DNA from: Pectobacterium atrosepticum
GTDB lineage: Bacteria > Pseudomonadota > Gammaproteobacteria > Enterobacterales > Enterobacteriaceae
Assembly (NCBI GenBank): GCA_019056595.1
Contig: CP036163.1
Location: 4,154,001-4,218,000, forward strand
Direction: 5' to 3'
DNA: 64,000 nt
Shown here: positions 1 through 64,000 of the stretch, piece by piece
Layout: each line of letters opens with the position of its first letter
Numbering within the stretch: the stretch's first letter is position 1
Notes under the pieces: generated by a model
What the model was told of the DNA's origin: nothing
The model's input: only the letters and a program-made list of their open reading frames with translations
Databases searched by the model: none
Program-made: the position numbers and the translations under genes

Positions 1-16
1 GCCCTTCCGGTTTTAA
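1..16 (+). CDS. recR: Possible 3' end of recR (partial)
   Basis: Only the last codons are in the window. In one frame they read Pro-Phe-Arg-Phe-stop, which resembles the Arg-Phe end of enterobacterial RecR, a recombination repair protein. recR lies directly upstream of htpG in E. coli, which is the main support. Five codons cannot prove identity; the preceding sequence is needed. Confidence 0.3.
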
Positions 17-21
17 TCTGT

Positions 22-66
22 CGGCTGCCAGTCGCATCATCTGGTAGCCGCAGTCATCTTTTCTTC
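22..66 (+). terminator. Hairpin between recR end and htpG
   Basis: Nine-base arms at 22-30 and 42-50 pair with one G-U, followed by a loose T-rich stretch. It could end the upstream transcript. The T-run is broken, so the call is tentative. Confidence 0.4.
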
Positions 67-100
67 CCCCACGATTTTCTTGATCCGCTGAAATTTACCC

Positions 101-129
101 CTTGAAATCACCTTGGTTTATCCCCATTT
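101..129 (+). promoter_or_regulatory. Sigma-32 heat-shock promoter of htpG
   Basis: CTTGAAA at 101-107 and CCCCATTT at 122-129 are separated by 14 bases. Both match the RpoH consensus (CTTGAAA, CCCCATnT). The gene downstream is the heat-shock chaperone htpG, so the site fits its expected regulation. Confidence 0.9.
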
Positions 130-185
130 GCTACTTATCGTCAGTTTAATCAGCCTGAATAATATTAGGATTGAGGTAAGCAACA

Positions 186-2075
186 ATGAGTATGAAAGGC
201 CAAGAAACTCGCGGGTTCCAGTCCGAAGTTAAGCAACTACTGCATTTGATGATCCATTCGCTTTACTCCAATAAAGAAATTTTTCTGCGTGAATTGATCT
301 CCAACGCCTCTGATGCAGCAGACAAGCTACGTTTCCGTGCGCTGTCCACACCAGAACTGTATGCGGGTGATGGCGACCTGCGCGTGCGCGTGTCTACGGA
401 TAAAGAAAAACGTACTCTGACGATTTCTGACAACGGTATCGGCATGAGCCGTGACGAAGTGATTGATAATCTGGGTACTATTGCAAAATCCGGCACTAAA
501 TCCTTTCTGGAATCCATGGGTTCCGATCAGGTTAAAGATAGCCAACTGATTGGTCAGTTCGGTGTGGGTTTCTACTCTGCCTTCATCGTGGCGGATAAAG
601 TGACCGTGCGTACCCGTGCCGCGGGCGCGAATGCCGATCAGGGCGTGTATTGGGAATCTGCCGGTGAAGGCGATTATACCATTGCTGACATCACTAAAGA
701 CGATCGCGGAACGGAAATCACTCTGCATCTGCGTGAAGGCGAAGACGAGTTTCTGGATGACTGGCGTGTGCGTTCCGTCATCAGCAAATACTCTGACCAT
801 ATCGCGCTGCCGGTAGAAATCGAATCCCAGACAGAAAGCGAAGAAGAAGGTGGTGAGTCCACTGTTAGTTGGGAAAAAATTAACAAGGCACAAGCCCTGT
901 GGACGCGCAGTAAATCTGAAGTCAGCGATGATGAGTACAACGAATTTTATAAGCACATCTCCCATGACTTTACCGATCCGCTGAGCTGGAGCCACAACCG
1001 TGTAGAAGGCAAGCAGGAGTACACCAGCCTGCTCTACATTCCTGCACATGCACCGTGGGATATGTGGAATCGCGATCATAAACACGGTCTAAAATTGTAT
1101 GTTCAGCGTGTCTTCATTATGGATGATGCTGAACAGTTCATGCCGAATTACCTGCGTTTTGTTCGTGGCCTGATTGATTCCAACGATTTGCCGTTGAACG
1201 TTTCCCGTGAGATTTTGCAGGACAGCCGTGTGACGCAGAATTTGCGTAATGCGCTGACCAAACGTGTGCTGCAAATGCTGGACAAACTGGCGAAAGACGA
1301 CGCGGAAAAATATCAAACGTTCTGGCAACAGTTCGGTCTGGTGCTGAAAGAAGGTCCGGCGGAAGACGGTAGCAACCGGGAAGCGATCGCGAAACTGCTG
1401 CGCTTTGCCACCACGCAATCTGATAGTTCAGCGCAGACGGTGTCGCTGGAAGATTACGTTAGTCGCATGGTGGAAGGTCAGGACAAGATCTACTACATCA
1501 CTGCAGACAGCTATGCGGCAGCGAAGAGCAGCCCACACCTGGAGCTGTTCCGTAAGAAAGGCATTGAGGTATTGTTGTTGTCCGAGCGTATTGACGAATG
1601 GATGATGAGCTACCTGACCGAGTTTGACGGTAAATCCTTCCAGTCTGTTAGCAAAGCGGATGATACGTTGGACAAACTGGCTGATGAAGAAAACGATGCG
1701 CAGAAAGAAGCACAAAAAGCGCTGGAGCCGTTTGTCGAGCGTGTGAAAACGCTGCTGGGCGAACGCGTTAAAGACGTGCGTTTCACGTACCGTTTGACCG
1801 ATACGCCTGCAATTGTCGTGACGGATGCCGACGAGATGAGCACGCAGATGGCGAAACTGTTCGCCGCAGCGGGCCAACAAGCGCCGGAAGTGAAGTACAT
1901 TTTTGAACTGAACCCGGAGCACGCGTTAATTAAACGTGCAGCTGACGTTTCTGATGAGGCTGAATTTGGTGAGTGGGTTGAGCTGCTTCTGGATCAGGCT
2001 TTGTTAGCGGAACGCGGAACGCTGGACGATCCAAATCTGTTCATTCGTCGTATGAATCAGCTATTAAGCGCCTGA
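186..2075 (+). CDS. htpG: Molecular chaperone HtpG (bacterial Hsp90)
   Basis: HtpG is the cytosolic ATP-dependent Hsp90 chaperone that remodels client proteins together with DnaK. The 629-residue product has the N-terminal GHKL ATPase domain: ELISNASDA near residue 38, the DNGIGMS nucleotide-binding motif near 82 and GVGFYSAF near 125. The middle domain and C-terminal dimerisation domain follow at the usual length (E. coli 624). Two in-frame ATGs lie at 186 and 192; GAGG at 173-176 is well spaced for 186. A heat-shock promoter precedes the gene and a strong terminator follows. adk comes next, as in E. coli. Identification is secure. Confidence 0.98.
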
Positions 2076-2089
2076 TATTGATGTCCTTC

Positions 2090-2125
2090 AGACCCCGGTG
2101 TCAACCGGGGTCTTCTCCGATTTTA
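2090..2125 (+). terminator. Terminator after htpG
   Basis: Perfect 9-bp stem (AGACCCCGG at 2090-2098 with CCGGGGTCT at 2105-2113) with a 6-base loop, followed by a T-rich tract. It ends htpG transcription. Confidence 0.85.
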
Positions 2126-2309
2126 CTCTTCCTTCCTCTGACGAGGGTTTCTTCGTCTACACTGAATGGCAACATTAGGCAGACGGCAAACCGTATTTTT
2201 GGGTATTTGGTTTTTTTTCATCTGCCTACGCGATGCTGAAGCGAGCCAGTTCCTTGAGCATAAGCGTCCAGAATGGTATGGTTCAGCGTTTTTCAAATTT
2301 ATTTTATAA

Positions 2310-2981
<672 letters not shown>

Positions 2982-3012
2982 TTTTTCTAAGCGAATCATA
3001 CCCCGCCATCTG

Positions 3013-3041
3013 AATGCCAGACGATCGTCTGGCATTTTTTT
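3013..3041 (+). terminator. Terminator after adk
   Basis: A 24-base palindrome (3013-3036, centre GATC) made of AATGCCAGAC and its complement is followed by seven Ts. This is a textbook intrinsic terminator. Confidence 0.9.
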
Positions 3042-3203
3042 GTTCTGAAATTCTTGTTTGCTTATTTTTCTCTATTGATAGCATCGGCTTTACCCCTGCT
3101 ATCTACCCGTATTTGTTTAGCTTTTTTTCGCTACAATAGGAATCTGATGTTACGCACTGGTGGGCTGAAAGAAAGCCTGCTTCTCCATAAAAGGAAGACG
3201 GCG

Positions 3204-4166
3204 ATGAAACAAGAGAAATACGGCGTGCTGATGGTGAACTTAGGGACACCTGATGCCCCGACGCCGCAGGCGGTGAGGCGTTATCTGGCTGAGTTTCTGA
3301 GCGACCGCCGCGTAGTGGATACACCGCGTTTGCTATGGTGGCCGTTGCTGCGCGGTATCATCCTGCCAATTCGCTCACCACGAGTGGCGAAGCTCTATCA
3401 ATCTGTCTGGATGGAAGGCGGATCGCCGCTGTTGGTGATTAGCCGTCGACAGCATCAGGCGCTGGCTGCACGTATGCCAGACACGCCTGTTGAGCTAGGC
3501 ATGAGCTATGGTTCGCCCAGCTTGCGTTCAGCGCTGGATAAGCTGCTGGCGCAGGGCGTAACGCAACTGGTGGTTTTGCCCATGTATCCGCAATATTCCT
3601 GTTCAACGACCGCCGCGGTATGGGATGGGCTTGCTGCGCAACTGCGTGATAATCGGCAGTTGCCTGCGATTCGCTTTATCCGTGATTACGCTGAACATCC
3701 TGCTTATATTGCGGCCTTGAAGCACCGTGTTGAGCAGTCTTTTGCGGAGCATGGTGAGCCGGACAGATTGGTGATCTCCTATCACGGCATTCCCGTGCGT
3801 TATGCCAATGAAGGGGATGACTATCCGCAGCGCTGTCGGGCGACGACTGAGGCGCTGATTGCCGCGCTGGGGCTGCCGGAAGGCAAAATAATGATGACCT
3901 TCCAGTCGCGTTTTGGCCGTGAACCCTGGCTAACGCCGTACACGGATGAAACCATGCAGGGATTACCCGCACAGGGAATCAAGCACATTCAGATTATGTG
4001 CCCTGGTTTTGCTGCGGACTGTCTGGAAACGCTGGAAGAGATTCAAGAACAGAACCGTGAAATCTTCCTGCACGCTGGTGGAGAAGCATTCCACTATATT
4101 CCTGCGCTCAATGACGATCCGCTACATATCGATCTGCTGGAACAGCTAGTTGGAAAAGTAGAATAG
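3204..4166 (+). CDS. hemH: Ferrochelatase
   Basis: Ferrochelatase inserts ferrous iron into protoporphyrin IX, the last step of protoheme synthesis. The 320-residue product starts at the ATG at 3204, behind AGGAAG at 3191-3196; it begins with [16 protein letters not shown], matching the family N terminus. The reading frame is open upstream to 3054, but those extra 50 residues do not look like HemH. The metal-site histidine lies in [11 protein letters not shown] and the conserved [14 protein letters not shown] follows. It is followed by a bidirectional terminator shared with ybaL. The aes and gsk genes that follow hemH in E. coli are absent here. Confidence 0.97.
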
Positions 4167-4225
4167 GGGAGAGATTACCTTTGTTTGGTAATGCTTGAAA
4201 GCATCATACCTACGTTGAACAGCAT

Positions 4226-4262
4226 AAAAAATGGCGGGCATAATTTGTCCGCCATTTTTGTT
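4226..4262. terminator. Bidirectional terminator between hemH and ybaL
   Basis: AAAAATGGCGG and CCGCCATTTTT flank an 11-base loop. The stem has A-runs on one side and T-runs on the other, so it can terminate both converging genes. Confidence 0.88.
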
Positions 4263-4284
4263 ATTCAGCATGTAGTCGAGCCGT

Positions 4285-5970
4285 TTAGATAGGACACGCC
4301 TGAGGTGCTGGTGGGATTTCATCCAGCTTCAGCAGCGTGATCATGCTGTTGGCTATTTCCCTTTCGCCCATGACTACCTCATTGGCACCGTGCTCGGTAA
4401 TGTAGCTAACTTCATCGTCATAGTGCGCGCGAGCAATAATCTCTAGGTCGGCGCGTTTCTCACGGGCCGCAGCGACGATTTCCCCGGCTTCATAGCCGTT
4501 CGGAATGGTCAGTAATAGCCAACGGGCACAGTCGATACGAGCAATATCCATGACTTCAGGCTTTGTAGCGTTGCCCAACACGGCTTTAATGCCTTGCTCA
4601 CGTAGGGCATCGACGCGTGTACGTGAATTCTCAACCACTACCACGGGAATGCCTGCCTGATGCAATTTGGCGCCAATCAGGCTACCAACGCGGCCATAGC
4701 CGACCAGCAGAGCATGGTTGCACATATCGACAGGAATCTGTTTCTCTTCTTCGATGGCCTCTTCTACGATCTGCTCTTCTATTGTTTCGTTCTTCGCCAG
4801 ATAGCGTTCAAGCAGCGTAAACAGCAGCGGGTTTATCATGATGGAGAGAATGGCACCGGCTAGTACCAGATTTCGACCCTCTTCGGACAACAGCCCCAAC
4901 ACAATGCCGAGTCCGGCTAAAATAAAGGCAAATTCGCCGATCTGCGCCAGACTGGCAGAAATCGTCAATGCTGTCCGTTTTGAGTGGCCAAAGAGGCGAA
5001 CCAGCGCGAAAGCAGCGGCTGACTTACCGAACACGATGATTGCCAGAGTGATCAGCACGGAAACCGGATCGTTCAGCAAGATCATCGGATCAAACAGCAT
5101 GCCGACAGAAACAAAGAACAGTACGGCGAAGGCATCGCGCAGCGGCAGTGTATCGTGAGCAGCCCGCTGACTGAGCTCAGATTCGTTCAGTACCACACCT
5201 GCAAAGAATGCGCCCAGTGCAAAAGAGACATCAAACAGTTTCACTGCGCCAAAGGCGATACCCAGAGCCATCGCTAATACCGCCAGTGTGAAAAGCTCGC
5301 GTGAGCCTGTGCTTGCGCTTTTTGCCAACACCCACGGCACTAGACGGCGACCTACCACAATCATCAGGGTGATAAACGCGATGACTTTACCTATGGTCCA
5401 AGCCAAATCGGCTAGCAGCTTGCTGGTGTCAGCATGCTCAGCCCCGATCATGTCGCCGAAGGCTGGCAGCAGAACCAGCGTAAGCACCATCGCCAGATCT
5501 TCTACGATCAGCCAGCCGATAGCGATTTGGCCACGCTGGCTATCAATAAGCTGGCGTTCTTCCAGCGCACGTAGCAGAACCACTGTACTGGCGGTTGATA
5601 GACAGAGGCCAAAAACCAGGCCGCTCGCCAGGTTCCAGCCCAGCATAGTTGATAACCCCATTCCAAGTAGCGTTGCCACGGCAATCTGGGCTATCGCACC
5701 GGGAATGGCTATAGACTTTACCGCCATGAGGTCTTTCAGCGAGAAGTGCAGGCCAACGCCAAACATCAGCAGGATTACGCCAAGTTCAGCCAGTTCTGAT
5801 GCTAGTGAGGTATCAGCGACAAATCCGGGGGTAAAAGGACCGACAAGTACGCCTGCGGCAAGGTAACCAACAAGGGGAGAGATACGTAGGCGGTGTGCCA
5901 GAATACCAAGGATGAAGGCAAGAACCAGCCCCCCTGCGATAGTAGAAATTAGCGGTGTTGCAGCATGCAT
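4285..5970 (-). CDS. ybaL: Cation:proton antiporter YbaL (CPA2/Kef family)
   Basis: Inner-membrane antiporter of the CPA2 family with an N-terminal transporter domain of about 12 hydrophobic helices (residues 1-395) and a C-terminal RCK/TrkA-N nucleotide-binding domain (about 415-535, VGYGRVGSLIG as the Rossmann glycine motif). The helix motif GLCLSTASTVVLLRALEE and the NESELSQRAAHD segment match YbaL of E. coli almost throughout. The ATG at 5970 gives MHAATPLIS, like E. coli; an in-frame ATG six codons upstream (5988) is possible. Expected product 561 residues. Transported ion is not settled for this family member. It converges on hemH. Confidence 0.95.
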   Translation of the reverse strand: MHAATPLISTIAGGLVLAFILGILAHRLRISPLVGYLAAGVLVGPFTPGFVADTSLASELAELGVILLMFGVGLHFSLKDLMAVKSIAIPGAIAQIAVATLLGMGLSTMLGWNLASGLVFGLCLSTASTVVLLRALEERQLIDSQRGQIAIGWLIVEDLAMVLTLVLLPAFGDMIGAEHADTSKLLADLAWTIGKVIAFITLMIVVGRRLVPWVLAKSASTGSRELFTLAVLAMALGIAFGAVKLFDVSFALGAFFAGVVLNESELSQRAAHDTLPLRDAFAVLFFVSVGMLFDPMILLNDPVSVLITLAIIVFGKSAAAFALVRLFGHSKRTALTISASLAQIGEFAFILAGLGIVLGLLSEEGRNLVLAGAILSIMINPLLFTLLERYLAKNETIEEQIVEEAIEEEKQIPVDMCNHALLVGYGRVGSLIGAKLHQAGIPVVVVENSRTRVDALREQGIKAVLGNATKPEVMDIARIDCARWLLLTIPNGYEAGEIVAAAREKRADLEIIARAHYDDEVSYITEHGANEVVMGEREIANSMITLLKLDEIPPAPQACPI

Positions 5971-6637
5971 CCCAACTCCTTGTGCCATAGATGAAACGTA
6001 ATTGAGCGGATTTACCCTTCTTGCCTTGAAGCTACAGCGTGGTTAGCGGCGCTTACGTACCCTTATCACTCTTATTATGTACCGAAAAGCGTATTGGGAT
6101 TCGTTCGTTTGCTGTCTGGTTGCAACGCCAATTATTCTGGGTATATACAAATTCTATTGCATATAACGAAATGTTGCTTGGATAAAAGTGGTATTTTATG
6201 AAAAATATCAGCTTCTCCAGTTAAAGGTAGTGTAACACAGATTTATGGATGGTTTCTCACGATAAGCATTGATAAACATGCGTAATTATTATGATGGCGT
6301 GATGTTCTTGGTGTGAATTCACTACAAATTTTCCGTGTATTCAACGGAATGATTTTTTCCACCTGTGTAAAAGCCAGAAAACAGAGGATAAACGGTGTGA
6401 TGTTAGGTTATTACGATGAAGTATCCATATTAGCAAGAGTTCGTGACGGTGCGACGACAGTGCCAGGCCAGCGTGATATCACTATAGCGGCTATACCTAA
6501 TCTGATTTTGTCACCTACTGCACATTGCTGACGGATGGCGTGAACGTGCTTGGCGCATTGTTCATCTGGCTGTGATAATTTGTGCAATGAATTTCTCAGT
6601 GGTTCCACTGCAGCTTTAAAATAAACGGAGATTTATC
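5971..6637. other. Gene-poor region between ybaL and ushA
   Basis: About 650 bases are A/T-rich and without a convincing gene. In E. coli the fosmidomycin efflux gene fsr lies here and is absent. A 72-codon open frame at 6313-6531 and an opposing one at 6411-6608 show no ribosome site or recognisable protein similarity. The region must hold the divergent promoters of ybaL and ushA; no strong consensus promoter stood out. Confidence 0.6.
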
Positions 6638-8287
6638 ATGCGCTTTTCAATAAAAGCTCTGGGATGTGCAATGGCAGTATCGCTGGCGTTAACACCTGTT
6701 ATGTCAATGGCTTGGGAAAAAGACAAAACATACGCCATCACTATTTTGCATACGAATGACCACCACGGTCATTTCTGGCATAACGATCACGGCGAATATG
6801 GTTTGGCTGCGCAAAAAACGTTGGTCGATCAGATTCGTCAGGAAGTGGCGAGTAAAGGTGGCAGCGTATTACTGCTTTCCGGCGGTGATATTAATACCGG
6901 CGTTCCTGAGTCCGATTTGCAGGATGCGGAGCCTGATTTTCGTGGTATGAACATGGTTGGCTATGATGCGATGGCACTCGGCAACCACGAATTCGATAAT
7001 CCACTGTCTGTGCTGCGTCAGCAGGAGAAATGGGCAAAATTCCCACTGTTATCGGCCAATATCTACCAAAAAAGCACCGATCAGCGGTTGTTCAAGCCTT
7101 ATGCCCTGTTCGACAAGCAAGGTGTGAAAATCGCAGTTATCGGCCTGACAACGGATGATACGGCCAAATTAGGCAATCCTGAGTATTTTACCGATATCGA
7201 ATTCCGTAATCCTTCGACGGAAGCGAAGCAGGTTGTTGAGCAGTTGCGTAAGAGCGAAAAGCCAGATGTGATCATTGCTGCGACGCACATGGGGCACTAT
7301 GACGATGGTAATCATGGCTCGAATGCACCGGGTGATGTGGAAATGGCGCGTAGCCTGCCTGCTGGATATCTGGACATGATTGTCGGCGGCCACTCGCAGG
7401 ATCCGGTCTGTATGGCGCAGGAAAATAAAAAGCAGGTGGATTATGTGCCGGGCACGCCTTGTGCTCCCGATCGCCAGAATGGTACCTGGATTGTTCAGGC
7501 GCATGAGTGGGGTAAATATGTGGGTCGTGCTGATTTCACATTCCGTAATGGCGAATTGAAACTTGAGCATTATCAGCTGATTCCGATCAACCTGAAGAAA
7601 AAAGTAGAGAAAGACGGCAAGACCGAACGGGTTTTCTATACGCATGAAATCACGCAGGACTCTGACGTCATGAAAATGCTGACGCCGTTCCAGGAAAAAG
7701 GACAGGCGCAGTTGGGCATCAAGATCGGTAGCGTGAAAGGCAAATTGGAAGGCGATCGCAATCAGGTGCGTTTCCGTCAGACCAATCTGGCACACGTGCT
7801 GCTGTCTGCGCAACTTGAGCGAGCAGAGGCCGATTTCGCCATCATGAGCGGCGGTGGAGTACGTGATTCGATTGAATCGGGTGATATCACTTATAAAGAT
7901 GTACTGAAGGTTCAGCCGTTTGCTAACACGCTGGTTTATGTGAATATGAAAGGCAGCGACGTCGAGAAATACCTAGCCGTAGCCGCTAATAAAAAGGTGG
8001 ATTCTGGTGCCTATGCGCAATTCCTTAACGTTAGCCTAACGGCAGACGGACAGGGCGTGCAGAACGTGAAAATCAAAGGTGAGCCGTTGCAGGCAAATAA
8101 AGTTTACCGCATGGCAACGCTGAACTTTAATGCGATGGGGGGGGATGGTTACCCACGTCTTGATAATTTGCCAGGTTATGTGAACACCGGTTTTGTTGAT
8201 GCTGAAGTGCTGAAGCAATATATCGAGAAGCATTCTCCGCTGGATGCGCAAGCTTATGCACCGAAAGGTGAGATTGTTTATAAATAA
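6638..8287 (+). CDS. ushA: Periplasmic UDP-sugar hydrolase / 5'-nucleotidase UshA
   Basis: UshA hydrolyses UDP-sugars and nucleotides in the periplasm to salvage nucleosides and phosphate. The 549-residue precursor starts with a Sec signal peptide (about residues 1-25, ending SMA). The metallophosphatase domain carries the dimetal motifs ILHTNDHHGHF near 36, GGDINTG near 88, GNHEFD near 116 and GGHSQDP near 250. The C-terminal 5'-nucleotidase substrate domain includes FNAMGGDGYP. ATG follows ACGGAG at 6627-6632. A hairpin terminator follows. Strong match to E. coli UshA (550 residues). Confidence 0.97.
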   Translation: MRFSIKALGCAMAVSLALTPVMSMAWEKDKTYAITILHTNDHHGHFWHNDHGEYGLAAQKTLVDQIRQEVASKGGSVLLLSGGDINTGVPESDLQDAEPDFRGMNMVGYDAMALGNHEFDNPLSVLRQQEKWAKFPLLSANIYQKSTDQRLFKPYALFDKQGVKIAVIGLTTDDTAKLGNPEYFTDIEFRNPSTEAKQVVEQLRKSEKPDVIIAATHMGHYDDGNHGSNAPGDVEMARSLPAGYLDMIVGGHSQDPVCMAQENKKQVDYVPGTPCAPDRQNGTWIVQAHEWGKYVGRADFTFRNGELKLEHYQLIPINLKKKVEKDGKTERVFYTHEITQDSDVMKMLTPFQEKGQAQLGIKIGSVKGKLEGDRNQVRFRQTNLAHVLLSAQLERAEADFAIMSGGGVRDSIESGDITYKDVLKVQPFANTLVYVNMKGSDVEKYLAVAANKKVDSGAYAQFLNVSLTADGQGVQNVKIKGEPLQANKVYRMATLNFNAMGGDGYPRLDNLPGYVNTGFVDAEVLKQYIEKHSPLDAQAYAPKGEIVYK

Positions 8288-8299
8288 CTGATAATGATG

Positions 8300-8342
8300 G
8301 CGGTTTTTGTCTCTGTGCTGGTGGCGAAAACCGCTGTTTTTT
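8300..8342 (+). terminator. Terminator after ushA
   Basis: GCGGTTTT (8300-8307) pairs with AAAACCGC (8327-8334) and is followed by a T-run. The loop is long (19 bases), but the stem and T-tract fit an intrinsic terminator. Confidence 0.7.
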
Positions 8343-8517
8343 CTCTGAGATATCTTAAAGAAATAGCGTGGATTTAAGATCTTATTTGCCAAAGTGAAAT
8401 AAATTAATTCATTGGTTTAAATTATAAAAATCCCTTTTTCTTAACGCGCTTTAAAATAATTCCCCCGCAAAATAAATGATACTCCCTGTGCCTTTTATCA
8501 ACGGAGTTATCAAAATA

Positions 8518-10530
8518 ATGAAAAGCGTAAATATTGAAATTAATGTCTGTGATAGTACAGGAAAATCGACGTGTACTGTTCATCCCCCTATTCAGGTCAC
8601 CCCTCATACTTGCTGTCATTCAAATGACGAGGGTGAGGAAGAACCTAATGTTTCGGGTGTTTTCTCCGTATTTGGACGGACTGGTGTTGTCACTGCACAA
8701 TCCGGTGACTATACCGCCGATCAGATTACCGAAACGGCCACCAGAAAATTTGCTACATCGGATGAGAAAGCAGTCTGGAATGCGAAGCAGGCTGCATTAA
8801 TCTCTGGAACAAATATTCGTACGCTCTTTGGCCAATCGTTGTTAGGTAGCGGTGATCTTTCACCAACACCAGCACAAATGGGTGTAGCAGCGGTAGGACA
8901 TACTCATACCACATCGGAAATCACCGACTACACGCAAAAAACGAAACAGCTCATCCATTCCTCATTGGAAGCAGGGGCGGGCATAACGCTGAGTTATAGC
9001 CCTGCGAGTGAGAAAACGGTAATTAGCGCAACGGGCGGAGGCTCTGGCAGCGGCGATTCTGGCTATATTGTCGCCGATCGACAGGGCGCAACGGCAGGGC
9101 AAAATCACGCGTTCAGCATGAGTCCACAAAATAAATTTAATCTCGCGGCGTATGCGCTGAAAGAAGTCGTTGGTGCAGCGAATCAGGTTTATGTGGTTGA
9201 TGATTTCAATGCATCGAGCAAAATTAACTATGAAACAACAAATGATGTTGTTTTTGATGGAAAAATACATCCGAATATTGGCGGAGGTGTTGAGCTTGTT
9301 AAGAACGGTGATTTTTATTCATCGGAGGTGAATTCGGGTAATCGTGCTGTCTCTATTAGTCTACCCAGTGTGTCAATTGTACCCGTAATGACGGCAGACT
9401 CTGATCGCGGTTATATTGCATCGGCATCTTCAATATATTCGCCATCGTATCCTGCATATATCGCATTTGATAGAAATGATTCTAGCCCCAATAACGTGCG
9501 TGACTGCTGGGCCTCAAATCAGAGGCCGACAGACAGTAATCCTCAATGGCTGAGTTTGAAATTCCCTGACCATCAATATATTACTGAGTACGCGATAACA
9601 AACCGTGTATATGCTGGGCTGTCAAATCCAAGGTCATGGGAATTACAAGGGAGTAATAACGATAATGACTGGGCCACTCTGCATGCTGTATCAAACGATG
9701 AAAATAACACATCGGGCGTTATTCGCCGATTTACAGTATCGACTCCGGGGCGATACATGTCGTATCGATTATTGTTCACAGCATCGAATGGCGGCGATAA
9801 TTTTGTTTGCATCAAAGAATTATCGTTGTTCACCGGTTCAAAGATGTTACTTAAAGCGGGTGAGCAATGGTTTACTGTGAGAAATGGAATTCTGTCAAAT
9901 GTTCCTGCTCCAACCAGTGCCAGTGATTTTATTCGTGATGGTTTTATCGCATCAGGAAATATCCAACAATACCCATCCAGTAATATATATTCAGGGGAGG
10001 GAATACATGTTGACGTTCTTTACACACCACAATCCCAGCTATCAATTCAACGCTCTCTGCTCCCTGGTGGATCATGGTCACAAATCAATTCCGCAATCTT
10101 AACAGCTACGCAGACGGGCAGCGGCAAAGTGCGCGTCGCCGTAACGCGAGATCTGATTAACTGGTATGTCTTGCGGAGCGGGGCGTGGGTTGATGTTGGT
10201 GCATTGTCAGCAGATACGGCAGGCGCTACGGTGTTGATTGCTGATGGTATGACGCCAGCCGAGCTTGGTGGGATTACTGCGGCACAGTGGACGCAGTTGT
10301 TCTCATCAAACAATGACGTGCCGGACGCGCTTGCGTTTGCATTCGCACTTGATATCACCGATCCAGCCACAGATGTTGCGACTATTGATCGACTGGTACT
10401 GAACGTCAACGATGCGTCTAGCTGGAAAGTGCAATCCCCTGCGGAAGTGGAAATTCGCTGGCGCACCGACAGTGTGACATTCCGTACCGTGACGGCGGGT
10501 AATTATAAACTGGCGTATCAGGTTCCGTAA
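8518..10530 (+). CDS. Tail-fibre-like protein with discoidin (F5/8 type C) domain, copy 1
   Basis: No gene name is recognised. From the ATG at 8518 (GGAG at 8503-8506) the product has 670 residues; the frame is open from 8476 but no ribosome site serves that start. There is no signal peptide or membrane segment. The N-terminal part has a Cys-Cys motif (HTCCHS, about 33-38), then VFGRTGVVTAQSGDYT and QMGVAAVGHTHTTSEI, motifs common in phage tail-fibre and collar proteins. Residues about 291-439 look like a discoidin fold: IAFDRN, CWASNQ, PQWLSLKF, PRSWELQGSN and a closing ELSLF. The C-terminal 150 residues end in GNYKLAYQVP. A paralogue follows directly. A role in binding surface sugars is inferred from the discoidin part only; how the protein leaves the cell, if it does, is unknown. 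Confidence 0.8.
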   Translation: MKSVNIEINVCDSTGKSTCTVHPPIQVTPHTCCHSNDEGEEEPNVSGVFSVFGRTGVVTAQSGDYTADQITETATRKFATSDEKAVWNAKQAALISGTNIRTLFGQSLLGSGDLSPTPAQMGVAAVGHTHTTSEITDYTQKTKQLIHSSLEAGAGITLSYSPASEKTVISATGGGSGSGDSGYIVADRQGATAGQNHAFSMSPQNKFNLAAYALKEVVGAANQVYVVDDFNASSKINYETTNDVVFDGKIHPNIGGGVELVKNGDFYSSEVNSGNRAVSISLPSVSIVPVMTADSDRGYIASASSIYSPSYPAYIAFDRNDSSPNNVRDCWASNQRPTDSNPQWLSLKFPDHQYITEYAITNRVYAGLSNPRSWELQGSNNDNDWATLHAVSNDENNTSGVIRRFTVSTPGRYMSYRLLFTASNGGDNFVCIKELSLFTGSKMLLKAGEQWFTVRNGILSNVPAPTSASDFIRDGFIASGNIQQYPSSNIYSGEGIHVDVLYTPQSQLSIQRSLLPGGSWSQINSAILTATQTGSGKVRVAVTRDLINWYVLRSGAWVDVGALSADTAGATVLIADGMTPAELGGITAAQWTQLFSSNNDVPDALAFAFALDITDPATDVATIDRLVLNVNDASSWKVQSPAEVEIRWRTDSVTFRTVTAGNYKLAYQVP

Positions 10531-10557
10531 TTCTTCTCCCTACTGCCTATTCCAATG

Positions 10558-10583
10558 GCCGTGTATATCGCGGCTTTTTTTTC
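10558..10583 (+). terminator. Terminator after copy 1
   Basis: GCCG and CGGC arms around a 9-base centre are followed by eight Ts. The short stem is GC-rich and lies right after the stop codon region. Confidence 0.65.
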
Positions 10584-10689
10584 ATCTGTGTTTTATATAA
10601 AAGAATAAATTATTAAAACGCTTTAAAATAATACTCTCTCTAAATAAACGACACTTCTGATGCCTTTTATCAATGGAGCCATCAGTACT

Positions 10690-12720
10690 ATGAAAAACAT
10701 CAATATTGAAATCAATGTTTGTGACAGTACAGGCAAATCAACATTTACCGTTAATCCTCATACTTGCTGTCATTCCGATAACGGAAGTGGGCAAGAACCC
10801 GGTGTTTCTGACGTTTCCTCCGTATTCGGACGGACTGGTGTTGTCACTGCACAATCCGGTGACTATACCGCCGATCAGATTACCGAAACGGCCACCAGAC
10901 AATTTGCTACACCGGATGAGAAAGCAGTCTGGAATGCGAAGCAGGCTGAATTAATCTCTGGAACGAATATCCGCACGCTCTTTGGTCAATCGTTGTTAGG
11001 TAGCGGTGATTTTTCACCAACCCCAGCGCAAATGGGCGTAGCAGCGGTAGGGCATACTCACACCACATCGGAAATCACCGACTACACGCAAAAAACAAAA
11101 CAGCTCATCCATTCCTCACTGGAAGCAGGAGCAGGCGTGACGCTGAGCTATAACGCTGCGAATGAGAAAACGGTAATTAGCTCAACGGGCGGTGGTTCCG
11201 GCAGCAGCAACTCTGGCTACATCGTCGCCGATCGTCAGGGCGCAACGGCAGGGCAAAATCACGCGTTCAGCATGAGTCCACAAAATAAATTTAATCTCGC
11301 GGCGTATGCGCTGAAAGAAGAAGCAGGTGCTGCGAATCAGACTTATGTGGTTGATGATTTTAATGCGTCGAGTGAGCCAAATTACAAAGCGACGAGTGCA
11401 GTTATTTTTGATGGCATGGTCAGTCTTTATACTGGTTCAAATTATCAACTAATGCCAGATGAGGGTTTTTACTCTGCTGAAATAAAATCGGATGGTGAGA
11501 AATTAGATATCGCTGTAATGGCTGATTTTTCTTCGTCCGTTATTCCTTTTATGACATCTAATACATTGCCAGTAGGTTATACAGCGAGCGCATCTAATGA
11601 ATCTCTAGGGATGTATAAAGCTTTTATCGCGTTTGATGGCTCTAACAATTCAGGTCCGCCACCCAACTGTTGGGGAACTGATGGGACATGGGTACCTTCT
11701 ATTGAACGTCCTCACTGGCTACAAATCGATTTACCAGCGGAAGAGGTCATCGGTGGTTATCAAATTACCAACCGTAGCCAACTGGATATGGGGAATGTTC
11801 GAACGTGGAAACTCCAAGGCAGTAATGATAAGAGTGTAACGTGGGATGATTTACATTCCGTTACCGATGACGCAAATAATGAACCTGGTGTGATAAGGAA
11901 TTTTACTCTCTCACAATTCTCTAGTTACAAACGTTACCGTCTGTTAATTACAGCTATTAATGGTAGCAGCCCATATGTCACTATTTCAGAATTAAAATTC
12001 TTTCAACCAAATGGAAAGTTTGTTATCCATACTGGTGGGAAAAACTATGGCTTCTCTGGAAGCGTACTGACTGAAATCACTGGAGAGTTGACCCCAGAAA
12101 AAATAGATCTGTTAGGTGTATCGAAAATCGATTCATTAAATACGACGCTGCCTATTTTTACTACTCCTGTAAAACTGATTTCTGATCGGCAGATTAGTGT
12201 GCGCACAACATATACACCATTAGAGCAATTAGTCATTCAGACGTTATTAACATCAACTGATTCATGGTCACAAATCAATTCAGCAACGCTAACAGCAACG
12301 CAGACTGGCAGCGGCAAAGTGCGCGTCGCCGTAACGCGAGATCTGATTAACTGGCATGTCTTGCGGAGCGGGGCGTGGGTTGATGTTGGTGCGCTGTCAG
12401 CAGATACGGCAGGTGCAACGGCGTTGATTGCTGATGGTATGACGCCAGCCGAGCTTGGTGGGATTACTGCGGCACAGTGGACGCAGTTGTTCTCATCCAA
12501 CAACGGCGTACCAGATGCCCTCGCCTTTGCGTTCGCGCTTGATATCACCGACCCTGCCACAGATGTAGCGACCATTGACCGACTGGTGCTGAACGTCAAC
12601 GATGCGTCTAGCTGGAAAGTGCAATCACCAACGGAAGTGGAAATTCGCTGGCGCACCGACAGTGTGACATTCCGCACTGTGGCAGCGGGCAATTACAAAC
12701 TGGCGTATCAGGCTCCGTAA
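10690..12720 (+). CDS. Tail-fibre-like protein with discoidin (F5/8 type C) domain, copy 2
   Basis: Paralogue of the preceding gene, 676 residues from the ATG at 10690 (GGAG at 10674-10677). It keeps the CCHS motif, the VFGRTGVVTAQSGDYT collar-like stretch, the QMGVAAVGHTHTTSEI motif, a discoidin-like segment (about 290-437, with AFIAFDGSN, HWLQIDLP, RTWKLQGSN and ISELKFF) and the same C-terminal 150 residues. The outer parts are nearly identical to copy 1 at the DNA level, while the middle differs strongly. It has its own leader and terminator. No signal peptide is visible. Function unknown; tail-fibre-type adhesin or receptor-binding protein is the best guess. The pair may be left over from a prophage or domesticated. 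Confidence 0.8.
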   Translation: MKNINIEINVCDSTGKSTFTVNPHTCCHSDNGSGQEPGVSDVSSVFGRTGVVTAQSGDYTADQITETATRQFATPDEKAVWNAKQAELISGTNIRTLFGQSLLGSGDFSPTPAQMGVAAVGHTHTTSEITDYTQKTKQLIHSSLEAGAGVTLSYNAANEKTVISSTGGGSGSSNSGYIVADRQGATAGQNHAFSMSPQNKFNLAAYALKEEAGAANQTYVVDDFNASSEPNYKATSAVIFDGMVSLYTGSNYQLMPDEGFYSAEIKSDGEKLDIAVMADFSSSVIPFMTSNTLPVGYTASASNESLGMYKAFIAFDGSNNSGPPPNCWGTDGTWVPSIERPHWLQIDLPAEEVIGGYQITNRSQLDMGNVRTWKLQGSNDKSVTWDDLHSVTDDANNEPGVIRNFTLSQFSSYKRYRLLITAINGSSPYVTISELKFFQPNGKFVIHTGGKNYGFSGSVLTEITGELTPEKIDLLGVSKIDSLNTTLPIFTTPVKLISDRQISVRTTYTPLEQLVIQTLLTSTDSWSQINSATLTATQTGSGKVRVAVTRDLINWHVLRSGAWVDVGALSADTAGATALIADGMTPAELGGITAAQWTQLFSSNNGVPDALAFAFALDITDPATDVATIDRLVLNVNDASSWKVQSPTEVEIRWRTDSVTFRTVAAGNYKLAYQAP

Positions 12721-12747
12721 TAACTCACGATACTCAACATTCTACTT

Positions 12748-12776
12748 GCCGCGAATGTCGCGGCCTTTTCTTTTTG
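12748..12776 (+). terminator. Terminator after copy 2
   Basis: Perfect GCCGCG (12748-12753) and CGCGGC (12759-12764) arms with a 5-base loop, followed by a T-rich tract. Confidence 0.8.
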
Positions 12777-12797
12777 ATGTCGTCCAATTTTTCTCCA

Positions 12798-12826
12798 GCC
12801 ACTCACTGCGTCATTCTAACCGCTTA
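12798..12826 (+). promoter_or_regulatory. Putative BtsR (YehT) binding site upstream of btsT
   Basis: GCCACTCA (12798-12805) and ACCGCTTA (12819-12826) are direct repeats separated by exactly 13 bases. The described E. coli BtsR/YehT motif, as recalled, is two copies of ACC(G/A)CT(C/T)A with a 13-base linker; only the first base of the first copy differs. The target in E. coli is btsT (yjiY), the gene 190 bases downstream here. Confidence 0.75.
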
Positions 12827-13012
12827 GCACGCTATTCTGCCGCCTACCCAAATACCCGCCCCACGCGCGTACGCGATGACGTACTGTGCCGCCACTATCT
12901 TCCTTATCTGAAATACGCGATGACTCGCGTTATCGCACAACGCTTTACCAGGGTTTATTTTTCTACAGCTAACAAAATCAAACGATTGTGATTTTTAATT
13001 GAAGGATGTCTT

Positions 13013-15166
13013 ATGAAGAGCAATTCCATTCTTAAACACATCCCCTGGATGATTCTTGGAATCATTGGGGCTGCCTGCCTCGGCGTAGTCGCACTACGTC
13101 GCGGTGAGCATGTCAGTGCCTTATGGATTATTGTTGCTTCTGTCGCCGTTTACCTCGTGGCCTATCGATACTACAGCCTGTATATCGCACAAAAAGTCAT
13201 GCAGTTGGATCCGACCAGAGCAACCCCCGCCGTTGTCAATAACGACGGTCTTAACTATGTACCGACGAACCGTAACGTTCTGTTCGGGCACCACTTTGCT
13301 GCTATCGCAGGTGCGGGGCCGCTGGTTGGGCCGGTACTGGCCGCGCAGGTCGGCTACCTGCCGGGCACCTTATGGTTGCTGGGCGGCGTGGTGCTGGCGG
13401 GTGCCGTGCAGGACTTCATGGTGCTGTTTATTTCGACCCGCCGTAACGGTGCGTCGTTAGGCGAAATCGTTAAGAAAGAACTCGGCCCAGTACCGGGTAC
13501 GATTGCGCTGTTCGGCTGCTTCCTTATCATGATCATCATTCTTGCCGTACTGGCGCTGATTGTGGTGAAAGCGCTGGCAGAAAGTCCGTGGGGCGTCTTT
13601 ACCGTTTGTTCTACGGTACCGATCGCGCTCTTTATGGGCGTCTACATGCGCTTTATCCGTCCGGGTAAAGTCGGTGAAATTTCGGTGATGGGGATCGTGC
13701 TGCTGGTGCTGGCGATCTGGTTTGGTGGCGTAGTGGCACATGACCCGTACTGGGGTCCGGCGCTGACCTTCAAAGATACGACCATTACTTATACGCTGAT
13801 TGGCTATGCCTTCGTGTCTGCACTGCTGCCAGTATGGTTGATTCTGGCTCCGCGTGACTATCTGGCGACCTTCCTGAAAATCGGTGTGATCGTCGGTCTG
13901 GCGATTGGTATTGTGATACTTAATCCCGATCTGAAAATGCCAGCGATAACGCAGTTTGTGGATGGCACCGGTCCGGTCTGGAAAGGTACGCTGTTCCCAT
14001 TCCTGTTTATTACTATCGCCTGTGGTGCGGTGTCTGGCTTCCACGCATTGATTGCTTCCGGTACTACGCCGAAATTGATGGCTAACGAAAAAGATGCACG
14101 GTTCATCGGTTACGGTGCAATGTTGATGGAATCTTTCGTGGCGATCATGGCTTTGGTTGCGGCGTCTATCATCGAACCGGGTCTCTACTTTGCGATGAAT
14201 ACCCCGCCAGCGGCGTTGGGTATTACGATGCCGGATCTGCATCGACTGGGCACTGCGGATGCGCCGATGATTTTGGCACAGTTACAAGATGTATCTGCAC
14301 ACGCGGCAGCAACCGTCAGCTCCTGGGGCTTCGTAATTTCTCCTGAGCAGATTATGCAAACGGCGAAAGACATCGGTGAACCTTCCGTTCTTAACCGCGC
14401 AGGTGGTGCACCAACGCTGGCTGTCGGCATTGCACACGTGTTCCACCAGATCATTCCTGGCGCCAATATGGGCTTCTGGTATCACTTCGGTATTCTGTTT
14501 GAAGCGCTGTTTATTCTGACAGCTCTGGATGCGGGTACGCGTGCTGGTCGCTTCATGTTGCAGGATCTGTTGGGTAACTTCGTTCCTTTCCTGAAGAAAA
14601 CGGATTCGCTGATTGCTGGTATGATCGGTACGGCGGGTTGTGTCGGTCTGTGGGGCTACCTGCTGTATCAAGGTGTGGTTGATCCGCTGGGCGGCGTGAA
14701 GAGCCTGTGGCCGCTGTTCGGTATCTCTAACCAGATGCTGGCTGCGGTGGCGCTGGTACTGGGTACCGTCATCCTGATTAAGATGAAACGTACACAGTAC
14801 ATTTGGGTCACATTGGTTCCGGCGGTTTGGCTGCTGATCTGTACCACTTGGGCGCTGGGTCTGAAACTGTTCAGCGACAACCCACAGTTGGAAGGCTTCT
14901 TCTACATGGCGAACATGTTCAAGGGCAAAATTGCAGAAGGCGGTGCCGATCTGAGCGCGCAGCAGATTTCGAACATGAACCATATCGTGACCAACAACTA
15001 TACCAACGCCGGTCTGAGCATTCTGTTCCTGATCGTGGTGTACAGCATCATAGCGTACGGTATTAAAGCGGCATTGGCTGCACGTAAAGTGGCTGAACGT
15101 ACCGATCAGGAAACGCCGTATGTTCCGGTTCCTGAAGGTGGCGTGAAACTCTCTTCTGGTCACTAA
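13013..15166 (+). CDS. btsT: Pyruvate:proton symporter BtsT (CstA family)
   Basis: BtsT is a high-affinity pyruvate uptake protein of the CstA family in the inner membrane. The 717-residue product has the CstA N-terminal domain with GHHFAAIAGAGPLVGPVLAA near residue 92 and about 16 to 18 hydrophobic helices, and it ends in TPYVPVPEGGVKLSS as E. coli BtsT/YjiY does. It matches BtsT (716 residues) much better than CstA (701). It heads the order btsT-yjiX-yjiA, the same as in E. coli. A BtsR-type direct repeat lies upstream, which implies control by the BtsS/BtsR pyruvate-sensing pair. The ATG follows AAGGATG at 13002-13008. Confidence 0.93.
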   Translation: MKSNSILKHIPWMILGIIGAACLGVVALRRGEHVSALWIIVASVAVYLVAYRYYSLYIAQKVMQLDPTRATPAVVNNDGLNYVPTNRNVLFGHHFAAIAGAGPLVGPVLAAQVGYLPGTLWLLGGVVLAGAVQDFMVLFISTRRNGASLGEIVKKELGPVPGTIALFGCFLIMIIILAVLALIVVKALAESPWGVFTVCSTVPIALFMGVYMRFIRPGKVGEISVMGIVLLVLAIWFGGVVAHDPYWGPALTFKDTTITYTLIGYAFVSALLPVWLILAPRDYLATFLKIGVIVGLAIGIVILNPDLKMPAITQFVDGTGPVWKGTLFPFLFITIACGAVSGFHALIASGTTPKLMANEKDARFIGYGAMLMESFVAIMALVAASIIEPGLYFAMNTPPAALGITMPDLHRLGTADAPMILAQLQDVSAHAAATVSSWGFVISPEQIMQTAKDIGEPSVLNRAGGAPTLAVGIAHVFHQIIPGANMGFWYHFGILFEALFILTALDAGTRAGRFMLQDLLGNFVPFLKKTDSLIAGMIGTAGCVGLWGYLLYQGVVDPLGGVKSLWPLFGISNQMLAAVALVLGTVILIKMKRTQYIWVTLVPAVWLLICTTWALGLKLFSDNPQLEGFFYMANMFKGKIAEGGADLSAQQISNMNHIVTNNYTNAGLSILFLIVVYSIIAYGIKAALAARKVAERTDQETPYVPVPEGGVKLSSGH

Positions 15167-15233
15167 GCCACACGCGCCTGTCAGATTTTGCGAGACAGCT
15201 AGCAAGGTTGAACGCGAAAGATGACGGGTACAG

Positions 15234-15274
15234 ATACCCTGTATAATGTATAACGTTATGCAGGGTATTTTTTA
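15234..15274 (+). terminator. Hairpin with T-run between btsT and yjiX
   Basis: ATACCCTG (15234-15241) pairs with CAGGGTAT (15261-15268) and is followed directly by a T-run. The shape fits an intrinsic terminator or attenuator that would lower yjiX-yjiA expression relative to btsT. The 19-base loop is long. Confidence 0.55.
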
Positions 15275-15311
15275 TCTAGCCGCTATTGCAGGCGATGGTC
15301 TGGAGGTAATG

Positions 15312-15515
15312 ATGTTTGGCAATCTGGGAAAAGCAGGAAAATATTTGGGCCAGGCGGCGCGTATGCTGGTCGGTATGCCAGATTATGATACCTATGTGCA
15401 GCATATGCAGACCAATCACCCGGATAAACCTGCGATGACGTACGAAGAATTTTTCCGCGAACGCCAGCAGGCGCGTTACGGCGGAGACGGCAAAGGCGGG
15501 ATGCGCTGCTGTTAA
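15312..15515 (+). CDS. yjiX: YbdD/YjiX family small protein
   Basis: A 67-residue protein of the YbdD/YjiX family, which accompanies CstA-type transporters; its role is not established. The sequence from [18 protein letters not shown] to the end [11 protein letters not shown] lines up with E. coli YjiX over the full length, including the paired C-terminal cysteines. The ATG at 15312 sits behind GGAGG at 15302-15306; the frame is open to 15246 upstream but that part lies in the hairpin region. It sits between btsT and yjiA with a 16-base gap to the latter. Confidence 0.9.
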
Positions 15516-15531
15516 CGACTTGGAACCTGTT

Positions 15532-16518
15532 ATGACTCAACCTTTATCCTCTGATGTGACTAAACCTGTGTATGTCACTATTTTGACCGGGTTTCTCGGT
15601 GCCGGAAAAACCACCTTATTACGGCATATCCTGAATGCCGAACACGGCTACAAGATTGCCGTGATTGAAAATGAGTTCGGCGAAGTTCCGATTGATAATA
15701 CGCTAATCGGTGAACGTGCCAGCCAGATTACGACGCTGAGTAACGGCTGTATCTGTTGCACGAAGTCCAATGAGCTGGCTGATGCGCTGCTCGATCTGGT
15801 TGATGGCGTGGATAACGGCACGCTAGATTTTGATCACGTCATCATTGAATGCACTGGTATGGCCGATCCGGGGCCGGTGGCGCAAACCTTCTTCTCTCAT
15901 GAAGTTATCTGTGAACGCTTTGTTCTGGACGGAATCATCACGTTGGTTGATGCGGCACATGCGCAACAACAGCTTAATCAGTTCACCATCGCACAGTCAC
16001 AGATTGGCTATGCTGATCGCATACTGCTAACCAAAACCGATGTGGCAAGCGAAGACGAGACGCTGCTACCGCGTTTGCAACGCATCAACGCGCGCGCACC
16101 AATCTATCCTGTGGTACACGGGAATATCGATCTGAGCGTGCTGTTTAACATCGACGGCTTTGTCCTTAGTGACAAGCTGGACGTGAAAACGCCGGTATTT
16201 CGCTTTGTCGCTCCTACGCAGAATAACGTGCAGTCGATTGTTGTGTATCTCGATGATGCCGTTGAGCTTCAGGCAGTCTCCGATGTGATGGAAAACCTGC
16301 TGCTACAATTCTCCGATAATCTACTGCGTTATAAAGGCATTCTGGCCATCAACGGTGACGACCGCCGCCTGCTGTTTCAGGGAGTCCAGCGTTTGTACAG
16401 CGCTGACTGGGACAGAGAATGGCATGCTGATGAAGAAAGAAAGAGCGTGCTGGTGTTTATTGGTGTTGATTTGCCTGAACAGGAAATCCGTGACGCTTTC
16501 GCTCGTCTGACGGCATAA
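15532..16518 (+). CDS. yjiA: GTPase YjiA (COG0523, CobW/G3E family)
   Basis: P-loop GTPase of the G3E/COG0523 family, a group linked to metal handling. The 328-residue product has the Walker A motif GFLGAGKTT near residues 19-27, the family CxCC motif in GCICCTKSN near 72-75, a Walker B-like ECTGMADP and the NKXD-like TKTD near 169. The CobW C-terminal domain follows. ATG at 15532 is preceded by TTGGAACC; a TTG four codons earlier is the alternative. It closes the btsT-yjiX-yjiA set. The metal or partner is not known from sequence. Confidence 0.93.
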   Translation: MTQPLSSDVTKPVYVTILTGFLGAGKTTLLRHILNAEHGYKIAVIENEFGEVPIDNTLIGERASQITTLSNGCICCTKSNELADALLDLVDGVDNGTLDFDHVIIECTGMADPGPVAQTFFSHEVICERFVLDGIITLVDAAHAQQQLNQFTIAQSQIGYADRILLTKTDVASEDETLLPRLQRINARAPIYPVVHGNIDLSVLFNIDGFVLSDKLDVKTPVFRFVAPTQNNVQSIVVYLDDAVELQAVSDVMENLLLQFSDNLLRYKGILAINGDDRRLLFQGVQRLYSADWDREWHADEERKSVLVFIGVDLPEQEIRDAFARLTA

Positions 16519-16657
16519 CGCTATTGTTTATCTGTGCTGGCCATCCAGGTCAGCACAATCTTGCTGATTTACTTTTTTTCTGCCTCTTACTCTACTTATA
16601 CAGCGCCCTGTCTGGTTGGGCGGTACGTGTCATATGTAGATTCTCATAATGGGAATA

Positions 16658-16669
16658 GTGCAATTGCAC
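16658..16669. promoter_or_regulatory. Palindrome upstream of pehN
   Basis: GTGCAATTGCAC is a perfect 12-base palindrome in the 275-base gap upstream of pehN. It may be an operator, but no regulator is recognised. Confidence 0.35.
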
Positions 16670-16756
16670 GAAAAAATCCCTACCTTATTGTAATTATTAC
16701 GAATACATCTAAAACGTGATCGTCTCTCGCTTTTTAATGGAATGTTGGTGGTATTT

Positions 16757-16777
16757 TATTAAAACGATATTTCATTA
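16757..16777 (+). promoter_or_regulatory. Candidate KdgR box at pehN
   Basis: The arrangement TAAA-N6-TTTCATTA resembles the KdgR operator core GAAA-N6-TTTCA of soft-rot pectinase genes, with G replaced by T in the left arm. It ends 17 bases before the pehN start, a position suited to repression. One arm is imperfect, so this is a candidate. Confidence 0.4.
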
Positions 16778-16793
16778 TTTAGTGAGGTTAAGT

Positions 16794-18176
16794 ATGCGTA
16801 GTGGTCTTGCTCTGTCTTTAATGGCTTCCTGCATCACACTGGGTATTCAAGCTGGTACGGCACAAGCGGCCAGTTCAGTGAAATTCCCAGATAAAACCTG
16901 TGACGTCACACAATACGGGGCCGAAGGTCACCGCCTACAGATCGCACTAAATACCGAGGCTTTCCAGAAAGCGATTGATGATTGCGCTGCGGCTGGTGGC
17001 GGAACGGTACACGTTCCTCGCGGTAACTATCTGGTCGATCCGCTGTTTCTGAAGAGTAACATCCGACTGGATTTGGCAAAAGATGCAACTATCGTCGCGT
17101 CGACCGAAGTCGCGGCGTATCGCGCGACGGAAAAAACCAAGTACGCTGAAGCGGAAAATGGCTGGCTTCCCTTTATCAGTATTGCCGATGCGCAGAACGT
17201 GGCTATCACCGGTCAAGGCACCATTGATGGGCAGGGTGCCGTCTGGTGGGAGCGCTGGCGTGAGAATATTCGCGCAACCGGCAAGAAGGGCGGGACCGAT
17301 CGTCCCCGTCTGATTTATATCAAAAGTTCCAGCAATGTGCTGGTGGACGGTGTCACACTCACGCATTCCCCGAGCTTCCACGTTGTGATGCGTTACTCGC
17401 ATGATGTGGATGTGAACGGTACTCGGATTCTGTCACCGTGGCATGCACCAAACACCGATGCTATCGACCCGATCGACAGCCAGAATATCCGTATTACTAA
17501 CAACTACATCGACTGTAATGACGACCATATCGCGATAAAAGCCGAGAAGCCGGATAGCCGCTTCCCGAATGGTGTCGTGGATAACATCTATATCGCCAAC
17601 AATATCCTGAAGCAGGGGCGCGGCATTTCTATCGGCAGCGAAACTTCCGGCGGTGTGAATAACGTACTGGTTGAAAACAACCAGTTTGAAGGTTCCATGT
17701 ACGGTATTCGCATTAAAACCCTGCGCGGTAAAGGCGGCGAAGTGAAAAACATCACTTACCGTAATACCAAAATGGTGGATGTCGAAATACCGCTGGTCTT
17801 TGCCGCTTACTACAAAGCCGCGCCGATTGTGCAGGCTGAGGTAGACAAGATGCTGGCCGAAGGCGGCTTCACGATGGGTGAGCAGATTTACCCACCGGAT
17901 ACCGACCCAGAGCAGCCATTTGATCAGTACAAGACGCCGCATTTCAGCAATGTCACCATTGAAAATCTGGAATCTACCGGTAAAACCAAGGCCGCCGCGT
18001 ACATTATCGGCGTGCCGGAAGCGCCGCTCAGTGGTTTCCACTTTGATAACGTGCGGATTGATGCGGATAAAGGTATTCGGGTAAGGAATGCGGAACTGCA
18101 AACCAAAGGCCTGACTGTCAATGTGAAGGAAGGCCCGGTAATGCAGTTGGATAAAGGGGCGAAAGTCGATCAGTAA
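16794..18176 (+). CDS. pehN: Secreted polygalacturonase of GH28 family (PehN type)
   Basis: GH28 enzyme that hydrolyses the alpha-1,4-galacturonan backbone of pectin; exo-action is likely but not provable here. From the ATG at 16794 (GTGAGG at 16782-16787) the product has 460 residues with a Sec signal peptide of about 26 residues ending AQA. The frame is open 26 codons upstream, which would spoil the signal peptide. Parallel beta-helix motifs are present: NTD at 220-222, DD at 243-244 and RIK at 306-308. The usual Gly-His-Gly is Gly-Arg-Gly at 275-277, an exception worth noting. A composite repeat lies downstream. The gene is between yjiA and ybaK, a site without pectinase in E. coli. Confidence 0.88.
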   Translation: MRSGLALSLMASCITLGIQAGTAQAASSVKFPDKTCDVTQYGAEGHRLQIALNTEAFQKAIDDCAAAGGGTVHVPRGNYLVDPLFLKSNIRLDLAKDATIVASTEVAAYRATEKTKYAEAENGWLPFISIADAQNVAITGQGTIDGQGAVWWERWRENIRATGKKGGTDRPRLIYIKSSSNVLVDGVTLTHSPSFHVVMRYSHDVDVNGTRILSPWHAPNTDAIDPIDSQNIRITNNYIDCNDDHIAIKAEKPDSRFPNGVVDNIYIANNILKQGRGISIGSETSGGVNNVLVENNQFEGSMYGIRIKTLRGKGGEVKNITYRNTKMVDVEIPLVFAAYYKAAPIVQAEVDKMLAEGGFTMGEQIYPPDTDPEQPFDQYKTPHFSNVTIENLESTGKTKAAAYIIGVPEAPLSGFHFDNVRIDADKGIRVRNAELQTKGLTVNVKEGPVMQLDKGAKVDQ

Positions 18177-18181
18177 TCGAT

Positions 18182-18527
<346 letters not shown>

Positions 18528-18627
18528 GAAGCGGTAGCGGGGGACACACTGGCCGTGGAGTCCTCTGCTATCTGCTTCGCTTTGATACTACATTGCCTGA
18601 CAGGTTATGCTCGTTTAATCACAGGAA

Positions 18628-19107
18628 TTAATCATGCTTGGCGATATCAGCAAAGGTGGCGCGCAGTAGCCGCGCCAGATCATCTGCCGATAATTCGATA
18701 TCCAATCCACGTTTACCGCCGGAAATGAAAATGGTATCGAACTGGCGCGCTGGTTCATCAATCACGGTCGGCAGCAGTTTCTTCTGCCCAAGTGGGCTAA
18801 TCCCTCCCACCAGATAACCCGTTACACGCTGAGCGATGACCGGATCGGCCATATCGGCTTTTTTGGCGGACAGCGCACGTGCGACTTTCTTGAGATCCAA
18901 CATTCCAGCGACCGGCGTGATGGCAACTGCGAGATTTTTTGCATCACCATTCAGAGAAACAAGCAGCGTTTTATAAACCTGTTCTTTATTCAGCCCCAGT
19001 TTTCTGGCCGCTTCCTCGCCAAAGTTGGTTTCGTCGCTGTCGTGGTGGTAACTGTGTAGCGTAAAGGCGATCTTATTCTTTTCGAGTAAATTGACTGCGG
19101 GTGTCAT
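18628..19107 (-). CDS. ybaK: Cys-tRNA(Pro)/Cys-tRNA(Cys) deacylase YbaK
   Basis: YbaK hydrolyses mischarged Cys-tRNA(Pro) and so edits proline codons. The 159-residue protein matches E. coli YbaK over its whole length, from [14 protein letters not shown] to FADIAKHD, and includes the conserved [14 protein letters not shown] and the [11 protein letters not shown] motif. The ATG at 19107 corresponds to the E. coli start; the frame is open further upstream to 19248, overlapping ybaP, but that stretch has no counterpart. ybaP ends 70 bases upstream on the same strand, so the two may be cotranscribed as in E. coli. Confidence 0.95.
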
Positions 19108-19177
19108 GACTTCACTATCCTTAAACCCTTTTTGGGTCTTATCTTGCGGACGCACAGGTGCGCCATAGTGTGTTCTT

Positions 19178-19996
19178 TCACTGTTTTGCTGAATGACCGT
19201 CGTTGAGCAGCGTAGGTAAATTCTCATCGCCATACAGATGCAGCGCACCGACGGCTACAACGTAGTTTCCGGGCGGCAGCGCCTGAAGCTGCTGCTGCCA
19301 ACGACGGTTACGCTGACCCATCAGCAGGTCAGTCATTTCATTGCTGAACGTTGCGGGGATATCCGGTTTATAGGTGCCGGGCTTGTTGTCTAGCCACCAG
19401 CCCACCATCGTTTGCAGCAAACGCGCGTTGGTGTGCCAGTGCTTAATGGTGTCTTCCAGCAAGAGCAGACCGCCCTGAGGCAACTGTTGTAACAGGTCAA
19501 CCTGCGTCTGCTGTCCTTCCAGTTCGATAATCTGAATTCCGTGGGATTTCGCGGCATTAATCAACTGATAATCAATGCCGTAGTCGGGGCGTAAGCCCAG
19601 CAGCTGTGCCTGTCTCGCTTGCAGCATCAGCGCGGCCTGCCAGCCTGGAAGCGTATTGATAGTGCTCTCATCGAAAGAGAGCGATGCGCAGATTTTTTGC
19701 AACTGGCGGTAGTTCTCCGGGCTGAGGCGCTGCACGAGCGGTGGCTCGGTATCACTGTGTCCGAAGGGAGAGTGAGAATCAGAGATGTCGGCTTCTACAA
19801 TGAGTGCAGTCGCCTGCTGGAGCTGTTGCAGCAGCGTATCGGGCAGCGGTGCCATATCCAGGCTACCCATATGGATACTGCCAACCAGATGCAGTTGTCG
19901 TTCATTGCCAAGCTGAACATCTATCGCCGGGTAGGCATAAGCCAGTGGTGAAATAAAACCAAGAAAAGTCGCGATTCTACGCAGCAGTTGCCCCAT
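19178..19996 (-). CDS. ybaP: TraB/GumN family protein YbaP
   Basis: A 272-residue TraB/GumN-family protein, a family with a putative metallopeptidase-like fold; function in enterobacteria is not established. It begins with a hydrophobic leader ([13 protein letters not shown]) that looks like a signal peptide, so a periplasmic or membrane-attached location is likely. The family motif [10 protein letters not shown] is near residue 36 and the C-terminal [12 protein letters not shown] near 250. It lies directly upstream of ybaK on the same strand. E. coli ybaQ, which follows in that genome, is missing between ybaP and copA. Confidence 0.88.
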
Positions 19997-20104
19997 TGAT
20001 TCCGTCTCCTGATGTGGGAATAGCTATGCTAAACGCTAGATGCAGAACAATACAAGGTATACCGCGGGTGGCGCGAATGTGGTGGGGTGGTAAGACGATT
20101 ATGC

Positions 20105-20146
20105 GAAAGAAAGCGTGCGCCATCATTCGCAATGAAGATGGCGCAC
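20105..20146 (-). terminator. Terminator after copA
   Basis: Perfect 10-bp arms GTGCGCCATC (20115-20124) and GATGGCGCAC (20137-20146). On the minus strand the stem is followed by a T-rich tract (GCTTTCTTTC). It ends copA. Confidence 0.75.
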
Positions 20147-20151
20147 TGACA

Positions 20152-22875
20152 TTACTGACTTTTAGGTTTAAAACGCAGCAAGCGGTTAGCGTTACTGACC
20201 ACGGTGATGGAGGAGAGCGCCATGGCGGCACCGGCAACTACTGGGCTGAGCAGCGTTCCGGTCAGCGGATAGAGCACGCCCGCTGCAATCGGAATGCCTA
20301 GCGAGTTATAGATAAACGCACCCAGCAGGTTCTGCTTCATGTTGCGCAGCGTGGCATTGGAGAGTTCTAGTGCATCGGCGACGCCGTGCAGGCTGTGGCG
20401 CATCAGCGTGATGGCGGCCGTTTCAATCGCGATATCGCTGCCGCCGCCCATCGCAATGCCGACATCGGCCTGCGCCAGTGCGGGGGCATCGTTGATACCA
20501 TCGCCAATCATTGCCACGCGTTTGCCTTGAGCCTGTAGCTTTTTGATGGCCTCCGCTTTACCGTCTGGCAGTACCCCGGCGATCACCTGATAGATACCCG
20601 CTTCTTTAGCGATGCTCTTCGCCGTTAGCGGGTTATCCCCCGTGAGCATAACTAACTGATAGCCCTGCTGATGCAGACGCTGCAAGGCGCTGACGCTATC
20701 CGCTCGCAGCGGATCGTGGATAGAGAACACCGCGATGATGTGGCCATTCGCCGCAAGCAACACCGGCGTGATACCGCGCTGAGCCTGTTCGTTGATCAGC
20801 GTTTCACCTTCGGTGGTATCGACCTGATACTGTTGGAGCAGCGGCGGATTTCCCAGCAGCAGGTCGGTCTCCCCGATCTTACCGCTGACGCCGAGGCCGC
20901 GTAGTGTGCGGAACTGCTCGACTTGCGTTAGCGTAAGATTTTCCGCGCGTTCAAGAATTGCCTTCGCCAGCGGGTGATTAGACCCCTGTTCCAGCGAGGC
21001 TGCCCATGCCAGCGCCTGCTCTTCTGTTACGCTGCCGAACGTATGAATTGCCACGACGCGCGGTTGTCCCTCGGTTAGCGTACCGGTCTTGTCAAACACC
21101 AGTACATCCAACTTGCTGGCCTGCTGTAACGCATCGGCATCTCGCACTAGTACGCCAAACTCAGCAGCCCGTCCGACGCCGGAAATAATCGACATCGGTG
21201 TTGCCAGTCCAAGAGCACAAGGGCAAGCAATGATCAGAACGGTTGTGACGATAATGAGCGTATAGACTATCTGCGGCTGTGGCCCCACGAAGAACCAGAT
21301 CGCGCCGCTGAGAAGCGCGATGGCAACGACAACGGGAACGAATACGGCAGAAATACGATCCGCTAGCTGCCCGATAGCGGGTTTGCTGCTCTGCGCCTGC
21401 CTGACCAGTCGGATAATACGCGACAGGGTGGTTTGGTTGCCGATCGCGTCCGCACGGAAGAGAACGCTGCCGTCGGAAACCAATGTGCCTGCGTGAACCG
21501 TATCGCCGGATGTTTTGGATTGTGGGATCGGCTCACCAGTCAGCATGGCTTCATCCACCCACACTTCGCCTTGCAAAATCTCGCCATCGACGGGAATACG
21601 ATCGCCAGTTGTCAGGCGTAACGTCATGCCGGACTGGACTTCGGACAGTGGAATAGATTTCTCACCTTCCGGTGTCACGATGCGGGCGGTTGGGGGCGTT
21701 AAATCCAGCAGCCGCTCTAAAGCGCGTGAAGAGCGTTGGCGAGCACGCTGTTCCAATGCATGACCCAGATTGATTAAACCGATGATCATCGCGCTAGCTT
21801 CATAGTAAAGATGACGCGCTGCCATCGGAAAAAGATCCGGCCACAGGTTAACGGTAATAGAGTAAAGCCATGCCGCACCCGTTCCCAGCGCGACTAGCGT
21901 ATCCATGGTCGCCGCACCGTTTTTCAGGCTGCGCCAGGCGTTACGGTAAAAATGACTGCCTGCTAATACCATCACCGCCAGCGTCAGAATACCGATGACG
22001 AGCCACGGAGTTTGGTTCTCCGGCGTCAGACTCATGCTGCCGCCCAAAACACCCCACAGCATCAGCGGTACACCCAGCAGTAAACCTAGCGCCGCCTGCC
22101 ATTGAAAACGGCGAATGGCCTGCTGAGCCGTTTGCTGCTGACGCGCGCGGCGTGCTTCTTCGTCCTGAATAATTTCTGCGCCATAGCCCGCTTGCTCAAC
22201 GGCGGCAATCAGCGCTTCCGGCTCGGCGTGACCGCTCACTAATGCGCTGCGCTCAGCCAGATTCACGCGCGCCTGCGTGACGCCGCTGACGTTTTGTAAC
22301 GCCGTCTGTACACGGTTCACGCAACTGGCGCAGCTCATCCCCTGAAGCAGGAGCTGCACGCTGTCGTCAGCGTTGGTGGTGTGTCTTGTGGTTGCCGGAA
22401 GAATACTCTCGGCCGCTGGCAGCGCTTCCGGCGTCGTCGCTACCTGTGCCAGCGGCTCAGTTTTTGGGTGAACGCTCTCCTGCACGGTGGCGTGATAGCC
22501 CGCGTCTTCAATAGCACTAATCAGTGTGGTGGCCTCAACGTTGCCATACACGGCAGCCTGTTCTTTAGTGACATCCGTCGCCACGACGCCGGGAATGGCT
22601 TCCAGCACTTTACGCGTAGCGGCGACACAGTGGTTGCAGCTCAGGCCAGAAAGTTGGAGTGACACATCCGGCGTGGTAGCCAGCTGTGCGTCGTAGCCTG
22701 CCTGCTCGATAGTGTCGATCAACGTTTGGGAATCAACGTCGCCGCTGACTCTGGCGTACTGTTGGGTGACGTCGGTTTGTTCGACAGCGGGTAGCGCGTC
22801 CAGTGCTTTTTTAACGCGTTGAACACAGTGCCCGCAGGTCAGTCCCTGCAACGACAACACGATAGTTTGAGACAT
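20152..22875 (-). CDS. copA: Copper(I)-exporting P1B-type ATPase CopA with three metal-binding domains
   Basis: CopA pumps cuprous ions from the cytosol to the periplasm using ATP. The 907-residue protein carries three N-terminal HMA domains with CxxC at residues 14/17, 80/83 and 182/185, whereas E. coli CopA (834 residues) has two. The transporter core follows with the CPC motif in [13 protein letters not shown], the phosphorylated DKTGT, TGD and [17 protein letters not shown] CueR-type promoter lies directly upstream and cueR is divergent, so copper induction is expected. The ATG at 22875 follows GGGAGAA. Confidence 0.96.
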
Positions 22876-22950
22876 AATAATTTTCTCCCGTGATCACAGC
22901 CGGAGGTGAAAGACGTTGACCGGCCATCTGATTTCTACTAGTTATTGAGT

Positions 22951-22981
22951 AAGGTAAACCTTCTAGCAAGGGGAGGGTCAA
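22951..22981 (-). promoter_or_regulatory. CueR-dependent promoter of copA
   Basis: On the minus strand TTGACC (22976-22981) and TACCTT (22951-22956) are spaced by 19 bases, the over-long spacing typical of MerR-family promoters. The spacer contains the dyad CCTT-CTAGC-AAGG (22959-22971), as in the E. coli copA promoter. Copper-bound CueR would activate copA from here. Confidence 0.9.
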
Positions 22982-22990
22982 GGGGAAATC

Positions 22991-23401
22991 ATGAATATCA
23001 GTGATGTTGCGAAAAAAACCGGCCTCAGCAGTAAAACCATTCGCTTCTATGAAGAGAAAGAACTTCTGACTACGCCGCTGCGTTCTGAAAATGGTTACCG
23101 CAGCTACGATGATCATCACGTCGAGGAGCTAACGCTGCTGCGTCAGGCGCGTCAGGTTGGTTTTAATCTGGATGAATGCCGCGAATTGGTTACGTTATTT
23201 AACGATCCGCTGCGGAGAAGCTCGGATGTCAAAGCGCGAACCTTGCAGAAAGTGCAGGAAATCGAGATGCATATCGAAGAGTTGAAAACGATGCGTGAAC
23301 AGTTGCTGGCGCTGGCCGAACAGTGTCCGGGAGATGGTGGTTCGGAGTGCCCGATAATCAATAATCTGGCAGGCTGTTGTCAAAAGGGAAAAGCGTCATA
23401 A
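22991..23401 (+). CDS. cueR: Copper-responsive MerR-family regulator CueR
   Basis: CueR senses Cu(I), Ag(I) or Au(I) and activates copA and related genes by twisting promoter DNA. The 136-residue protein has the N-terminal MerR helix-turn-helix ([22 protein letters not shown]), a long dimerisation helix and the metal loop [10 protein letters not shown] with the two ligand cysteines, followed by the CC pair in AGCCQKG. It is divergent from copA with the operator between them. The ATG follows AAGGGGA at 22980-22986. Confidence 0.96.
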
Positions 23402-23420
23402 AGGGGAGACGGGCTCCCCC
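23402..23420. terminator. Short hairpin between cueR and ybbJ
   Basis: GGGGAG and CTCCCC arms around a short loop sit in the 34-base gap between converging cueR and ybbJ. There is no clear T-run. Confidence 0.35.
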
Positions 23421-23435
23421 AAATAGTGCGTTATG

Positions 23436-23891
23436 TTAGCGCTCAATTGAGCGCACATGCAGCGTGATGCCGTCAACGGCAATCACTTCAACATGCGTGC
23501 CAGCAGGCAGATCCTGCTCTGATTTCACGCGCCAACTGCTGTCACCGATGTTTACCCGGCCAAAGCCGTTAGTCACCGATTCTGACACGGTGGCACGCAG
23601 GCCAACCAGCTGTTGTCCGCGTTGGTTGAGCGTCGACGGTGGACGCGACAGCGTTCGTTTACGCAGCCAATACCACCAGAGCAGCGCCGTGACGATCGTC
23701 AGGATGGCGAAAATCGTTCCCTGCCATGGCCAACCTAGCGGCATGATCCACGTTAACAGCCCAACCAATACCGCCGATAAGCCGCTCCACAGCAAATAGC
23801 CACTGCCACCCAGCATTTCGGCGGCCAACAGCAGACCGCCGAGCGATAGCCAGAACCAGTGTGCATTTTCCATCACCAGTTCAATGCCCAT
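23436..23891 (-). CDS. ybbJ: NfeD-like membrane protein YbbJ
   Basis: NfeD-family inner-membrane protein of 151 residues, partner of the SPFH protein QmcA. Residues 10-75 form three to four hydrophobic helices; the soluble C-terminal part is the small beta-barrel (OB-like) NfeD domain with LVGLRATVSES and GRVNIGDSSWRV. Its start overlaps the qmcA stop by one base, indicating translational coupling. The pair is thought to serve membrane quality control or microdomains; the exact role is open. Confidence 0.93.
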   Translation of the reverse strand: MGIELVMENAHWFWLSLGGLLLAAEMLGGSGYLLWSGLSAVLVGLLTWIMPLGWPWQGTIFAILTIVTALLWWYWLRKRTLSRPPSTLNQRGQQLVGLRATVSESVTNGFGRVNIGDSSWRVKSEQDLPAGTHVEVIAVDGITLHVRSIER

Positions 23892-24805
23892 TATTGACCT
23901 CGGCTGTCTTTGCTGTCTTTAATCAGTTCCGTGATCCCGCCAATAGCGCCCATCAGGTTGCTGGCCTCCAGCGGCATCATGATCACTTTGCTGTTATTGG
24001 AGGAGCCGATCTGCTGCAAGGCGTCGGTATATTTCTGTGCGACAAAGTAGTTAATCGCCTGAATGTTGCCCGCTGCGATGGCTTCGGATACCATTTTGGT
24101 CGCCTGTGCTTCGGCTTCTGCCGCACGCTCACGCGCTTCAGCTTCCAGGAACGCGGATTGCCGCTGACCTTCGGCTTTCAGAATCTGTGACTGTTTTTCC
24201 CCTTCGGCTTTCAGAATCGCGGCCTGACGAATCCCTTCGGCTTCGAGAATATCGGCACGCTTGTTACGCTCTGCTTTCATCTGCGCATTCATGGCTGCAA
24301 TCAGTTCAGCTGGCGGGCGTACGTCACGAATCTCGATGCGGGTGATTTTCACGCCCCACGGGTTGGTGGCTTCATCAACAATGTGCAGCAGGCGCGTGTT
24401 GATGCTATCGCGCTGAGACAGCATTTCGTCCAGCTCCATAGAGCCCAGCACGGTACGGAAGTTGGTCATGGTGAGGTTCACGATAGCCTGTTCCAGATTG
24501 CTAACTTCATAGGCGGCCCGCGCGGGATCGATCACCTGAATAAAGCAGACGGCATCAATGGCGACATTGGCGTTATCGCGAGAGATAATTTCCTGAGAGG
24601 GGATATCTAATACCTGTTCCATCATGTTGATTTTGCGACCAACGCGATCCATAAACGGCACGACCAAATTAAGCCCTGGCATCAGCGTTTTGGTATAGCG
24701 ACCAAACCGCTCCACAGTCCATTGGTATCCCTGAGGTACGATCTTGATGCCTGACCAGACGATGATGAGTGCAACAAAGATCAAAATAGGAATGACGGTA
24801 AGCAT
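23891..24805 (-). CDS. qmcA: SPFH/stomatin-family membrane protein QmcA
   Basis: QmcA (YbbK) is an SPFH protein anchored in the inner membrane by its N terminus (residues about 3-20, [14 protein letters not shown]). The band-7 domain starts at [15 protein letters not shown], and a long charged helical region rich in [18 protein letters not shown] repeats follows. Total 304 residues, like E. coli (305). In E. coli it is linked to FtsH/HflKC membrane proteolysis. It is upstream of and overlaps ybbJ. Upstream of qmcA an intergenic repeat marks the joint to the nrd block, where E. coli would continue differently. Confidence 0.95.
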
Positions 24806-24828
24806 GTTCTAAAACCTCCAGGTTGTTT

Positions 24829-24956
24829 TATCCCCGTCATACTTCACGCTGCATGTGTGTTGGATTCCCTTACTCACCCCAGTCACTTACTGGTGTAAGC
24901 GCCTGAGGATTCGCTCGGTCTTCGCCTGCCTGCAACTCGAATTATTTAGGGTATAT
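24829..24956 (-). repeat. Short intergenic repeat upstream of qmcA
   Basis: On the minus strand the ends are TATACCCTAAATAATTCGAG and CATGCAGCGTGAAGTATGAC, shared with the copies at 18182, 45893, 54317 and 61886. The copy lies in the gap between qmcA and yfaE, at one edge of the rearranged block. Confidence 0.85.
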
Positions 24957-25068
24957 ATCGGTCGAAAGACGTGTCATTAGACAGTGTAACTCACTTGAGT
25001 ATGAAAGCGGGTAGGAAATACGCCCGCCGGTAAGAGCGATAGGGAGAGTGGCCAGTGAGGGGACGGGG

Positions 25069-25329
25069 CTAAATATCGAGTTCGATGTCGCCTTGTGGCA
25101 TGCAGCAACAGGGTAGGATTTCATCTTGTTGGATGCAGGCCAGCGGTGTTTGTCGATACGCTACGCGGCCTTTTACCAGACGCAGTCGGCAGGAACCGCA
25201 ATAGCCAGAGCGGCACTGATATTCAATGCTGACGCGGTTGGATTCCAGTACATCCAGCAGGGAAGGGCCATCGCCTGAACAGGAAAACTGCGCACCTGAT
25301 GTGCGCAGCGTAATGGTTGGGTTGCTCAT
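25069..25329 (-). CDS. yfaE: 2Fe-2S ferredoxin YfaE
   Basis: YfaE is a plant-type [2Fe-2S] ferredoxin that supplies electrons to rebuild the diferric-tyrosyl radical cofactor of NrdB. The 86-residue protein has the ligand pattern C-x4-C-x2-C in CRSGYCGSCR plus a distal cysteine in the C-terminal CCC run. It starts three bases after the nrdB stop on the same strand, so it is cotranscribed with nrdB. This agrees with the nrdA-nrdB-yfaE order in E. coli. Confidence 0.93.
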   Translation of the reverse strand: MSNPTITLRTSGAQFSCSGDGPSLLDVLESNRVSIEYQCRSGYCGSCRLRLVKGRVAYRQTPLACIQQDEILPCCCMPQGDIELDI

Positions 25330-25332
25330 AGA

Positions 25333-26463
25333 TTACAGTTGGAAATCGCTCAGATCGTCATCGCTGATTTCTGAATCGATCTGGCCGACCAGATAAGAGC
25401 TGACTTCGACTTCCTGCGGTGCGACCTGTACGTTATCGGATACCAGCCAGGCGTTGATCCACGGAATGGGGTTAGTGCGCGTCTGGAACGGCAGCGAGAG
25501 GCCCACGCCCTGCATGCGGATGTTAGTGATGTATTCCACGTACTGGCACAGAATATCTTTGTTCAGGCCAATCATCGAGCCGTCGCGGAACAGGTATTCA
25601 GCCCACTCTTTTTCTTGCTGAGCGGCGAGCACGAACAGGTCATAACACTCCTGCTGACACTCTTCGGCAATCTGCGCCATTTCGGGATCGTCATGGCCGG
25701 AGCGCATCAGGTTTAGCATGTGCTGCGTGCCAGTCAGGTGCAGTGCTTCATCACGGGCGATCAGCTTGATGATTTTAGCGTTGCCTTCCATCAGTTCGCG
25801 TTCAGCAAAAGCAAACGAGCAGGCGAAGCTGACGTAGAAGCGAATCGCTTCCAGCGCGTTTACGCTCATCAGGCACACATACAGCTGCTTTTTCAGCGCA
25901 TGCAGGTTAACGGTCACGGTCTTGCCGTTAACCTGATGCGTTCCTTCACCGAGCAGATGATAGTAGCTGGTCATCTCAATCAGCGAGTCGTAGTAGCCGG
26001 AGATATCTTTGGCGCGCTTCAGGATCTCTTCGTTAGCCACGATATCGTCAAACACCAGCGACGGATCGTTCACGATATTACGAATGATGTGCGTGTAGGA
26101 ACGTGAGTGAATGGTTTCCGAGAAGGCCCAAGTTTCCACCCAGGTTTCCAGCTCAGGGATAGAAATCAGCGGCAGCAGCGCCACGTTCGGGCTACGTCCC
26201 TGAATCGAATCCAGCAGCGTTTGGTATTTCAGGTTGCTGATGAAGATGTGTTTTTCATGATCCGGCAGCGCCTGATAGTCGATGCGATCGCGGGACACGT
26301 CGACTTCTTCCGGGCGCCAGAAGAAGGACAGTTGCTTTTCGATCAGTTTTTCGAAAATTTCATATTTTTGCTGGTCGAAACGCGCAACGTTGACAGACTG
26401 GCCGAAGAACATCGGTTCGAGCAGTTGGTCATTTTTATTCTGTGAAAAAGTGGTATAGGCCAT
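25333..26463 (-). CDS. nrdB: Ribonucleotide reductase class Ia, beta subunit NrdB
   Basis: NrdB holds the diiron-tyrosyl radical cofactor needed by NrdA to reduce ribonucleoside diphosphates. The 376-residue protein starts at the ATG at 26463 (GGAGAG upstream), giving [19 protein letters not shown] as in E. coli (376 residues); an open extension to 26493 is an artefact. Iron-ligand segments are visible: [31 protein letters not shown] and [16 protein letters not shown]. Between nrdA and nrdB are 111 bases with two strong hairpins. Confidence 0.97.
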
Positions 26464-26474
26464 GAATCTCTCCA

Positions 26475-26499
26475 AAAAAAATGCTGGGAGCATTTTTTT
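26475..26499 (-). terminator. Terminator-like hairpin just upstream of nrdB
   Basis: Perfect 11-bp arms AAAAAAATGCT (26475-26485) and AGCATTTTTTT (26489-26499) with a 3-base loop. On the minus strand the T-run ends next to the nrdB ribosome site GGAGAG (26468-26473). It may attenuate or process the nrdAB message. Confidence 0.6.
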
Positions 26500-26540
26500 A
26501 CGCCAGGTGCGGCTACGGGTAGGACGCCCGCGCTAAAAGG

Positions 26541-26567
26541 ATGAAAGGCTGCATTGCAGCCTTTCAT
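26541..26567 (-). other. Strong stem-loop after nrdA
   Basis: ATGAAAGGCTGC (26541-26552) and GCAGCCTTTCAT (26556-26567) form a perfect 12-bp stem with a 3-base loop, shortly after the nrdA stop. The T-tract after it is weak (CCTTTTAG). It may protect the nrdA 3' end after processing. Confidence 0.65.
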
Positions 26568-26574
26568 TATTGGC

Positions 26575-28860
26575 TTAAATCTTACACGCGCCGCCTTCGC
26601 AGCCATCGTCCTGCGGTTCTGCCAGCAGGTCGTCTTGTACGTCTTCAGCGCCGTCACGGGTGTTTTGGTAATACAGCGTTTTAACGCCAAATTTGTAGGC
26701 CGTGACCAGATCTTTCAGCAACTGTTTCATCGGTACTCGACCTGACGGGAAGCGTGATGGATCGTAGTTGGTGTTAGAGGAAATCGCCTGATCGACAAAT
26801 TTCTGCATCAGGCCCACCAGTTGCAGGTATCCATCGTTATTTGGCATTTCCCACAGCAGTTCGTAAGCATCTTTCAACGTTTCGTATTCCGGTACGACTT
26901 GACGCAGAATGCCGTCTTTGGACGCTTTGACGCTGATGTGGCCGCGCGGCGGTTCAATACCGTTGGTGGCGTTGGATATCTGAGACGATGTTTCAGACGG
27001 CATCAGCGCAGACAACGTGGAGTTGCGCAGACCGTATTCTTTGATGTCTTTACGCAGCGTTTCCCAGTCGAGATGCAGCGGTTCGTTACAGATCGCATCC
27101 AGATCGCGCTTATAGGTATCGATAGGCAGAATACCCTGCGAGTAGGTGGTTTCATTGAACCACGTGCAGGCACCTTGTTCACGTGCCAGCACATTCGACG
27201 CCTTCAGCAGATAGTATTGAATCGCTTCAAACGTTTTATGCGTCAGGCCGTTGGCGCTGCCGTCGGAGTAACGTACGCCGTTTTTCGCCAGATAGTAGGC
27301 GAAGTTGATGACGCCAATACCCAGCGTGCGACGGCCCATCGCACCACGTTCTGCTGCCTTAATCGGGTAATCCTGATAATCCAGCAGGGCATCGAGCGCG
27401 CGCACAGCAAGCGTTGCTAAATCTTCCAAATCGTCCAGGCTATTAATCGCGCCGAGGTTAAACGCTGACAGCGTACACAGTGCGATTTCACCGTTTTCAT
27501 CATTCACGTCGTTCAACGGTTTGGTCGGCAACGCGATTTCCAGACACAGGTTGGACTGGCGAACTGGCGCAATCTGCGGATCGAACGGGCTGTGCGTGTT
27601 GCAGTGATCAACGTTCTGAATATAGATACGGCCCGTTGAAGCACGTTCCTGCATCATCAGGGAGAACAGCTCACTGGCTTTGATCCGCTGCTTGCGGATA
27701 CTGGCATCCTGTTCATATTGCACATACAGGCGCTCGAATTCATCCTGATCGGCGAAGAAGGCGTCATACAGTCCCGGTACGTCAGAGGGGCTGAACAGTG
27801 TGATCTCTTCACCTTTTACCAAACGCTGATACATCAATTTATTCAGTTGCACGCCGTAATCGAGGTGACGAACGCGGTTGCCTTCCACGCCGCGGTTGTT
27901 TTTCAGTACCAGCAGGCTTTCCACTTCCAAATGCCACAGCGGATAGAACAGCGTGGCAGCACCGCCGCGTACGCCACCCTGAGAGCAAGATTTCACCGCC
28001 GTCTGGAAGTGTTTATAGAAAGGGATACAGCCGGTATGGAATGCTTCACCGCCGCGAATCGGGCTGCCGAGTGCACGGATATGACCGGCGTTGATGCCGA
28101 TACCTGCACGTTGAGAAACATATTTTACGATAGCGCTGGACGTCGCGTTAATGGAATCCAGGCTGTCGCCGCATTCAATCAGCACGCAGGAGCTGAACTG
28201 ACGTGTCGGGGTACGCACGCCTGCCATGATTGGCGTCGGCAGAGAGATTTTGAACGTGGAGATCGCGTCATAGAAACGTTTAACGTAATCCATACGCGTT
28301 TCGCGCGGGTAGCCGGAGAACAGGCAAGCGGCGACCAAAATGTACAGGAACTGGGCGCTTTCGTAGATATCACCAGTGACGCGGTTTTGTACCAGATATT
28401 TCCCTTCCAGCTGTTTAACCGCAGCATAGGAGAAATTCATGTCACGCGAGTGATCGATGAAAGCGTCCATTTGGGCGAATTCTTCCGAGTTATAATCTTC
28501 CAGCAGGTGCTTATCGTATTTGCCCAGTTCCACCATGTTGGTGACGTGGGTTAGCAGAGCGGGTGGCTCAAACTGGCCATAGGCTTTCTTGCGAAGATGG
28601 TATATAGCCAAGCGCGCGGCCAGATACTGGTAATCCGGGCTTTCACGGGAGATCAGATCGGCTGCGGCCTTAATGATGGTCTCATGGATATCAGAGGTTT
28701 TGATGCTGTCATAAAACTGAATGTGGGAACGCAGTTCCACCTGAGAAACGGAGACATTGTGTAAACCTTCTGCGGCCCAGGTAATGACGCGGTGGATTTT
28801 ATCCAAATTGATTTTTTCTTTACTGCCATCGCGTTTGGTGACGAGCAAGCTCTGGTTCAT
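26575..28860 (-). CDS. nrdA: Ribonucleotide reductase class Ia, alpha subunit NrdA
   Basis: NrdA reduces ribonucleoside diphosphates to deoxy forms and carries the allosteric sites. The 761-residue length equals the E. coli protein. The N-terminal ATP cone starts at LLVTKRDGSKEKINLDK. Active-site features are RQFSSCVLIECGDSLDS, the radical-site segment SNLCLEIALPT with its cysteine, and the C-terminal shuttle cysteines in CEGGACKI. It is followed by nrdB and yfaE on the same strand. The region upstream holds DnaA boxes and NrdR-like boxes, consistent with cell-cycle and nucleotide control. Confidence 0.98.
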   Translation of the reverse strand: MNQSLLVTKRDGSKEKINLDKIHRVITWAAEGLHNVSVSQVELRSHIQFYDSIKTSDIHETIIKAAADLISRESPDYQYLAARLAIYHLRKKAYGQFEPPALLTHVTNMVELGKYDKHLLEDYNSEEFAQMDAFIDHSRDMNFSYAAVKQLEGKYLVQNRVTGDIYESAQFLYILVAACLFSGYPRETRMDYVKRFYDAISTFKISLPTPIMAGVRTPTRQFSSCVLIECGDSLDSINATSSAIVKYVSQRAGIGINAGHIRALGSPIRGGEAFHTGCIPFYKHFQTAVKSCSQGGVRGGAATLFYPLWHLEVESLLVLKNNRGVEGNRVRHLDYGVQLNKLMYQRLVKGEEITLFSPSDVPGLYDAFFADQDEFERLYVQYEQDASIRKQRIKASELFSLMMQERASTGRIYIQNVDHCNTHSPFDPQIAPVRQSNLCLEIALPTKPLNDVNDENGEIALCTLSAFNLGAINSLDDLEDLATLAVRALDALLDYQDYPIKAAERGAMGRRTLGIGVINFAYYLAKNGVRYSDGSANGLTHKTFEAIQYYLLKASNVLAREQGACTWFNETTYSQGILPIDTYKRDLDAICNEPLHLDWETLRKDIKEYGLRNSTLSALMPSETSSQISNATNGIEPPRGHISVKASKDGILRQVVPEYETLKDAYELLWEMPNNDGYLQLVGLMQKFVDQAISSNTNYDPSRFPSGRVPMKQLLKDLVTAYKFGVKTLYYQNTRDGAEDVQDDLLAEPQDDGCEGGACKI

Positions 28861-28902
28861 GTTGGGATTTACCTATTGGTGAAAATAAAAAATATCCCCT
28901 GT

Positions 28903-28942
28903 TTATTCACAGAAATTCTTCTGTGACTAACTCTGTGGATAA
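28903..28942. promoter_or_regulatory. Pair of DnaA boxes upstream of nrdA
   Basis: TTATTCACA lies at 28903-28911 on the plus strand, and a perfect TTATCCACA at 28934-28942 on the minus strand. DnaA boxes are known in the E. coli nrd control region, where DnaA links dNTP synthesis to replication. Confidence 0.75.
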
Positions 28943-28988
28943 ATACTAGATATGGATATTTTTTGATAAATGACTACTACATGGTGAG
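28943..28988. promoter_or_regulatory. Two NrdR-like boxes upstream of nrdA
   Basis: The cores CTAGATATGG (28946-28955) and CTACATGGTG (28977-28986) match the NrdR core CwAtATaTwG at 8 and 7 of 10 positions. They are offset by 31 bases, three helical turns, which is the usual pairing of NrdR boxes. Each alone is weak; the spacing supports the call. Confidence 0.5.
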
Positions 28989-29157
28989 TATTCTAGTCTG
29001 GATTCGTTTGAGTACAAGGCTTGATTTTGGTGTTAATTTCAGGTTGCGGAAGCGTTGGTTTCTCGAAATCCTGATTTTGTAAGGGCTAAGAGGATGTCAA
29101 TATTCTGTAAAAAAAATAAGTCTCGGCCATTTTGTTGGTTTTCCAGGTAAACCCTGG

Positions 29158-29196
29158 GAAATTGCGCGGTGAAAAACCACGCAATTTTTAAGAGCA
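29158..29196. terminator. Hairpin between ubiG and nrdA
   Basis: AAATTGCG and CGCAATTT arms enclose GG/CC pairs and an A-rich loop. The T-run is on the plus side only, so on the ubiG (minus) strand this may be a weak terminator or a stability element. Confidence 0.45.
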
Positions 29197-29209
29197 TTCT
29201 TAATGGGTT

Positions 29210-29929
29210 CTATTTGTCGTGGTGAGTATGCAGCATGTAGTTCACGTCTACGTTTGGGCCAAGTTTAAAATGGTCTGTCAGCAGATTGTAGTGCAGCCCA
29301 GTGATATGCCTTTCGCGCAGCGCGGTGTCATCAACCCAGCGCATCAGCTCAGCCGGGCGAATGAATTTCTTAATATCGTGTGTGCCGCGCGGCACCATCT
29401 TTAAAACATACTCAGCGCCGATAATGACCATCATCCACGCTTTGGCATTACGGTTGATCGTGGAGAAAAAGACGTGCCCGCCGGGTTTGACTAACTTAGC
29501 GCACGCCTGCACCACAGATTGCGGGTCGGGAACGTGCTCCAGCATTTCCATGCAGGTGACCACATCGTAAAGGCCCGGGTGAGCGAGTGCATGTGCTTCT
29601 ACCGTTTCCTGCACGTAATCGACAGTGACGCCGCTTTCCAGTGCATGTAAACGCGCGACCTGCAACGGCTCCGCGCCCATATCCAGCCCGGTGACGTCCG
29701 CGCCTTCACGCGCCATGCTCTCGGCCAAAATGCCGCCGCCGCAGCCGACATCCAACACTTTCTTGCCGAACAAGCCTTCTGCGCGCTGTGAAATATAGCC
29801 CAGACGCAGTGGGTTAATGCGGTGCAATGGCTTGAATTCGCCTTCTAGATCCCACCAGCGTGAGGCGATAGCCTCAAATTTGGCAATTTCCTGATGGTCA
29901 ACGTTCGGAGTTTGATTTTCTACATTCAT
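29210..29929 (-). CDS. ubiG: Ubiquinone biosynthesis O-methyltransferase UbiG
   Basis: UbiG performs both O-methylations of the ubiquinone ring using S-adenosylmethionine. The 239-residue protein has the SAM motif [17 protein letters not shown]-like segment near residue 57, the post-I aspartate in VTGLDMG, and motif [13 protein letters not shown]. The N terminus includes [17 protein letters not shown], typical of UbiG. It is divergent from gyrA, as in E. coli, with 249 bases between. Identification is secure from length (E. coli 240) and sequence. Confidence 0.96.
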
Positions 29930-30084
29930 GTGTCATCGCTGCCTTTCGTCATCTTCTACTGCCGCGAGTATACTCCCTTCGTGTCGCAACGTGCAGCGGT
30001 GTCGCTTTTCTCTACGGGATAAACGTTCACTGGGAAAACAGTCTGTTCAGAGCGGAAGTGAGTTTCCCCCGAAACGGCGGTTTG

Positions 30085-30093
30085 TGATATAAT
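30085..30093 (+). promoter_or_regulatory. Extended -10 element of the gyrA promoter
   Basis: TGATATAAT gives a consensus TATAAT (30088-30093) with the extended TG. No good -35 hexamer lies 17 bases upstream, which fits a supercoiling-sensitive gyrase promoter. Confidence 0.6.
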
Positions 30094-30095
30094 TT

Positions 30096-30147
30096 TTCAC
30101 CTTTTGAACAGTTCACCTTTCTGAACGGTTCACTTTTCTGAACACGG
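30096..30147 (+). repeat. Three tandem 17-base dyads in the gyrA leader
   Basis: Three consecutive units read TTCACCTTTTGAACAG, TTCACCTTTCTGAACGG and TTCACTTTTCTGAACACGG. Each unit is itself a small dyad (TTCA..TGAA). They start directly after the -10 element, in the predicted initial transcribed region. Confidence 0.85.
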
Positions 30148-30163
30148 GTAGATGCCTAAATAG

Positions 30164-32818
<2,655 letters not shown>

Positions 32819-32849
32819 GCCTTTTCCTTAAACCGGAATGAGTCGATTA

Positions 32850-32877
32850 AGCCAGCGCGATGCGCTGGCTTTTTTTA
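32850..32877 (+). terminator. Terminator after gyrA
   Basis: AGCCAGCGC (32850-32858) and GCGCTGGCT (32862-32870) form a perfect 9-bp stem with a 3-base loop and a following seven-T run. Confidence 0.92.
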
Positions 32878-32933
32878 TTGACTCTCGGTAGTGTATCAGC
32901 AAACGGGTTCTCCCATTATTCAACGGTATCCAC

Positions 32934-35789
32934 TTGAAATATCTCGCCTCATTCCATACCACATTAAAAGTTTCCCGCTATTTATTTCGGGTTCTGGCAG
33001 TCATGTTGTGGGTGTTGGGAGCGCTGATATCCATTTTTTATGTCACTAAAGTATTGAATGAAAAAGAGTCAGAGCTGCGGCAGGAATATAATCTCAGCTT
33101 TGATCAGTCGCAGGGTTACATTCGGCACGCGTCGGATATTGTGCGCGAACTCCAGTATCTGGCGGCAAATCGTCTGATTCTGGCGAGAGAAAAGGCAGAA
33201 CCGCCAACGGAAGGAGGCCCCGGTGTCTCCGTTTATGCCCTTGCTCCCGGCGCAACGTGTTCCACGCAATATGGCGGGAATACGGCGCTGCTCTCATTGA
33301 GCCATTTTTTCAACGGCTGGCAGGATAATTTCTCAGCCGTCTACGATCTCAATCGGGTCTTTTTTGTCGGCGGCGATCGGCGCTGTATGGTTGATTTTGG
33401 CATTCGTAACCAGTCACTCGATCGTGATAATTTGCTTAAAAACGTGCAGGATCGGTTTCAGGATCAGAAGAAAAACCGCACCCAAACCGGCCGTGATGAA
33501 ACGCTCTATTGGATTGCTCCCGCGTCTGTCCCCGATGTCGGCTATTTATATGCGCTGACGCCGATTTATGTGGATAACAAACTGGAAGCCATCATGGGGA
33601 TTGAGCAGACGATTCGTCTGGATGATTTCGTCACCGTGGGTAAATTTCCAATCAATGCCAGACTGCTGGATCAATATAATCAGGTTGTTTTGCAGTTTTC
33701 CGATGCTAAAGAGCGCTATGCGTCTTCGGTAGACAGTTATCCCTCCGATCATAACTATTTTGGCTATGTGAATGGCTATGATGAACTCATTCTGAAAAAG
33801 TCGCTGCCACCGACTTCATTCAGCATCGTGTATTCGCTGCCGTTGAAAGTGCTGCTCTCCCATATCAGTGCATTGATGATCAACATGCTCGTGCTGAATA
33901 TTCTATGGGCCATTTTTCTGTTTGTGTTGGCGCTGGTGTTTGAGCGGAAAATGCTATTGCCTGCGGAAGTGAATGCGTTCCAACTGGAAGAGAATGAGCA
34001 ATTCAACCGCAAGATTGTGGCGTCGGCGCCAGTAGGAATTTGCATCCTGCGTATTAATGATGGCACGAATATCCTCAGTAACGAACTGGCGCACAACTAT
34101 CTCAACCTGCTTACCCACGAGGATAGGCTGCGAATTACCCGCATTATTTGCGAGCAGCAGTCCAAATTTGTCGATGTCATGACCAGTCGCAACCATCATC
34201 TGCAAATCAGCTTTGTCCATTCGCGCTATCGTAATGAAAATGTGGCAATTTGTGTTCTGCTGGACGTCAGCGCACGCGTCAAAATGGAAGAGTCGCTACA
34301 GGAAATGGCAAATGCCGCCGAGCAGGCAAGCCAGTCTAAATCGATGTTCCTTGCCACCGTCAGCCATGAATTGCGTACGCCGCTTTACGGGATTATTGGT
34401 AATCTCGACCTGCTGCAAACCAAGTCGCTGCCGAAGGATGCAAACCGTCTGGTCGTGGCGATGAACAACTCTTCTTCGCTGCTGCTGAAAATCATCAGCG
34501 ATATCCTCGATTTTTCCAAGATTGAGTCGGAGCAGTTGAAGATAGAACCGTGTGAATTTGCGCCGCATGAGGTCATCAGTCACATTACCAGCAACTATCT
34601 CCCGCTGGTGGTCAAAAAACGTCTGACACTGTACTGTTTTATCGATCCTAATGTTCCCGTCAGCCTGTTTGGCGATCCCGTGCGCTTGCAGCAGGTGTTA
34701 TCTAACCTGTTGAGCAACGCCATCAAGTTTACGGATACGGGCTGCATCATTTTTGAAGTAGGTTGCCGCGATGGTTATCTGGAATTTGTGGTGCGCGATA
34801 CCGGCGTGGGCATTCAACCGCGCGAGGCGGTGAAGTTGTTTGATCCGTTCTTCCAGGCCGGGAGTGGTGTGCAGCGTCATTTCCAGGGCACAGGCTTAGG
34901 GCTGGCGATTTGTGAAAAGCTGGTCAATCTGATGGACGGTGACATTACCATCGAGTCAGAACCTGGGCTTGGCAGCCTGTTTGGCGTCAGGATTCCGTTG
35001 TATAAAGCGCACTATGCTCCAGTGGCGATCAACGCCAGCCTGCAAGGGAAAATATGCTGGTTGAGGGTACGCAATGCCCGGCTGGAGACGTATCTACTGA
35101 CGCTGTTGCAGGAACAAGGCGTGCAAGCTGTGCGTTATCAGAATCAAACGGTATCGCTTGATGATGTAATGATTAGTGATTACACATCGACAGAAAACAT
35201 TGCCGTTCGGGCGCATATCGTGATGAGTGGTGCGCATAACGGATCAGCGCAGAAAGTTAGCGAAGGGCACTGGCTGCAAGGGACATCGACACCTCAACAC
35301 CTGCCTGATTTACTGGAGAAAATCTATCGCTCAGAAAGTGAGGACAGGACTCATGCCGAGATTTCGCTACCGCTGACCAACTATGTGCGGGATGAGAATG
35401 GCGACATTATGATTCTGGTGGTTGACGATCATCCGATCAACCGTCGACTGCTGGCGGATCAGCTCGGTTCTCTGGGCTATCAGGCGATGACGGCGAATGA
35501 TGGCATCGATGGGTTGAATGTATTGAGTAAAAATCACATTGATATCGTGCTGACGGATGTCAATATGCCGAATATGGATGGCTACTTGTTCACACAGCGT
35601 ATGCGTGAGCAGGGATTACGCTTCCCGGTTATCGGTGTGACGGCAAATGCGTTGGCGGAAGAACGAGATCGTTGTCTTGGGGCAGGGATGGATAACTGTT
35701 TGTCAAAACCGGTTACGCTGGGTACGTTGCAGCAGGCGCTGTCGTATTACAGTAACGTGGTCCGTCAGGCGAGAACATCTGTGGAATAA
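32934..35789 (+). CDS. rcsC: Hybrid sensor histidine kinase RcsC
   Basis: RcsC is the inner-membrane hybrid kinase of the Rcs phosphorelay for envelope stress and capsule control. The 951-residue protein has a membrane helix at about 20-38, a periplasmic domain to about 310, a second helix (LVLNILWAIFLFVLALVF), the phosphoacceptor in FLATVSHELRTPLYG near 478, N, G1 and G2 ATPase boxes (LLSNAIKF, DTGVGI, GTGLGLAICEKL), the RcsC-specific linker and a C-terminal receiver with VVDDHPINRR and the acceptor aspartate in LTDVNMPNMDGY. It faces rcsB-rcsD. The start is taken from the first codon of the frame at 32934 (a non-ATG codon, TTG); E. coli has a similar N terminus. Confidence 0.95.
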   Translation: MKYLASFHTTLKVSRYLFRVLAVMLWVLGALISIFYVTKVLNEKESELRQEYNLSFDQSQGYIRHASDIVRELQYLAANRLILAREKAEPPTEGGPGVSVYALAPGATCSTQYGGNTALLSLSHFFNGWQDNFSAVYDLNRVFFVGGDRRCMVDFGIRNQSLDRDNLLKNVQDRFQDQKKNRTQTGRDETLYWIAPASVPDVGYLYALTPIYVDNKLEAIMGIEQTIRLDDFVTVGKFPINARLLDQYNQVVLQFSDAKERYASSVDSYPSDHNYFGYVNGYDELILKKSLPPTSFSIVYSLPLKVLLSHISALMINMLVLNILWAIFLFVLALVFERKMLLPAEVNAFQLEENEQFNRKIVASAPVGICILRINDGTNILSNELAHNYLNLLTHEDRLRITRIICEQQSKFVDVMTSRNHHLQISFVHSRYRNENVAICVLLDVSARVKMEESLQEMANAAEQASQSKSMFLATVSHELRTPLYGIIGNLDLLQTKSLPKDANRLVVAMNNSSSLLLKIISDILDFSKIESEQLKIEPCEFAPHEVISHITSNYLPLVVKKRLTLYCFIDPNVPVSLFGDPVRLQQVLSNLLSNAIKFTDTGCIIFEVGCRDGYLEFVVRDTGVGIQPREAVKLFDPFFQAGSGVQRHFQGTGLGLAICEKLVNLMDGDITIESEPGLGSLFGVRIPLYKAHYAPVAINASLQGKICWLRVRNARLETYLLTLLQEQGVQAVRYQNQTVSLDDVMISDYTSTENIAVRAHIVMSGAHNGSAQKVSEGHWLQGTSTPQHLPDLLEKIYRSESEDRTHAEISLPLTNYVRDENGDIMILVVDDHPINRRLLADQLGSLGYQAMTANDGIDGLNVLSKNHIDIVLTDVNMPNMDGYLFTQRMREQGLRFPVIGVTANALAEERDRCLGAGMDNCLSKPVTLGTLQQALSYYSNVVRQARTSVE

Positions 35790-35790
35790 C

Positions 35791-35814
35791 CTGCACCAGC
35801 GGTTGCTGGTGCAG
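35791..35814. terminator. Hairpin between rcsC and rcsB
   Basis: CTGCACCAGC (35791-35800) and GCTGGTGCAG (35805-35814) form a perfect 10-bp stem with loop GGTT between the converging genes. There is no T-run on either side, so terminator function is uncertain. Confidence 0.5.
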
Positions 35815-35825
35815 GAAGGAAAAGC

Positions 35826-36470
35826 TTAGTCTACCTGCGTGCCATTAACGGAAGACAGGTAGTTCAGCAGGGCGATATCGTTCTCGACGCCCAGCTTGGT
35901 CATGGCAGATTTCTTCTGGCTACTGATCGTTTTAATACTACGATTCAGTTTTTTGGCGATTTCGGTAACCAAAAAGCCTTCAGCAAACAAACGCAGCACT
36001 TCGCTTTCTTTCGGGGACAGGCGTTTATCGCCGTAGCCGCTGGCGCTGATTTTCTCCAGTACTTTGGATACGCTGTCCGGCGTGAATTTCTTCCCTTTTT
36101 GCAGGGCTGCCAGCGCCTTGGGTAAGTCGGTCGGCGCGCCCTGTTTCAGTACGATACCTTCGATGTCCAGATCCAATACTGCGCTCAGAATCGCCGGATT
36201 ATTGTTCATGGTGAGAACAATAATAGAGAGATGAGGAAAATGGCGCTTAATGTATTTAATGAGGGTGATACCATCGCCGTATTTATCGCCAGGCATGGAT
36301 AAATCGGTGATTAAGACGTTAGCGTCCAGCTTAGGCAGGTTATTAATCAGCGCTGTTGAGTCTTCAAATTCGCCAACCACATTGACCCATTCAACCTGCT
36401 CAAGCGATTTTTTGATGCCAAAAAGGACAATAGGATGGTCGTCGGCAATAATTACGTTTAGGTTACTCAT
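35826..36470 (-). CDS. rcsB: Response regulator RcsB
   Basis: RcsB is the NarL/FixJ-family output regulator of the Rcs phosphorelay, acting alone or with RcsA and other partners. The 214-residue protein has an N-terminal receiver (IIADDHPIVLFG, acceptor Asp in VLITDLSMPGDKYGDG near 56) and a C-terminal LuxR-type helix-turn-helix (SPKESEVLRLFAEGFLVTEIAKKLNRS). Eight bases separate it from rcsD upstream on the same strand. Length matches E. coli (216) closely. Confidence 0.97.
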   Translation of the reverse strand: MSNLNVIIADDHPIVLFGIKKSLEQVEWVNVVGEFEDSTALINNLPKLDANVLITDLSMPGDKYGDGITLIKYIKRHFPHLSIIVLTMNNNPAILSAVLDLDIEGIVLKQGAPTDLPKALAALQKGKKFTPDSVSKVLEKISASGYGDKRLSPKESEVLRLFAEGFLVTEIAKKLNRSIKTISSQKKSAMTKLGVENDIALLNYLSSVNGTQVD

Positions 36471-36478
36471 TGTTTTGG

Positions 36479-39160
36479 TTACTCATCTTGTTGGCTACCT
36501 TGCTGCCCTTTAGGTTCTATTGGGGATAGTAATGCACTGACAAACCTCTCAATTTCATGAAGGTTAGCCTCGATTTGTACACTATCGTGCGCGGTAATAT
36601 GCTGTTCAAGCTGTTCACACAACTGTTTGCCAGGATGCAGATTCAGCATGGCAAACACGCCTTTCAGCCGGTGTGCCGTCTGCGAAAGTGACGGAAAATC
36701 GCCTGCTTCCGCTTCAGTATACAGCCTCTTTAAATCATCCGGTACTGTCTCCACGAACAGCGAATAATAGTCACTTGACGCCAATTGAGCGGCGTAAAAT
36801 TCGACATCGTTCGGTTCCCCCTCTTGCATCGCATCGGGTGGTGTTTCCAGTTGCAGTTCAATCAGCTTAAGCAATGCCTCCAGTAGGAGGTGGCTGATAT
36901 TATAGTTCACCCGCAAACGGCGCGGGCCCAAAGGCGTTACTGTGTCATCGTCATGACTCAACAGTAGCGTATAATCTGCTTTTTTCTCCGGGTCATCAGT
37001 AATAAAGATATCCGCTTCCTGATTAATCTGGCGTTCATCGCTGACCTGATAATTAGCGCCCCAGCCTGTCAGCATATGGCCGACAATATGCTGTACTTCA
37101 TCGGATGTCACATCCAGCAGAACGGTAATACCATCCAACAGCTTTTCTTCCTCAACGGGAAGCGTTTCCGGTTCCAGTTTGAGCGTCAGAATATAGTGTG
37201 TGCCTAACCCGGATTTACTGTTGATGGTTAACGCACCGCCCAGTTTATTACAGAGTTGATTGCACAAAAATAAGGTCAATCCTGAATTTTGTCCGAAACG
37301 ATCGGAAGACGCAGGATGCAGGAAAGGATGTCGAATATTTTCCTGCTCTTTACCTGAAACATTCGTTCCTGTATCGCTGACCTGAATAATCAGTATGTCC
37401 GACTCATTATTTTTTCTATCAACCGACACCGTAATTTTGCCGTAATCCGTATTGGTTACCGAATAATTTAGCAGCAGTGCCAGCGTTTTTTTCAACAGCC
37501 CTGCATCACCCACGTAAGTTTGATTACTATCCACATTGTAATGATGGAATAGGGTCAGCCCTTTTTGATTCAATCGTGGCAGCAGCTCAAGAAGAACATT
37601 ATCGATAAGCGCCAGCGGTGAAAAGCTGTCGTTGATCACGGTCCATTCCTGCGCTTCCAGTTTTTCATGCAACGCGATATTTTCCAGCAGTTCGATAGCG
37701 CAGCGGGTATCCGCTGTTAGTTGATCCAGCGTTTGTGTTTGTACGGTTGCTGTATCGCTGTGGCGTATCGCATAAATATGCTGTTGTAGTGAAATCAGTG
37801 GCTGTTTGAATTCGCTGAGCAGATTTTGGAATAAGCGTTTTCTGGCATGAATATTCTTTTCGTACTCACGCTGGGCGAGCTGCAATTTCCGCTGCACCAG
37901 AATCTCTTTATCCTGTTCACGCAGCAGGAAGAGGCAATAGTCTGGTGAATATTGGCTACGGATTTGGCGGATTTCATACATCTCATTATTAATGGTGACC
38001 TGAATGACGCCTTGATGCTCATCCGCCATATTGGTGATTTTTTGCAGGCTCAGGTGCGGAAGCAGATGCTCTGCACGCTCATTTTGTATGACCACCTTGT
38101 TGCTGCTGAAATCATAAACCAGCACGCCCATCGGGATTTTTCCCGTTGTTTCGCGGTAAATATCCAGCTTCTTCTCTAATTGATGAGATAAGTCCTCTCC
38201 TGGATGGGCATACTTCCGACGGAAAAGATAAAAACCAGCGATGGATGCACTCAGCAGAACCAGATTCAACAACAGAAGCCAGATGTTATTACGCAATGAA
38301 TCAACAATCAGTGTTTTTACGGGCACCTGAAAAACGATTTTTATCGGTGCATTCACGAGCGTAGCGGAGATCTCCAGATTAGAGCCATGAAGCTGCACGT
38401 CGGCCGTGCCTTCGCCATTGCTATCCATATTGCTGGCTGCTGGTGTATCCGGCTTCAGCATAAGGAACTCACGCGGGATCGTGTCTGGAATTAAATCGTT
38501 AATTGGCAGATCGAACGCCAGAATTGTCGCTAGGTGACCTGGCTGATTGAATGTCGTGCGCAGCGTAAAATAGTAGTCGTTATAGAAGCGTAATTTACGC
38601 AGCGGAGAAAAACTTTCGCGCTCGTCTAACACATTCGCCTGTTGCAGCATTTCCGTCCGACGGGCTTCGGCGATGACCGTAATATAATTGCCGCGGAACT
38701 GCGAGGAGATATCTTTCAACGTCTGCGTAGAAATCATCGTCAGGCTGTTGTCGATGCCATTCAGGTAATACATGGAATAGACGTTATTCTCTGCTCCCCA
38801 AAGAATATCGAGGTAACGCGATATGCGGCGAACCGACGTCAGCGTTCCTTTATCGTGTTGTCCAAAAATCAGAGCATCCGTCTTCTGACCATTTTTTTCT
38901 ACGTAGAAAACATTGGGCATTAAATTAATCGCGGTAATGCTAGCGTCGCTAGCGGACGGTTCGCTGTTCAGACTGCCGTAAATTTGGTACGTGAAGAAAC
39001 GGTAGGTATCAATGCGTTTCTGAACACCTTGGGCAATGGTCGTCAGTGAATGTTTTTTGTCCGCCAGCAAATCGTTGATGTAGCTATAGCCGAACGTTCC
39101 GGTAATCAGGATCGATAACACCGTAAGGAGAGAAAAATAACGCAGGATTATGGCTGGCAT
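36479..39160 (-). CDS. rcsD: Phosphotransfer protein RcsD
   Basis: RcsD relays phosphate from RcsC to RcsB through its C-terminal HPt domain. The 893-residue inner-membrane protein has an N-terminal helix (about 8-28), a large periplasmic domain, a second helix (LLLLNLVLLSASIAGFYLF), a degenerate kinase domain and the HPt histidine in LSQTAHRLKGVFAML near 842. The ATG at 39160 has AGGAGC eight bases upstream (39169-39174); a TTG one codon earlier is less likely. Its ribosome site overlaps the end of the upstream MFS gene, so cotranscription is possible. Confidence 0.95.
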   Translation of the reverse strand: MPAIILRYFSLLTVLSILITGTFGYSYINDLLADKKHSLTTIAQGVQKRIDTYRFFTYQIYGSLNSEPSASDASITAINLMPNVFYVEKNGQKTDALIFGQHDKGTLTSVRRISRYLDILWGAENNVYSMYYLNGIDNSLTMISTQTLKDISSQFRGNYITVIAEARRTEMLQQANVLDERESFSPLRKLRFYNDYYFTLRTTFNQPGHLATILAFDLPINDLIPDTIPREFLMLKPDTPAASNMDSNGEGTADVQLHGSNLEISATLVNAPIKIVFQVPVKTLIVDSLRNNIWLLLLNLVLLSASIAGFYLFRRKYAHPGEDLSHQLEKKLDIYRETTGKIPMGVLVYDFSSNKVVIQNERAEHLLPHLSLQKITNMADEHQGVIQVTINNEMYEIRQIRSQYSPDYCLFLLREQDKEILVQRKLQLAQREYEKNIHARKRLFQNLLSEFKQPLISLQQHIYAIRHSDTATVQTQTLDQLTADTRCAIELLENIALHEKLEAQEWTVINDSFSPLALIDNVLLELLPRLNQKGLTLFHHYNVDSNQTYVGDAGLLKKTLALLLNYSVTNTDYGKITVSVDRKNNESDILIIQVSDTGTNVSGKEQENIRHPFLHPASSDRFGQNSGLTLFLCNQLCNKLGGALTINSKSGLGTHYILTLKLEPETLPVEEEKLLDGITVLLDVTSDEVQHIVGHMLTGWGANYQVSDERQINQEADIFITDDPEKKADYTLLLSHDDDTVTPLGPRRLRVNYNISHLLLEALLKLIELQLETPPDAMQEGEPNDVEFYAAQLASSDYYSLFVETVPDDLKRLYTEAEAGDFPSLSQTAHRLKGVFAMLNLHPGKQLCEQLEQHITAHDSVQIEANLHEIERFVSALLSPIEPKGQQGSQQDE

Positions 39161-39176
39161 CAATTAACGCTCCTGA

Positions 39177-40346
39177 TTAGCGGATTACGGCACGCGCGCT
39201 GGCGCTGACGGCAAGCAACAGCAGTGCGACAAACCCGAATGCGGTGGCTAAATTGCTGAACTGCGCAATAAAACCGAGAATGGTTGGGCCGATCAAAATA
39301 CCCGCATAGCCTACCGTTGTAATGGAAGCGATAGCCAGATTTGGTGGCATGATTTTTTGATTTCCTGCTGCGCTGAAGAGGATCGGTACCACATTGGATG
39401 CGCCGACGCCGACCATAACGAAGCCAAGAATAGCGGTTACTGCGTTATCAATGCTAATCGTTAACACTAGGCCGAGTGAGGCGCAGAGGCTGCCACCGGT
39501 AAGAATCGCGTGGCGTCCGAGCGCATTAACGATGCGATCGCCATTCAACCTGCCTAGCGTCATCGCCACGGAAAACGCGGCATAGCCCATGCCCGCTTGC
39601 GCGCCGCTCAGGTTGCGTTCAACCGTTAAAAAGAGGGCGCTCCAGTCCAGTATGGAACCTTCGGCTAAGAACATGATGAAGCACAGTGAGCCAATGAACA
39701 TAACCCAACCGCGTGGGATAACAAACAGCGGGCCGCTGTTATCTTGATTCGTGGTGCGCAGCAGGTGTTTGTGCGCCGTTGTCATGAATATCAGCATGAG
39801 TGCGACAATAGCCAGAATGGCCATCAGTGGGGACAGACCAAGCCACAGCAGGGCACTGACGCCACCTGCACCGACAATTCCCCCTACGCTGAAGAAACCA
39901 TGAAAACCAGACATCATGGCTCGACCGCTGGCGCGTTCGACGATGACGGCCTGAATATTCATCGCGACATCGATCATGCCGATGGAGGCGCCAAAAAAGA
40001 GTAACATGACCGCCATCATAGGCAGTGTTTCTGCCTGCGTCAGTGCGGGCAACACGAAACAAAGCAGTGCACTTGCCAGCAAAATAACGCTGCGACATCC
40101 CAGCTTGCTGGTAAGGAAGCCGGTGAGTGGCATGGCCAACAGTGAGCCAATACCGAGAGAAAGCAGTAACATCCCCAGAGAAGCGTCACTGATAGCCAGC
40201 CGCGTTTTGACAAATGGCACTAACGGTGCCCAGGAAGCCATGGCAAAGCCCGCAACAAAGAAAACGATGCGTGTCGCTGCCTGTGCTTTTTTGCCTGACA
40301 GATTCTGATTAATGCATAACGGGTCGGAATTCAGCGTTGTACTCAT
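39177..40346 (-). CDS. Major facilitator superfamily transporter (YbjJ-like)
   Basis: MFS permease with about 12 hydrophobic helices, 389 residues from the ATG at 40346. An in-frame ATG at 40394 would add 16 charged residues; neither start has a clear ribosome site. The sequence (FVAGFAMASWAPLVPFVKTRL, GLLLLSLGIGSLLAMPLTG-like) resembles the YbjJ family of enterobacterial transporters with no known substrate. It stops 16 bases before rcsD on the same strand. In E. coli no such gene precedes rcsD. The neighbour upstream is an HxlR regulator on the same strand. Confidence 0.8.
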   Translation of the reverse strand: MSTTLNSDPLCINQNLSGKKAQAATRIVFFVAGFAMASWAPLVPFVKTRLAISDASLGMLLLSLGIGSLLAMPLTGFLTSKLGCRSVILLASALLCFVLPALTQAETLPMMAVMLLFFGASIGMIDVAMNIQAVIVERASGRAMMSGFHGFFSVGGIVGAGGVSALLWLGLSPLMAILAIVALMLIFMTTAHKHLLRTTNQDNSGPLFVIPRGWVMFIGSLCFIMFLAEGSILDWSALFLTVERNLSGAQAGMGYAAFSVAMTLGRLNGDRIVNALGRHAILTGGSLCASLGLVLTISIDNAVTAILGFVMVGVGASNVVPILFSAAGNQKIMPPNLAIASITTVGYAGILIGPTILGFIAQFSNLATAFGFVALLLLAVSASARAVIR

Positions 40347-40482
40347 CCTGAACGAGGCTATCCGGTCGATGTAACAAGGGCCTCTTTTTACCATAATTAG
40401 CGGTCTGAATGGAAAGAATCATGATGCTCATCACGCCTATAATTGACAGCAAACTTTGCCGGCTACTTCCCCTGGTGCAGCC

Positions 40483-40902
40483 TTAGCTGCTTTTGGCTTG
40501 CAGATCGAATGTGGCACGGGCTTGCTCGATGATTTCAAGGTTTTGCTCAGCCCATACCCACACGCCACAGAACGCCGCTCCAAGTCCAAGACCGAGATCT
40601 GTCAAGCGGTACTCCACCTTTGGGGGAATAACGGGATGTACGGTGCGGATCACCAACCCTTCACGTTCCATTTGGCGCAGGGTTTGCGTCAGCATTTTCT
40701 GGCTGATCCCTGCCACTTTTTTTGCCAATTGTGTGAAGCGTAATTCTCCGTTTTCAGCCAGGACCTCAAGGATGAACATCGTCCATTTGTCTGCTACTCG
40801 GCCGATCACTTCGTTAACCAGTGCTTCTACGCGTGGATCCTGCTTTGTCTCTGATGAAAGCTTTCTCTGGACTTCTGAGTGTTTAGCGACGTCGATGCTC
40901 AT
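40483..40902 (-). CDS. HxlR-family transcriptional regulator
   Basis: A 139-residue winged-helix protein of the HxlR family. The DNA-binding domain includes DKWTMFILEVLAENGELRFTQL and KVAGISQKMLTQTLRQMEREGLV. Unlike redox-sensing members such as HypR or YodB, it has a cysteine only in the middle of the C-terminal part (GAAFCGVWVW), so thiol sensing is uncertain. It is divergent from three short-chain dehydrogenase genes, which it probably controls; this pairing is common for the family. The ATG is at 40902. Confidence 0.85.
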   Translation of the reverse strand: MSIDVAKHSEVQRKLSSETKQDPRVEALVNEVIGRVADKWTMFILEVLAENGELRFTQLAKKVAGISQKMLTQTLRQMEREGLVIRTVHPVIPPKVEYRLTDLGLGLGAAFCGVWVWAEQNLEIIEQARATFDLQAKSS

Positions 40903-41279
40903 AGGCCACTCTCTTTCTTTTGGGTAATGGTGATCATTATGGTGCTTTTCTTTCCCGAAGTTTGCGTATCGCGGTATCGAGAGTCAAGTATCCACGTTCC
41001 TTAAAGCACGTATTCTCTACGCTTACTGTTTGGTAAGTATTGCACTTTATGGTGCCTACTTCCCAAAGGTTTGTGATGTGCTTATTCTTTGAAGCCTACC
41101 CGCTTTCCAGTAGAAACGTGCATCTGGCATTTGTGCGCAGCCCCTGTTTCTTAGGCCTGCGATGTTGTTCCTTATTGCGCACGAATACTGTCGGAAGACG
41201 GGCATCGACTATGCGGCTGCATAGCGCCTAAATTTAAAAGAGATAGTTCCTGAATGTAAACGAGAAGGGGAAGCTAATT
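40903..41279. other. Divergent intergenic region HxlR / SDR
   Basis: No credible gene. It contains the dyad at 41033-41063 and presumably both promoters. A 63-codon open frame at 41040-41231 has no recognisable protein similarity. Confidence 0.5.
41033..41063. promoter_or_regulatory. Hyphenated dyad between the HxlR gene and the SDR genes
   Basis: GTAAGTA-tt-GCAC on the left mirrors GTGC-c-TACTTCC on the right around a 6-base centre. HxlR-family operators are often TACT/AGTA dyads, and these cores are present. It is the best operator candidate in the 377-base divergent gap. Confidence 0.45.
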
Positions 41280-42050
41280 ATGCAAACGGCAAATAACACA
41301 ATACTCATTACGGGAGGTGGTTCCGGCATTGGTCGCGAGCTCGCACAGCGTTTCAACGATCTCGGCAACACGGTTATTGTGACGGGTCGGCGAGCTTCTC
41401 TCCTGCAGGAGACGATCGCTGGACGACAAAATATGCACGCGTTCGAATTAGATATCGATGATCCCAAGGCTATCAATGCGTTTGCACAGCGGATCGTGAC
41501 GGAATATCCATCCCTTAACGTCCTGATTAACAATGCTGGCATCATGCGTTACGAAGATCTGAGTACGAGAAGCGATCTGTGCGATGCGCAGGCGCAGATT
41601 ACTACGAACGTGCTTGGGCCTATCCGCCTCACAAATGCCTTTATCGATCACCTGAAGAGCCAACAGAATCCAGCGATTGTTAATGTGTCTTCGGGTCTGG
41701 CTTTCGTTCCGCGCGCTGATGCGGCGGTTTATAGCGCGACTAAGGCTGCCGTTCACTTCTACACCCTGTCATTGCGGCATCAGCTCGTGGATCAGGTGGA
41801 AGTCATCGAACTCGTGCCACCGGGTATCCAAACCGAGCTCACGCCGGGTCAGTCGGATCGCGAAGGTTACATGCCTCTGAACGCATACATCGATGAAGTT
41901 ATGGCTCTGTTTTGCAAGCAACCGACGCCAAACGAGATCGTTGTGGATCGCGCTCAACTACAACGCTTGGCTGAGCGTGAAGGGCGCTTCGAACAGGTGT
42001 TTGATTTGATCAACGTGCGGGCAACTGAGCAGCGCGCTAGGGGTAAATAA
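41280..42050 (+). CDS. Short-chain dehydrogenase/reductase (DltE-like)
   Basis: Cytosolic short-chain dehydrogenase, 256 residues. The nucleotide motif TGGGSGIG is near residue 11, NNAG near 87, the catalytic serine in VNVSSGLAF and the Tyr-x3-Lys in VYSATKAAVHFY. It is of the DltE-like group of classical SDRs; substrate unknown. No export signal, unlike the next two genes. The ATG at 41280 has GAAGGGGAAG upstream. It is the first of three SDR genes divergent from an HxlR regulator, with 65 bases to the next. Confidence 0.88.
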   Translation: MQTANNTILITGGGSGIGRELAQRFNDLGNTVIVTGRRASLLQETIAGRQNMHAFELDIDDPKAINAFAQRIVTEYPSLNVLINNAGIMRYEDLSTRSDLCDAQAQITTNVLGPIRLTNAFIDHLKSQQNPAIVNVSSGLAFVPRADAAVYSATKAAVHFYTLSLRHQLVDQVEVIELVPPGIQTELTPGQSDREGYMPLNAYIDEVMALFCKQPTPNEIVVDRAQLQRLAEREGRFEQVFDLINVRATEQRARGK

Positions 42051-42115
42051 GCCTTCCTCATACCGGCGGTATCGCTTTCTACCGCAATCTCAAATCAATA
42101 GTGAAGGATTTCGTT

Positions 42116-42997
42116 ATGTCCACACAAGATTTCAACAATCCCGTTCGTTCTGGTGAGACTAACCTTTCCAGACGCAAGATCCTGACGGCCGCTGCTGTAG
42201 CCGTGCCAGCCGCATTGATTCTTGGTCCGGCGAGTGGTGTCGCTGCCGCTGCGCAATCCAATGCTACCAATAGCAAAGCGGCACTGGTTACGGGGTCGTC
42301 GCGAGGCATTGGTGCGGCGATAGCGAAGCGACTGGCTCTGGATGGATATGCGGTGACCGTTAATTATCTGAACAATCGTGAACTCGCGGCTGGGGTTGTG
42401 CGTGACATTGAGTCTGCGGGCGGGAAAGCTATTTTCGAGCAAGCCGATGTCAGTGATGCCAAGGCTGTGCGCCGTCTTTTTGACAAACACCGTGAAGCGT
42501 TCGGTCAGGTGGATATCGTTGTCGCGAATGCGGGAATCCAAAGGCTAGGGGCGTTCGCCGATATGAGTGACGATGACTATGTCAGGTTGATAGACGTCAA
42601 CATGAAAGGTGTTTTCCACACGCTGCGTGAGGGCGCTAGGCAGGTCTCTGATGGCGGACGCATCATCGCTCTTTCATCAGGGACCACCAGTATGCGCCCA
42701 CCCACTTACGGTCCCTATGCGGCCAGCAAAGCGGCCGTGGAGGTGTTTGTCAACATCCTTGCAAAGGAACTGGCAGGACGGATGATTTCCGTCAATGCGG
42801 TGGCACCAGGTACCACGAATACGTCTCTTTTTACCGACGGCAAGACGCCAGAACAGATCGCTGGGTTTGCACAGCAGACGCCGTACAAACGACTTGGTGA
42901 ACCGGAAGACATTGCCAATGTTGTCTCAATCCTTGCTGGAGGACGCGGAGGCTGGATCAATGGCCAGGTGGTGAATGCCAACGGCGGTCTGGTCTAG
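42116..42997 (+). CDS. Short-chain dehydrogenase with Tat-like signal, copy A
   Basis: A 293-residue SDR with an unusual N-terminal extension of about 45 residues: NLSRRKILTAAA followed by a hydrophobic stretch and an Ala-rich end (GVAAAAQ). This matches the twin-arginine signal pattern. The enzyme part has VTGSSRGIGAA, NAG in VANAGIQ, IALSSG and the YAASK catalytic pair. The ATG at 42116 lies behind AAGGA (42104-42108). If exported, NAD(P) must go with the folded protein, as for glucose-fructose oxidoreductase. A close paralogue follows. Substrate unknown; some annotators would ignore the signal. Confidence 0.85.
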   Translation: MSTQDFNNPVRSGETNLSRRKILTAAAVAVPAALILGPASGVAAAAQSNATNSKAALVTGSSRGIGAAIAKRLALDGYAVTVNYLNNRELAAGVVRDIESAGGKAIFEQADVSDAKAVRRLFDKHREAFGQVDIVVANAGIQRLGAFADMSDDDYVRLIDVNMKGVFHTLREGARQVSDGGRIIALSSGTTSMRPPTYGPYAASKAAVEVFVNILAKELAGRMISVNAVAPGTTNTSLFTDGKTPEQIAGFAQQTPYKRLGEPEDIANVVSILAGGRGGWINGQVVNANGGLV

Positions 42998-43104
42998 GGT
43001 CATTCTTGTCAATACGTCGATATGTCCCACAGAGAGGGCTTGTCGACGCAAGCTATGTGCTACAGCGTCCAGTTAACTGATTTTCAATATTTCAGGAACA
43101 CATC

Positions 43105-43992
43105 ATGAGCATGAAAAATGACAATGAACACGCCGGTAAGACCGGAACTGAACCCAATCTCCATCGACGTAAAATGTTGACGGCCGCCGCCATGGCCGCG
43201 CCAGCCGTGCTGTTAATGGGGGCGGCGAGTAGCGGAGTTCAAGCCGCACAACCCAAGCCGGCTACTGGCAAAGTTGCATTGGTTACGGGGTCGTCACGCG
43301 GGATCGGCGCAGCCACTGCCAAGCGACTGGCTGCTGATGGCTTTAGTGTCACGGTCAACTATCTAACTAACCGCGAACTGGCAGCTGGCGTTGTGCGGCA
43401 GATCGAGCAAGAAGGTGGCAAGGCCATCAGCGTACAGGCCGATGTCAGTGACCCGTCAGCCGTGCGCCGCTTGTTTGAAGCCAATAACGAGGCTTTTGGC
43501 CGTGTCGATGTTGTGGTGAGTAACGCAGGCATCATGCAGTTGGCACCTTTTACTGAACTCTCTGACGAGCAGTTCGATCGTATGATGGCGGTTAACGTGA
43601 AGGGGAGTTTCAATGTCCTGCGCGAAGCTGCCCGTCGCGTACGCGATGGCGGAAGAATTCTTACGCTGTCTTCAAGCATTACGAAATTGCGCAGCCCGAC
43701 CTATGGGTCGTATGCTGCTTCCAAAGCTGCGCAAGAGCTCTTTGCCAATATCCTTGCCAAGGAATTGGAAGGCCGCATGATTTCGGTCAATGCCATTGCT
43801 CCGGGATTGGTCAACACGACTCTCTTCACCGATGGCAAGACGCCGCAGCAAATTGCTGGTTTTGCCCAGCGCACACCGCACAAGCGATTGGCTGAGCCAG
43901 AAGATATTGCCAACGTCATCTCTACGCTTTGCAGTAACGACGGCGGGTGGGTGAACGGTCAAACCGTGTTTGCCAATGGTGGCATTATCTGA
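43105..43992 (+). CDS. Short-chain dehydrogenase with Tat-like signal, copy B
   Basis: Paralogue of the previous gene, 295 residues. The N terminus has NLHRRKMLTAAAMAAPAVLL and an Ala-rich cleavage-like end (GVQAAQ), again a Tat-type signal. The SDR core shows VTGSSRGIGAAT, SNAGIM, LTLSSS and YAASK, and the same C-terminal WVNGQTVFANGG. ATG follows CAGGAAC. About 107 bases separate it from copy A. The two probably arose by tandem duplication. Function unknown. Confidence 0.85.
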   Translation: MSMKNDNEHAGKTGTEPNLHRRKMLTAAAMAAPAVLLMGAASSGVQAAQPKPATGKVALVTGSSRGIGAATAKRLAADGFSVTVNYLTNRELAAGVVRQIEQEGGKAISVQADVSDPSAVRRLFEANNEAFGRVDVVVSNAGIMQLAPFTELSDEQFDRMMAVNVKGSFNVLREAARRVRDGGRILTLSSSITKLRSPTYGSYAASKAAQELFANILAKELEGRMISVNAIAPGLVNTTLFTDGKTPQQIAGFAQRTPHKRLAEPEDIANVISTLCSNDGGWVNGQTVFANGGII

Positions 43993-44070
43993 CGGTGGGG
44001 CAGTGTACGCATTTCTATGGATGGCGGGCGTTCAGCGAAGTGCTTGACCAGAGATACTGTAAAACAAAAA

Positions 44071-44090
44071 TGCCGATTAAATAATCGGCA
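44071..44090 (-). terminator. Minus-strand intrinsic terminator without an assigned gene
   Basis: TGCCGATT and AATCGGCA form a perfect 8-bp stem with a 4-base loop. On the minus strand it is followed by TTTTTGTTTT. On the plus strand only As follow, so it does not serve the SDR genes. Confidence 0.65.
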
Positions 44091-44387
44091 AAAAAAAGCA
44101 TAGATAAATTGAAGCAATAATAATGATGATGAAGTGCGATTTTAATCCGATGCATATGCCCCGTTTTGCCGTTTGATGCGATTTCAGTTCATGTTCACCG
44201 TTCTGGTCATGCGGATAATCCTCAGGGGGTAAAAATTTCCAGGAGAAATTTTTAACGTTGCATCAGCAACGGCCCGTAAGGGTGGCGCTAGGGATGGCAC
44301 GTCATAAAGAATGCGATGAGGCGTGCTCGACTGAAGGTGGCTTTTTTGTCTTGCGTAACCACTCACCCACGACGTGTTTTTTTCCCG
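44091..44387 (-). ncRNA. Candidate structured minus-strand RNA
   Basis: The 433-base gap between the SDR genes and menF has no convincing protein gene. On the minus strand it contains CCCTTACGGG and GTTGCTGATGCAAC hairpins and a 9-bp stem (44231-44239 with 44245-44253), and ends at the minus-strand terminator at 44071-44090. The promoter was not found. This is a weak proposal based on the orphan terminator. Confidence 0.25.
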
Positions 44388-44393
44388 TATAAT
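44388..44393 (+). promoter_or_regulatory. -10 element upstream of menF
   Basis: A consensus TATAAT lies 33 bases before the menF start. No good -35 hexamer is seen at the usual distance. Confidence 0.4.
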
Positions 44394-44425
44394 CCCCTAC
44401 TTTGTGTTAGGTCTCCGGGGTTACG

Positions 44426-45748
44426 GTGAAACAACTTTCCGACTTGCTGCGACATTTGCAGCAGGATTTGCGCGAGCCACAGCCTGAATGCGCAGGTTTT
44501 AGACAAATAACGCGTTCATTAACTCTCAGCGATGCGTCTGAGCTACTACCGTGGCTGGCGACCCAGCCAGTGTACCCCCAGTTCTATTGGCAGCACCGTC
44601 AGGATCGTGAAGAAGCCGCCGTTTGCGGCAAGGTGTGCGGGTTTCGTCATATTCAGGATGCTGAGGCATTCCTCGTTCAGCAGCAGTGCGATCCCGATGT
44701 GCGCATCTGGGGGCTGAATGCCTTTAACCAGGCGAAAGAAGAGGGCGTTTCGTCACCGGGTTATCTATTCTTGCCCCGCGCGGAGCTGCGACGTCAGGAT
44801 GATATGCTCAGCCTGAGTATTAACCTGTTCAGTGAAACGTCATTGCAACAGGATGCGGCTGAAGCCTCAGCGTTTATTAATCTGCTTCTTCCGTCTGCGT
44901 CACTGCCTCTTTTACATGCGGAGGTGCAATCTGTCGGGCATCAGCCGGAGCGTCAGGGGTGGATTGATTTGCTCCAGCGGGCGCTGCATGACATCAACAC
45001 AGGGTTAATGGAAAAGGTCGTTTTGGCGCGAGCAACCACGTTAACGCTGACTCAGCCGTTACAAGCAACCACCTTTATGGCCGCCAGTCGTGCGGCGAAT
45101 CACCACTGTTTCCATTTCATGCTGGCGCACGATGCGCGTCATGCGTTTCTCGGCTCCAGCCCTGAGCGGCTTTATCGCCGGCGAGGGAGTGAGCTGGAAA
45201 CGGAAGCCTTGGCGGGAACGGTGGCAAGCGATCGTGATGCACATAAAGCGGCCGAACTGGCCGATTGGCTGATGAAAGACACTAAAAATCAGCATGAGAA
45301 CATGCTGGTAGTGGATGATATTTGCCAGCGGTTACAGCAGTCGGCGCTGTCGCTGGATGTGATGCCGCCGGAAATTGTGCGTCTGCGCAAGGTGCAGCAT
45401 CTGCGTCGTACCATTCATGCCACGCTACGCACCGCTTCTGATAGCGCGTGCCTCGATGCATTGCAGCCTACGGCGGCGGTAGCGGGGTTACCTCGGCAAG
45501 AGGCGCGCCGTTTTATTACGGCACATGAACCGTTTGAGCGTCGCTGGTATGCGGGTTCTGCGGGTTATCTTTCGCGTCAGCAGTCTGAATTCAGCGTGGC
45601 GCTACGTTCGGCCGAGGTGCGGGATCATGTTTTGACACTTTATGCTGGCGCCGGAATTGTGGCAGGTTCTGATCCAGAACAAGAATGGCAGGAGTTAGAA
45701 AACAAAGCCGCTGGGCTGAGATCCCTGCTAGACGGTGATATGTCATAG
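44426..45748 (+). CDS. menF: Menaquinone-specific isochorismate synthase MenF
   Basis: MenF converts chorismate to isochorismate, the first step to menaquinone. The 440-residue protein has the chorismate-binding domain with LMEKVVLARATTL near 195, FLGSSPERLYRR, TEALAGT, the PTAAVAGLPR motif and LYAGAGIVAGSDPEQEW at the C terminus. It starts with GTG at 44426; E. coli MenF is 431 residues. In E. coli menF directly precedes menD; here 288 bases with a repeat lie between. Confidence 0.95.
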   Translation: MKQLSDLLRHLQQDLREPQPECAGFRQITRSLTLSDASELLPWLATQPVYPQFYWQHRQDREEAAVCGKVCGFRHIQDAEAFLVQQQCDPDVRIWGLNAFNQAKEEGVSSPGYLFLPRAELRRQDDMLSLSINLFSETSLQQDAAEASAFINLLLPSASLPLLHAEVQSVGHQPERQGWIDLLQRALHDINTGLMEKVVLARATTLTLTQPLQATTFMAASRAANHHCFHFMLAHDARHAFLGSSPERLYRRRGSELETEALAGTVASDRDAHKAAELADWLMKDTKNQHENMLVVDDICQRLQQSALSLDVMPPEIVRLRKVQHLRRTIHATLRTASDSACLDALQPTAAVAGLPRQEARRFITAHEPFERRWYAGSAGYLSRQQSEFSVALRSAEVRDHVLTLYAGAGIVAGSDPEQEWQELENKAAGLRSLLDGDMS

Positions 45749-45892
45749 TTTTGTTTTATGATTGTTGTGCTAGGTACTGGTTTATATCAAAGTCAGCGTA
45801 GTAAAAAAAAATATAATAAGGCTGATCGCGATGTTCGTTGAAGGGTAACCAGGCCACCAACAGTTTGATCATTATTATTTGCTATACCCTAA

Positions 45893-46008
<116 letters not shown>

Positions 46009-46036
46009 ACCTGCAACCTGAGTTGTTGAGTCCACC

Positions 46037-47719
46037 ATGTCAACAAGTGTATTTAATCGCCGCTGGGCTACATTACTGCTGGAATCGCTGACCCGTCACG
46101 GCGTCCGGCATATCTGCATCGCGCCTGGTTCTCGCTCCACCCCGCTGACGCTGTCCGCGGCGGATAATCATGCGCTGATTTGCCATACGCATTTCGACGA
46201 GCGAGGGCTCGGGCATCTTGCGCTGGGGCTGGCAAAAGCCTCGCGTGAACCTGTTGCGATTATCGTGACATCCGGCACGGCTGCCGCGAATCTCTATCCC
46301 GCAATCATTGAAGCCGGGCTGACCGGTGAACGGCTGGTCGTTCTGACGGCTGACCGCCCGCCGGAGTTGATTGACTGCGGTGCGAATCAGGCGATTCGTC
46401 AGCATGCACTGTATGCTTCACATCCTACGCTGGCGCTGGATTTGCCTCGCCCTACGCCCGATATTCCGGCCACCTGGCTGGTTTCCTCTGTGGATAGTGC
46501 CATGGCGCGGCTTACGCACGGCGCGTTGCACATTAACTGCCCCTTTGCTGAACCGCTGTATGGTGCCGATGACGGCACGGCTTATCAGGACTGGCTAATG
46601 ACGCTGGGTGACTGGTGGAACAGCCGTGAGCCTTGGCTGCGTGAAATGCGTCAGAGTACGCTTGTGGTGCAGCCGGACTGGCCGCAGTGGCGGCAGAAAC
46701 GTGGCGTCGTCCTCGCCGGACGCGTGAGTGCTGAACAAGGCGCGCGTCTTGCTGCGTGGGCGAACGAGTTGGGCTGGCCGTTGATTGGTGATGTCCTGTC
46801 GCAAAGTGGGCAGCCTTTGCCCTGTGCAGATATTTGGTTGGCGCACCCTGAAGCGGCGAGTCTTTTACGGCAGGCGGAAATCGTCCTACAGTTCGGCGGA
46901 AGCCTGACGGGCAAACGTCTGTTGCAATGGCAGGAACAGTGCCAGCCGCAAGAGTTTTGGTTAATTGATGATTTACCCGGACGACTGGATCCGGCTCACC
47001 ATCGTGGGCGCCGTCTGGTCGCGGACGTTGGCGAATGGCTGTCGGCGCATCCAGCAGACAAACAGACGCCGTGGGCGGACTTGCTGGTGGATATTGCCGA
47101 CAGAACGCAGCGGCAGGTTGACGCGCATCTGGCTTCCCATTTTGGTGAAGCGCAGCTGGCGCAGCGAATACCGGCGCTTTTGCCGCCGGATGGGCAGCTG
47201 TTTGTCGGCAACAGTCTCGTGGTACGTCTGATCGATGCGCTGGCACAGCTTCCGCAAGGGTATCCTGTGTATGGTAATCGAGGGGCCAGTGGTATTGATG
47301 GCCTGATCTCCACGCTGGCAGGCGTACAGCGTGCCACGGCGAAAGCGACGCTCGGCATCGTCGGCGATCTCTCTGCATTATACGATTTGAATGCGCTGGC
47401 GCTGTTGCGTCAGTCCCCCGCACCGCTGGTGTTGATCGTGGTGAACAATAACGGTGGCCAGATATTTTCCCTGTTGCCGACGCCGGTTGCACAGCGTGAA
47501 GCGTTTTACTGCATGCCGCAAAATGTGGAGTTCGGACATGCTGCTGCGATGTTTGGCCTGAATTACGTGCGCGCCGAAAGCTGGGAACAGCTGGCAGATA
47601 CGGTGTCAGATTGCTGGACTCAGGGCGGCGTCACGCTGCTTGAAGTGGTAGTTGAGCCGAAAGACGGTGCGGAAACGCTCAATGAACTGGTCGCGCAGGT
47701 GGCGGCGTGGACTCACTAG
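46037..47719 (+). CDS. menD: SEPHCHC synthase MenD
   Basis: MenD is the thiamine-diphosphate enzyme that joins isochorismate and 2-oxoglutarate. The 560-residue protein has the N-terminal Pyr domain ([18 protein letters not shown], the catalytic glutamate in [15 protein letters not shown]) and the C-terminal PP domain ([32 protein letters not shown] with the [12 protein letters not shown] metal loop). Its end overlaps the menH start by 13 bases, a translationally coupled arrangement. Confidence 0.96.
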
Positions 47720-48507
47720 ATTTTCAGGGGCTAAGTTGCCGAAAAGTGACGCATGGCGCGGTTGCTCCGATACAGCCGTGGCTGGTGTGCCTGCATGGCT
47801 TATTCGGCAGTGGCGAGGACTGGTCGCCTGTCCTGCCGTTTTTTCGTGACTGGCCCATGCTGCTGGTGGATTTGCCCGGACACGGTGCGTCGCGAGCCAT
47901 TACTACAGCAGATTTTGCCGAGGTAAGCCGCCAGCTAACCGCTACGCTGTTGGAGCAGGGTATCGAGCGTTATTGGCTGTTGGGCTATTCGCTTGGCGGG
48001 CGCATTGCGATGTACCACGCCTGCGAAGGGCATCATGACGGCATGCTAGGATTGCTGGTCGAAGGCGGACACCCCGGCCTGGCAACGCCCGAGCAGCGTA
48101 CGGAGCGTATCCACCATGATGCACGCTGGGCGCAGCGCTTTCGTCAGGATCCGCTGCCAGAGGCCTTGCAGGACTGGTATCAGCAGGCGGTTTTTGCCGA
48201 TATTGACTCAGTACAGCGTGAACAGCTGATCGCGCGCCGCAGCGCTAATCACGGCGCATCTGTCGCGGCAATGCTGGAAGCCACCTCGCTGGGGCGACAG
48301 CCTTTCTTGGCGGCGCGGCTACAGCATCTGTCGATACCTTTTATTTATTTATGCGGTGCCAGCGACGTGAAGTTTCAGACGCTGGCGGCGCAATATGGCC
48401 TGCCGTTACTGAGCGTTGCTCTGGCGGGTCATAATGCTCATCAGGCGAATCCGGCGGCCTATGCCGAGCGGGTTCGCACTTTTCTTTCGCATCCCGTTAA
48501 GGATTGA
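47707..48507 (+). CDS. menH: SHCHC synthase MenH
   Basis: MenH removes pyruvate from SEPHCHC to give SHCHC. The 266-residue alpha/beta-hydrolase has the oxyanion-loop segment [12 protein letters not shown], the nucleophile elbow GYSLGGR (Ser near 93) and the catalytic histidine in ALAGHNAHQ. Its start lies within the menD end (ATG at 47707 in another frame) and its stop overlaps the first bases of the menB region. Typical of the menDHBCE operon. Confidence 0.94.
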
Positions 48508-48512
48508 TAACT

Positions 48513-49370
48513 ATGCTTTATCCGAGTGAAGAACTGCTTTACGCACCGATTGAATGGCACGATTGCAGCGGCGACTTCGCCGATATCCTTTACCATAAAT
48601 CTATCGATGGTATTGCCAAAATCACCATTAACCGTCCTCAGGTACGCAATGCGTTCCGTCCGCAAACGGTAAAAGAGATGATTCAGGCGCTCGATAATGC
48701 CCGTCACGATGACGGTATCGGGACGATTATCCTGACCGGTGCTGGCGATAAAGCATTCTGCTCCGGCGGCGATCAGAAAGTACGCGGTGACTACGGCGGC
48801 TATCAGGATGACAGCGGTGTGCATCACCTGAACGTGCTGGATTTCCAGCGCCAGATCCGCACCTGTCCGAAACCCGTTATCGCGATGGTGGCTGGGTATT
48901 CCATCGGCGGTGGACATGTTCTGCATATGATGTGTGACCTGACCATTGCGGCAGAAAATGCCATCTTCGGTCAGACTGGCCCGCGTGTCGGTTCTTTTGA
49001 CGGCGGTTGGGGGGCCTCTTATATGGCACGCATCGTTGGTCAGAAGAAAGCCCGTGAAATCTGGTTCCTGTGCCGCCAATACGACGCTGCTCAAGCGTTG
49101 GATATGGGACTGGTGAACACCGTCGTACCGTTGGCCGATCTGGAAAAAGAAACCGTGCGCTGGTGCCGTGAAATGTTGCAAAACAGTCCGATGGCGCTGC
49201 GCTGCCTGAAAGCGGCGCTGAATGCGGACTGCGACGGTCAGGCTGGTTTGCAGGAACTGGCGGGCAACGCCACCATGTTGTTCTATATGACAGATGAAGG
49301 GCAGGAAGGCCGCAACGCGTTCAATGAGAAACGCCAGCCGGACTTCAGCAAATTCAAACGGAACCCGTAA
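48513..49370 (+). CDS. menB: 1,4-dihydroxy-2-naphthoyl-CoA synthase MenB
   Basis: MenB cyclises o-succinylbenzoyl-CoA to DHNA-CoA. From the ATG at 48513 (AAGGA at 48500-48504) the product has 285 residues, equal to E. coli, and is nearly identical in stretches such as [15 protein letters not shown] and [18 protein letters not shown]. The crotonase fold with the [13 protein letters not shown] oxyanion region is clear. An ATA/ATC-type upstream extension (48504) is not needed. The stop overlaps the menC start by one base. Confidence 0.96.
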
Positions 49371-50341
49371 TGCGCCAGGTCACTCTCTATCGTTATAGCG
49401 TGCCGATGGAAGCCGGAGTGGTGCTGCGCAATCAGCGCCTGAAAACCCGCGATGGTCTTATCGTTCGCCTGCAAGAAGATGAACGATTGGGTTGGGGGGA
49501 AATTGCGCCACTGCCGGAGTTCAGTCTGGAAACGCTGGCAGAAGCGGAATCAGCCGCGCTTGAGCAACTGGCTGCGTGGGCGGCAGGGCATGCATTTTCT
49601 GAGGATCTTCCTCCGTCCGTTGCCTTTGGTTTGAGCTGCGCGCAGGCCGAACTGGATCAGCACCTGCCGCAGGCGGCGGACTATCGCAAAGCGCCCTTGT
49701 GCAATGGCGATCCTGATGAGCTGTTCGAAATGCTACAGGCGATGCCGGGTGAGAAAGTGGCAAAGGTGAAAGTCGGCCTGTACGAGGCGGTGCGTGACGG
49801 AATGATCGTTAACGTACTGCTGGAAGCCTTGCCGGATCTGAAACTCCGTCTGGATGCCAACCGCAGTTGGACACGCGCCAAAGCGGACGGCTTTGCCCGC
49901 TATGTTGCTCCGTCGTTACGCTCACGTATTGCCTTTCTCGAAGAGCCTTGCAAAACCCGTGAAGAATCCCGTGAGTTTGCGCGTGAAACCGGCATCAACA
50001 TCGCCTGGGACGAAAGCGTGCGTGAGGCGGATTTTCGGGTGGAAGCTGAACCGGGTGTGAGTGCGATTGTGATCAAGCCGACGCTGGTCGGCAGCCTTGC
50101 TCGCTGCCAGCAACTGGTGCAGGAAACGCATCAGGCTGGGTTAACGGCGGTGATCAGTTCCAGCATTGAATCCAGTCTGGGGTTAACGCAACTGGCGCGT
50201 TTGGCAAGCTGGCTGACGCCGGACACGATCCCAGGGCTGGACACGTTAGATCTGATGCAGACGCAGGTGATTCAGCGTTGGCCGGATAGCGCGTTGCCGC
50301 TTCTGGCTGCCGAGCAACTGGACGTGGTATGGCAATCCTGA
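49370..50341 (+). CDS. menC: o-Succinylbenzoate synthase MenC
   Basis: MenC dehydrates SHCHC to o-succinylbenzoate. The 323-residue enolase-superfamily protein has the catalytic lysine in [13 protein letters not shown], metal ligands in [17 protein letters not shown] and AWDES, and the second lysine in [11 protein letters not shown]. Its ATG overlaps the menB stop (TAATG), and menE begins inside its last codons, so the block menB-menC-menE is tightly coupled. Confidence 0.95.
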
Positions 50342-51759
50342 CTGACTGGCCGTGGCGATACTGGGCTAGCCAGACGCCCCAGCCTGTCCCGTTGAATGAG
50401 CCTGTCGCGTTGATTGACGATGAAACCCGTTGGAGCTGGCAGATGCTTGCCCAGCGGGTTGATCGTCTGGCAGAGCATTTCGCACAGCAGGGGGTGACTG
50501 CCGAAAGCACGGTAGCGCTACGCGGGAAAAATAGCGTACCGATGCTGTGCAGCTATCTGGCGCTGTTACAGTGCGGTGCGCGTGCGTTACCGCTGAATCC
50601 ACAGTTGCCCGATACGTTAACTGAGGTGCTGCTGCCTGCGCTGAATGTCGCGTGTGGTCTGTGTCTGAATGATAAGCCCTGGCCTGATTCTGTACGTACC
50701 CTTTCTTTACCATCAGCTTCCTCGCTATCGGGTGATATCGAAGAAACCATCGACACCAATAGATTACGCTGGCAGGACGAGCGACTGGCGACGCTGACGC
50801 TGACATCCGGTTCTAGCGGAATGCCGAAAGCGGTAGCGCACACTTTTTCTGCCCATATCTCCAGCGCGGAAGGTGTGGTTCAAATGATGGCGTTTTCCGC
50901 CAGCGACAGTTGGCTGCTGTCACTTCCGCTCTTTCACGTGTCTGGGCAGGGTATCATCTGGCGCTGGCTTGCTACTGGGGCGACGATTGTTGTTCGCGCG
51001 CATCAGCCTCTGGATACTGCGCTGCGCGATTGCACCCACGCTTCTCTGGTACCGACCCAACTGTGGCGACTGCTGTCGGAGAAGGCCTTTCCTGAAGCAT
51101 TGAAAGCGGTATTGCTCGGCGGCGCGATGATCCCGCAGACGCTGACGCAACAGGCGGAAGCACGCGGTGTCAGCTGCTGGTGTGGCTACGGTCTGACTGA
51201 ACTGGCCTCTACGGTTTGTGCTAAGCGTGCCGATGGGCGTTCGGGCGTCGGAATGCCGCTGCTCGGGCGAGAGATCCAGCTTGTGGACGATGAGATTCTG
51301 CTGCGTGGCAGCACGTTGGCCGCTGGCTATTGGCGTGACGGAAAACTGATTCCGTTGGTCGATGATGACGGCTGGTTCCACACGCGCGATCGCGGGCTAT
51401 TTACCGAGGGCGAGTGGCACATTCAAGGGCGTTTGGATAATCAGTTCTTCAGCGGTGGAGAAGGGGTTCAGCCGGAGAATATCGAGGCCGTGTTGTTGAC
51501 GCATCCTGCTGTTCAGCAGGCATGCATTGTGCCCGTTGAAGACGTGGAGTTCGGCCACCGCCCCGTTGCTGTGTTGGAGGTAGTACAAACCACGACGCTT
51601 GATGCGGTTCGTGATTGGCTACAGCCGCAGCTTGCCGGCTTTCAGCGCCCGGTCGCGTATTATGCGCTGCCTGCCGAACTGAAAAATGGTGGAATTAAGC
51701 TTTCTCGCCAACAGGTGAAAAACTGGGTAAAGGCAACGTATCCCCAACCTAAAAGGTAG
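50329..51759 (+). CDS. menE: o-Succinylbenzoate-CoA ligase MenE
   Basis: MenE activates o-succinylbenzoate with ATP and CoA. The 476-residue ANL-family enzyme has the P-loop [16 protein letters not shown] near 160, the [12 protein letters not shown] motif and the hinge segment [20 protein letters not shown]. The C-terminal lysine lies in [17 protein letters not shown]. It overlaps menC by 13 bases. It is longer than E. coli MenE (451). It is the last gene of the men group; a MITE-like repeat follows at once. Confidence 0.94.
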
Positions 51760-51766
51760 GGGTGCT

Positions 51767-51894
51767 TGGCTAATGCCGATCGTTTAAGGATCGAGATACC
51801 GGGGCTACCACGGAGTGAGGCATCCCTGCGGGAACCTCATCACCGTGTTTCCCCTAAATCCATGCTTAAGTGACTGGCATTAGGGGCGTTTGGC
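51767..51894. repeat. MITE-like element with terminal inverted repeats after menE
   Basis: The left end GGCTAATGCCGATCGTTTAA and the inverted right end (CCCCTAATGCCAGTCACTTA on the opposite strand) agree in CTAATGCC, TTAAG and AT/GA positions over about 25 bases. The element is about 125 bases long and encodes nothing. No target duplication could be defined. Confidence 0.55.
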
Positions 51895-51900
51895 GTCATA

Positions 51901-52128
51901 TTATTTATCTGGAACATGAAGGTTTGAACCTATCTTGAATCTCTGATGACTGGCGCTGGTTTCGCGATCAAACTGTGCCAGTTTTTCTAAAAACCACATA
52001 TCCTGAAACTGTATCGGGCTGCGTCTCTCGGCATTCACCGTAGGATGATCGCCTCTCTCTGTGGTGCTTTTCCCTGCGGCTAATTTTCCTTCTCTCACGA
52101 TCGCTTCCTCCCGCCTGTTTCCCATCAT
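51901..52128 (-). pseudogene. Catalase N-terminal remnant
   Basis: A 75-codon frame contains SPIQFQDMWFLEKLAQFDRE, which resembles the monofunctional haem catalase N terminus (RGPxLLQDVWFLEKLAHFDRE). The preceding STTERGDHPTVN fits the LTTxxGxPVxxN pattern. After FDRE the similarity stops: the usual IPERxxHAKG is replaced by TSASHQRFKIG, and the frame ends soon after. It is likely a broken, truncated catalase gene, or a chance small gene. It lies next to a MITE-like element. Confidence 0.5.
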
Positions 52129-52348
52129 CCATGGTGAGTACTATTGTTCACTTTGTGTTTTTGGGGCAAATAGGTGGTGCTTATTGCTGCTATTGTCAGT
52201 AATTTTCAATAAGTATTTTTATGATTATTAACAGAATAAATCACTGCTCAGGGCAATTTCATGCTGGAGTGGGGGGATGTTTCGGGTAGAATCGGCAACG
52301 ATAACATCTTTACACGCGCGTTTAACGACGGTTTTAAGGATATTGAAA

Positions 52349-52888
52349 ATGAAAAAGTTTGTGATTGCCTGTGCGGGAAGCCTGTTGCTTGCAAGTGCTT
52401 CTGTACATGCCATTAGCCTTTCTGGGGAAGCAGGTCGTGATTACGCTGGTGCCAGTGCGGGCTTCGGTCTGGGCATTCCTGGGCTTGCGGGCAATGTGAG
52501 CTATGCTCACGGCGACAACAACAATGACGTATACGGTTTTGGCCTGGGATACACCATTCCCGTTGGTCCACTCAAGCTGACTCTGGGTGGCAAAGCGCTG
52601 TATTTGAACCAGGATCACGGCAATGATGGCTATGGCGTCGCACTAGGTGGTGGCGTGCAGTGGCCACTGAGCCGTCAGTTCTCGCTGTATGGCGAAGGCT
52701 ATTATGCACCGGATGCTTTCTCCAGCCATGTCGATCACTATGTTGAAGGGAAAGCGGGCGTGCGCTGGCAGGTATTTGCACCGCTGAGCGTGGATGTCGG
52801 CTATCGCTACATCAATATGGCGCGTGAGAACGGCCCAGATAACAAGTTGGCTGATTCTGCCTATGTCGGCGTTGGTCTGAGCTTCTAA
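52349..52888 (+). CDS. yfaZ: YfaZ-family outer membrane protein
   Basis: A 179-residue protein of the YfaZ family. The N-terminal signal peptide (KKFVIACAGSLLLASASVHA) is followed by alternating hydrophobic strands typical of a small beta-barrel (GFGLGYTIPVGPLKLTLGGK) and an aromatic C-terminal end (YVGVGLSF), the usual outer-membrane insertion signal. ATG at 52349 lies behind TAAGGA (52335-52340); the frame is open upstream to 52277. Function unknown. In E. coli yfaZ neighbours yfaY, the cinA-like gene, which is also nearby here. Confidence 0.88.
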   Translation: MKKFVIACAGSLLLASASVHAISLSGEAGRDYAGASAGFGLGIPGLAGNVSYAHGDNNNDVYGFGLGYTIPVGPLKLTLGGKALYLNQDHGNDGYGVALGGGVQWPLSRQFSLYGEGYYAPDAFSSHVDHYVEGKAGVRWQVFAPLSVDVGYRYINMARENGPDNKLADSAYVGVGLSF

Positions 52889-52915
52889 TATACCCGTTAT
52901 ACTTCAAGCCGCAGG
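52889..52915 (-). repeat. Single end of the intergenic repeat family after yfaZ
   Basis: TATACCCGTTATACTTCAAG followed by CCGCAGG matches the right end of the repeat family in reverse. No left end was found nearby, so this is a partial copy. Confidence 0.5.
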
Positions 52916-52944
52916 TATGCTGGTTTTATGTCGTAGCCGGAAAG

Positions 52945-52982
52945 AAAAAAGAGCGTGAATGTTGAGTTCACGCTCTTTTTTT
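52945..52982. terminator. Bidirectional terminator between yfaZ and tyrP
   Basis: AAAAAAGAGCGTGAA (52945-52959) pairs perfectly with TTCACGCTCTTTTTT from 52967. It has A- and T-runs on the two sides and serves both converging genes. Confidence 0.92.
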
Positions 52983-52984
52983 AT

Positions 52985-53054
52985 GACGGACATCCTTGTC
53001 CGTCACCCTTCGGGCCGTCGCTACACAACGTTGAAAACGCTCCCTGCGTTTTTT
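52985..53054 (-). repeat. Hairpin-module repeat (same type as in 18182 and 56080)
   Basis: The stretch contains GACGGACA..TGTCCGTC, a CCCTTCGGG module and AAAACGC..GCGTTTTTTT. Read on the minus strand, the order of modules AAAAACG..CGTTTT then CCCGAAGGG matches the copies at about 18207 and 56085. Confidence 0.55.
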
Positions 53055-53082
53055 TATGTCTCGGTGGAGCTGATATAGAATA

Positions 53083-54291
53083 TTAACTGATGGATGGCAA
53101 CCAGCCTGCCACCATCGCTAGTTGGATCAGGATGATGCTTACGCCGCTGGCGAACACCAGCGCCAATACCGGTACACCACCGCGAGTCGCGCGTATTTCA
53201 GGATTCTGTTTGCGTACTTGCCAGCTCAGCAGAACGGGAATAAGTAATGCCAGCACGGCCAGTGCAATCGCCGCATAGCCCAGCGCCATCACAAACCCTT
53301 GTGGATAAAAGAGTGCGAACACCAGTGGTGGAATAAAGGTCAGTAAGCCCGTCTGCGCGCGCCCTGTGACGCTATTTTTACGTTTAAACAGATCGGCTAA
53401 ATAATCGAACAACCCGAGCGCCACGCCGAGGAAAGAGGTCGCCAGTGCCAGATCGGCAAACAGGTGGACGGCCAGTTCAACGTGTGGAGAGGCAACGAGT
53501 GTGCGAATTGCCTGCATCAACCCATTCAATCCTGCCTGATCGGCCAAAATAGCATTGAATGTCGAAGAGCTGAGGCTGCCTAGTATCACGAACTGCCAGA
53601 AAATATAGGCAATCAGCGGTATCACGCTACCGATAAGAAATATCCGGCGCAGCTTGCGGCTGTCTCCCCCCATGTAGTAGACGATGCTGGGGATACTGCC
53701 GTGAAAGCCGAATGAGGTCAGAATGACCGGTAATGCCGAGAGCGTGAGGCCCTGTTGCAGCGGCAGCGTTAAGAGATTGACGCGCTGAATATGCGGAACC
53801 ATGACGGCCAGCATGATGACGAGCATCAGCACTTTGCCGCTAAACAGGATGCGATTAAACAAGTCGACTGAGGATGTCCCGATACAGACGACGCCGCCAG
53901 CAACCAGCGTGAAGAGCAAAATCCCTGCGGACATCGGAAGTGAGTAGCCACTCCACTGGCTGATGCTACTGGCGATCAGTTCGCCTGCGCCGCTGATATA
54001 GGCCGCCGTTAGTGCATACATCAGAAATAGCATACTGAAACCGGTAATCCACTGTCCCCAGCGGCCGAGGTAGATTTTTGCCAATGTGCCTAACCCGGTG
54101 TGTGACGGCTGATGCTGATACACTTCAACCAGCAACAAGGCGCTATAACACATCAGTGCCCACAGGCCGATCAATATCATCAATGTGGTACCAAATCCGA
54201 CGCCAGCCGTTGCCAACGGCATCGCCAACATTCCTGCTCCAATTGTGGTACCAGCAACGATAAAAACACTGCCAAGAGTACGATTTTTCAC
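53083..54291 (-). CDS. tyrP: Tyrosine-specific permease TyrP
   Basis: TyrP is a proton-driven tyrosine importer of the HAAAP (Mtr/TyrP/TnaB) family in the inner membrane. The 402-residue protein has about 11 hydrophobic helices and matches E. coli TyrP from [20 protein letters not shown] through [33 protein letters not shown]. It differs from Mtr in these segments. An intact TyrR-type control region lies upstream, but a 125-base repeat sits between it and the start codon. It converges on yfaZ. Confidence 0.94.
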
Positions 54292-54316
54292 CTATTCCTC
54301 TATATATAGCGTGGTC

Positions 54317-54442
<126 letters not shown>

Positions 54443-54461
54443 TCCAGATATTTTTGGCAGC

Positions 54462-54490
54462 AGGGTAGAGTATTCAGCGAATCCTGTCAA
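54462..54490 (-). promoter_or_regulatory. Promoter of tyrP
   Basis: On the minus strand a consensus TTGACA (54485-54490) and TACCCT (54462-54467) are 17 bases apart. Transcription would start near 54455, giving a leader of about 165 bases that includes the repeat. Confidence 0.75.
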
Positions 54491-54525
54491 AACACCGTTA
54501 CGAGGGGTGTAATTTTATATTTACA
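54485..54525 (-). promoter_or_regulatory. Two TyrR boxes upstream of tyrP
   Basis: The strong box TGTAAT-N6-TTTACA (54508-54525, shown on the plus strand) has 11 of 12 consensus bases of TGTAAA-N6-TTTACA. On the minus strand a weak box CGTAAC-N6-TTGACA (54485-54502) overlaps the -35. Centres are 23 bases apart. A strong upstream box plus a weak box over the -35 is the E. coli tyrP arrangement. Confidence 0.8.
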
Positions 54526-54636
54526 CTGGAGTGCGGTGTGTCGGCGTCGCGTATTATCGGGCAGGCTGAAAGAAATATTGTGTTTGTTCATCTGACTTTC
54601 TAAAGTGGTTTCAGAATCATTATCAGGAGTGAAAAA

Positions 54637-55830
54637 ATGCTTAGGGTTGAGATGTTATGTACCGGCGATGAAGTGCTGCATGGTCAGATTATTGACACCA
54701 ATGCAGCCTGGCTGGCGGATTATCTGTTTCAGCAGGGACTACCGATGACCAGCCGGATGACGGTGGGTGACGATCTCGATGCGCTGGTGACGGCGATAAC
54801 GCAGCGTAGTCAGATAGCCGATATCCTGATTGTGAACGGCGGCCTAGGGCCGACCAGCGACGATCTTAGCGCATTGGCGGCGGCCACCGCCGCTGGAGAA
54901 GGGCTGGTTGAGCACGCCGACTGGCTGGCGCGTATGGAAGCTTTTTTTGCCGAGCGCGGCAGAGTGATGGCGCCCAGCAACCGCAAACAGGCGCAAATCC
55001 CTGCCAGCGCAGAAATGGTTGATAACCCGGTGGGTACCGCCTGTGGTTTTGCGCTGCATTTGAACAAGTGCCTGATGTTTTTTACGCCGGGCGTACCGTC
55101 CGAATTTAAGGTCATGGTCGATCAGCAAATTATGCCGCGCCTGCGTGAGCGTTTTGCTGTCGCAGATGCGCCGTTATGCCTGCGTTTGACCACCTTTGGC
55201 CGCTCCGAGAGCGATCTGGCAAGCCAGTTGGATGGTATGGCGTTACCGTCTGGCGTGGTGCTGGGCTACCGCTCTTCTATGCCGATTATCGAGCTGAAGC
55301 TGACCGGCCCAGCGGCACAGAAGGAAAAGATGGAGCAACTGTGGGAAACGGTGCGCACCGTCGCAGGGGAAAATACCATCTTTGAAGGAACGGAAGGGTT
55401 GCCCGCACAGCTTGCACGACGTCTGGCAGAGCGTGATATGACGCTGGCGGTGAGTGAACACTTCACTGCGGGATTGCTCAACTGGCAGCTCCAGTCGGCG
55501 AGTGCTCCGCTGGCAGGCGGAGAATTGTTGGCAAACGTTCAAGACACCAGCCTGTCTGGGCTAGTGGACTATGCACGCCATCTGGCAGAGCGTCAGGGCG
55601 CGTCGTTAGCGTTGGTCGTCGGGAGCCGGGACGATGCTGAGCTTTCCTTAGCGCTGCATACGCCCGAAGGATCTTTCGCCCAAACGATACAGTTCAATGT
55701 ACAGCGCTACAGTCTGAAAACCCATCAGGAAGTCGTCGCGATGCTGGCGATGAATATGCTGCGCCGCTGGCTGAACGGTTGGCCAGTGTACGGCGGACAC
55801 GGTTGGATCTCGGTGTTGAAGACGCTGTAG
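54637..55830 (+). CDS. CinA-like protein YfaY
   Basis: CinA-family protein of 397 residues, orthologue of E. coli YfaY. The N-terminal MoCF-type domain has MLCTGDEVLHGQIIDTNAAWLADYL, NGGLGPTSDDLSALA and FTPGVPSEF. The C-terminal part corresponds to the NMN amidohydrolase (PncC) domain, but the usual catalytic AES(C/M)TGG appears changed to VSEHFTAGLL, so deamidase activity is doubtful. ATG follows CAGGAG. In E. coli it neighbours yfaZ. A hairpin array follows. Confidence 0.88.
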   Translation: MLRVEMLCTGDEVLHGQIIDTNAAWLADYLFQQGLPMTSRMTVGDDLDALVTAITQRSQIADILIVNGGLGPTSDDLSALAAATAAGEGLVEHADWLARMEAFFAERGRVMAPSNRKQAQIPASAEMVDNPVGTACGFALHLNKCLMFFTPGVPSEFKVMVDQQIMPRLRERFAVADAPLCLRLTTFGRSESDLASQLDGMALPSGVVLGYRSSMPIIELKLTGPAAQKEKMEQLWETVRTVAGENTIFEGTEGLPAQLARRLAERDMTLAVSEHFTAGLLNWQLQSASAPLAGGELLANVQDTSLSGLVDYARHLAERQGASLALVVGSRDDAELSLALHTPEGSFAQTIQFNVQRYSLKTHQEVVAMLAMNMLRRWLNGWPVYGGHGWISVLKTL

Positions 55831-55837
55831 TCAGCGG

Positions 55838-56240
55838 GGAATTGAGGATCTGATCCTCATCCTGCCTCTTAGCCGCATTTCTATTTGGCTTTCGGGGCAG
55901 TTTCGTGCGCGATAGTACCGTTATTTTCATGCTACTTCGTAGCACGCGCCCGACACGGGACGGCTCACACGCCGCTCGCCCCGTGACCCCAGGCTTTTTG
56001 GCGTGAATTACGCCGCTGCGCGGTGCCTTCGTCGATCGTTCCCGCTTTCGAGCCGCCAGTGACGCGTCTACTCGCCCCATAAATGGGACTCACCCTTCGG
56101 GCCAGCACAAGTGCTGTTCAAAAACGTTTCTGACGTTTTTGTCCGACGCGGCACAGGCTTTCGCGGCGTCCATGCCGCTCACTCGGCGGTAACGCTCACC
56201 TCAGCGCAATTTTTACGCCGGGCAAACCTGCCCGAAACCA
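55838..56240 (-). repeat. Array of hairpin modules between the cinA-like gene and cnoX
   Basis: This 511-base gap has no gene. It is packed with short palindromes: GAGGATC..GATCCTC near 55845, GTGCTACGAAGTAGCA, CCAGCACAAGTGCTG, AAAAACGT..ACGTTTTT near 56118-56138, and GGGCAAACCTGCCC. On the minus strand 56155-56085 reads as GGACAAAAACG..CGTTTTTGAACAG..GCTG..CCCGAAGGG, the same module order as at 18207-18260. It marks the far edge of the rearranged block. Confidence 0.6.
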
Positions 56241-56341
56241 TCGAATCAATTCAGCATAAAACGATGAAAAAACAACAATGCTGATGCTTGTTTGAAAATA
56301 AGAAGGCCAGAATCAACGTTCTGGCCTTCTTCACAAGAGAA

Positions 56342-57202
56342 TTAATACAGCAGCGAATAGAGCTGCCGACGGTAGCGGGCGGCGAGGGCGTCGCTGGTGC
56401 CGAGGGCGGCCATGATGTCCATCAGCGTTTTACGTGCGCTACCGTTAGCGACAGCCAGATCTTTCTTCAGGAATCCCATCAACAGTTCAAGCGCTTCTTC
56501 ATTACGGCTGACCTGATGTAGTTGCAGGGCCAGCTGTACCGCCAGATCCGCATTTTGCGGGTCAGCATCCAACTGCTGCTGCAAATGCTGGATTTCTGGC
56601 GTATCTGCTGCCTGTTTCAGCAACTCAATCTGAGCAACGAGGCTGTGATAGCGAGTGTCTTGATCCTGCAAAGGAATGGCGGCCAACACGGCTTCGGCAT
56701 CTTCACTGCGTTTAATTTGAATCTGCACTTCGGCCAGCATCAGGCCGATGTCGCTGCGCTGCTGGCTGAGTTGCCAGGCGTCTTTCAGCAACTGCATTGC
56801 TTCCGGCAGTTTGTCTTCCTGTATCAGCTGCTGTGCCTGTGCGACTTTTAGCTCCTCTTCTTTCGGCAGTGCGCGTTTCAGCAGCTCACGAACCGCTTCT
56901 TCCGGCTGTGGGCCTTGAAAACCGTCTAACGGTTGCCCGTCTTTAAACAGATAAACGGTTGGGATTGAGCGCAGACCAAACTGCGCGGCTACGCGCTGCT
57001 CGGCATCACAGTCAACCTTCGCCAGAACAAACTGTCCTGCGTATTCCTGCGCCAGCTTGTCCAGCACCGGCTCCAGTTCCACACAGTGCTGGCTACGCGC
57101 CGACCAGAAGTAAAACAGGACGGGCAGTGTCGCGGAGTGTTCCAAAACCTGATTTAGGTTGGATTCGTTAACGTCAACGATAGTCGCTTGTTGTTCTAAC
57201 AT
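56342..57202 (-). CDS. cnoX: Chaperedoxin CnoX (YbbN)
   Basis: CnoX is a stress-activated holdase that also protects clients from overoxidation and hands them to GroEL. The 286-residue protein has a thioredoxin-fold domain (residues about 5-110) in which the active site is SxxC-like ([16 protein letters not shown]) rather than CxxC, as in E. coli YbbN. TPR-like helical repeats follow from about 120 ([20 protein letters not shown]). It begins the resumed E. coli-like order cnoX-ybbO-tesA. Confidence 0.94.
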
Positions 57203-57312
57203 GAGTATTCTCTCTTACTTCTTGAATTCGTTTGATCTTTAGATGGGGCCTGTTGGTGTGACTTACAAGCCTCGTGCAGAGGTGAGTGCGCAATACGTCA
57301 CCTTCTGCTGCC

Positions 57313-58083
57313 TTATCCTCGTAATACCTTATCCAGCAGACACCCCGGTAGCAGACGACGCAGCCAGGTTAAGGCGTGAGCCACCAGCGTCACGGGATAG
57401 CGTAATTTAGGCCGTGAACTTTCTAGCGCATGATGGAGTTTCGGCAGTATCGCTTCCGGCGGCAGCGTGAAGCGTTTGGCGATACCGGGATTGGTGACCG
57501 GTTTGTCCGTCTGCGTTTGTGCCACGTTATCAGTAAAGCGTGTGCTAATCGGGCCGGGTTCGATCAGGCTGACGCACAGCCCGCTGCCGTGCAGCTCCAT
57601 GCGCAAGGCATCCGACCAGGCTTCCAGTGCGTATTTGCTGGCGGCATACGCGCCGCGTCCCGGCGTGGACACCAGTCCCATGACCGAACTGGTCTGGATG
57701 ATGCGGCCTTCGCCGTGCGGCAGCATCGCGGGCAATAGCAACTGCGTGAGTTGATGCGTACCGAACAGATTGCTGGAAAACTGCTGTTCGAGCTGCTGGC
57801 GTGAAATCGTATTCAGTGGCCCATACAGGCCGTATCCGGCGTTATTAAACAAGCCATACAGACGGTTATCGGTCAGTCTGATCACGTCCGCAGCGGCCTG
57901 TTCAACGCTGGTACTGTCATCCAGATCGAGCGTAATCGCTTCCAGACCCAACGCAGTCAGACGCGCGACATCCTCTGCGCGACGGCAGGCCGCAATCACG
58001 CGATAACCGCGTTTTTGCAAATCCTGCGCGGCAATCAGGCCAATGCCGCTGGAGCAACCGGTAATGAAGACCGTTTTTTGCAT
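57313..58083 (-). CDS. ybbO: Short-chain dehydrogenase YbbO
   Basis: Cytosolic SDR of 256 residues, orthologue of E. coli YbbO, an NADP-dependent aldehyde reductase. Motifs: TGCSSGIGL near 9, NNAGYGLYG near 90, SSVMG and the YAASKYALEAW catalytic region near 150. The end (RLLPGCLLDKVLRG) matches the family. It lies between tesA and cnoX on the same strand, as in E. coli. Confidence 0.92.
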   Translation of the reverse strand: MQKTVFITGCSSGIGLIAAQDLQKRGYRVIAACRRAEDVARLTALGLEAITLDLDDSTSVEQAAADVIRLTDNRLYGLFNNAGYGLYGPLNTISRQQLEQQFSSNLFGTHQLTQLLLPAMLPHGEGRIIQTSSVMGLVSTPGRGAYAASKYALEAWSDALRMELHGSGLCVSLIEPGPISTRFTDNVAQTQTDKPVTNPGIAKRFTLPPEAILPKLHHALESSRPKLRYPVTLVAHALTWLRRLLPGCLLDKVLRG

Positions 58084-58111
58084 AACTTTACCTAATTCAA
58101 AAGCCTATTTA

Positions 58112-58795
58112 TTAAGACTCATGGTTAACTAAGGGTTCCAGCTGCTTCGCCATCCATTCTGCGATAAACGGTTGGGCATCACGGGTTGGATGGATGCCAT
58201 CTTCCATGATCCACTCCGGTTTAAGATACACCTGCTCCATAAAGAAAGGCAGCAGAGGAAGCGCAAACTGCTCCGCGAGTTTGGGGTAAATGTTGCTGAA
58301 TGACTCGGTGTAGCGGCGGCCATAGTTGGTTGGCAAACGAACCTGCATCAGCAGAGGCTTAGCGTTAGCCTGTTTGACTAGCGTAATGATTTTCGCCAGA
58401 TCCTGCTCGATATTGGGTGCCGGAAACCCCCGAAGCCCGTCATTGCCGCCCAGTTCAATCAACACCCAACGCGGCTGATGTTGTTTCAGTAAGGCAGGAA
58501 GTCGCGCCAGCCCCTGTGCGGTGGTGTCGCCGCTAATGCTGGCGTTAACCACGGCGATGCCCTTTTTCTGCGTCTGCCACTGCGTGTTCAGCAGCGTTGG
58601 CCAGGCGTTAGCGGCCGGCATCTGGTAGCCCGCACTGAGGCTATCACCCAGAATTAATAATGTATCAGCGGCGAAAGCGCGTACGCTGCATAATCCCAGA
58701 AGCAAAAGGACGAAAACATGTTTGCGAAGACCAGCCCAGCGAGTGCTACGCCAAGCAAAACTGCGCACGTAGAAAACATTCTTGAAGTTCATCAT
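58112..58795 (-). CDS. tesA: Acyl-CoA thioesterase I / protease I / lysophospholipase L1 TesA
   Basis: TesA is a periplasmic GDSL hydrolase acting on acyl-CoA, lysophospholipids and some esters. Starting at the ATG at 58795 the product has 227 residues with an N-terminal signal ([18 protein letters not shown]). Block I GDSLSAG, the oxyanion GGNDGLRG and the catalytic DGIHPT (Asp/His) are present. The signal region is about 18 residues longer than in E. coli (208 total), with an extra basic stretch. The 5' end overlaps ybbA on the opposite strand by 78 bases. Confidence 0.93.
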   Translation of the reverse strand: MMNFKNVFYVRSFAWRSTRWAGLRKHVFVLLLLGLCSVRAFAADTLLILGDSLSAGYQMPAANAWPTLLNTQWQTQKKGIAVVNASISGDTTAQGLARLPALLKQHQPRWVLIELGGNDGLRGFPAPNIEQDLAKIITLVKQANAKPLLMQVRLPTNYGRRYTESFSNIYPKLAEQFALPLLPFFMEQVYLKPEWIMEDGIHPTRDAQPFIAEWMAKQLEPLVNHES

Positions 58796-59449
58796 CTTAG
58801 TAAGCACGTTGGTCAGGGAGAGAATCGGCTTTCCATCCTTACCGGAGTTGAGCTCATTGTCAAACCTGCGCAGACAATTGCCCTGATTGGCGAATCCGGT
58901 TCGGGGAAGTCAACGTTGCTGGGGATTCTGGCCGGTTTGGATGATGGCACAGAAGGTGACGTTAGCCTGATGGGCAAATCGCTGAACGCGCTGGACGAAG
59001 AAGGTCGGGCGGCACTGCGAGCCCAACATGTCGGTTTTGTCTTCCAGTCTTTCATGCTGGTGCCGACGCTGAACGCGCTGGAGAACGTGCAATTACCCGC
59101 GTTACTGCGCGGTGAAAGCGACAGCCACAGCCGCGGGCAGGCCGAACAGCTTTTACAGCAGCTCGGGCTGGGTGAGCGCTTACATCATCTTCCCGCCCAG
59201 CTTTCTGGCGGTGAACAGCAGCGTGTGGCTTTGGCACGTGCGTTCAGCGGCCGTCCTAACGTGTTGTTTGCCGATGAGCCAACTGGGAATTTGGATCGTA
59301 AAACGGGTGAGCGCATCGTTGATTTGCTGTTTTCCCTCAATCGCGATTATGCCACCACGTTGATTCTGGTGACGCACGATGAGCAACTGGCGGCACGCTG
59401 CGAGCGACGTCTGCGGTTAGTCGACGGCAAACTTAGGGAGGACGCATGA
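58718..59449 (+). CDS. ybbA: ABC transporter ATP-binding protein YbbA
   Basis: LolD-like ATPase of 243 residues that pairs with the permease YbbP. Walker [10 protein letters not shown] is near residue 57, the Q-loop in [19 protein letters not shown], the signature LSGGEQQR near 160, Walker [13 protein letters not shown] and the H-loop VTHDE. No later ATG or GTG exists before the conserved core, so the ATG at 58718 (AAGGA upstream) is used; it overlaps tesA. Exported substrate unknown. Its stop overlaps the ybbP start by four bases. Confidence 0.93.
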
Positions 59450-61875
59450 TCTGGCGGTGGTTCTGGCGCGAATGGCGCTCTCCTTCCTTACTGATTGTCT
59501 GGCTGGCGTTAACGCTGGCGGTGGCCTGCGTGCTGGCGCTGGGTACGATCAGCGACCGTATGGAAAAAGGGCTCAGTCAGCAGAGTCGTGATTTTCTGGC
59601 GGGTGACCGCGTGCTGCGTGCTTCTCGGCCTGTCGCGGAAACCTGGCTTCTGGATGCGCAGCAGCGCGGGCTGACGCTCAGCCGGCAGATCTCCTTTATG
59701 ACCATGACGTTCGCGGGCGATACGCCACAGCTGGCGCAGGTTAAGGCTACCGACCAGCGCTATCCGCTGTATGGCGATTTGCAGACGCGTCCTGAGGGGC
59801 TGCATGCCGAAGCGGGAACGGTGCTGGTGGCTCCGCGCCTGCTGGCCTTACTTGGGTTGAAAGTCGGTGACATGCTGGACGTCGGGGATACCTCGTTGCG
59901 TATCAGCGGTGAGCTGATTCAGGAGCCGGATTCCGGTTTTAACCCGTTCGAAACCGCGCCGCGCATTCTGATGAATCTGGACGATGTCGAGAAAACGGGA
60001 GCGATTCAGCCGGGTGGCCGCATTACCTGGCGCTACATGTTTTCCGGCAATGAAAAACAAATTAGTGAGTTCAGCAATTTCATCAAGCAACAGCTCAAGC
60101 CCGATCAGCGCTGGTATGGCATGGAAGATTCTGAAGGTGCGCTGAGCCAGTCGTTAAAACGGTCACAGCAGTTCCTGTTGTTGTCGGCGCTGCTCACGCT
60201 GCTGTTGTCTATCGCCGCCGTTGCGGTGGCGATGGGGCATTACTGCCGCAGCCGCTATGATTTGGTCGCTATCCTGAAAACATTAGGAGCAGGCAAACAA
60301 GCGCTGAGGCGCTTAATCATCGGCCAATGGCTCTCTGTGCTCGGGCTGGCGGCGGTTTGCGGTAGCGTGCTTGGACTAGGGTTTGAAGCGCTGTTGATGA
60401 AAATGCTGGCACCGGTGCTACCTGCCGCACTGCCAGCCTCTGGGCTATGGCCGTGGGTATGGGCGTTGGGATCGCTGGTGTTGATCTCGCTGTTGGTTGG
60501 GCTGCGGCCGTATCGACTGCTGCTGGCGACACAGCCGCTGCGCGTGTTGCGTCAGGATGTGGTGGCGAACGTGTGGCCGCTGCGCTACTACCTGCCGATT
60601 GTTGTACTTATTGTCGTCGGCCTGCTGGCCGTGTTATCTGGCGGCGGCGTGTTGCTGTGGTCGCTGCTCGGCGGTGTGGCAGTGCTGTCGCTACTGCTGG
60701 GTGTTATCGGTTGGGGCGGGCTGCTGCTGTTACGGCGTTTGACGGTTAAACGACTGGCGTTGCGTCTGGCTATTAATCGCCTGTTGCGTCAGCCGTGGTC
60801 GACGCTCAGCCAACTGGCCGCGTTCTCGCTGTCCTTCATGCTATTGGCGCTGCTGTTAGTGATGCGTGGTGATTTGCTGGATCGCTGGCAGCAGCAGTTG
60901 CCTCCGGGTAGCCCGAACTATTTCCTGCTGAACATTACGGCAGAACAGGTGCCGCAGGTGAGGGATTTTCTCTCTCAGCATAACGTGATGCCGGAGCAGT
61001 TCTTCCCGATTATTCGTGCGCGGCTGACGGAGATTAATCAACAGATCGCGACGGAAGTGATCCATGAGGACGATCCCGGCGGCAACACGGTAAACCGTGA
61101 ATTGAACCTGACCTGGATGAACGGGATTCCACCGCACAACGTGCTGGTGGAAGGGGAAGCGCCGAAGGCGGGCGAAGTCTCGATGGAAGCGAAAGAAGCC
61201 AAAGAGATGGGCATCAAGATTGGTGATACGTTGACCTTTACCGGCGACACGCAGCCGTTTAGCGCGACGGTAACCAGTTTCCGTCAGGTGGATTGGGAAA
61301 GTCTGCGTCCGAATTTCTTCTTTATTTTCCCCGTGGGGGCGTTGGACAACCAGCCACAGTCTTGGCTGACCAGCTTCCGTTACGATGGCGATGAGAAGAT
61401 GATTACCCAATTGAATCGTCAGTTCCCGACGGTGAGCGTGATGGATATCGGCAGTATTCTGCGTCAGGTGGGTCAAGTCTTGCAGCAGGTCAGTCGTGCG
61501 CTGGAGATTATGGTCATACTGGTGCTGTTCTGCGGTGTGTTGCTGTTACTAGCACAGATTCAGGTCGGGATGCGTCAACGGCGTCAGGAGTTGATGGTGT
61601 ACCGGACGCTGGGGGCGGGATTACGCTTGCTGCGCACTACGCTGTGGTGTGAATTCGCGGTACTGGGGCTGGTGGCGGGAACGGCGGCAGCAATTGGTGC
61701 AGAATCGGCTCTGTGGCTGTTGCAGCGTAAGGTCTTTAACTTTGCCTGGGAACCGAATGTCGCGATGTGGATAACGCTTCCGTTAATCGCGGCGTTCCTC
61801 CTCTCGCTCTGCGGTGGCTGGCTGGGTGTGAGGCTACTACGCGGTAAAGCGCTATTCCGGCAGTTCTCTGGATAA
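59446..61875 (+). CDS. ybbP: ABC transporter permease YbbP (FtsX-like)
   Basis: Large inner-membrane permease of 809 residues with two FtsX-like halves. Transmembrane helices are visible near residues 18-40, 240-265, 295-330, 340-375, 385-430, 455-480 and three at the C terminus (about 690-800), with periplasmic domains at 45-235 and 485-680. It overlaps ybbA by four bases, and the two form one exporter of the LolCDE/MacB-like class. Substrate unknown. A repeat element follows the stop. Confidence 0.93.
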   Translation: MIWRWFWREWRSPSLLIVWLALTLAVACVLALGTISDRMEKGLSQQSRDFLAGDRVLRASRPVAETWLLDAQQRGLTLSRQISFMTMTFAGDTPQLAQVKATDQRYPLYGDLQTRPEGLHAEAGTVLVAPRLLALLGLKVGDMLDVGDTSLRISGELIQEPDSGFNPFETAPRILMNLDDVEKTGAIQPGGRITWRYMFSGNEKQISEFSNFIKQQLKPDQRWYGMEDSEGALSQSLKRSQQFLLLSALLTLLLSIAAVAVAMGHYCRSRYDLVAILKTLGAGKQALRRLIIGQWLSVLGLAAVCGSVLGLGFEALLMKMLAPVLPAALPASGLWPWVWALGSLVLISLLVGLRPYRLLLATQPLRVLRQDVVANVWPLRYYLPIVVLIVVGLLAVLSGGGVLLWSLLGGVAVLSLLLGVIGWGGLLLLRRLTVKRLALRLAINRLLRQPWSTLSQLAAFSLSFMLLALLLVMRGDLLDRWQQQLPPGSPNYFLLNITAEQVPQVRDFLSQHNVMPEQFFPIIRARLTEINQQIATEVIHEDDPGGNTVNRELNLTWMNGIPPHNVLVEGEAPKAGEVSMEAKEAKEMGIKIGDTLTFTGDTQPFSATVTSFRQVDWESLRPNFFFIFPVGALDNQPQSWLTSFRYDGDEKMITQLNRQFPTVSVMDIGSILRQVGQVLQQVSRALEIMVILVLFCGVLLLLAQIQVGMRQRRQELMVYRTLGAGLRLLRTTLWCEFAVLGLVAGTAAAIGAESALWLLQRKVFNFAWEPNVAMWITLPLIAAFLLSLCGGWLGVRLLRGKALFRQFSG

Positions 61876-61885
61876 CGCATCGCAT

Positions 61886-62022
61886 ACCGCCATACTTCAA
61901 GCTGCATAGGCGTTGGTTTTGTTACCTGGCCCATTCGTGGGCCTTATCCTAAAGGGGTAAAGCTTTGCGTTATTCAAAACGTTAATGTTTTGCCCTGCAC
62001 TTCGAATTATTTAGAATATATA
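61886..62022 (-). repeat. Intergenic repeat after ybbP with different hairpin core
   Basis: On the minus strand the left end (TATATTCTAAATAATTCGAA) and the right end (CAGCTTGAAGTATGGCGG) belong to the family. The core differs: GGCCC..GGGCC, CCTAAAGGGG-like and AAAACGTTAATGTTTTG hairpins. It is closer to the composite copy at 18182 in design than to the three short copies. Confidence 0.7.
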
Positions 62023-62229
62023 ACGTCAAACGCTCGATATTAGCGATGCGCTGATTTCGTGGCTAGAGCTAATTATTTCAGGCCGGTTTTATTTTAAAGT
62101 AGCGGTATTATCGTTGGCAGAAATAATAACGACGAAAGTGTAATTCTTATAAATTCGCCTCTTTTTATTTATCAAACGGGAATGCTTTTTATTTGAGGAT
62201 CATAAGATTCTGCGATAAATGACGCCCAT

Positions 62230-62252
62230 GAAATAATAATGATTATTATTTC
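62230..62252. promoter_or_regulatory. Perfect 23-base palindrome, Fur-box-like
   Basis: GAAATAATAAT and ATTATTATTTC flank a central G. The inner 19 bases match the Fur consensus GATAATGATAATCATTATC at 14 positions. Iron control of the hydrogenase operon is possible. Confidence 0.55.
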
Positions 62253-62347
62253 CTTCCGATAGTGCTTTCCGTGTGTCAACACCAGTGAGATAACTGAAGC
62301 GATCTTACTCATGTTTTTATGAATAATAAATTTTTGATGATTAAAAA

Positions 62348-62361
62348 ATGATGTAAATCAA
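62348..62361 (+). promoter_or_regulatory. FNR-like site upstream of hybO
   Basis: ATGAT-GTAA-ATCAA matches the FNR/ANR consensus TTGAT-N4-ATCAA at 9 of 10 positions. Oxygen-linked control fits an anaerobic hydrogenase. Confidence 0.65.
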
Positions 62362-62447
62362 TTCGATATTATGTGCAAGGAGTAATCAGTATTGCCATTA
62401 AGTTTGTAGTGAGGTGCTCACTGGCTAACTGAAGGTATGTAAGAATA

Positions 62448-63581
62448 ATGACTGAAGAAAATAAAATGTTTTTCCGTGAGGGTGTCAATCGTCGTGATTT
62501 CATGAAGCTGTGCGCTGCGCTGGCTGCCACCATGGGGCTGAGCAGTCGAGCGGCTGCTGATATCGCTTCCTCTGTGAGCGCTTCTGCTCGGCCACCCGTT
62601 ATCTGGATTGGAGCACAGGAGTGTACTGGCTGTACGGAGTCTTTATTACGGGCGACTCACCCGACTATTGAGAGTCTGCTGTTAAACGTTATCTCTATGG
62701 AATATCACGAAGTGCTTTCGGCGGCGTTTGGTGAGCAGGCGGAGGAAAATAAACACCACGCTATTGAGAAATACAAAGGCCAGTATGTGCTGGTCGTGGA
62801 TGGATCTATCCCTATAAAGGATGGTGGAATCTACTGCATGGTGGCCGGTAAGCCGATAGTTGACCACATTCGTGACGCGGCGCAACACGCGGCAGCGATC
62901 ATCGCGATTGGGTCTTGCTCCGCATGGGGTGGGGTTCCTGCAAGCGGTGTTAATCCTACCGGTGCGGTCAGTTTGCAGGAAATCTTGCCTGATAAAACGG
63001 TCATCAACATCCCTGGTTGTCCCCCTAATCCGCATAACTTCTTGGCTACCGTCGCCCACATCATTACCTACCAGCGTCCCCCTGCGCTTGATGCGAAAAA
63101 CCGCCCTGAGTTTGCCTACGCCCGTCTGATTCATGAGAATTGCGAGCGCCGTCCGCATTTCGATGCGGGGCGTTTTGCCAAACAGTTCGGTGATGACGGC
63201 CATCGGCAGGGCTGGTGTCTGTACCACCTCGGCTGCAAGGGGCCGGAAACGTATGGTAACTGCCCGACTCTGGAGTTCTGCGATGTCGGTGGTGGCATAT
63301 GGCCAGTCGGGATCGGTCATCCGTGTTATGGCTGCAATGAGCAAGGTATCGGTTTTACCAAAGGGATAGCTCAACTGGCCAACGTCGAAAACCCCACGCC
63401 GCGTAATGCCAAACCAGACGTGATGAGTAAGGAAGGGGGAAATGTCAGCCTGAGCACGGTCGGGTTGCTTGGCGGTGTTGTGGGGCTGGTGGCTGGCGTC
63501 AGTTTGATGACGGTGAAAGAGCTGGGGCGGCAACAGAAGATGAATCGTAACGATGGTGATCAGCCCTCGCGCAAGGAGTGA
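62448..63581 (+). CDS. hybO: Hydrogenase-2 small subunit HybO
   Basis: HybO is the FeS-containing small subunit of the periplasmic, membrane-bound NiFe hydrogenase-2, which couples H2 oxidation to the quinone pool. The 377-residue precursor has a Tat signal (VNRRDFMKLCAALAATMGLSSRAAA). FeS ligands lie in QECTGCTESLLR, IGSCSAWGG, PGCPPNP and GHPCYGCNEQGIGF. A C-terminal hydrophobic anchor (STVGLLGGVVGLVAGVSLMTV) fits the tail-anchored type. ATG at 62448 is used; an ATG at 62466 is possible. hybA follows three bases after the stop. Confidence 0.95.
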   Translation: MTEENKMFFREGVNRRDFMKLCAALAATMGLSSRAAADIASSVSASARPPVIWIGAQECTGCTESLLRATHPTIESLLLNVISMEYHEVLSAAFGEQAEENKHHAIEKYKGQYVLVVDGSIPIKDGGIYCMVAGKPIVDHIRDAAQHAAAIIAIGSCSAWGGVPASGVNPTGAVSLQEILPDKTVINIPGCPPNPHNFLATVAHIITYQRPPALDAKNRPEFAYARLIHENCERRPHFDAGRFAKQFGDDGHRQGWCLYHLGCKGPETYGNCPTLEFCDVGGGIWPVGIGHPCYGCNEQGIGFTKGIAQLANVENPTPRNAKPDVMSKEGGNVSLSTVGLLGGVVGLVAGVSLMTVKELGRQQKMNRNDGDQPSRKE

Positions 63582-63584
63582 GCC

Positions 63585-64000
63585 GTGGACAGACGTAATT
63601 TTCTAAAACTGGCTACTGGCGGGGTGATGACGGTCGGCATCGCCCCCTCTGCGTTGGCTAAAGCAGAGAACAAGCCGCCAATTCCGAACTCGCTTGGCAT
63701 GCTGTATGACTCAACGCTGTGCGTGGGGTGTCAGGCATGCGTCAGCCAGTGTCAGCGCATCAACCACAGTGATGCACCGCATGGTGCGACATACGCCTAC
63801 GCGGGTACGGAACCGATGTGGTCTAACAACGATAAGCTCAGCCCCTACACCAACAACATTATTCAGGTGTGGAGTGATGGGAGCGGCGTACATAAAGACC
63901 AGACGGAAAATGGTTACGCCTATATCAAAAAACAGTGCATGCACTGTGTGGATCCCAATTGTGTATCCGTCTGCCCGGTGCAAGCATTACGCAAAGACGC
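63585..64000 (+). CDS. hybA: Hydrogenase-2 electron-transfer protein HybA (partial)
   Basis: Start of HybA, the periplasmic ferredoxin-like subunit that links HybO to the membrane quinone reductase. It begins with GTG at 63585 (AAGGAG just upstream) and has a Tat signal ([14 protein letters not shown]). The cysteine cluster starts with [13 protein letters not shown] and continues with [18 protein letters not shown]; the rest is cut off by the window end. The segment [18 protein letters not shown] matches E. coli HybA. The region between the first two clusters carries a short insertion relative to E. coli. Confidence 0.93.

What the first reader, a model, noticed from the sequence alone, without database searches (positions are those of the whole stretch)
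8518..12720. Tandem tail-fibre/discoidin proteins without a phage
Two proteins of 670 and 676 residues combine phage tail-fibre/collar motifs (VFGRTGVVTAQSGDYT, GVAAVGHTHTTSEI) with a discoidin-like domain and a Cys-Cys N-terminal motif. No capsid, tail, lysis or integrase gene is nearby; the neighbours are ushA and btsT. There is no signal peptide. They may be orphan receptor-binding proteins supplied to a tailocin or prophage elsewhere, or effectors released by lysis or a secretion system. This is the best candidate here for an undescribed system.
Basis: partly seen in the sequence, partly recalled or inferred. Interest (0 to 1): 0.8.

Follow-up and report, generated by a model that had tools for sequence, protein, structure and literature searches.

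The report
Domesticated phage-fibre lectin gene array
Soft-rot bacteria of the genus Pectobacterium mostly keep, at one fixed spot in the chromosome, one to four copies of a gene related to a virus tail fibre, each with a different sugar-binding-type middle part, apparently for their own use rather than for a virus.

Summary
Window 8518-10530 and 10690-12720 encode 670- and 676-aa proteins: phage-fibre scaffold, F5/8C (CBM32) domain, Cys-Cys leader, no hydrophobic signal. They belong to a Pectobacterium family: in 20 of 25 genus genomes 1-4 intact genes (41 in all) lie between ushA and the btsT-like gene. The body is the distal part of a temperate-phage tail fibre (ZF40 gp65, 56% identity), but the ~205 N-terminal residues of the phage protein are replaced by a 44-52-residue cysteine leader found in no phage searched. 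The ends are 87-90% conserved; the middle is hypervariable (mean 39% identity, 14 types at 70%) and in part exchanged between species. All parts show purifying selection. Each gene carries, 77-78 nt upstream, the element published as PhoP operator of P. versatile OA04_12400, by gene order this locus, about twofold PhoP-activated (PMC7843439). The window's genome has no P2-type tail tube, so spare tailocin fibres are unlikely here, although 19 of the 20 array genomes do have such a tube. Best reading: a domesticated, diversified glycan-binding fibre system of the bacterium. Export route and ligand are unknown.

The parts
8441..8459 (+). Upstream element of gene A, matching (reverse complement, 2 mismatches) the published PhoP operator of P. 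versatile OA04_12400; 77 nt before the ATG
   Evidence: best match at 77-78 nt before the ATG in 44 of 44 genes examined (41 array, 3 class 2), 0-5 mismatches; operator from PMC7843439 Table 2
8518..10530 (+). Gene A: 670-aa phage-fibre/CBM32 protein
8518..8667 (+). Gene A, cysteine leader (residues 1-50; Cys 11, 19, 32, 33)
   Evidence: outside Pectobacterium only weak matches (best E 0.005) in 392 family genomes; in viral contigs only in array genes abutting one prophage; no leader match in phage records
8668..9237 (+). Gene A, conserved fibre scaffold (residues 51-240, VFGRTG...GHTHTTSEI...)
   Evidence: Mean pairwise identity 0.87 over 41 members; aligned in ZF40 gp65
9238..10086 (+). Gene A, hypervariable middle (about residues 241-523); F5/8C (CBM32) domain at residues 301-429 (9418-9804)
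10087..10527 (+). Gene A, conserved C-terminal domain (about residues 524-670)
   Evidence: Mean pairwise identity 0.90 over 41 members; relatives in 14 viral-contig loci, one of them the array beside the L042 prophage
10557..10585 (+). Terminator-like hairpin and T tract after gene A
10613..10631 (+). Upstream element of gene B (2 mismatches), 77 nt before the ATG
10690..12720 (+). Gene B: 676-aa paralogue with a different middle type; leader residues 1-44 (10690-10821; only three Cys: 11, 26, 27), F5/8C residues 299-435 (11584-11994), conserved C-terminus from about residue 530
12748..12774 (+). Terminator-like hairpin and T-rich tail after gene B
6638..8287 (+). ushA, left boundary of the intact arrays in 20 of 25 genus genomes (in G010 with a phage insert in between)
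13013..15166 (+). btsT/cstA-like symporter gene, right boundary of the intact arrays in 20 of 25 genus genomes (in G016 with one further gene in between)
16716..18176 (+). GH28 polygalacturonase (pehN-like), the landmark that ties this locus to P. versatile OA04_12400...OA04_12450
   Evidence: gene order in PMC7843439 Table 2

Best explanation
The two genes are members of a chromosomal family of domesticated phage tail-fibre proteins, best described as glycan-binding fibre lectins of the bacterium. SHOWN: the body (scaffold, CBM32-containing middle, C-terminal domain) is homologous to the distal part of tail fibres of ZF40-type phages; the N-terminal stretch of the phage protein is replaced by a cysteine leader; each gene has its own conserved upstream element, and in the window each is followed by a terminator-like hairpin; the middle comes in 14 types (at 70% identity), and about half of the same-type cross-species pairs show recent exchange, while the scaffold is somewhat more alike within genomes; all parts are under purifying selection. 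PUBLISHED: by gene order one member is about twofold activated by PhoP in P. versatile. INFERRED: the proteins form trimers like other fibres; the leader, not a phage baseplate, decides where they go (docking, metal-bound or disulphide-linked cap, or a non-Sec export tag); they act outside the producing cell, binding plant-wall, self or competitor polysaccharide, and a genome keeps several copies to cover several glycans. I hold 'domesticated fibre array, not a part of a phage or tailocin particle' at about 0.6, and the specific role 'extracellular glycan binding/adhesion for the bacterium itself' at about 0.35.
For: Relative in phage ZF40, gp65, over residues 41-670, in the tail region near genes annotated baseplate and tail-fibre. 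41 intact genes of 662-685 aa in 20 of 25 genus genomes, all between ushA and btsT. dN/dS (ratio of means, same-type pairs, 63-68 pairs after dropping dS under 0.05) 0.123 leader, 0.101 scaffold, 0.145 middle, 0.080 C-terminus. Middle identity uncorrelated with scaffold identity (r 0.10), lower within genomes (0.345) than between (0.394), while scaffold (0.898/0.867) and C-terminus (0.923/0.902) are higher within. Middle dS below ushA dS in 29 of 55 same-type cross-species pairs, e.g. 0.109 against 0.501. No genome carries two intact copies of one middle type (0 of 32 pairs; shuffles mean 2.70, P 0.048). Conserved element at -77/-78 in 44 of 44 genes, 40 with at most 3 mismatches; best match in 929 background stretches 5 or more mismatches. 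Own genome without P2-type tail tube. CBM32 fold in the model; many of the best PDB hits are carbohydrate-binding modules.
Against: No export route is known and no extracellular localisation is shown. The leader's role is a guess; its model confidence is about 30 pLDDT or less; the window's gene B and one other member have only three leader cysteines. PhoP dependence is weak (2.02-fold) and the operator score modest (7.8) in the paper; 8 of 929 background stretches also reach 5 mismatches, like the weakest gene. Three of 25 species lack the array and a fourth keeps only a remnant, so it is dispensable. 19 of 20 array genomes have a P2-type tail tube, so a link with tailocins is not excluded statistically. 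The site is also a phage landing place (L042, G010), so continuing exchange with phages cannot be excluded. In 26 of 55 pairs the middle is not younger than ushA. The one-type-per-genome test is borderline: P 0.03-0.06 depending on the cut-off. Class 2 has the same leader but branches outside array + ZF40-like phages, so the leader's history is not simple (array + class 2 as one clade: AU p 0.073).
Confidence: 0.6

Rival explanations
1. Spare receptor-binding proteins: the array is a store of fibres that ride on carotovoricin, on a ZF40-type or other prophage, or recombine into its fibre gene, widening what the particle can bind.
For: Body shared with ZF40-type fibres. 19 of 20 array genomes have a P2-type tail tube. 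The ushA side is a phage landing place: viral contig L042 ends in lysis genes and dinI and joins the array 314 bp before gene 1; G010 has a phage fibre, a Tfa and a DinI-like ORF there, with a repeat of about 136 bp on both sides. G016 has a 712-aa protein with GDSL-lipase domain and a start that looks phage-spike-like (recalled) between array and btsT. Carotovoricin fibre loci also recombine genus-wide (PMC13195805).
Against: Phage N-terminal stretch replaced by a leader seen in no phage record or viral contig except array genes beside one prophage. No Tfa-like gene beside the array in the window. Own genome lacks P2-type tail tubes but keeps two intact genes; G006 and G013 have tubes but no array. 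The array is one group in both trees, apart from the phage bodies; DNA identity of array genes to the four ZF40-type fibre genes compared is at most about 80% over stretches of 150 bases or more, so no recent transfer among those compared.
Confidence: 0.2
2. Receptor-masking or decoy proteins against phages: released fibres occupy the producer's own surface glycans (or kin's) and block adsorption of phages with the same binding domains.
For: Binding domain of phage type, hypervariable and partly exchanged between species; purifying selection. PhoP controls the cell envelope in P. versatile (PMC7843439 Table 1).
Against: No export signal seen; no match in PADLOC; the middles of the phage rows compared are at most about 62% identical to array types; no defence gene among the flanking genes scanned.
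Confidence: 0.1
3. Part of pectin use: intracellular or exported polygalacturonate-binding proteins of the PhoP pectin subsystem, as the table heading in PMC7843439 suggests.
For: Listed under polygalacturonic acid utilisation with about twofold PhoP activation; pehN-like gene downstream after btsT, yjiX and yjiA.
Against: The authors themselves write that the two larger CBM32 proteins have no signal peptide and very weak identity to YeCBM32, suggesting a different function. Fourteen divergent middle types argue against one fixed ligand.
Confidence: 0.1
4. Prophage debris: leftovers of an old phage at a preferred landing site, without function.
For: Phage landing place at the ushA side; broken copies in G016 (1) and G020 (all), remnant in G008; G003 keeps what looks, by eye, like the 5' untranslated stretch of a lost first gene.
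Against: 41 intact genes in 20 species, dN/dS about 0.1, element conserved at fixed distance, published expression. G020's hemH is split too, so its breaks may be assembly errors.
Confidence: 0.03

Closest known systems
Pectobacterium phage ZF40 gp65 (AFC22517.1; PHROG phrog_16348) and the matching fibres of ZF40-type prophages
   Same: Scaffold, CBM32-containing middle and C-terminal domain align over residues 41-670 at 56% identity; phrog_16348 E 2.7e-229
   Different: Phage protein has ~205 N-terminal residues and sits in the tail module; the chromosomal ones have the Cys leader, are mostly tandem and stand among bacterial genes
P. versatile OA04_12400 and OA04_32560 (PMC7843439; CBM32, about twofold PhoP-activated)
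   Same: By gene order and upstream element OA04_12400 is this locus, and OA04_32560 (next to OA04_32550, a choloylglycine hydrolase gene) is the class 2 locus
   Different: In the parts I read (sections 13 part 1 and 15) the paper notes CBM32, size and no signal peptide only; no phage origin, tandem array, leader or domain exchange. The OA04 genes themselves were not fetched here
Carotovoricin tail-fibre locus (PMC13195805)
   Same: Phage-type binding proteins of Pectobacterium with conserved and variable parts that recombine across the genus
   Different: Part of a tailocin cluster between tolC_2 and ybiB with the tail genes and in part an invertase; a text search of the main text found no mention of ushA, btsT, discoidin or ZF40
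Erwinia jumbo phage RisingSun gp193/gp195
   Same: gp193 aligns over residues 45-670 at 38% identity; two copies around a small tail-fibre gene
   Different: Phage genome, long N-termini without the leader
Orphan relatives in genus g98 of the same family (unnamed; G121, G231, G304, G365)
   Same: Residues 126-670 align at 39-46% identity, among bacterial genes, in three loci the same neighbourhood with moeA/moeB-like genes (gene names recalled)
   Different: Other N-terminus (MWYK.GSLSLFSGS...), at five of six loci a small gene upstream that resembles a tail-completion protein (one tested, sub-threshold Pfam match), no Cys leader; one relative lies in a viral contig (L134)

Membership tests
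Phage tail-fibre (receptor-binding) proteins, ZF40 gp65 type | Homologous distal body | tested here: met
   94% of the query covered, 55.6% identity, bits 643; phrog_16348
Phage tail-fibre (receptor-binding) proteins, ZF40 gp65 type | N-terminal stretch as in the virion protein | tested here: not met
   ZF40 gp65 has about 205 residues before VSGVSSVFGRTG, here 44-52 of unrelated sequence; 0 of 13 viral-contig relatives read (three of them ZF40, L043 and L044 again) has the leader
Phage tail-fibre (receptor-binding) proteins, ZF40 gp65 type | Lies in a phage or tailocin tail module | tested here: not met
   Between ushA and btsT in 20 of 25 genomes
Phage tail-fibre (receptor-binding) proteins, ZF40 gp65 type | Trimeric fibre | tested here: inconclusive
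   Ends have pLDDT about 30 in the monomer model and mean 37 in the separate C-terminal model; no multimer tool
CBM32 / F5/8 type C domain proteins | F5/8C sequence profile and fold | tested here: met
   Above Pfam cut-off; Foldseek probability 1.00 to CBM32 chains
CBM32 / F5/8 type C domain proteins | Binds a carbohydrate | not testable with these tools
   -
Carotovoricin fibre proteins | In the tailocin cluster of the same genome | tested here: not met
   0 P2-type tail tubes in G000; the one sheath gene is in what reads as a Mu-like prophage
Sec/Tat-exported lectins | N-terminal signal peptide | tested here: not met
   No strongly hydrophobic stretch in residues 1-70 of 41 members (crude hydropathy test only)
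PhoP regulon of P. versatile | Published operator sequence upstream | tested here: met
   Best match at -77/-78 in 44 of 44 genes, 0-5 mismatches, 0 in 11
PhoP regulon of P. versatile | PhoP-dependent expression in this strain | not testable with these tools
   Only the published P. versatile RNA-seq (PMC7843439)
Known anti-phage defence systems | Match in PADLOC | tested here: not met
   0 families for either protein at E up to 1

The most novel reading that the evidence does not exclude
Pectobacterium runs a bacterial 'binding-protein repertoire': phage-derived fibre genes with a new cysteine leader that serves as its own export or assembly tag, individually promoted by a PhoP-type element, with the binding domain exchanged across the genus so that each strain carries a personal set of glycan specificities. 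The same element sits before a cysteine-tailed mini-protein plus a [2Fe-2S] ferredoxin gene, which could be partners in a joint redox- or metal-linked machinery.
Probability: 0.25. Interest if true: 0.8.

Novelty: new variant of a known kind. Interest (0 to 1): 0.6.

Why it matters
Phage tail parts are known to be domesticated as whole particles (tailocins, injection systems; established knowledge, recalled). Here only the binding tip seems to have been kept, stripped of its phage end, given a new leader and turned into a genus-wide array with exchangeable binding domains. If the proteins act outside the cell, they offer ready-made, naturally varied probes of Pectobacterium-relevant glycans, and make testable whether bacteria use phage binding domains for their own adhesion or for blocking phages. 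The leader marks a possible unrecognised route for non-Sec proteins.

Tried and rejected
Tailocin supply: searched the own genome for tail sheath and the 25 genus genomes for tail tube, and read the own sheath region. G000 has an array without tube, G006 and G013 tubes without array, G003 neither; the other genomes have tubes, 19 of 20 array genomes among them, so this argues against need, not against any link. Leader as a wider targeting tag: 36 of 392 family genomes matched at E up to 0.1, four of them Pectobacterium (E 1e-31 or better); the other 32 have E 0.005 or weaker, many with stop codons; phage and viral collections gave only the array genes next to the L042 prophage. Plasmid origin: one discoidin hit in Paenibacillus, 23% identity. 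Defence system: PADLOC empty. Leader fold and C-terminal fold: AlphaFold confidence too low to use. Sigma-70 consensus scan gave fewer hits than shuffles, 4 against a mean of 10.2, so I do not name a -35/-10. A strict pattern for the element hit only 20 of 44 genes; the 19-nt comparison replaced it. NCBIfam has no model for the proteins. Paper searches for orphan tail fiber (0 papers), ushA + tail fiber, secretome + tail fiber, discoidin + tail fiber and any three of domesticated, receptor-binding protein, tail fiber, CBM32: from titles and abstract beginnings nothing described this array; only the listings of these were seen.

Dropped before counts: the broken copy of G016 and all copies of G020 were left out of the 41-member analyses (G020's stretch was not put in; G016's pieces were skipped). 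G010's ushA was cut by the fetched stretch, so 14 of 69 same-type pairs drop out of the ushA comparison, leaving 55; G015's btsT is incomplete. In dN/dS, pairs with dS up to 0.05 were dropped (63-68 of 69 kept). In the second tree the array was thinned to 19 of 41 and four phage rows (three duplicates, one over-long) were left out. Of 14 non-fibre sites of the element, 12 were examined.

Full report
WHAT IS THERE. Two adjacent genes, 8518-10530 and 10690-12720, encode proteins of 670 and 676 aa that are 67% identical. Pfam finds an F5/8 type C domain in each above its cut-off. The AlphaFold monomer model of the first protein is confident only at about residues 235-507; that part matches CBM32 and other discoidin folds in the PDB (Foldseek probability 1.00). 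The ends have pLDDT about 30, which says nothing for or against a trimer; a separate C-terminal model also failed (mean pLDDT 37). There is no strongly hydrophobic N-terminal stretch (crude test). Flanking genes hemH, ybaL, ushA, a CstA/BtsT-type symporter, a yjiA-type GTPase and a GH28 polygalacturonase were checked against NCBIfam or Pfam; yjiX, yjiA and btsT are recalled names.

PHAGE RELATIVES. In 50,697 phage records 7 match: Pectobacterium phage ZF40 (2 records, 56% identity over residues 41-670), Erwinia jumbo phages RisingSun/Joad (3 records, 38%), and a short discoidin match in 2 more. In ZF40 the gene (gp65) lies after the baseplate genes and before two genes annotated as tail fibre. 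gp65 has about 205 residues before the shared VSGVSSVFGRTG; the chromosomal proteins have 44-52 unrelated residues up to the same motif. A search of viral contigs with the C-terminal domain gave 14 loci: one is the array beside the L042 prophage, three are ZF40, L043 and L044 again, ten are new. Of the 13 read, eight start like ZF40 and five in other ways; none has the leader. So the body is the distal module of a phage fibre, and its phage end is missing here.

A GENUS-WIDE ARRAY. Of 25 genomes searched, 22 have a match. In 20 (the window's genome and 19 others) intact genes lie between ushA and btsT: seven genomes with one, eight with two, two with three, three with four, 41 in all, 662-685 aa. 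G016 has one further, broken copy. G020's copies, at the same place, are all broken, but its hemH is split too, so assembly errors are possible. G008 keeps a 52-residue C-terminal remnant before btsT. G003 and G013 have ushA next to btsT without the genes, G006 is rearranged. In G003 a stretch resembling the 5' untranslated region of a first gene remains, by eye, which suggests loss. Spacing between genes is 159-179 bp, apart from the G016 pair that encloses the broken copy. Three genomes also have a single 'class 2' gene with the same leader at another site; in G009 it stands beside a choloylglycine-hydrolase-family gene by Pfam, in G015 beside a like ORF, in G007 beside a shorter ORF.

THE LEADER. 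All 41 members have NIEINVC and a Cys-Cys pair. Residues 1-45 hold four cysteines in 29 members, five in 10 and three in 2; of the window's proteins gene A has four, gene B three. Its function is unknown.

HOW IT EVOLVES. Mean pairwise identity over the 41 proteins is 0.87 for the scaffold, 0.90 for the C-terminus and 0.39 for the middle; the middle falls into 14 types at 70% identity (13-16 at other cut-offs). Scaffold and middle identities are uncorrelated (r 0.10). Within genomes the scaffold is somewhat more alike and the middle less alike than between genomes (0.898/0.345 against 0.867/0.394). No genome has the same middle type twice among intact genes: 0 of 32 pairs, shuffled mean 2.70, P 0.048; with other cut-offs P 0.03-0.06, so suggestive only. 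Same-type pairs show dN/dS (ratio of means) of 0.123, 0.101, 0.145 and 0.080 for leader, scaffold, middle and C-terminus. Across species the middle's dS is below that of ushA in 29 of 55 same-type pairs, e.g. G004_1/G022_1 0.109 against 0.501, with scaffold dS 0.687. In the other 26 pairs it is not. This is exchange of the binding domain between conserved flanks in part of the pairs, comparable to the exchange of whole fibre loci in carotovoricin (PMC13195805; I read the abstract, part 1 of Results and section 9).

ORIGIN. In trees of the conserved parts the array is one group (99/96 with 41 rows; 99/92 with 19 rows) next to the ZF40-type phages (joint support 100/98 and 98/99), which form a group of their own (94/88) but are unresolved. 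Class 2 falls outside both, although it has the same leader. Holding array and class 2 together is not rejected (AU p 0.073). Either the leader is old and ZF40-type phages took the body from a bacterium, or the leader moved between two domesticated bodies; I cannot tell. The ushA side is a phage landing place: viral contig L042 carries a phage lysozyme gene and a dinI-like gene and joins the array 314 bp before its first gene, and G010 has a phage fibre with Phage_fiber_2 and Collar domains, a fibre-assembly protein and a DinI-like ORF there, with a repeat of about 136 bp on both sides. An old prophage at this place is a plausible source (inference).

REGULATION. PMC7843439 (sections 13 part 1 and 15 read) lists OA04_12400 and OA04_32560 of P. 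versatile as 'Coagulation factor 5/8 type domain protein', 2.02- and 2.04-fold higher in wild type than in the phoP mutant, with predicted operators. OA04_12450 is pehN, and a GH28 gene follows the array, btsT, yjiX and yjiA here and in P. versatile KC01; so OA04_12400 is this locus by gene order. The reverse complement of its operator has its best match 77-78 nt before the ATG in 44 of 44 genes examined, exactly in 11, with up to 3 mismatches in 40, at most 5; of 929 random 150-nt stretches of the window 8 reach 5 mismatches and none fewer. The authors write that the two proteins are larger, lack a signal peptide and have very weak identity to YeCBM32, suggesting a different function. In 25 genomes a longer form of the element has 58 matches at up to 3 mismatches, against 5 for the reversed control; of the 32 with at most one mismatch, 26 lie in the arrays and 6 before a ferredoxin unit (for positions, for the ferredoxin). 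Of 14 non-fibre sites I examined 12: 11 have the ferredoxin gene and 10 the cysteine-tailed mini-protein; in G000 no such site was found. The core is nearly palindromic (TAAAGCGCTTTA), so another regulator than PhoP is possible.

WHAT IT DOES. The tailocin reading is weakened on several counts: phage end missing, leader not found in phages, no chaperone gene beside it, no P2-type tail tube in this genome, and tail tubes without arrays in G006 and G013; but 19 of 20 array genomes do have a tube. The debris reading fails on dN/dS. What remains is a bacterial use of a phage binding tip. I commit to extracellular glycan binding (adhesion or coating), with the leader deciding location; this step is inference. 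Masking of phage receptors and pectin binding are the nearest rivals.

NOVELTY. Members are in print as uncharacterised PhoP-activated CBM32 genes, and the protein family exists as phrog_16348. I found no description of the array, leader or domain exchange in the searches; of their papers I opened only PMC7843439, PMC13195805 and PMC3391216 (passages), the others I know from the listings; the library lacks most subscription papers. I rate it a new variant of a known kind (domesticated phage parts).

Noticed in passing
L139/L154 (G005:C1:2342701), L150/L169 (G022:C1:438796), L153, L161, L181, L182, L183, L184: The array's upstream element also precedes a roughly 50-aa protein with a cysteine-rich tail (...PGCNREKCFC..) followed by a [2Fe-2S] ferredoxin gene (Pfam Fer2); ferredoxin at 11 and mini-protein at 10 of 12 non-fibre sites examined, of 14 found. 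Possibly a joint regulon.
   Followed up: partly
L139 808-1080 (minus), L150 833-1018 (minus): Beside the ferredoxin unit lies a small ORF that in L139 has a QVVSGTNY motif and looks like a cystatin (motif recalled; no Pfam match at E 0.01).
   Followed up: no
L110-L115 (genus g98 of the same family): Orphan fibre-like genes with the same C-terminal body but another N-terminus, at five of six loci preceded by a small gene resembling a tail-completion protein, among ordinary chromosomal genes; in three loci the same moeA-side neighbourhood (names recalled).
   Followed up: partly
L042 (viral contig IMGVR_UViG_3300044475_000296), L051 600-5650 (G010): A prophage, or its remnant, inserted between ushA and the array; G010's insert has a direct repeat of about 136 bp of the ushA downstream region on both sides, which looks like an attachment site.
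   Followed up: partly
L056 12149-14287 (G016): A 712-aa GDSL-lipase protein with a phage tail-spike-like start (recalled) lies between the array and btsT, i.e. perhaps a second orphan phage binding protein at the same locus.
   Followed up: no
L118-L119 (G000:C2:2586000-2624900): What reads as a Mu-like prophage in the window's own genome, with the only tail sheath gene found there, a 401-aa fibre-like protein and a 213-aa protein resembling a fibre-assembly protein (roles by resemblance).
   Followed up: no
window 15246-15512: The yjiX-type gene matches NCBIfam 'KCU-star family selenoprotein' below its cut-off (61.2 against 85 bits).
   Followed up: no
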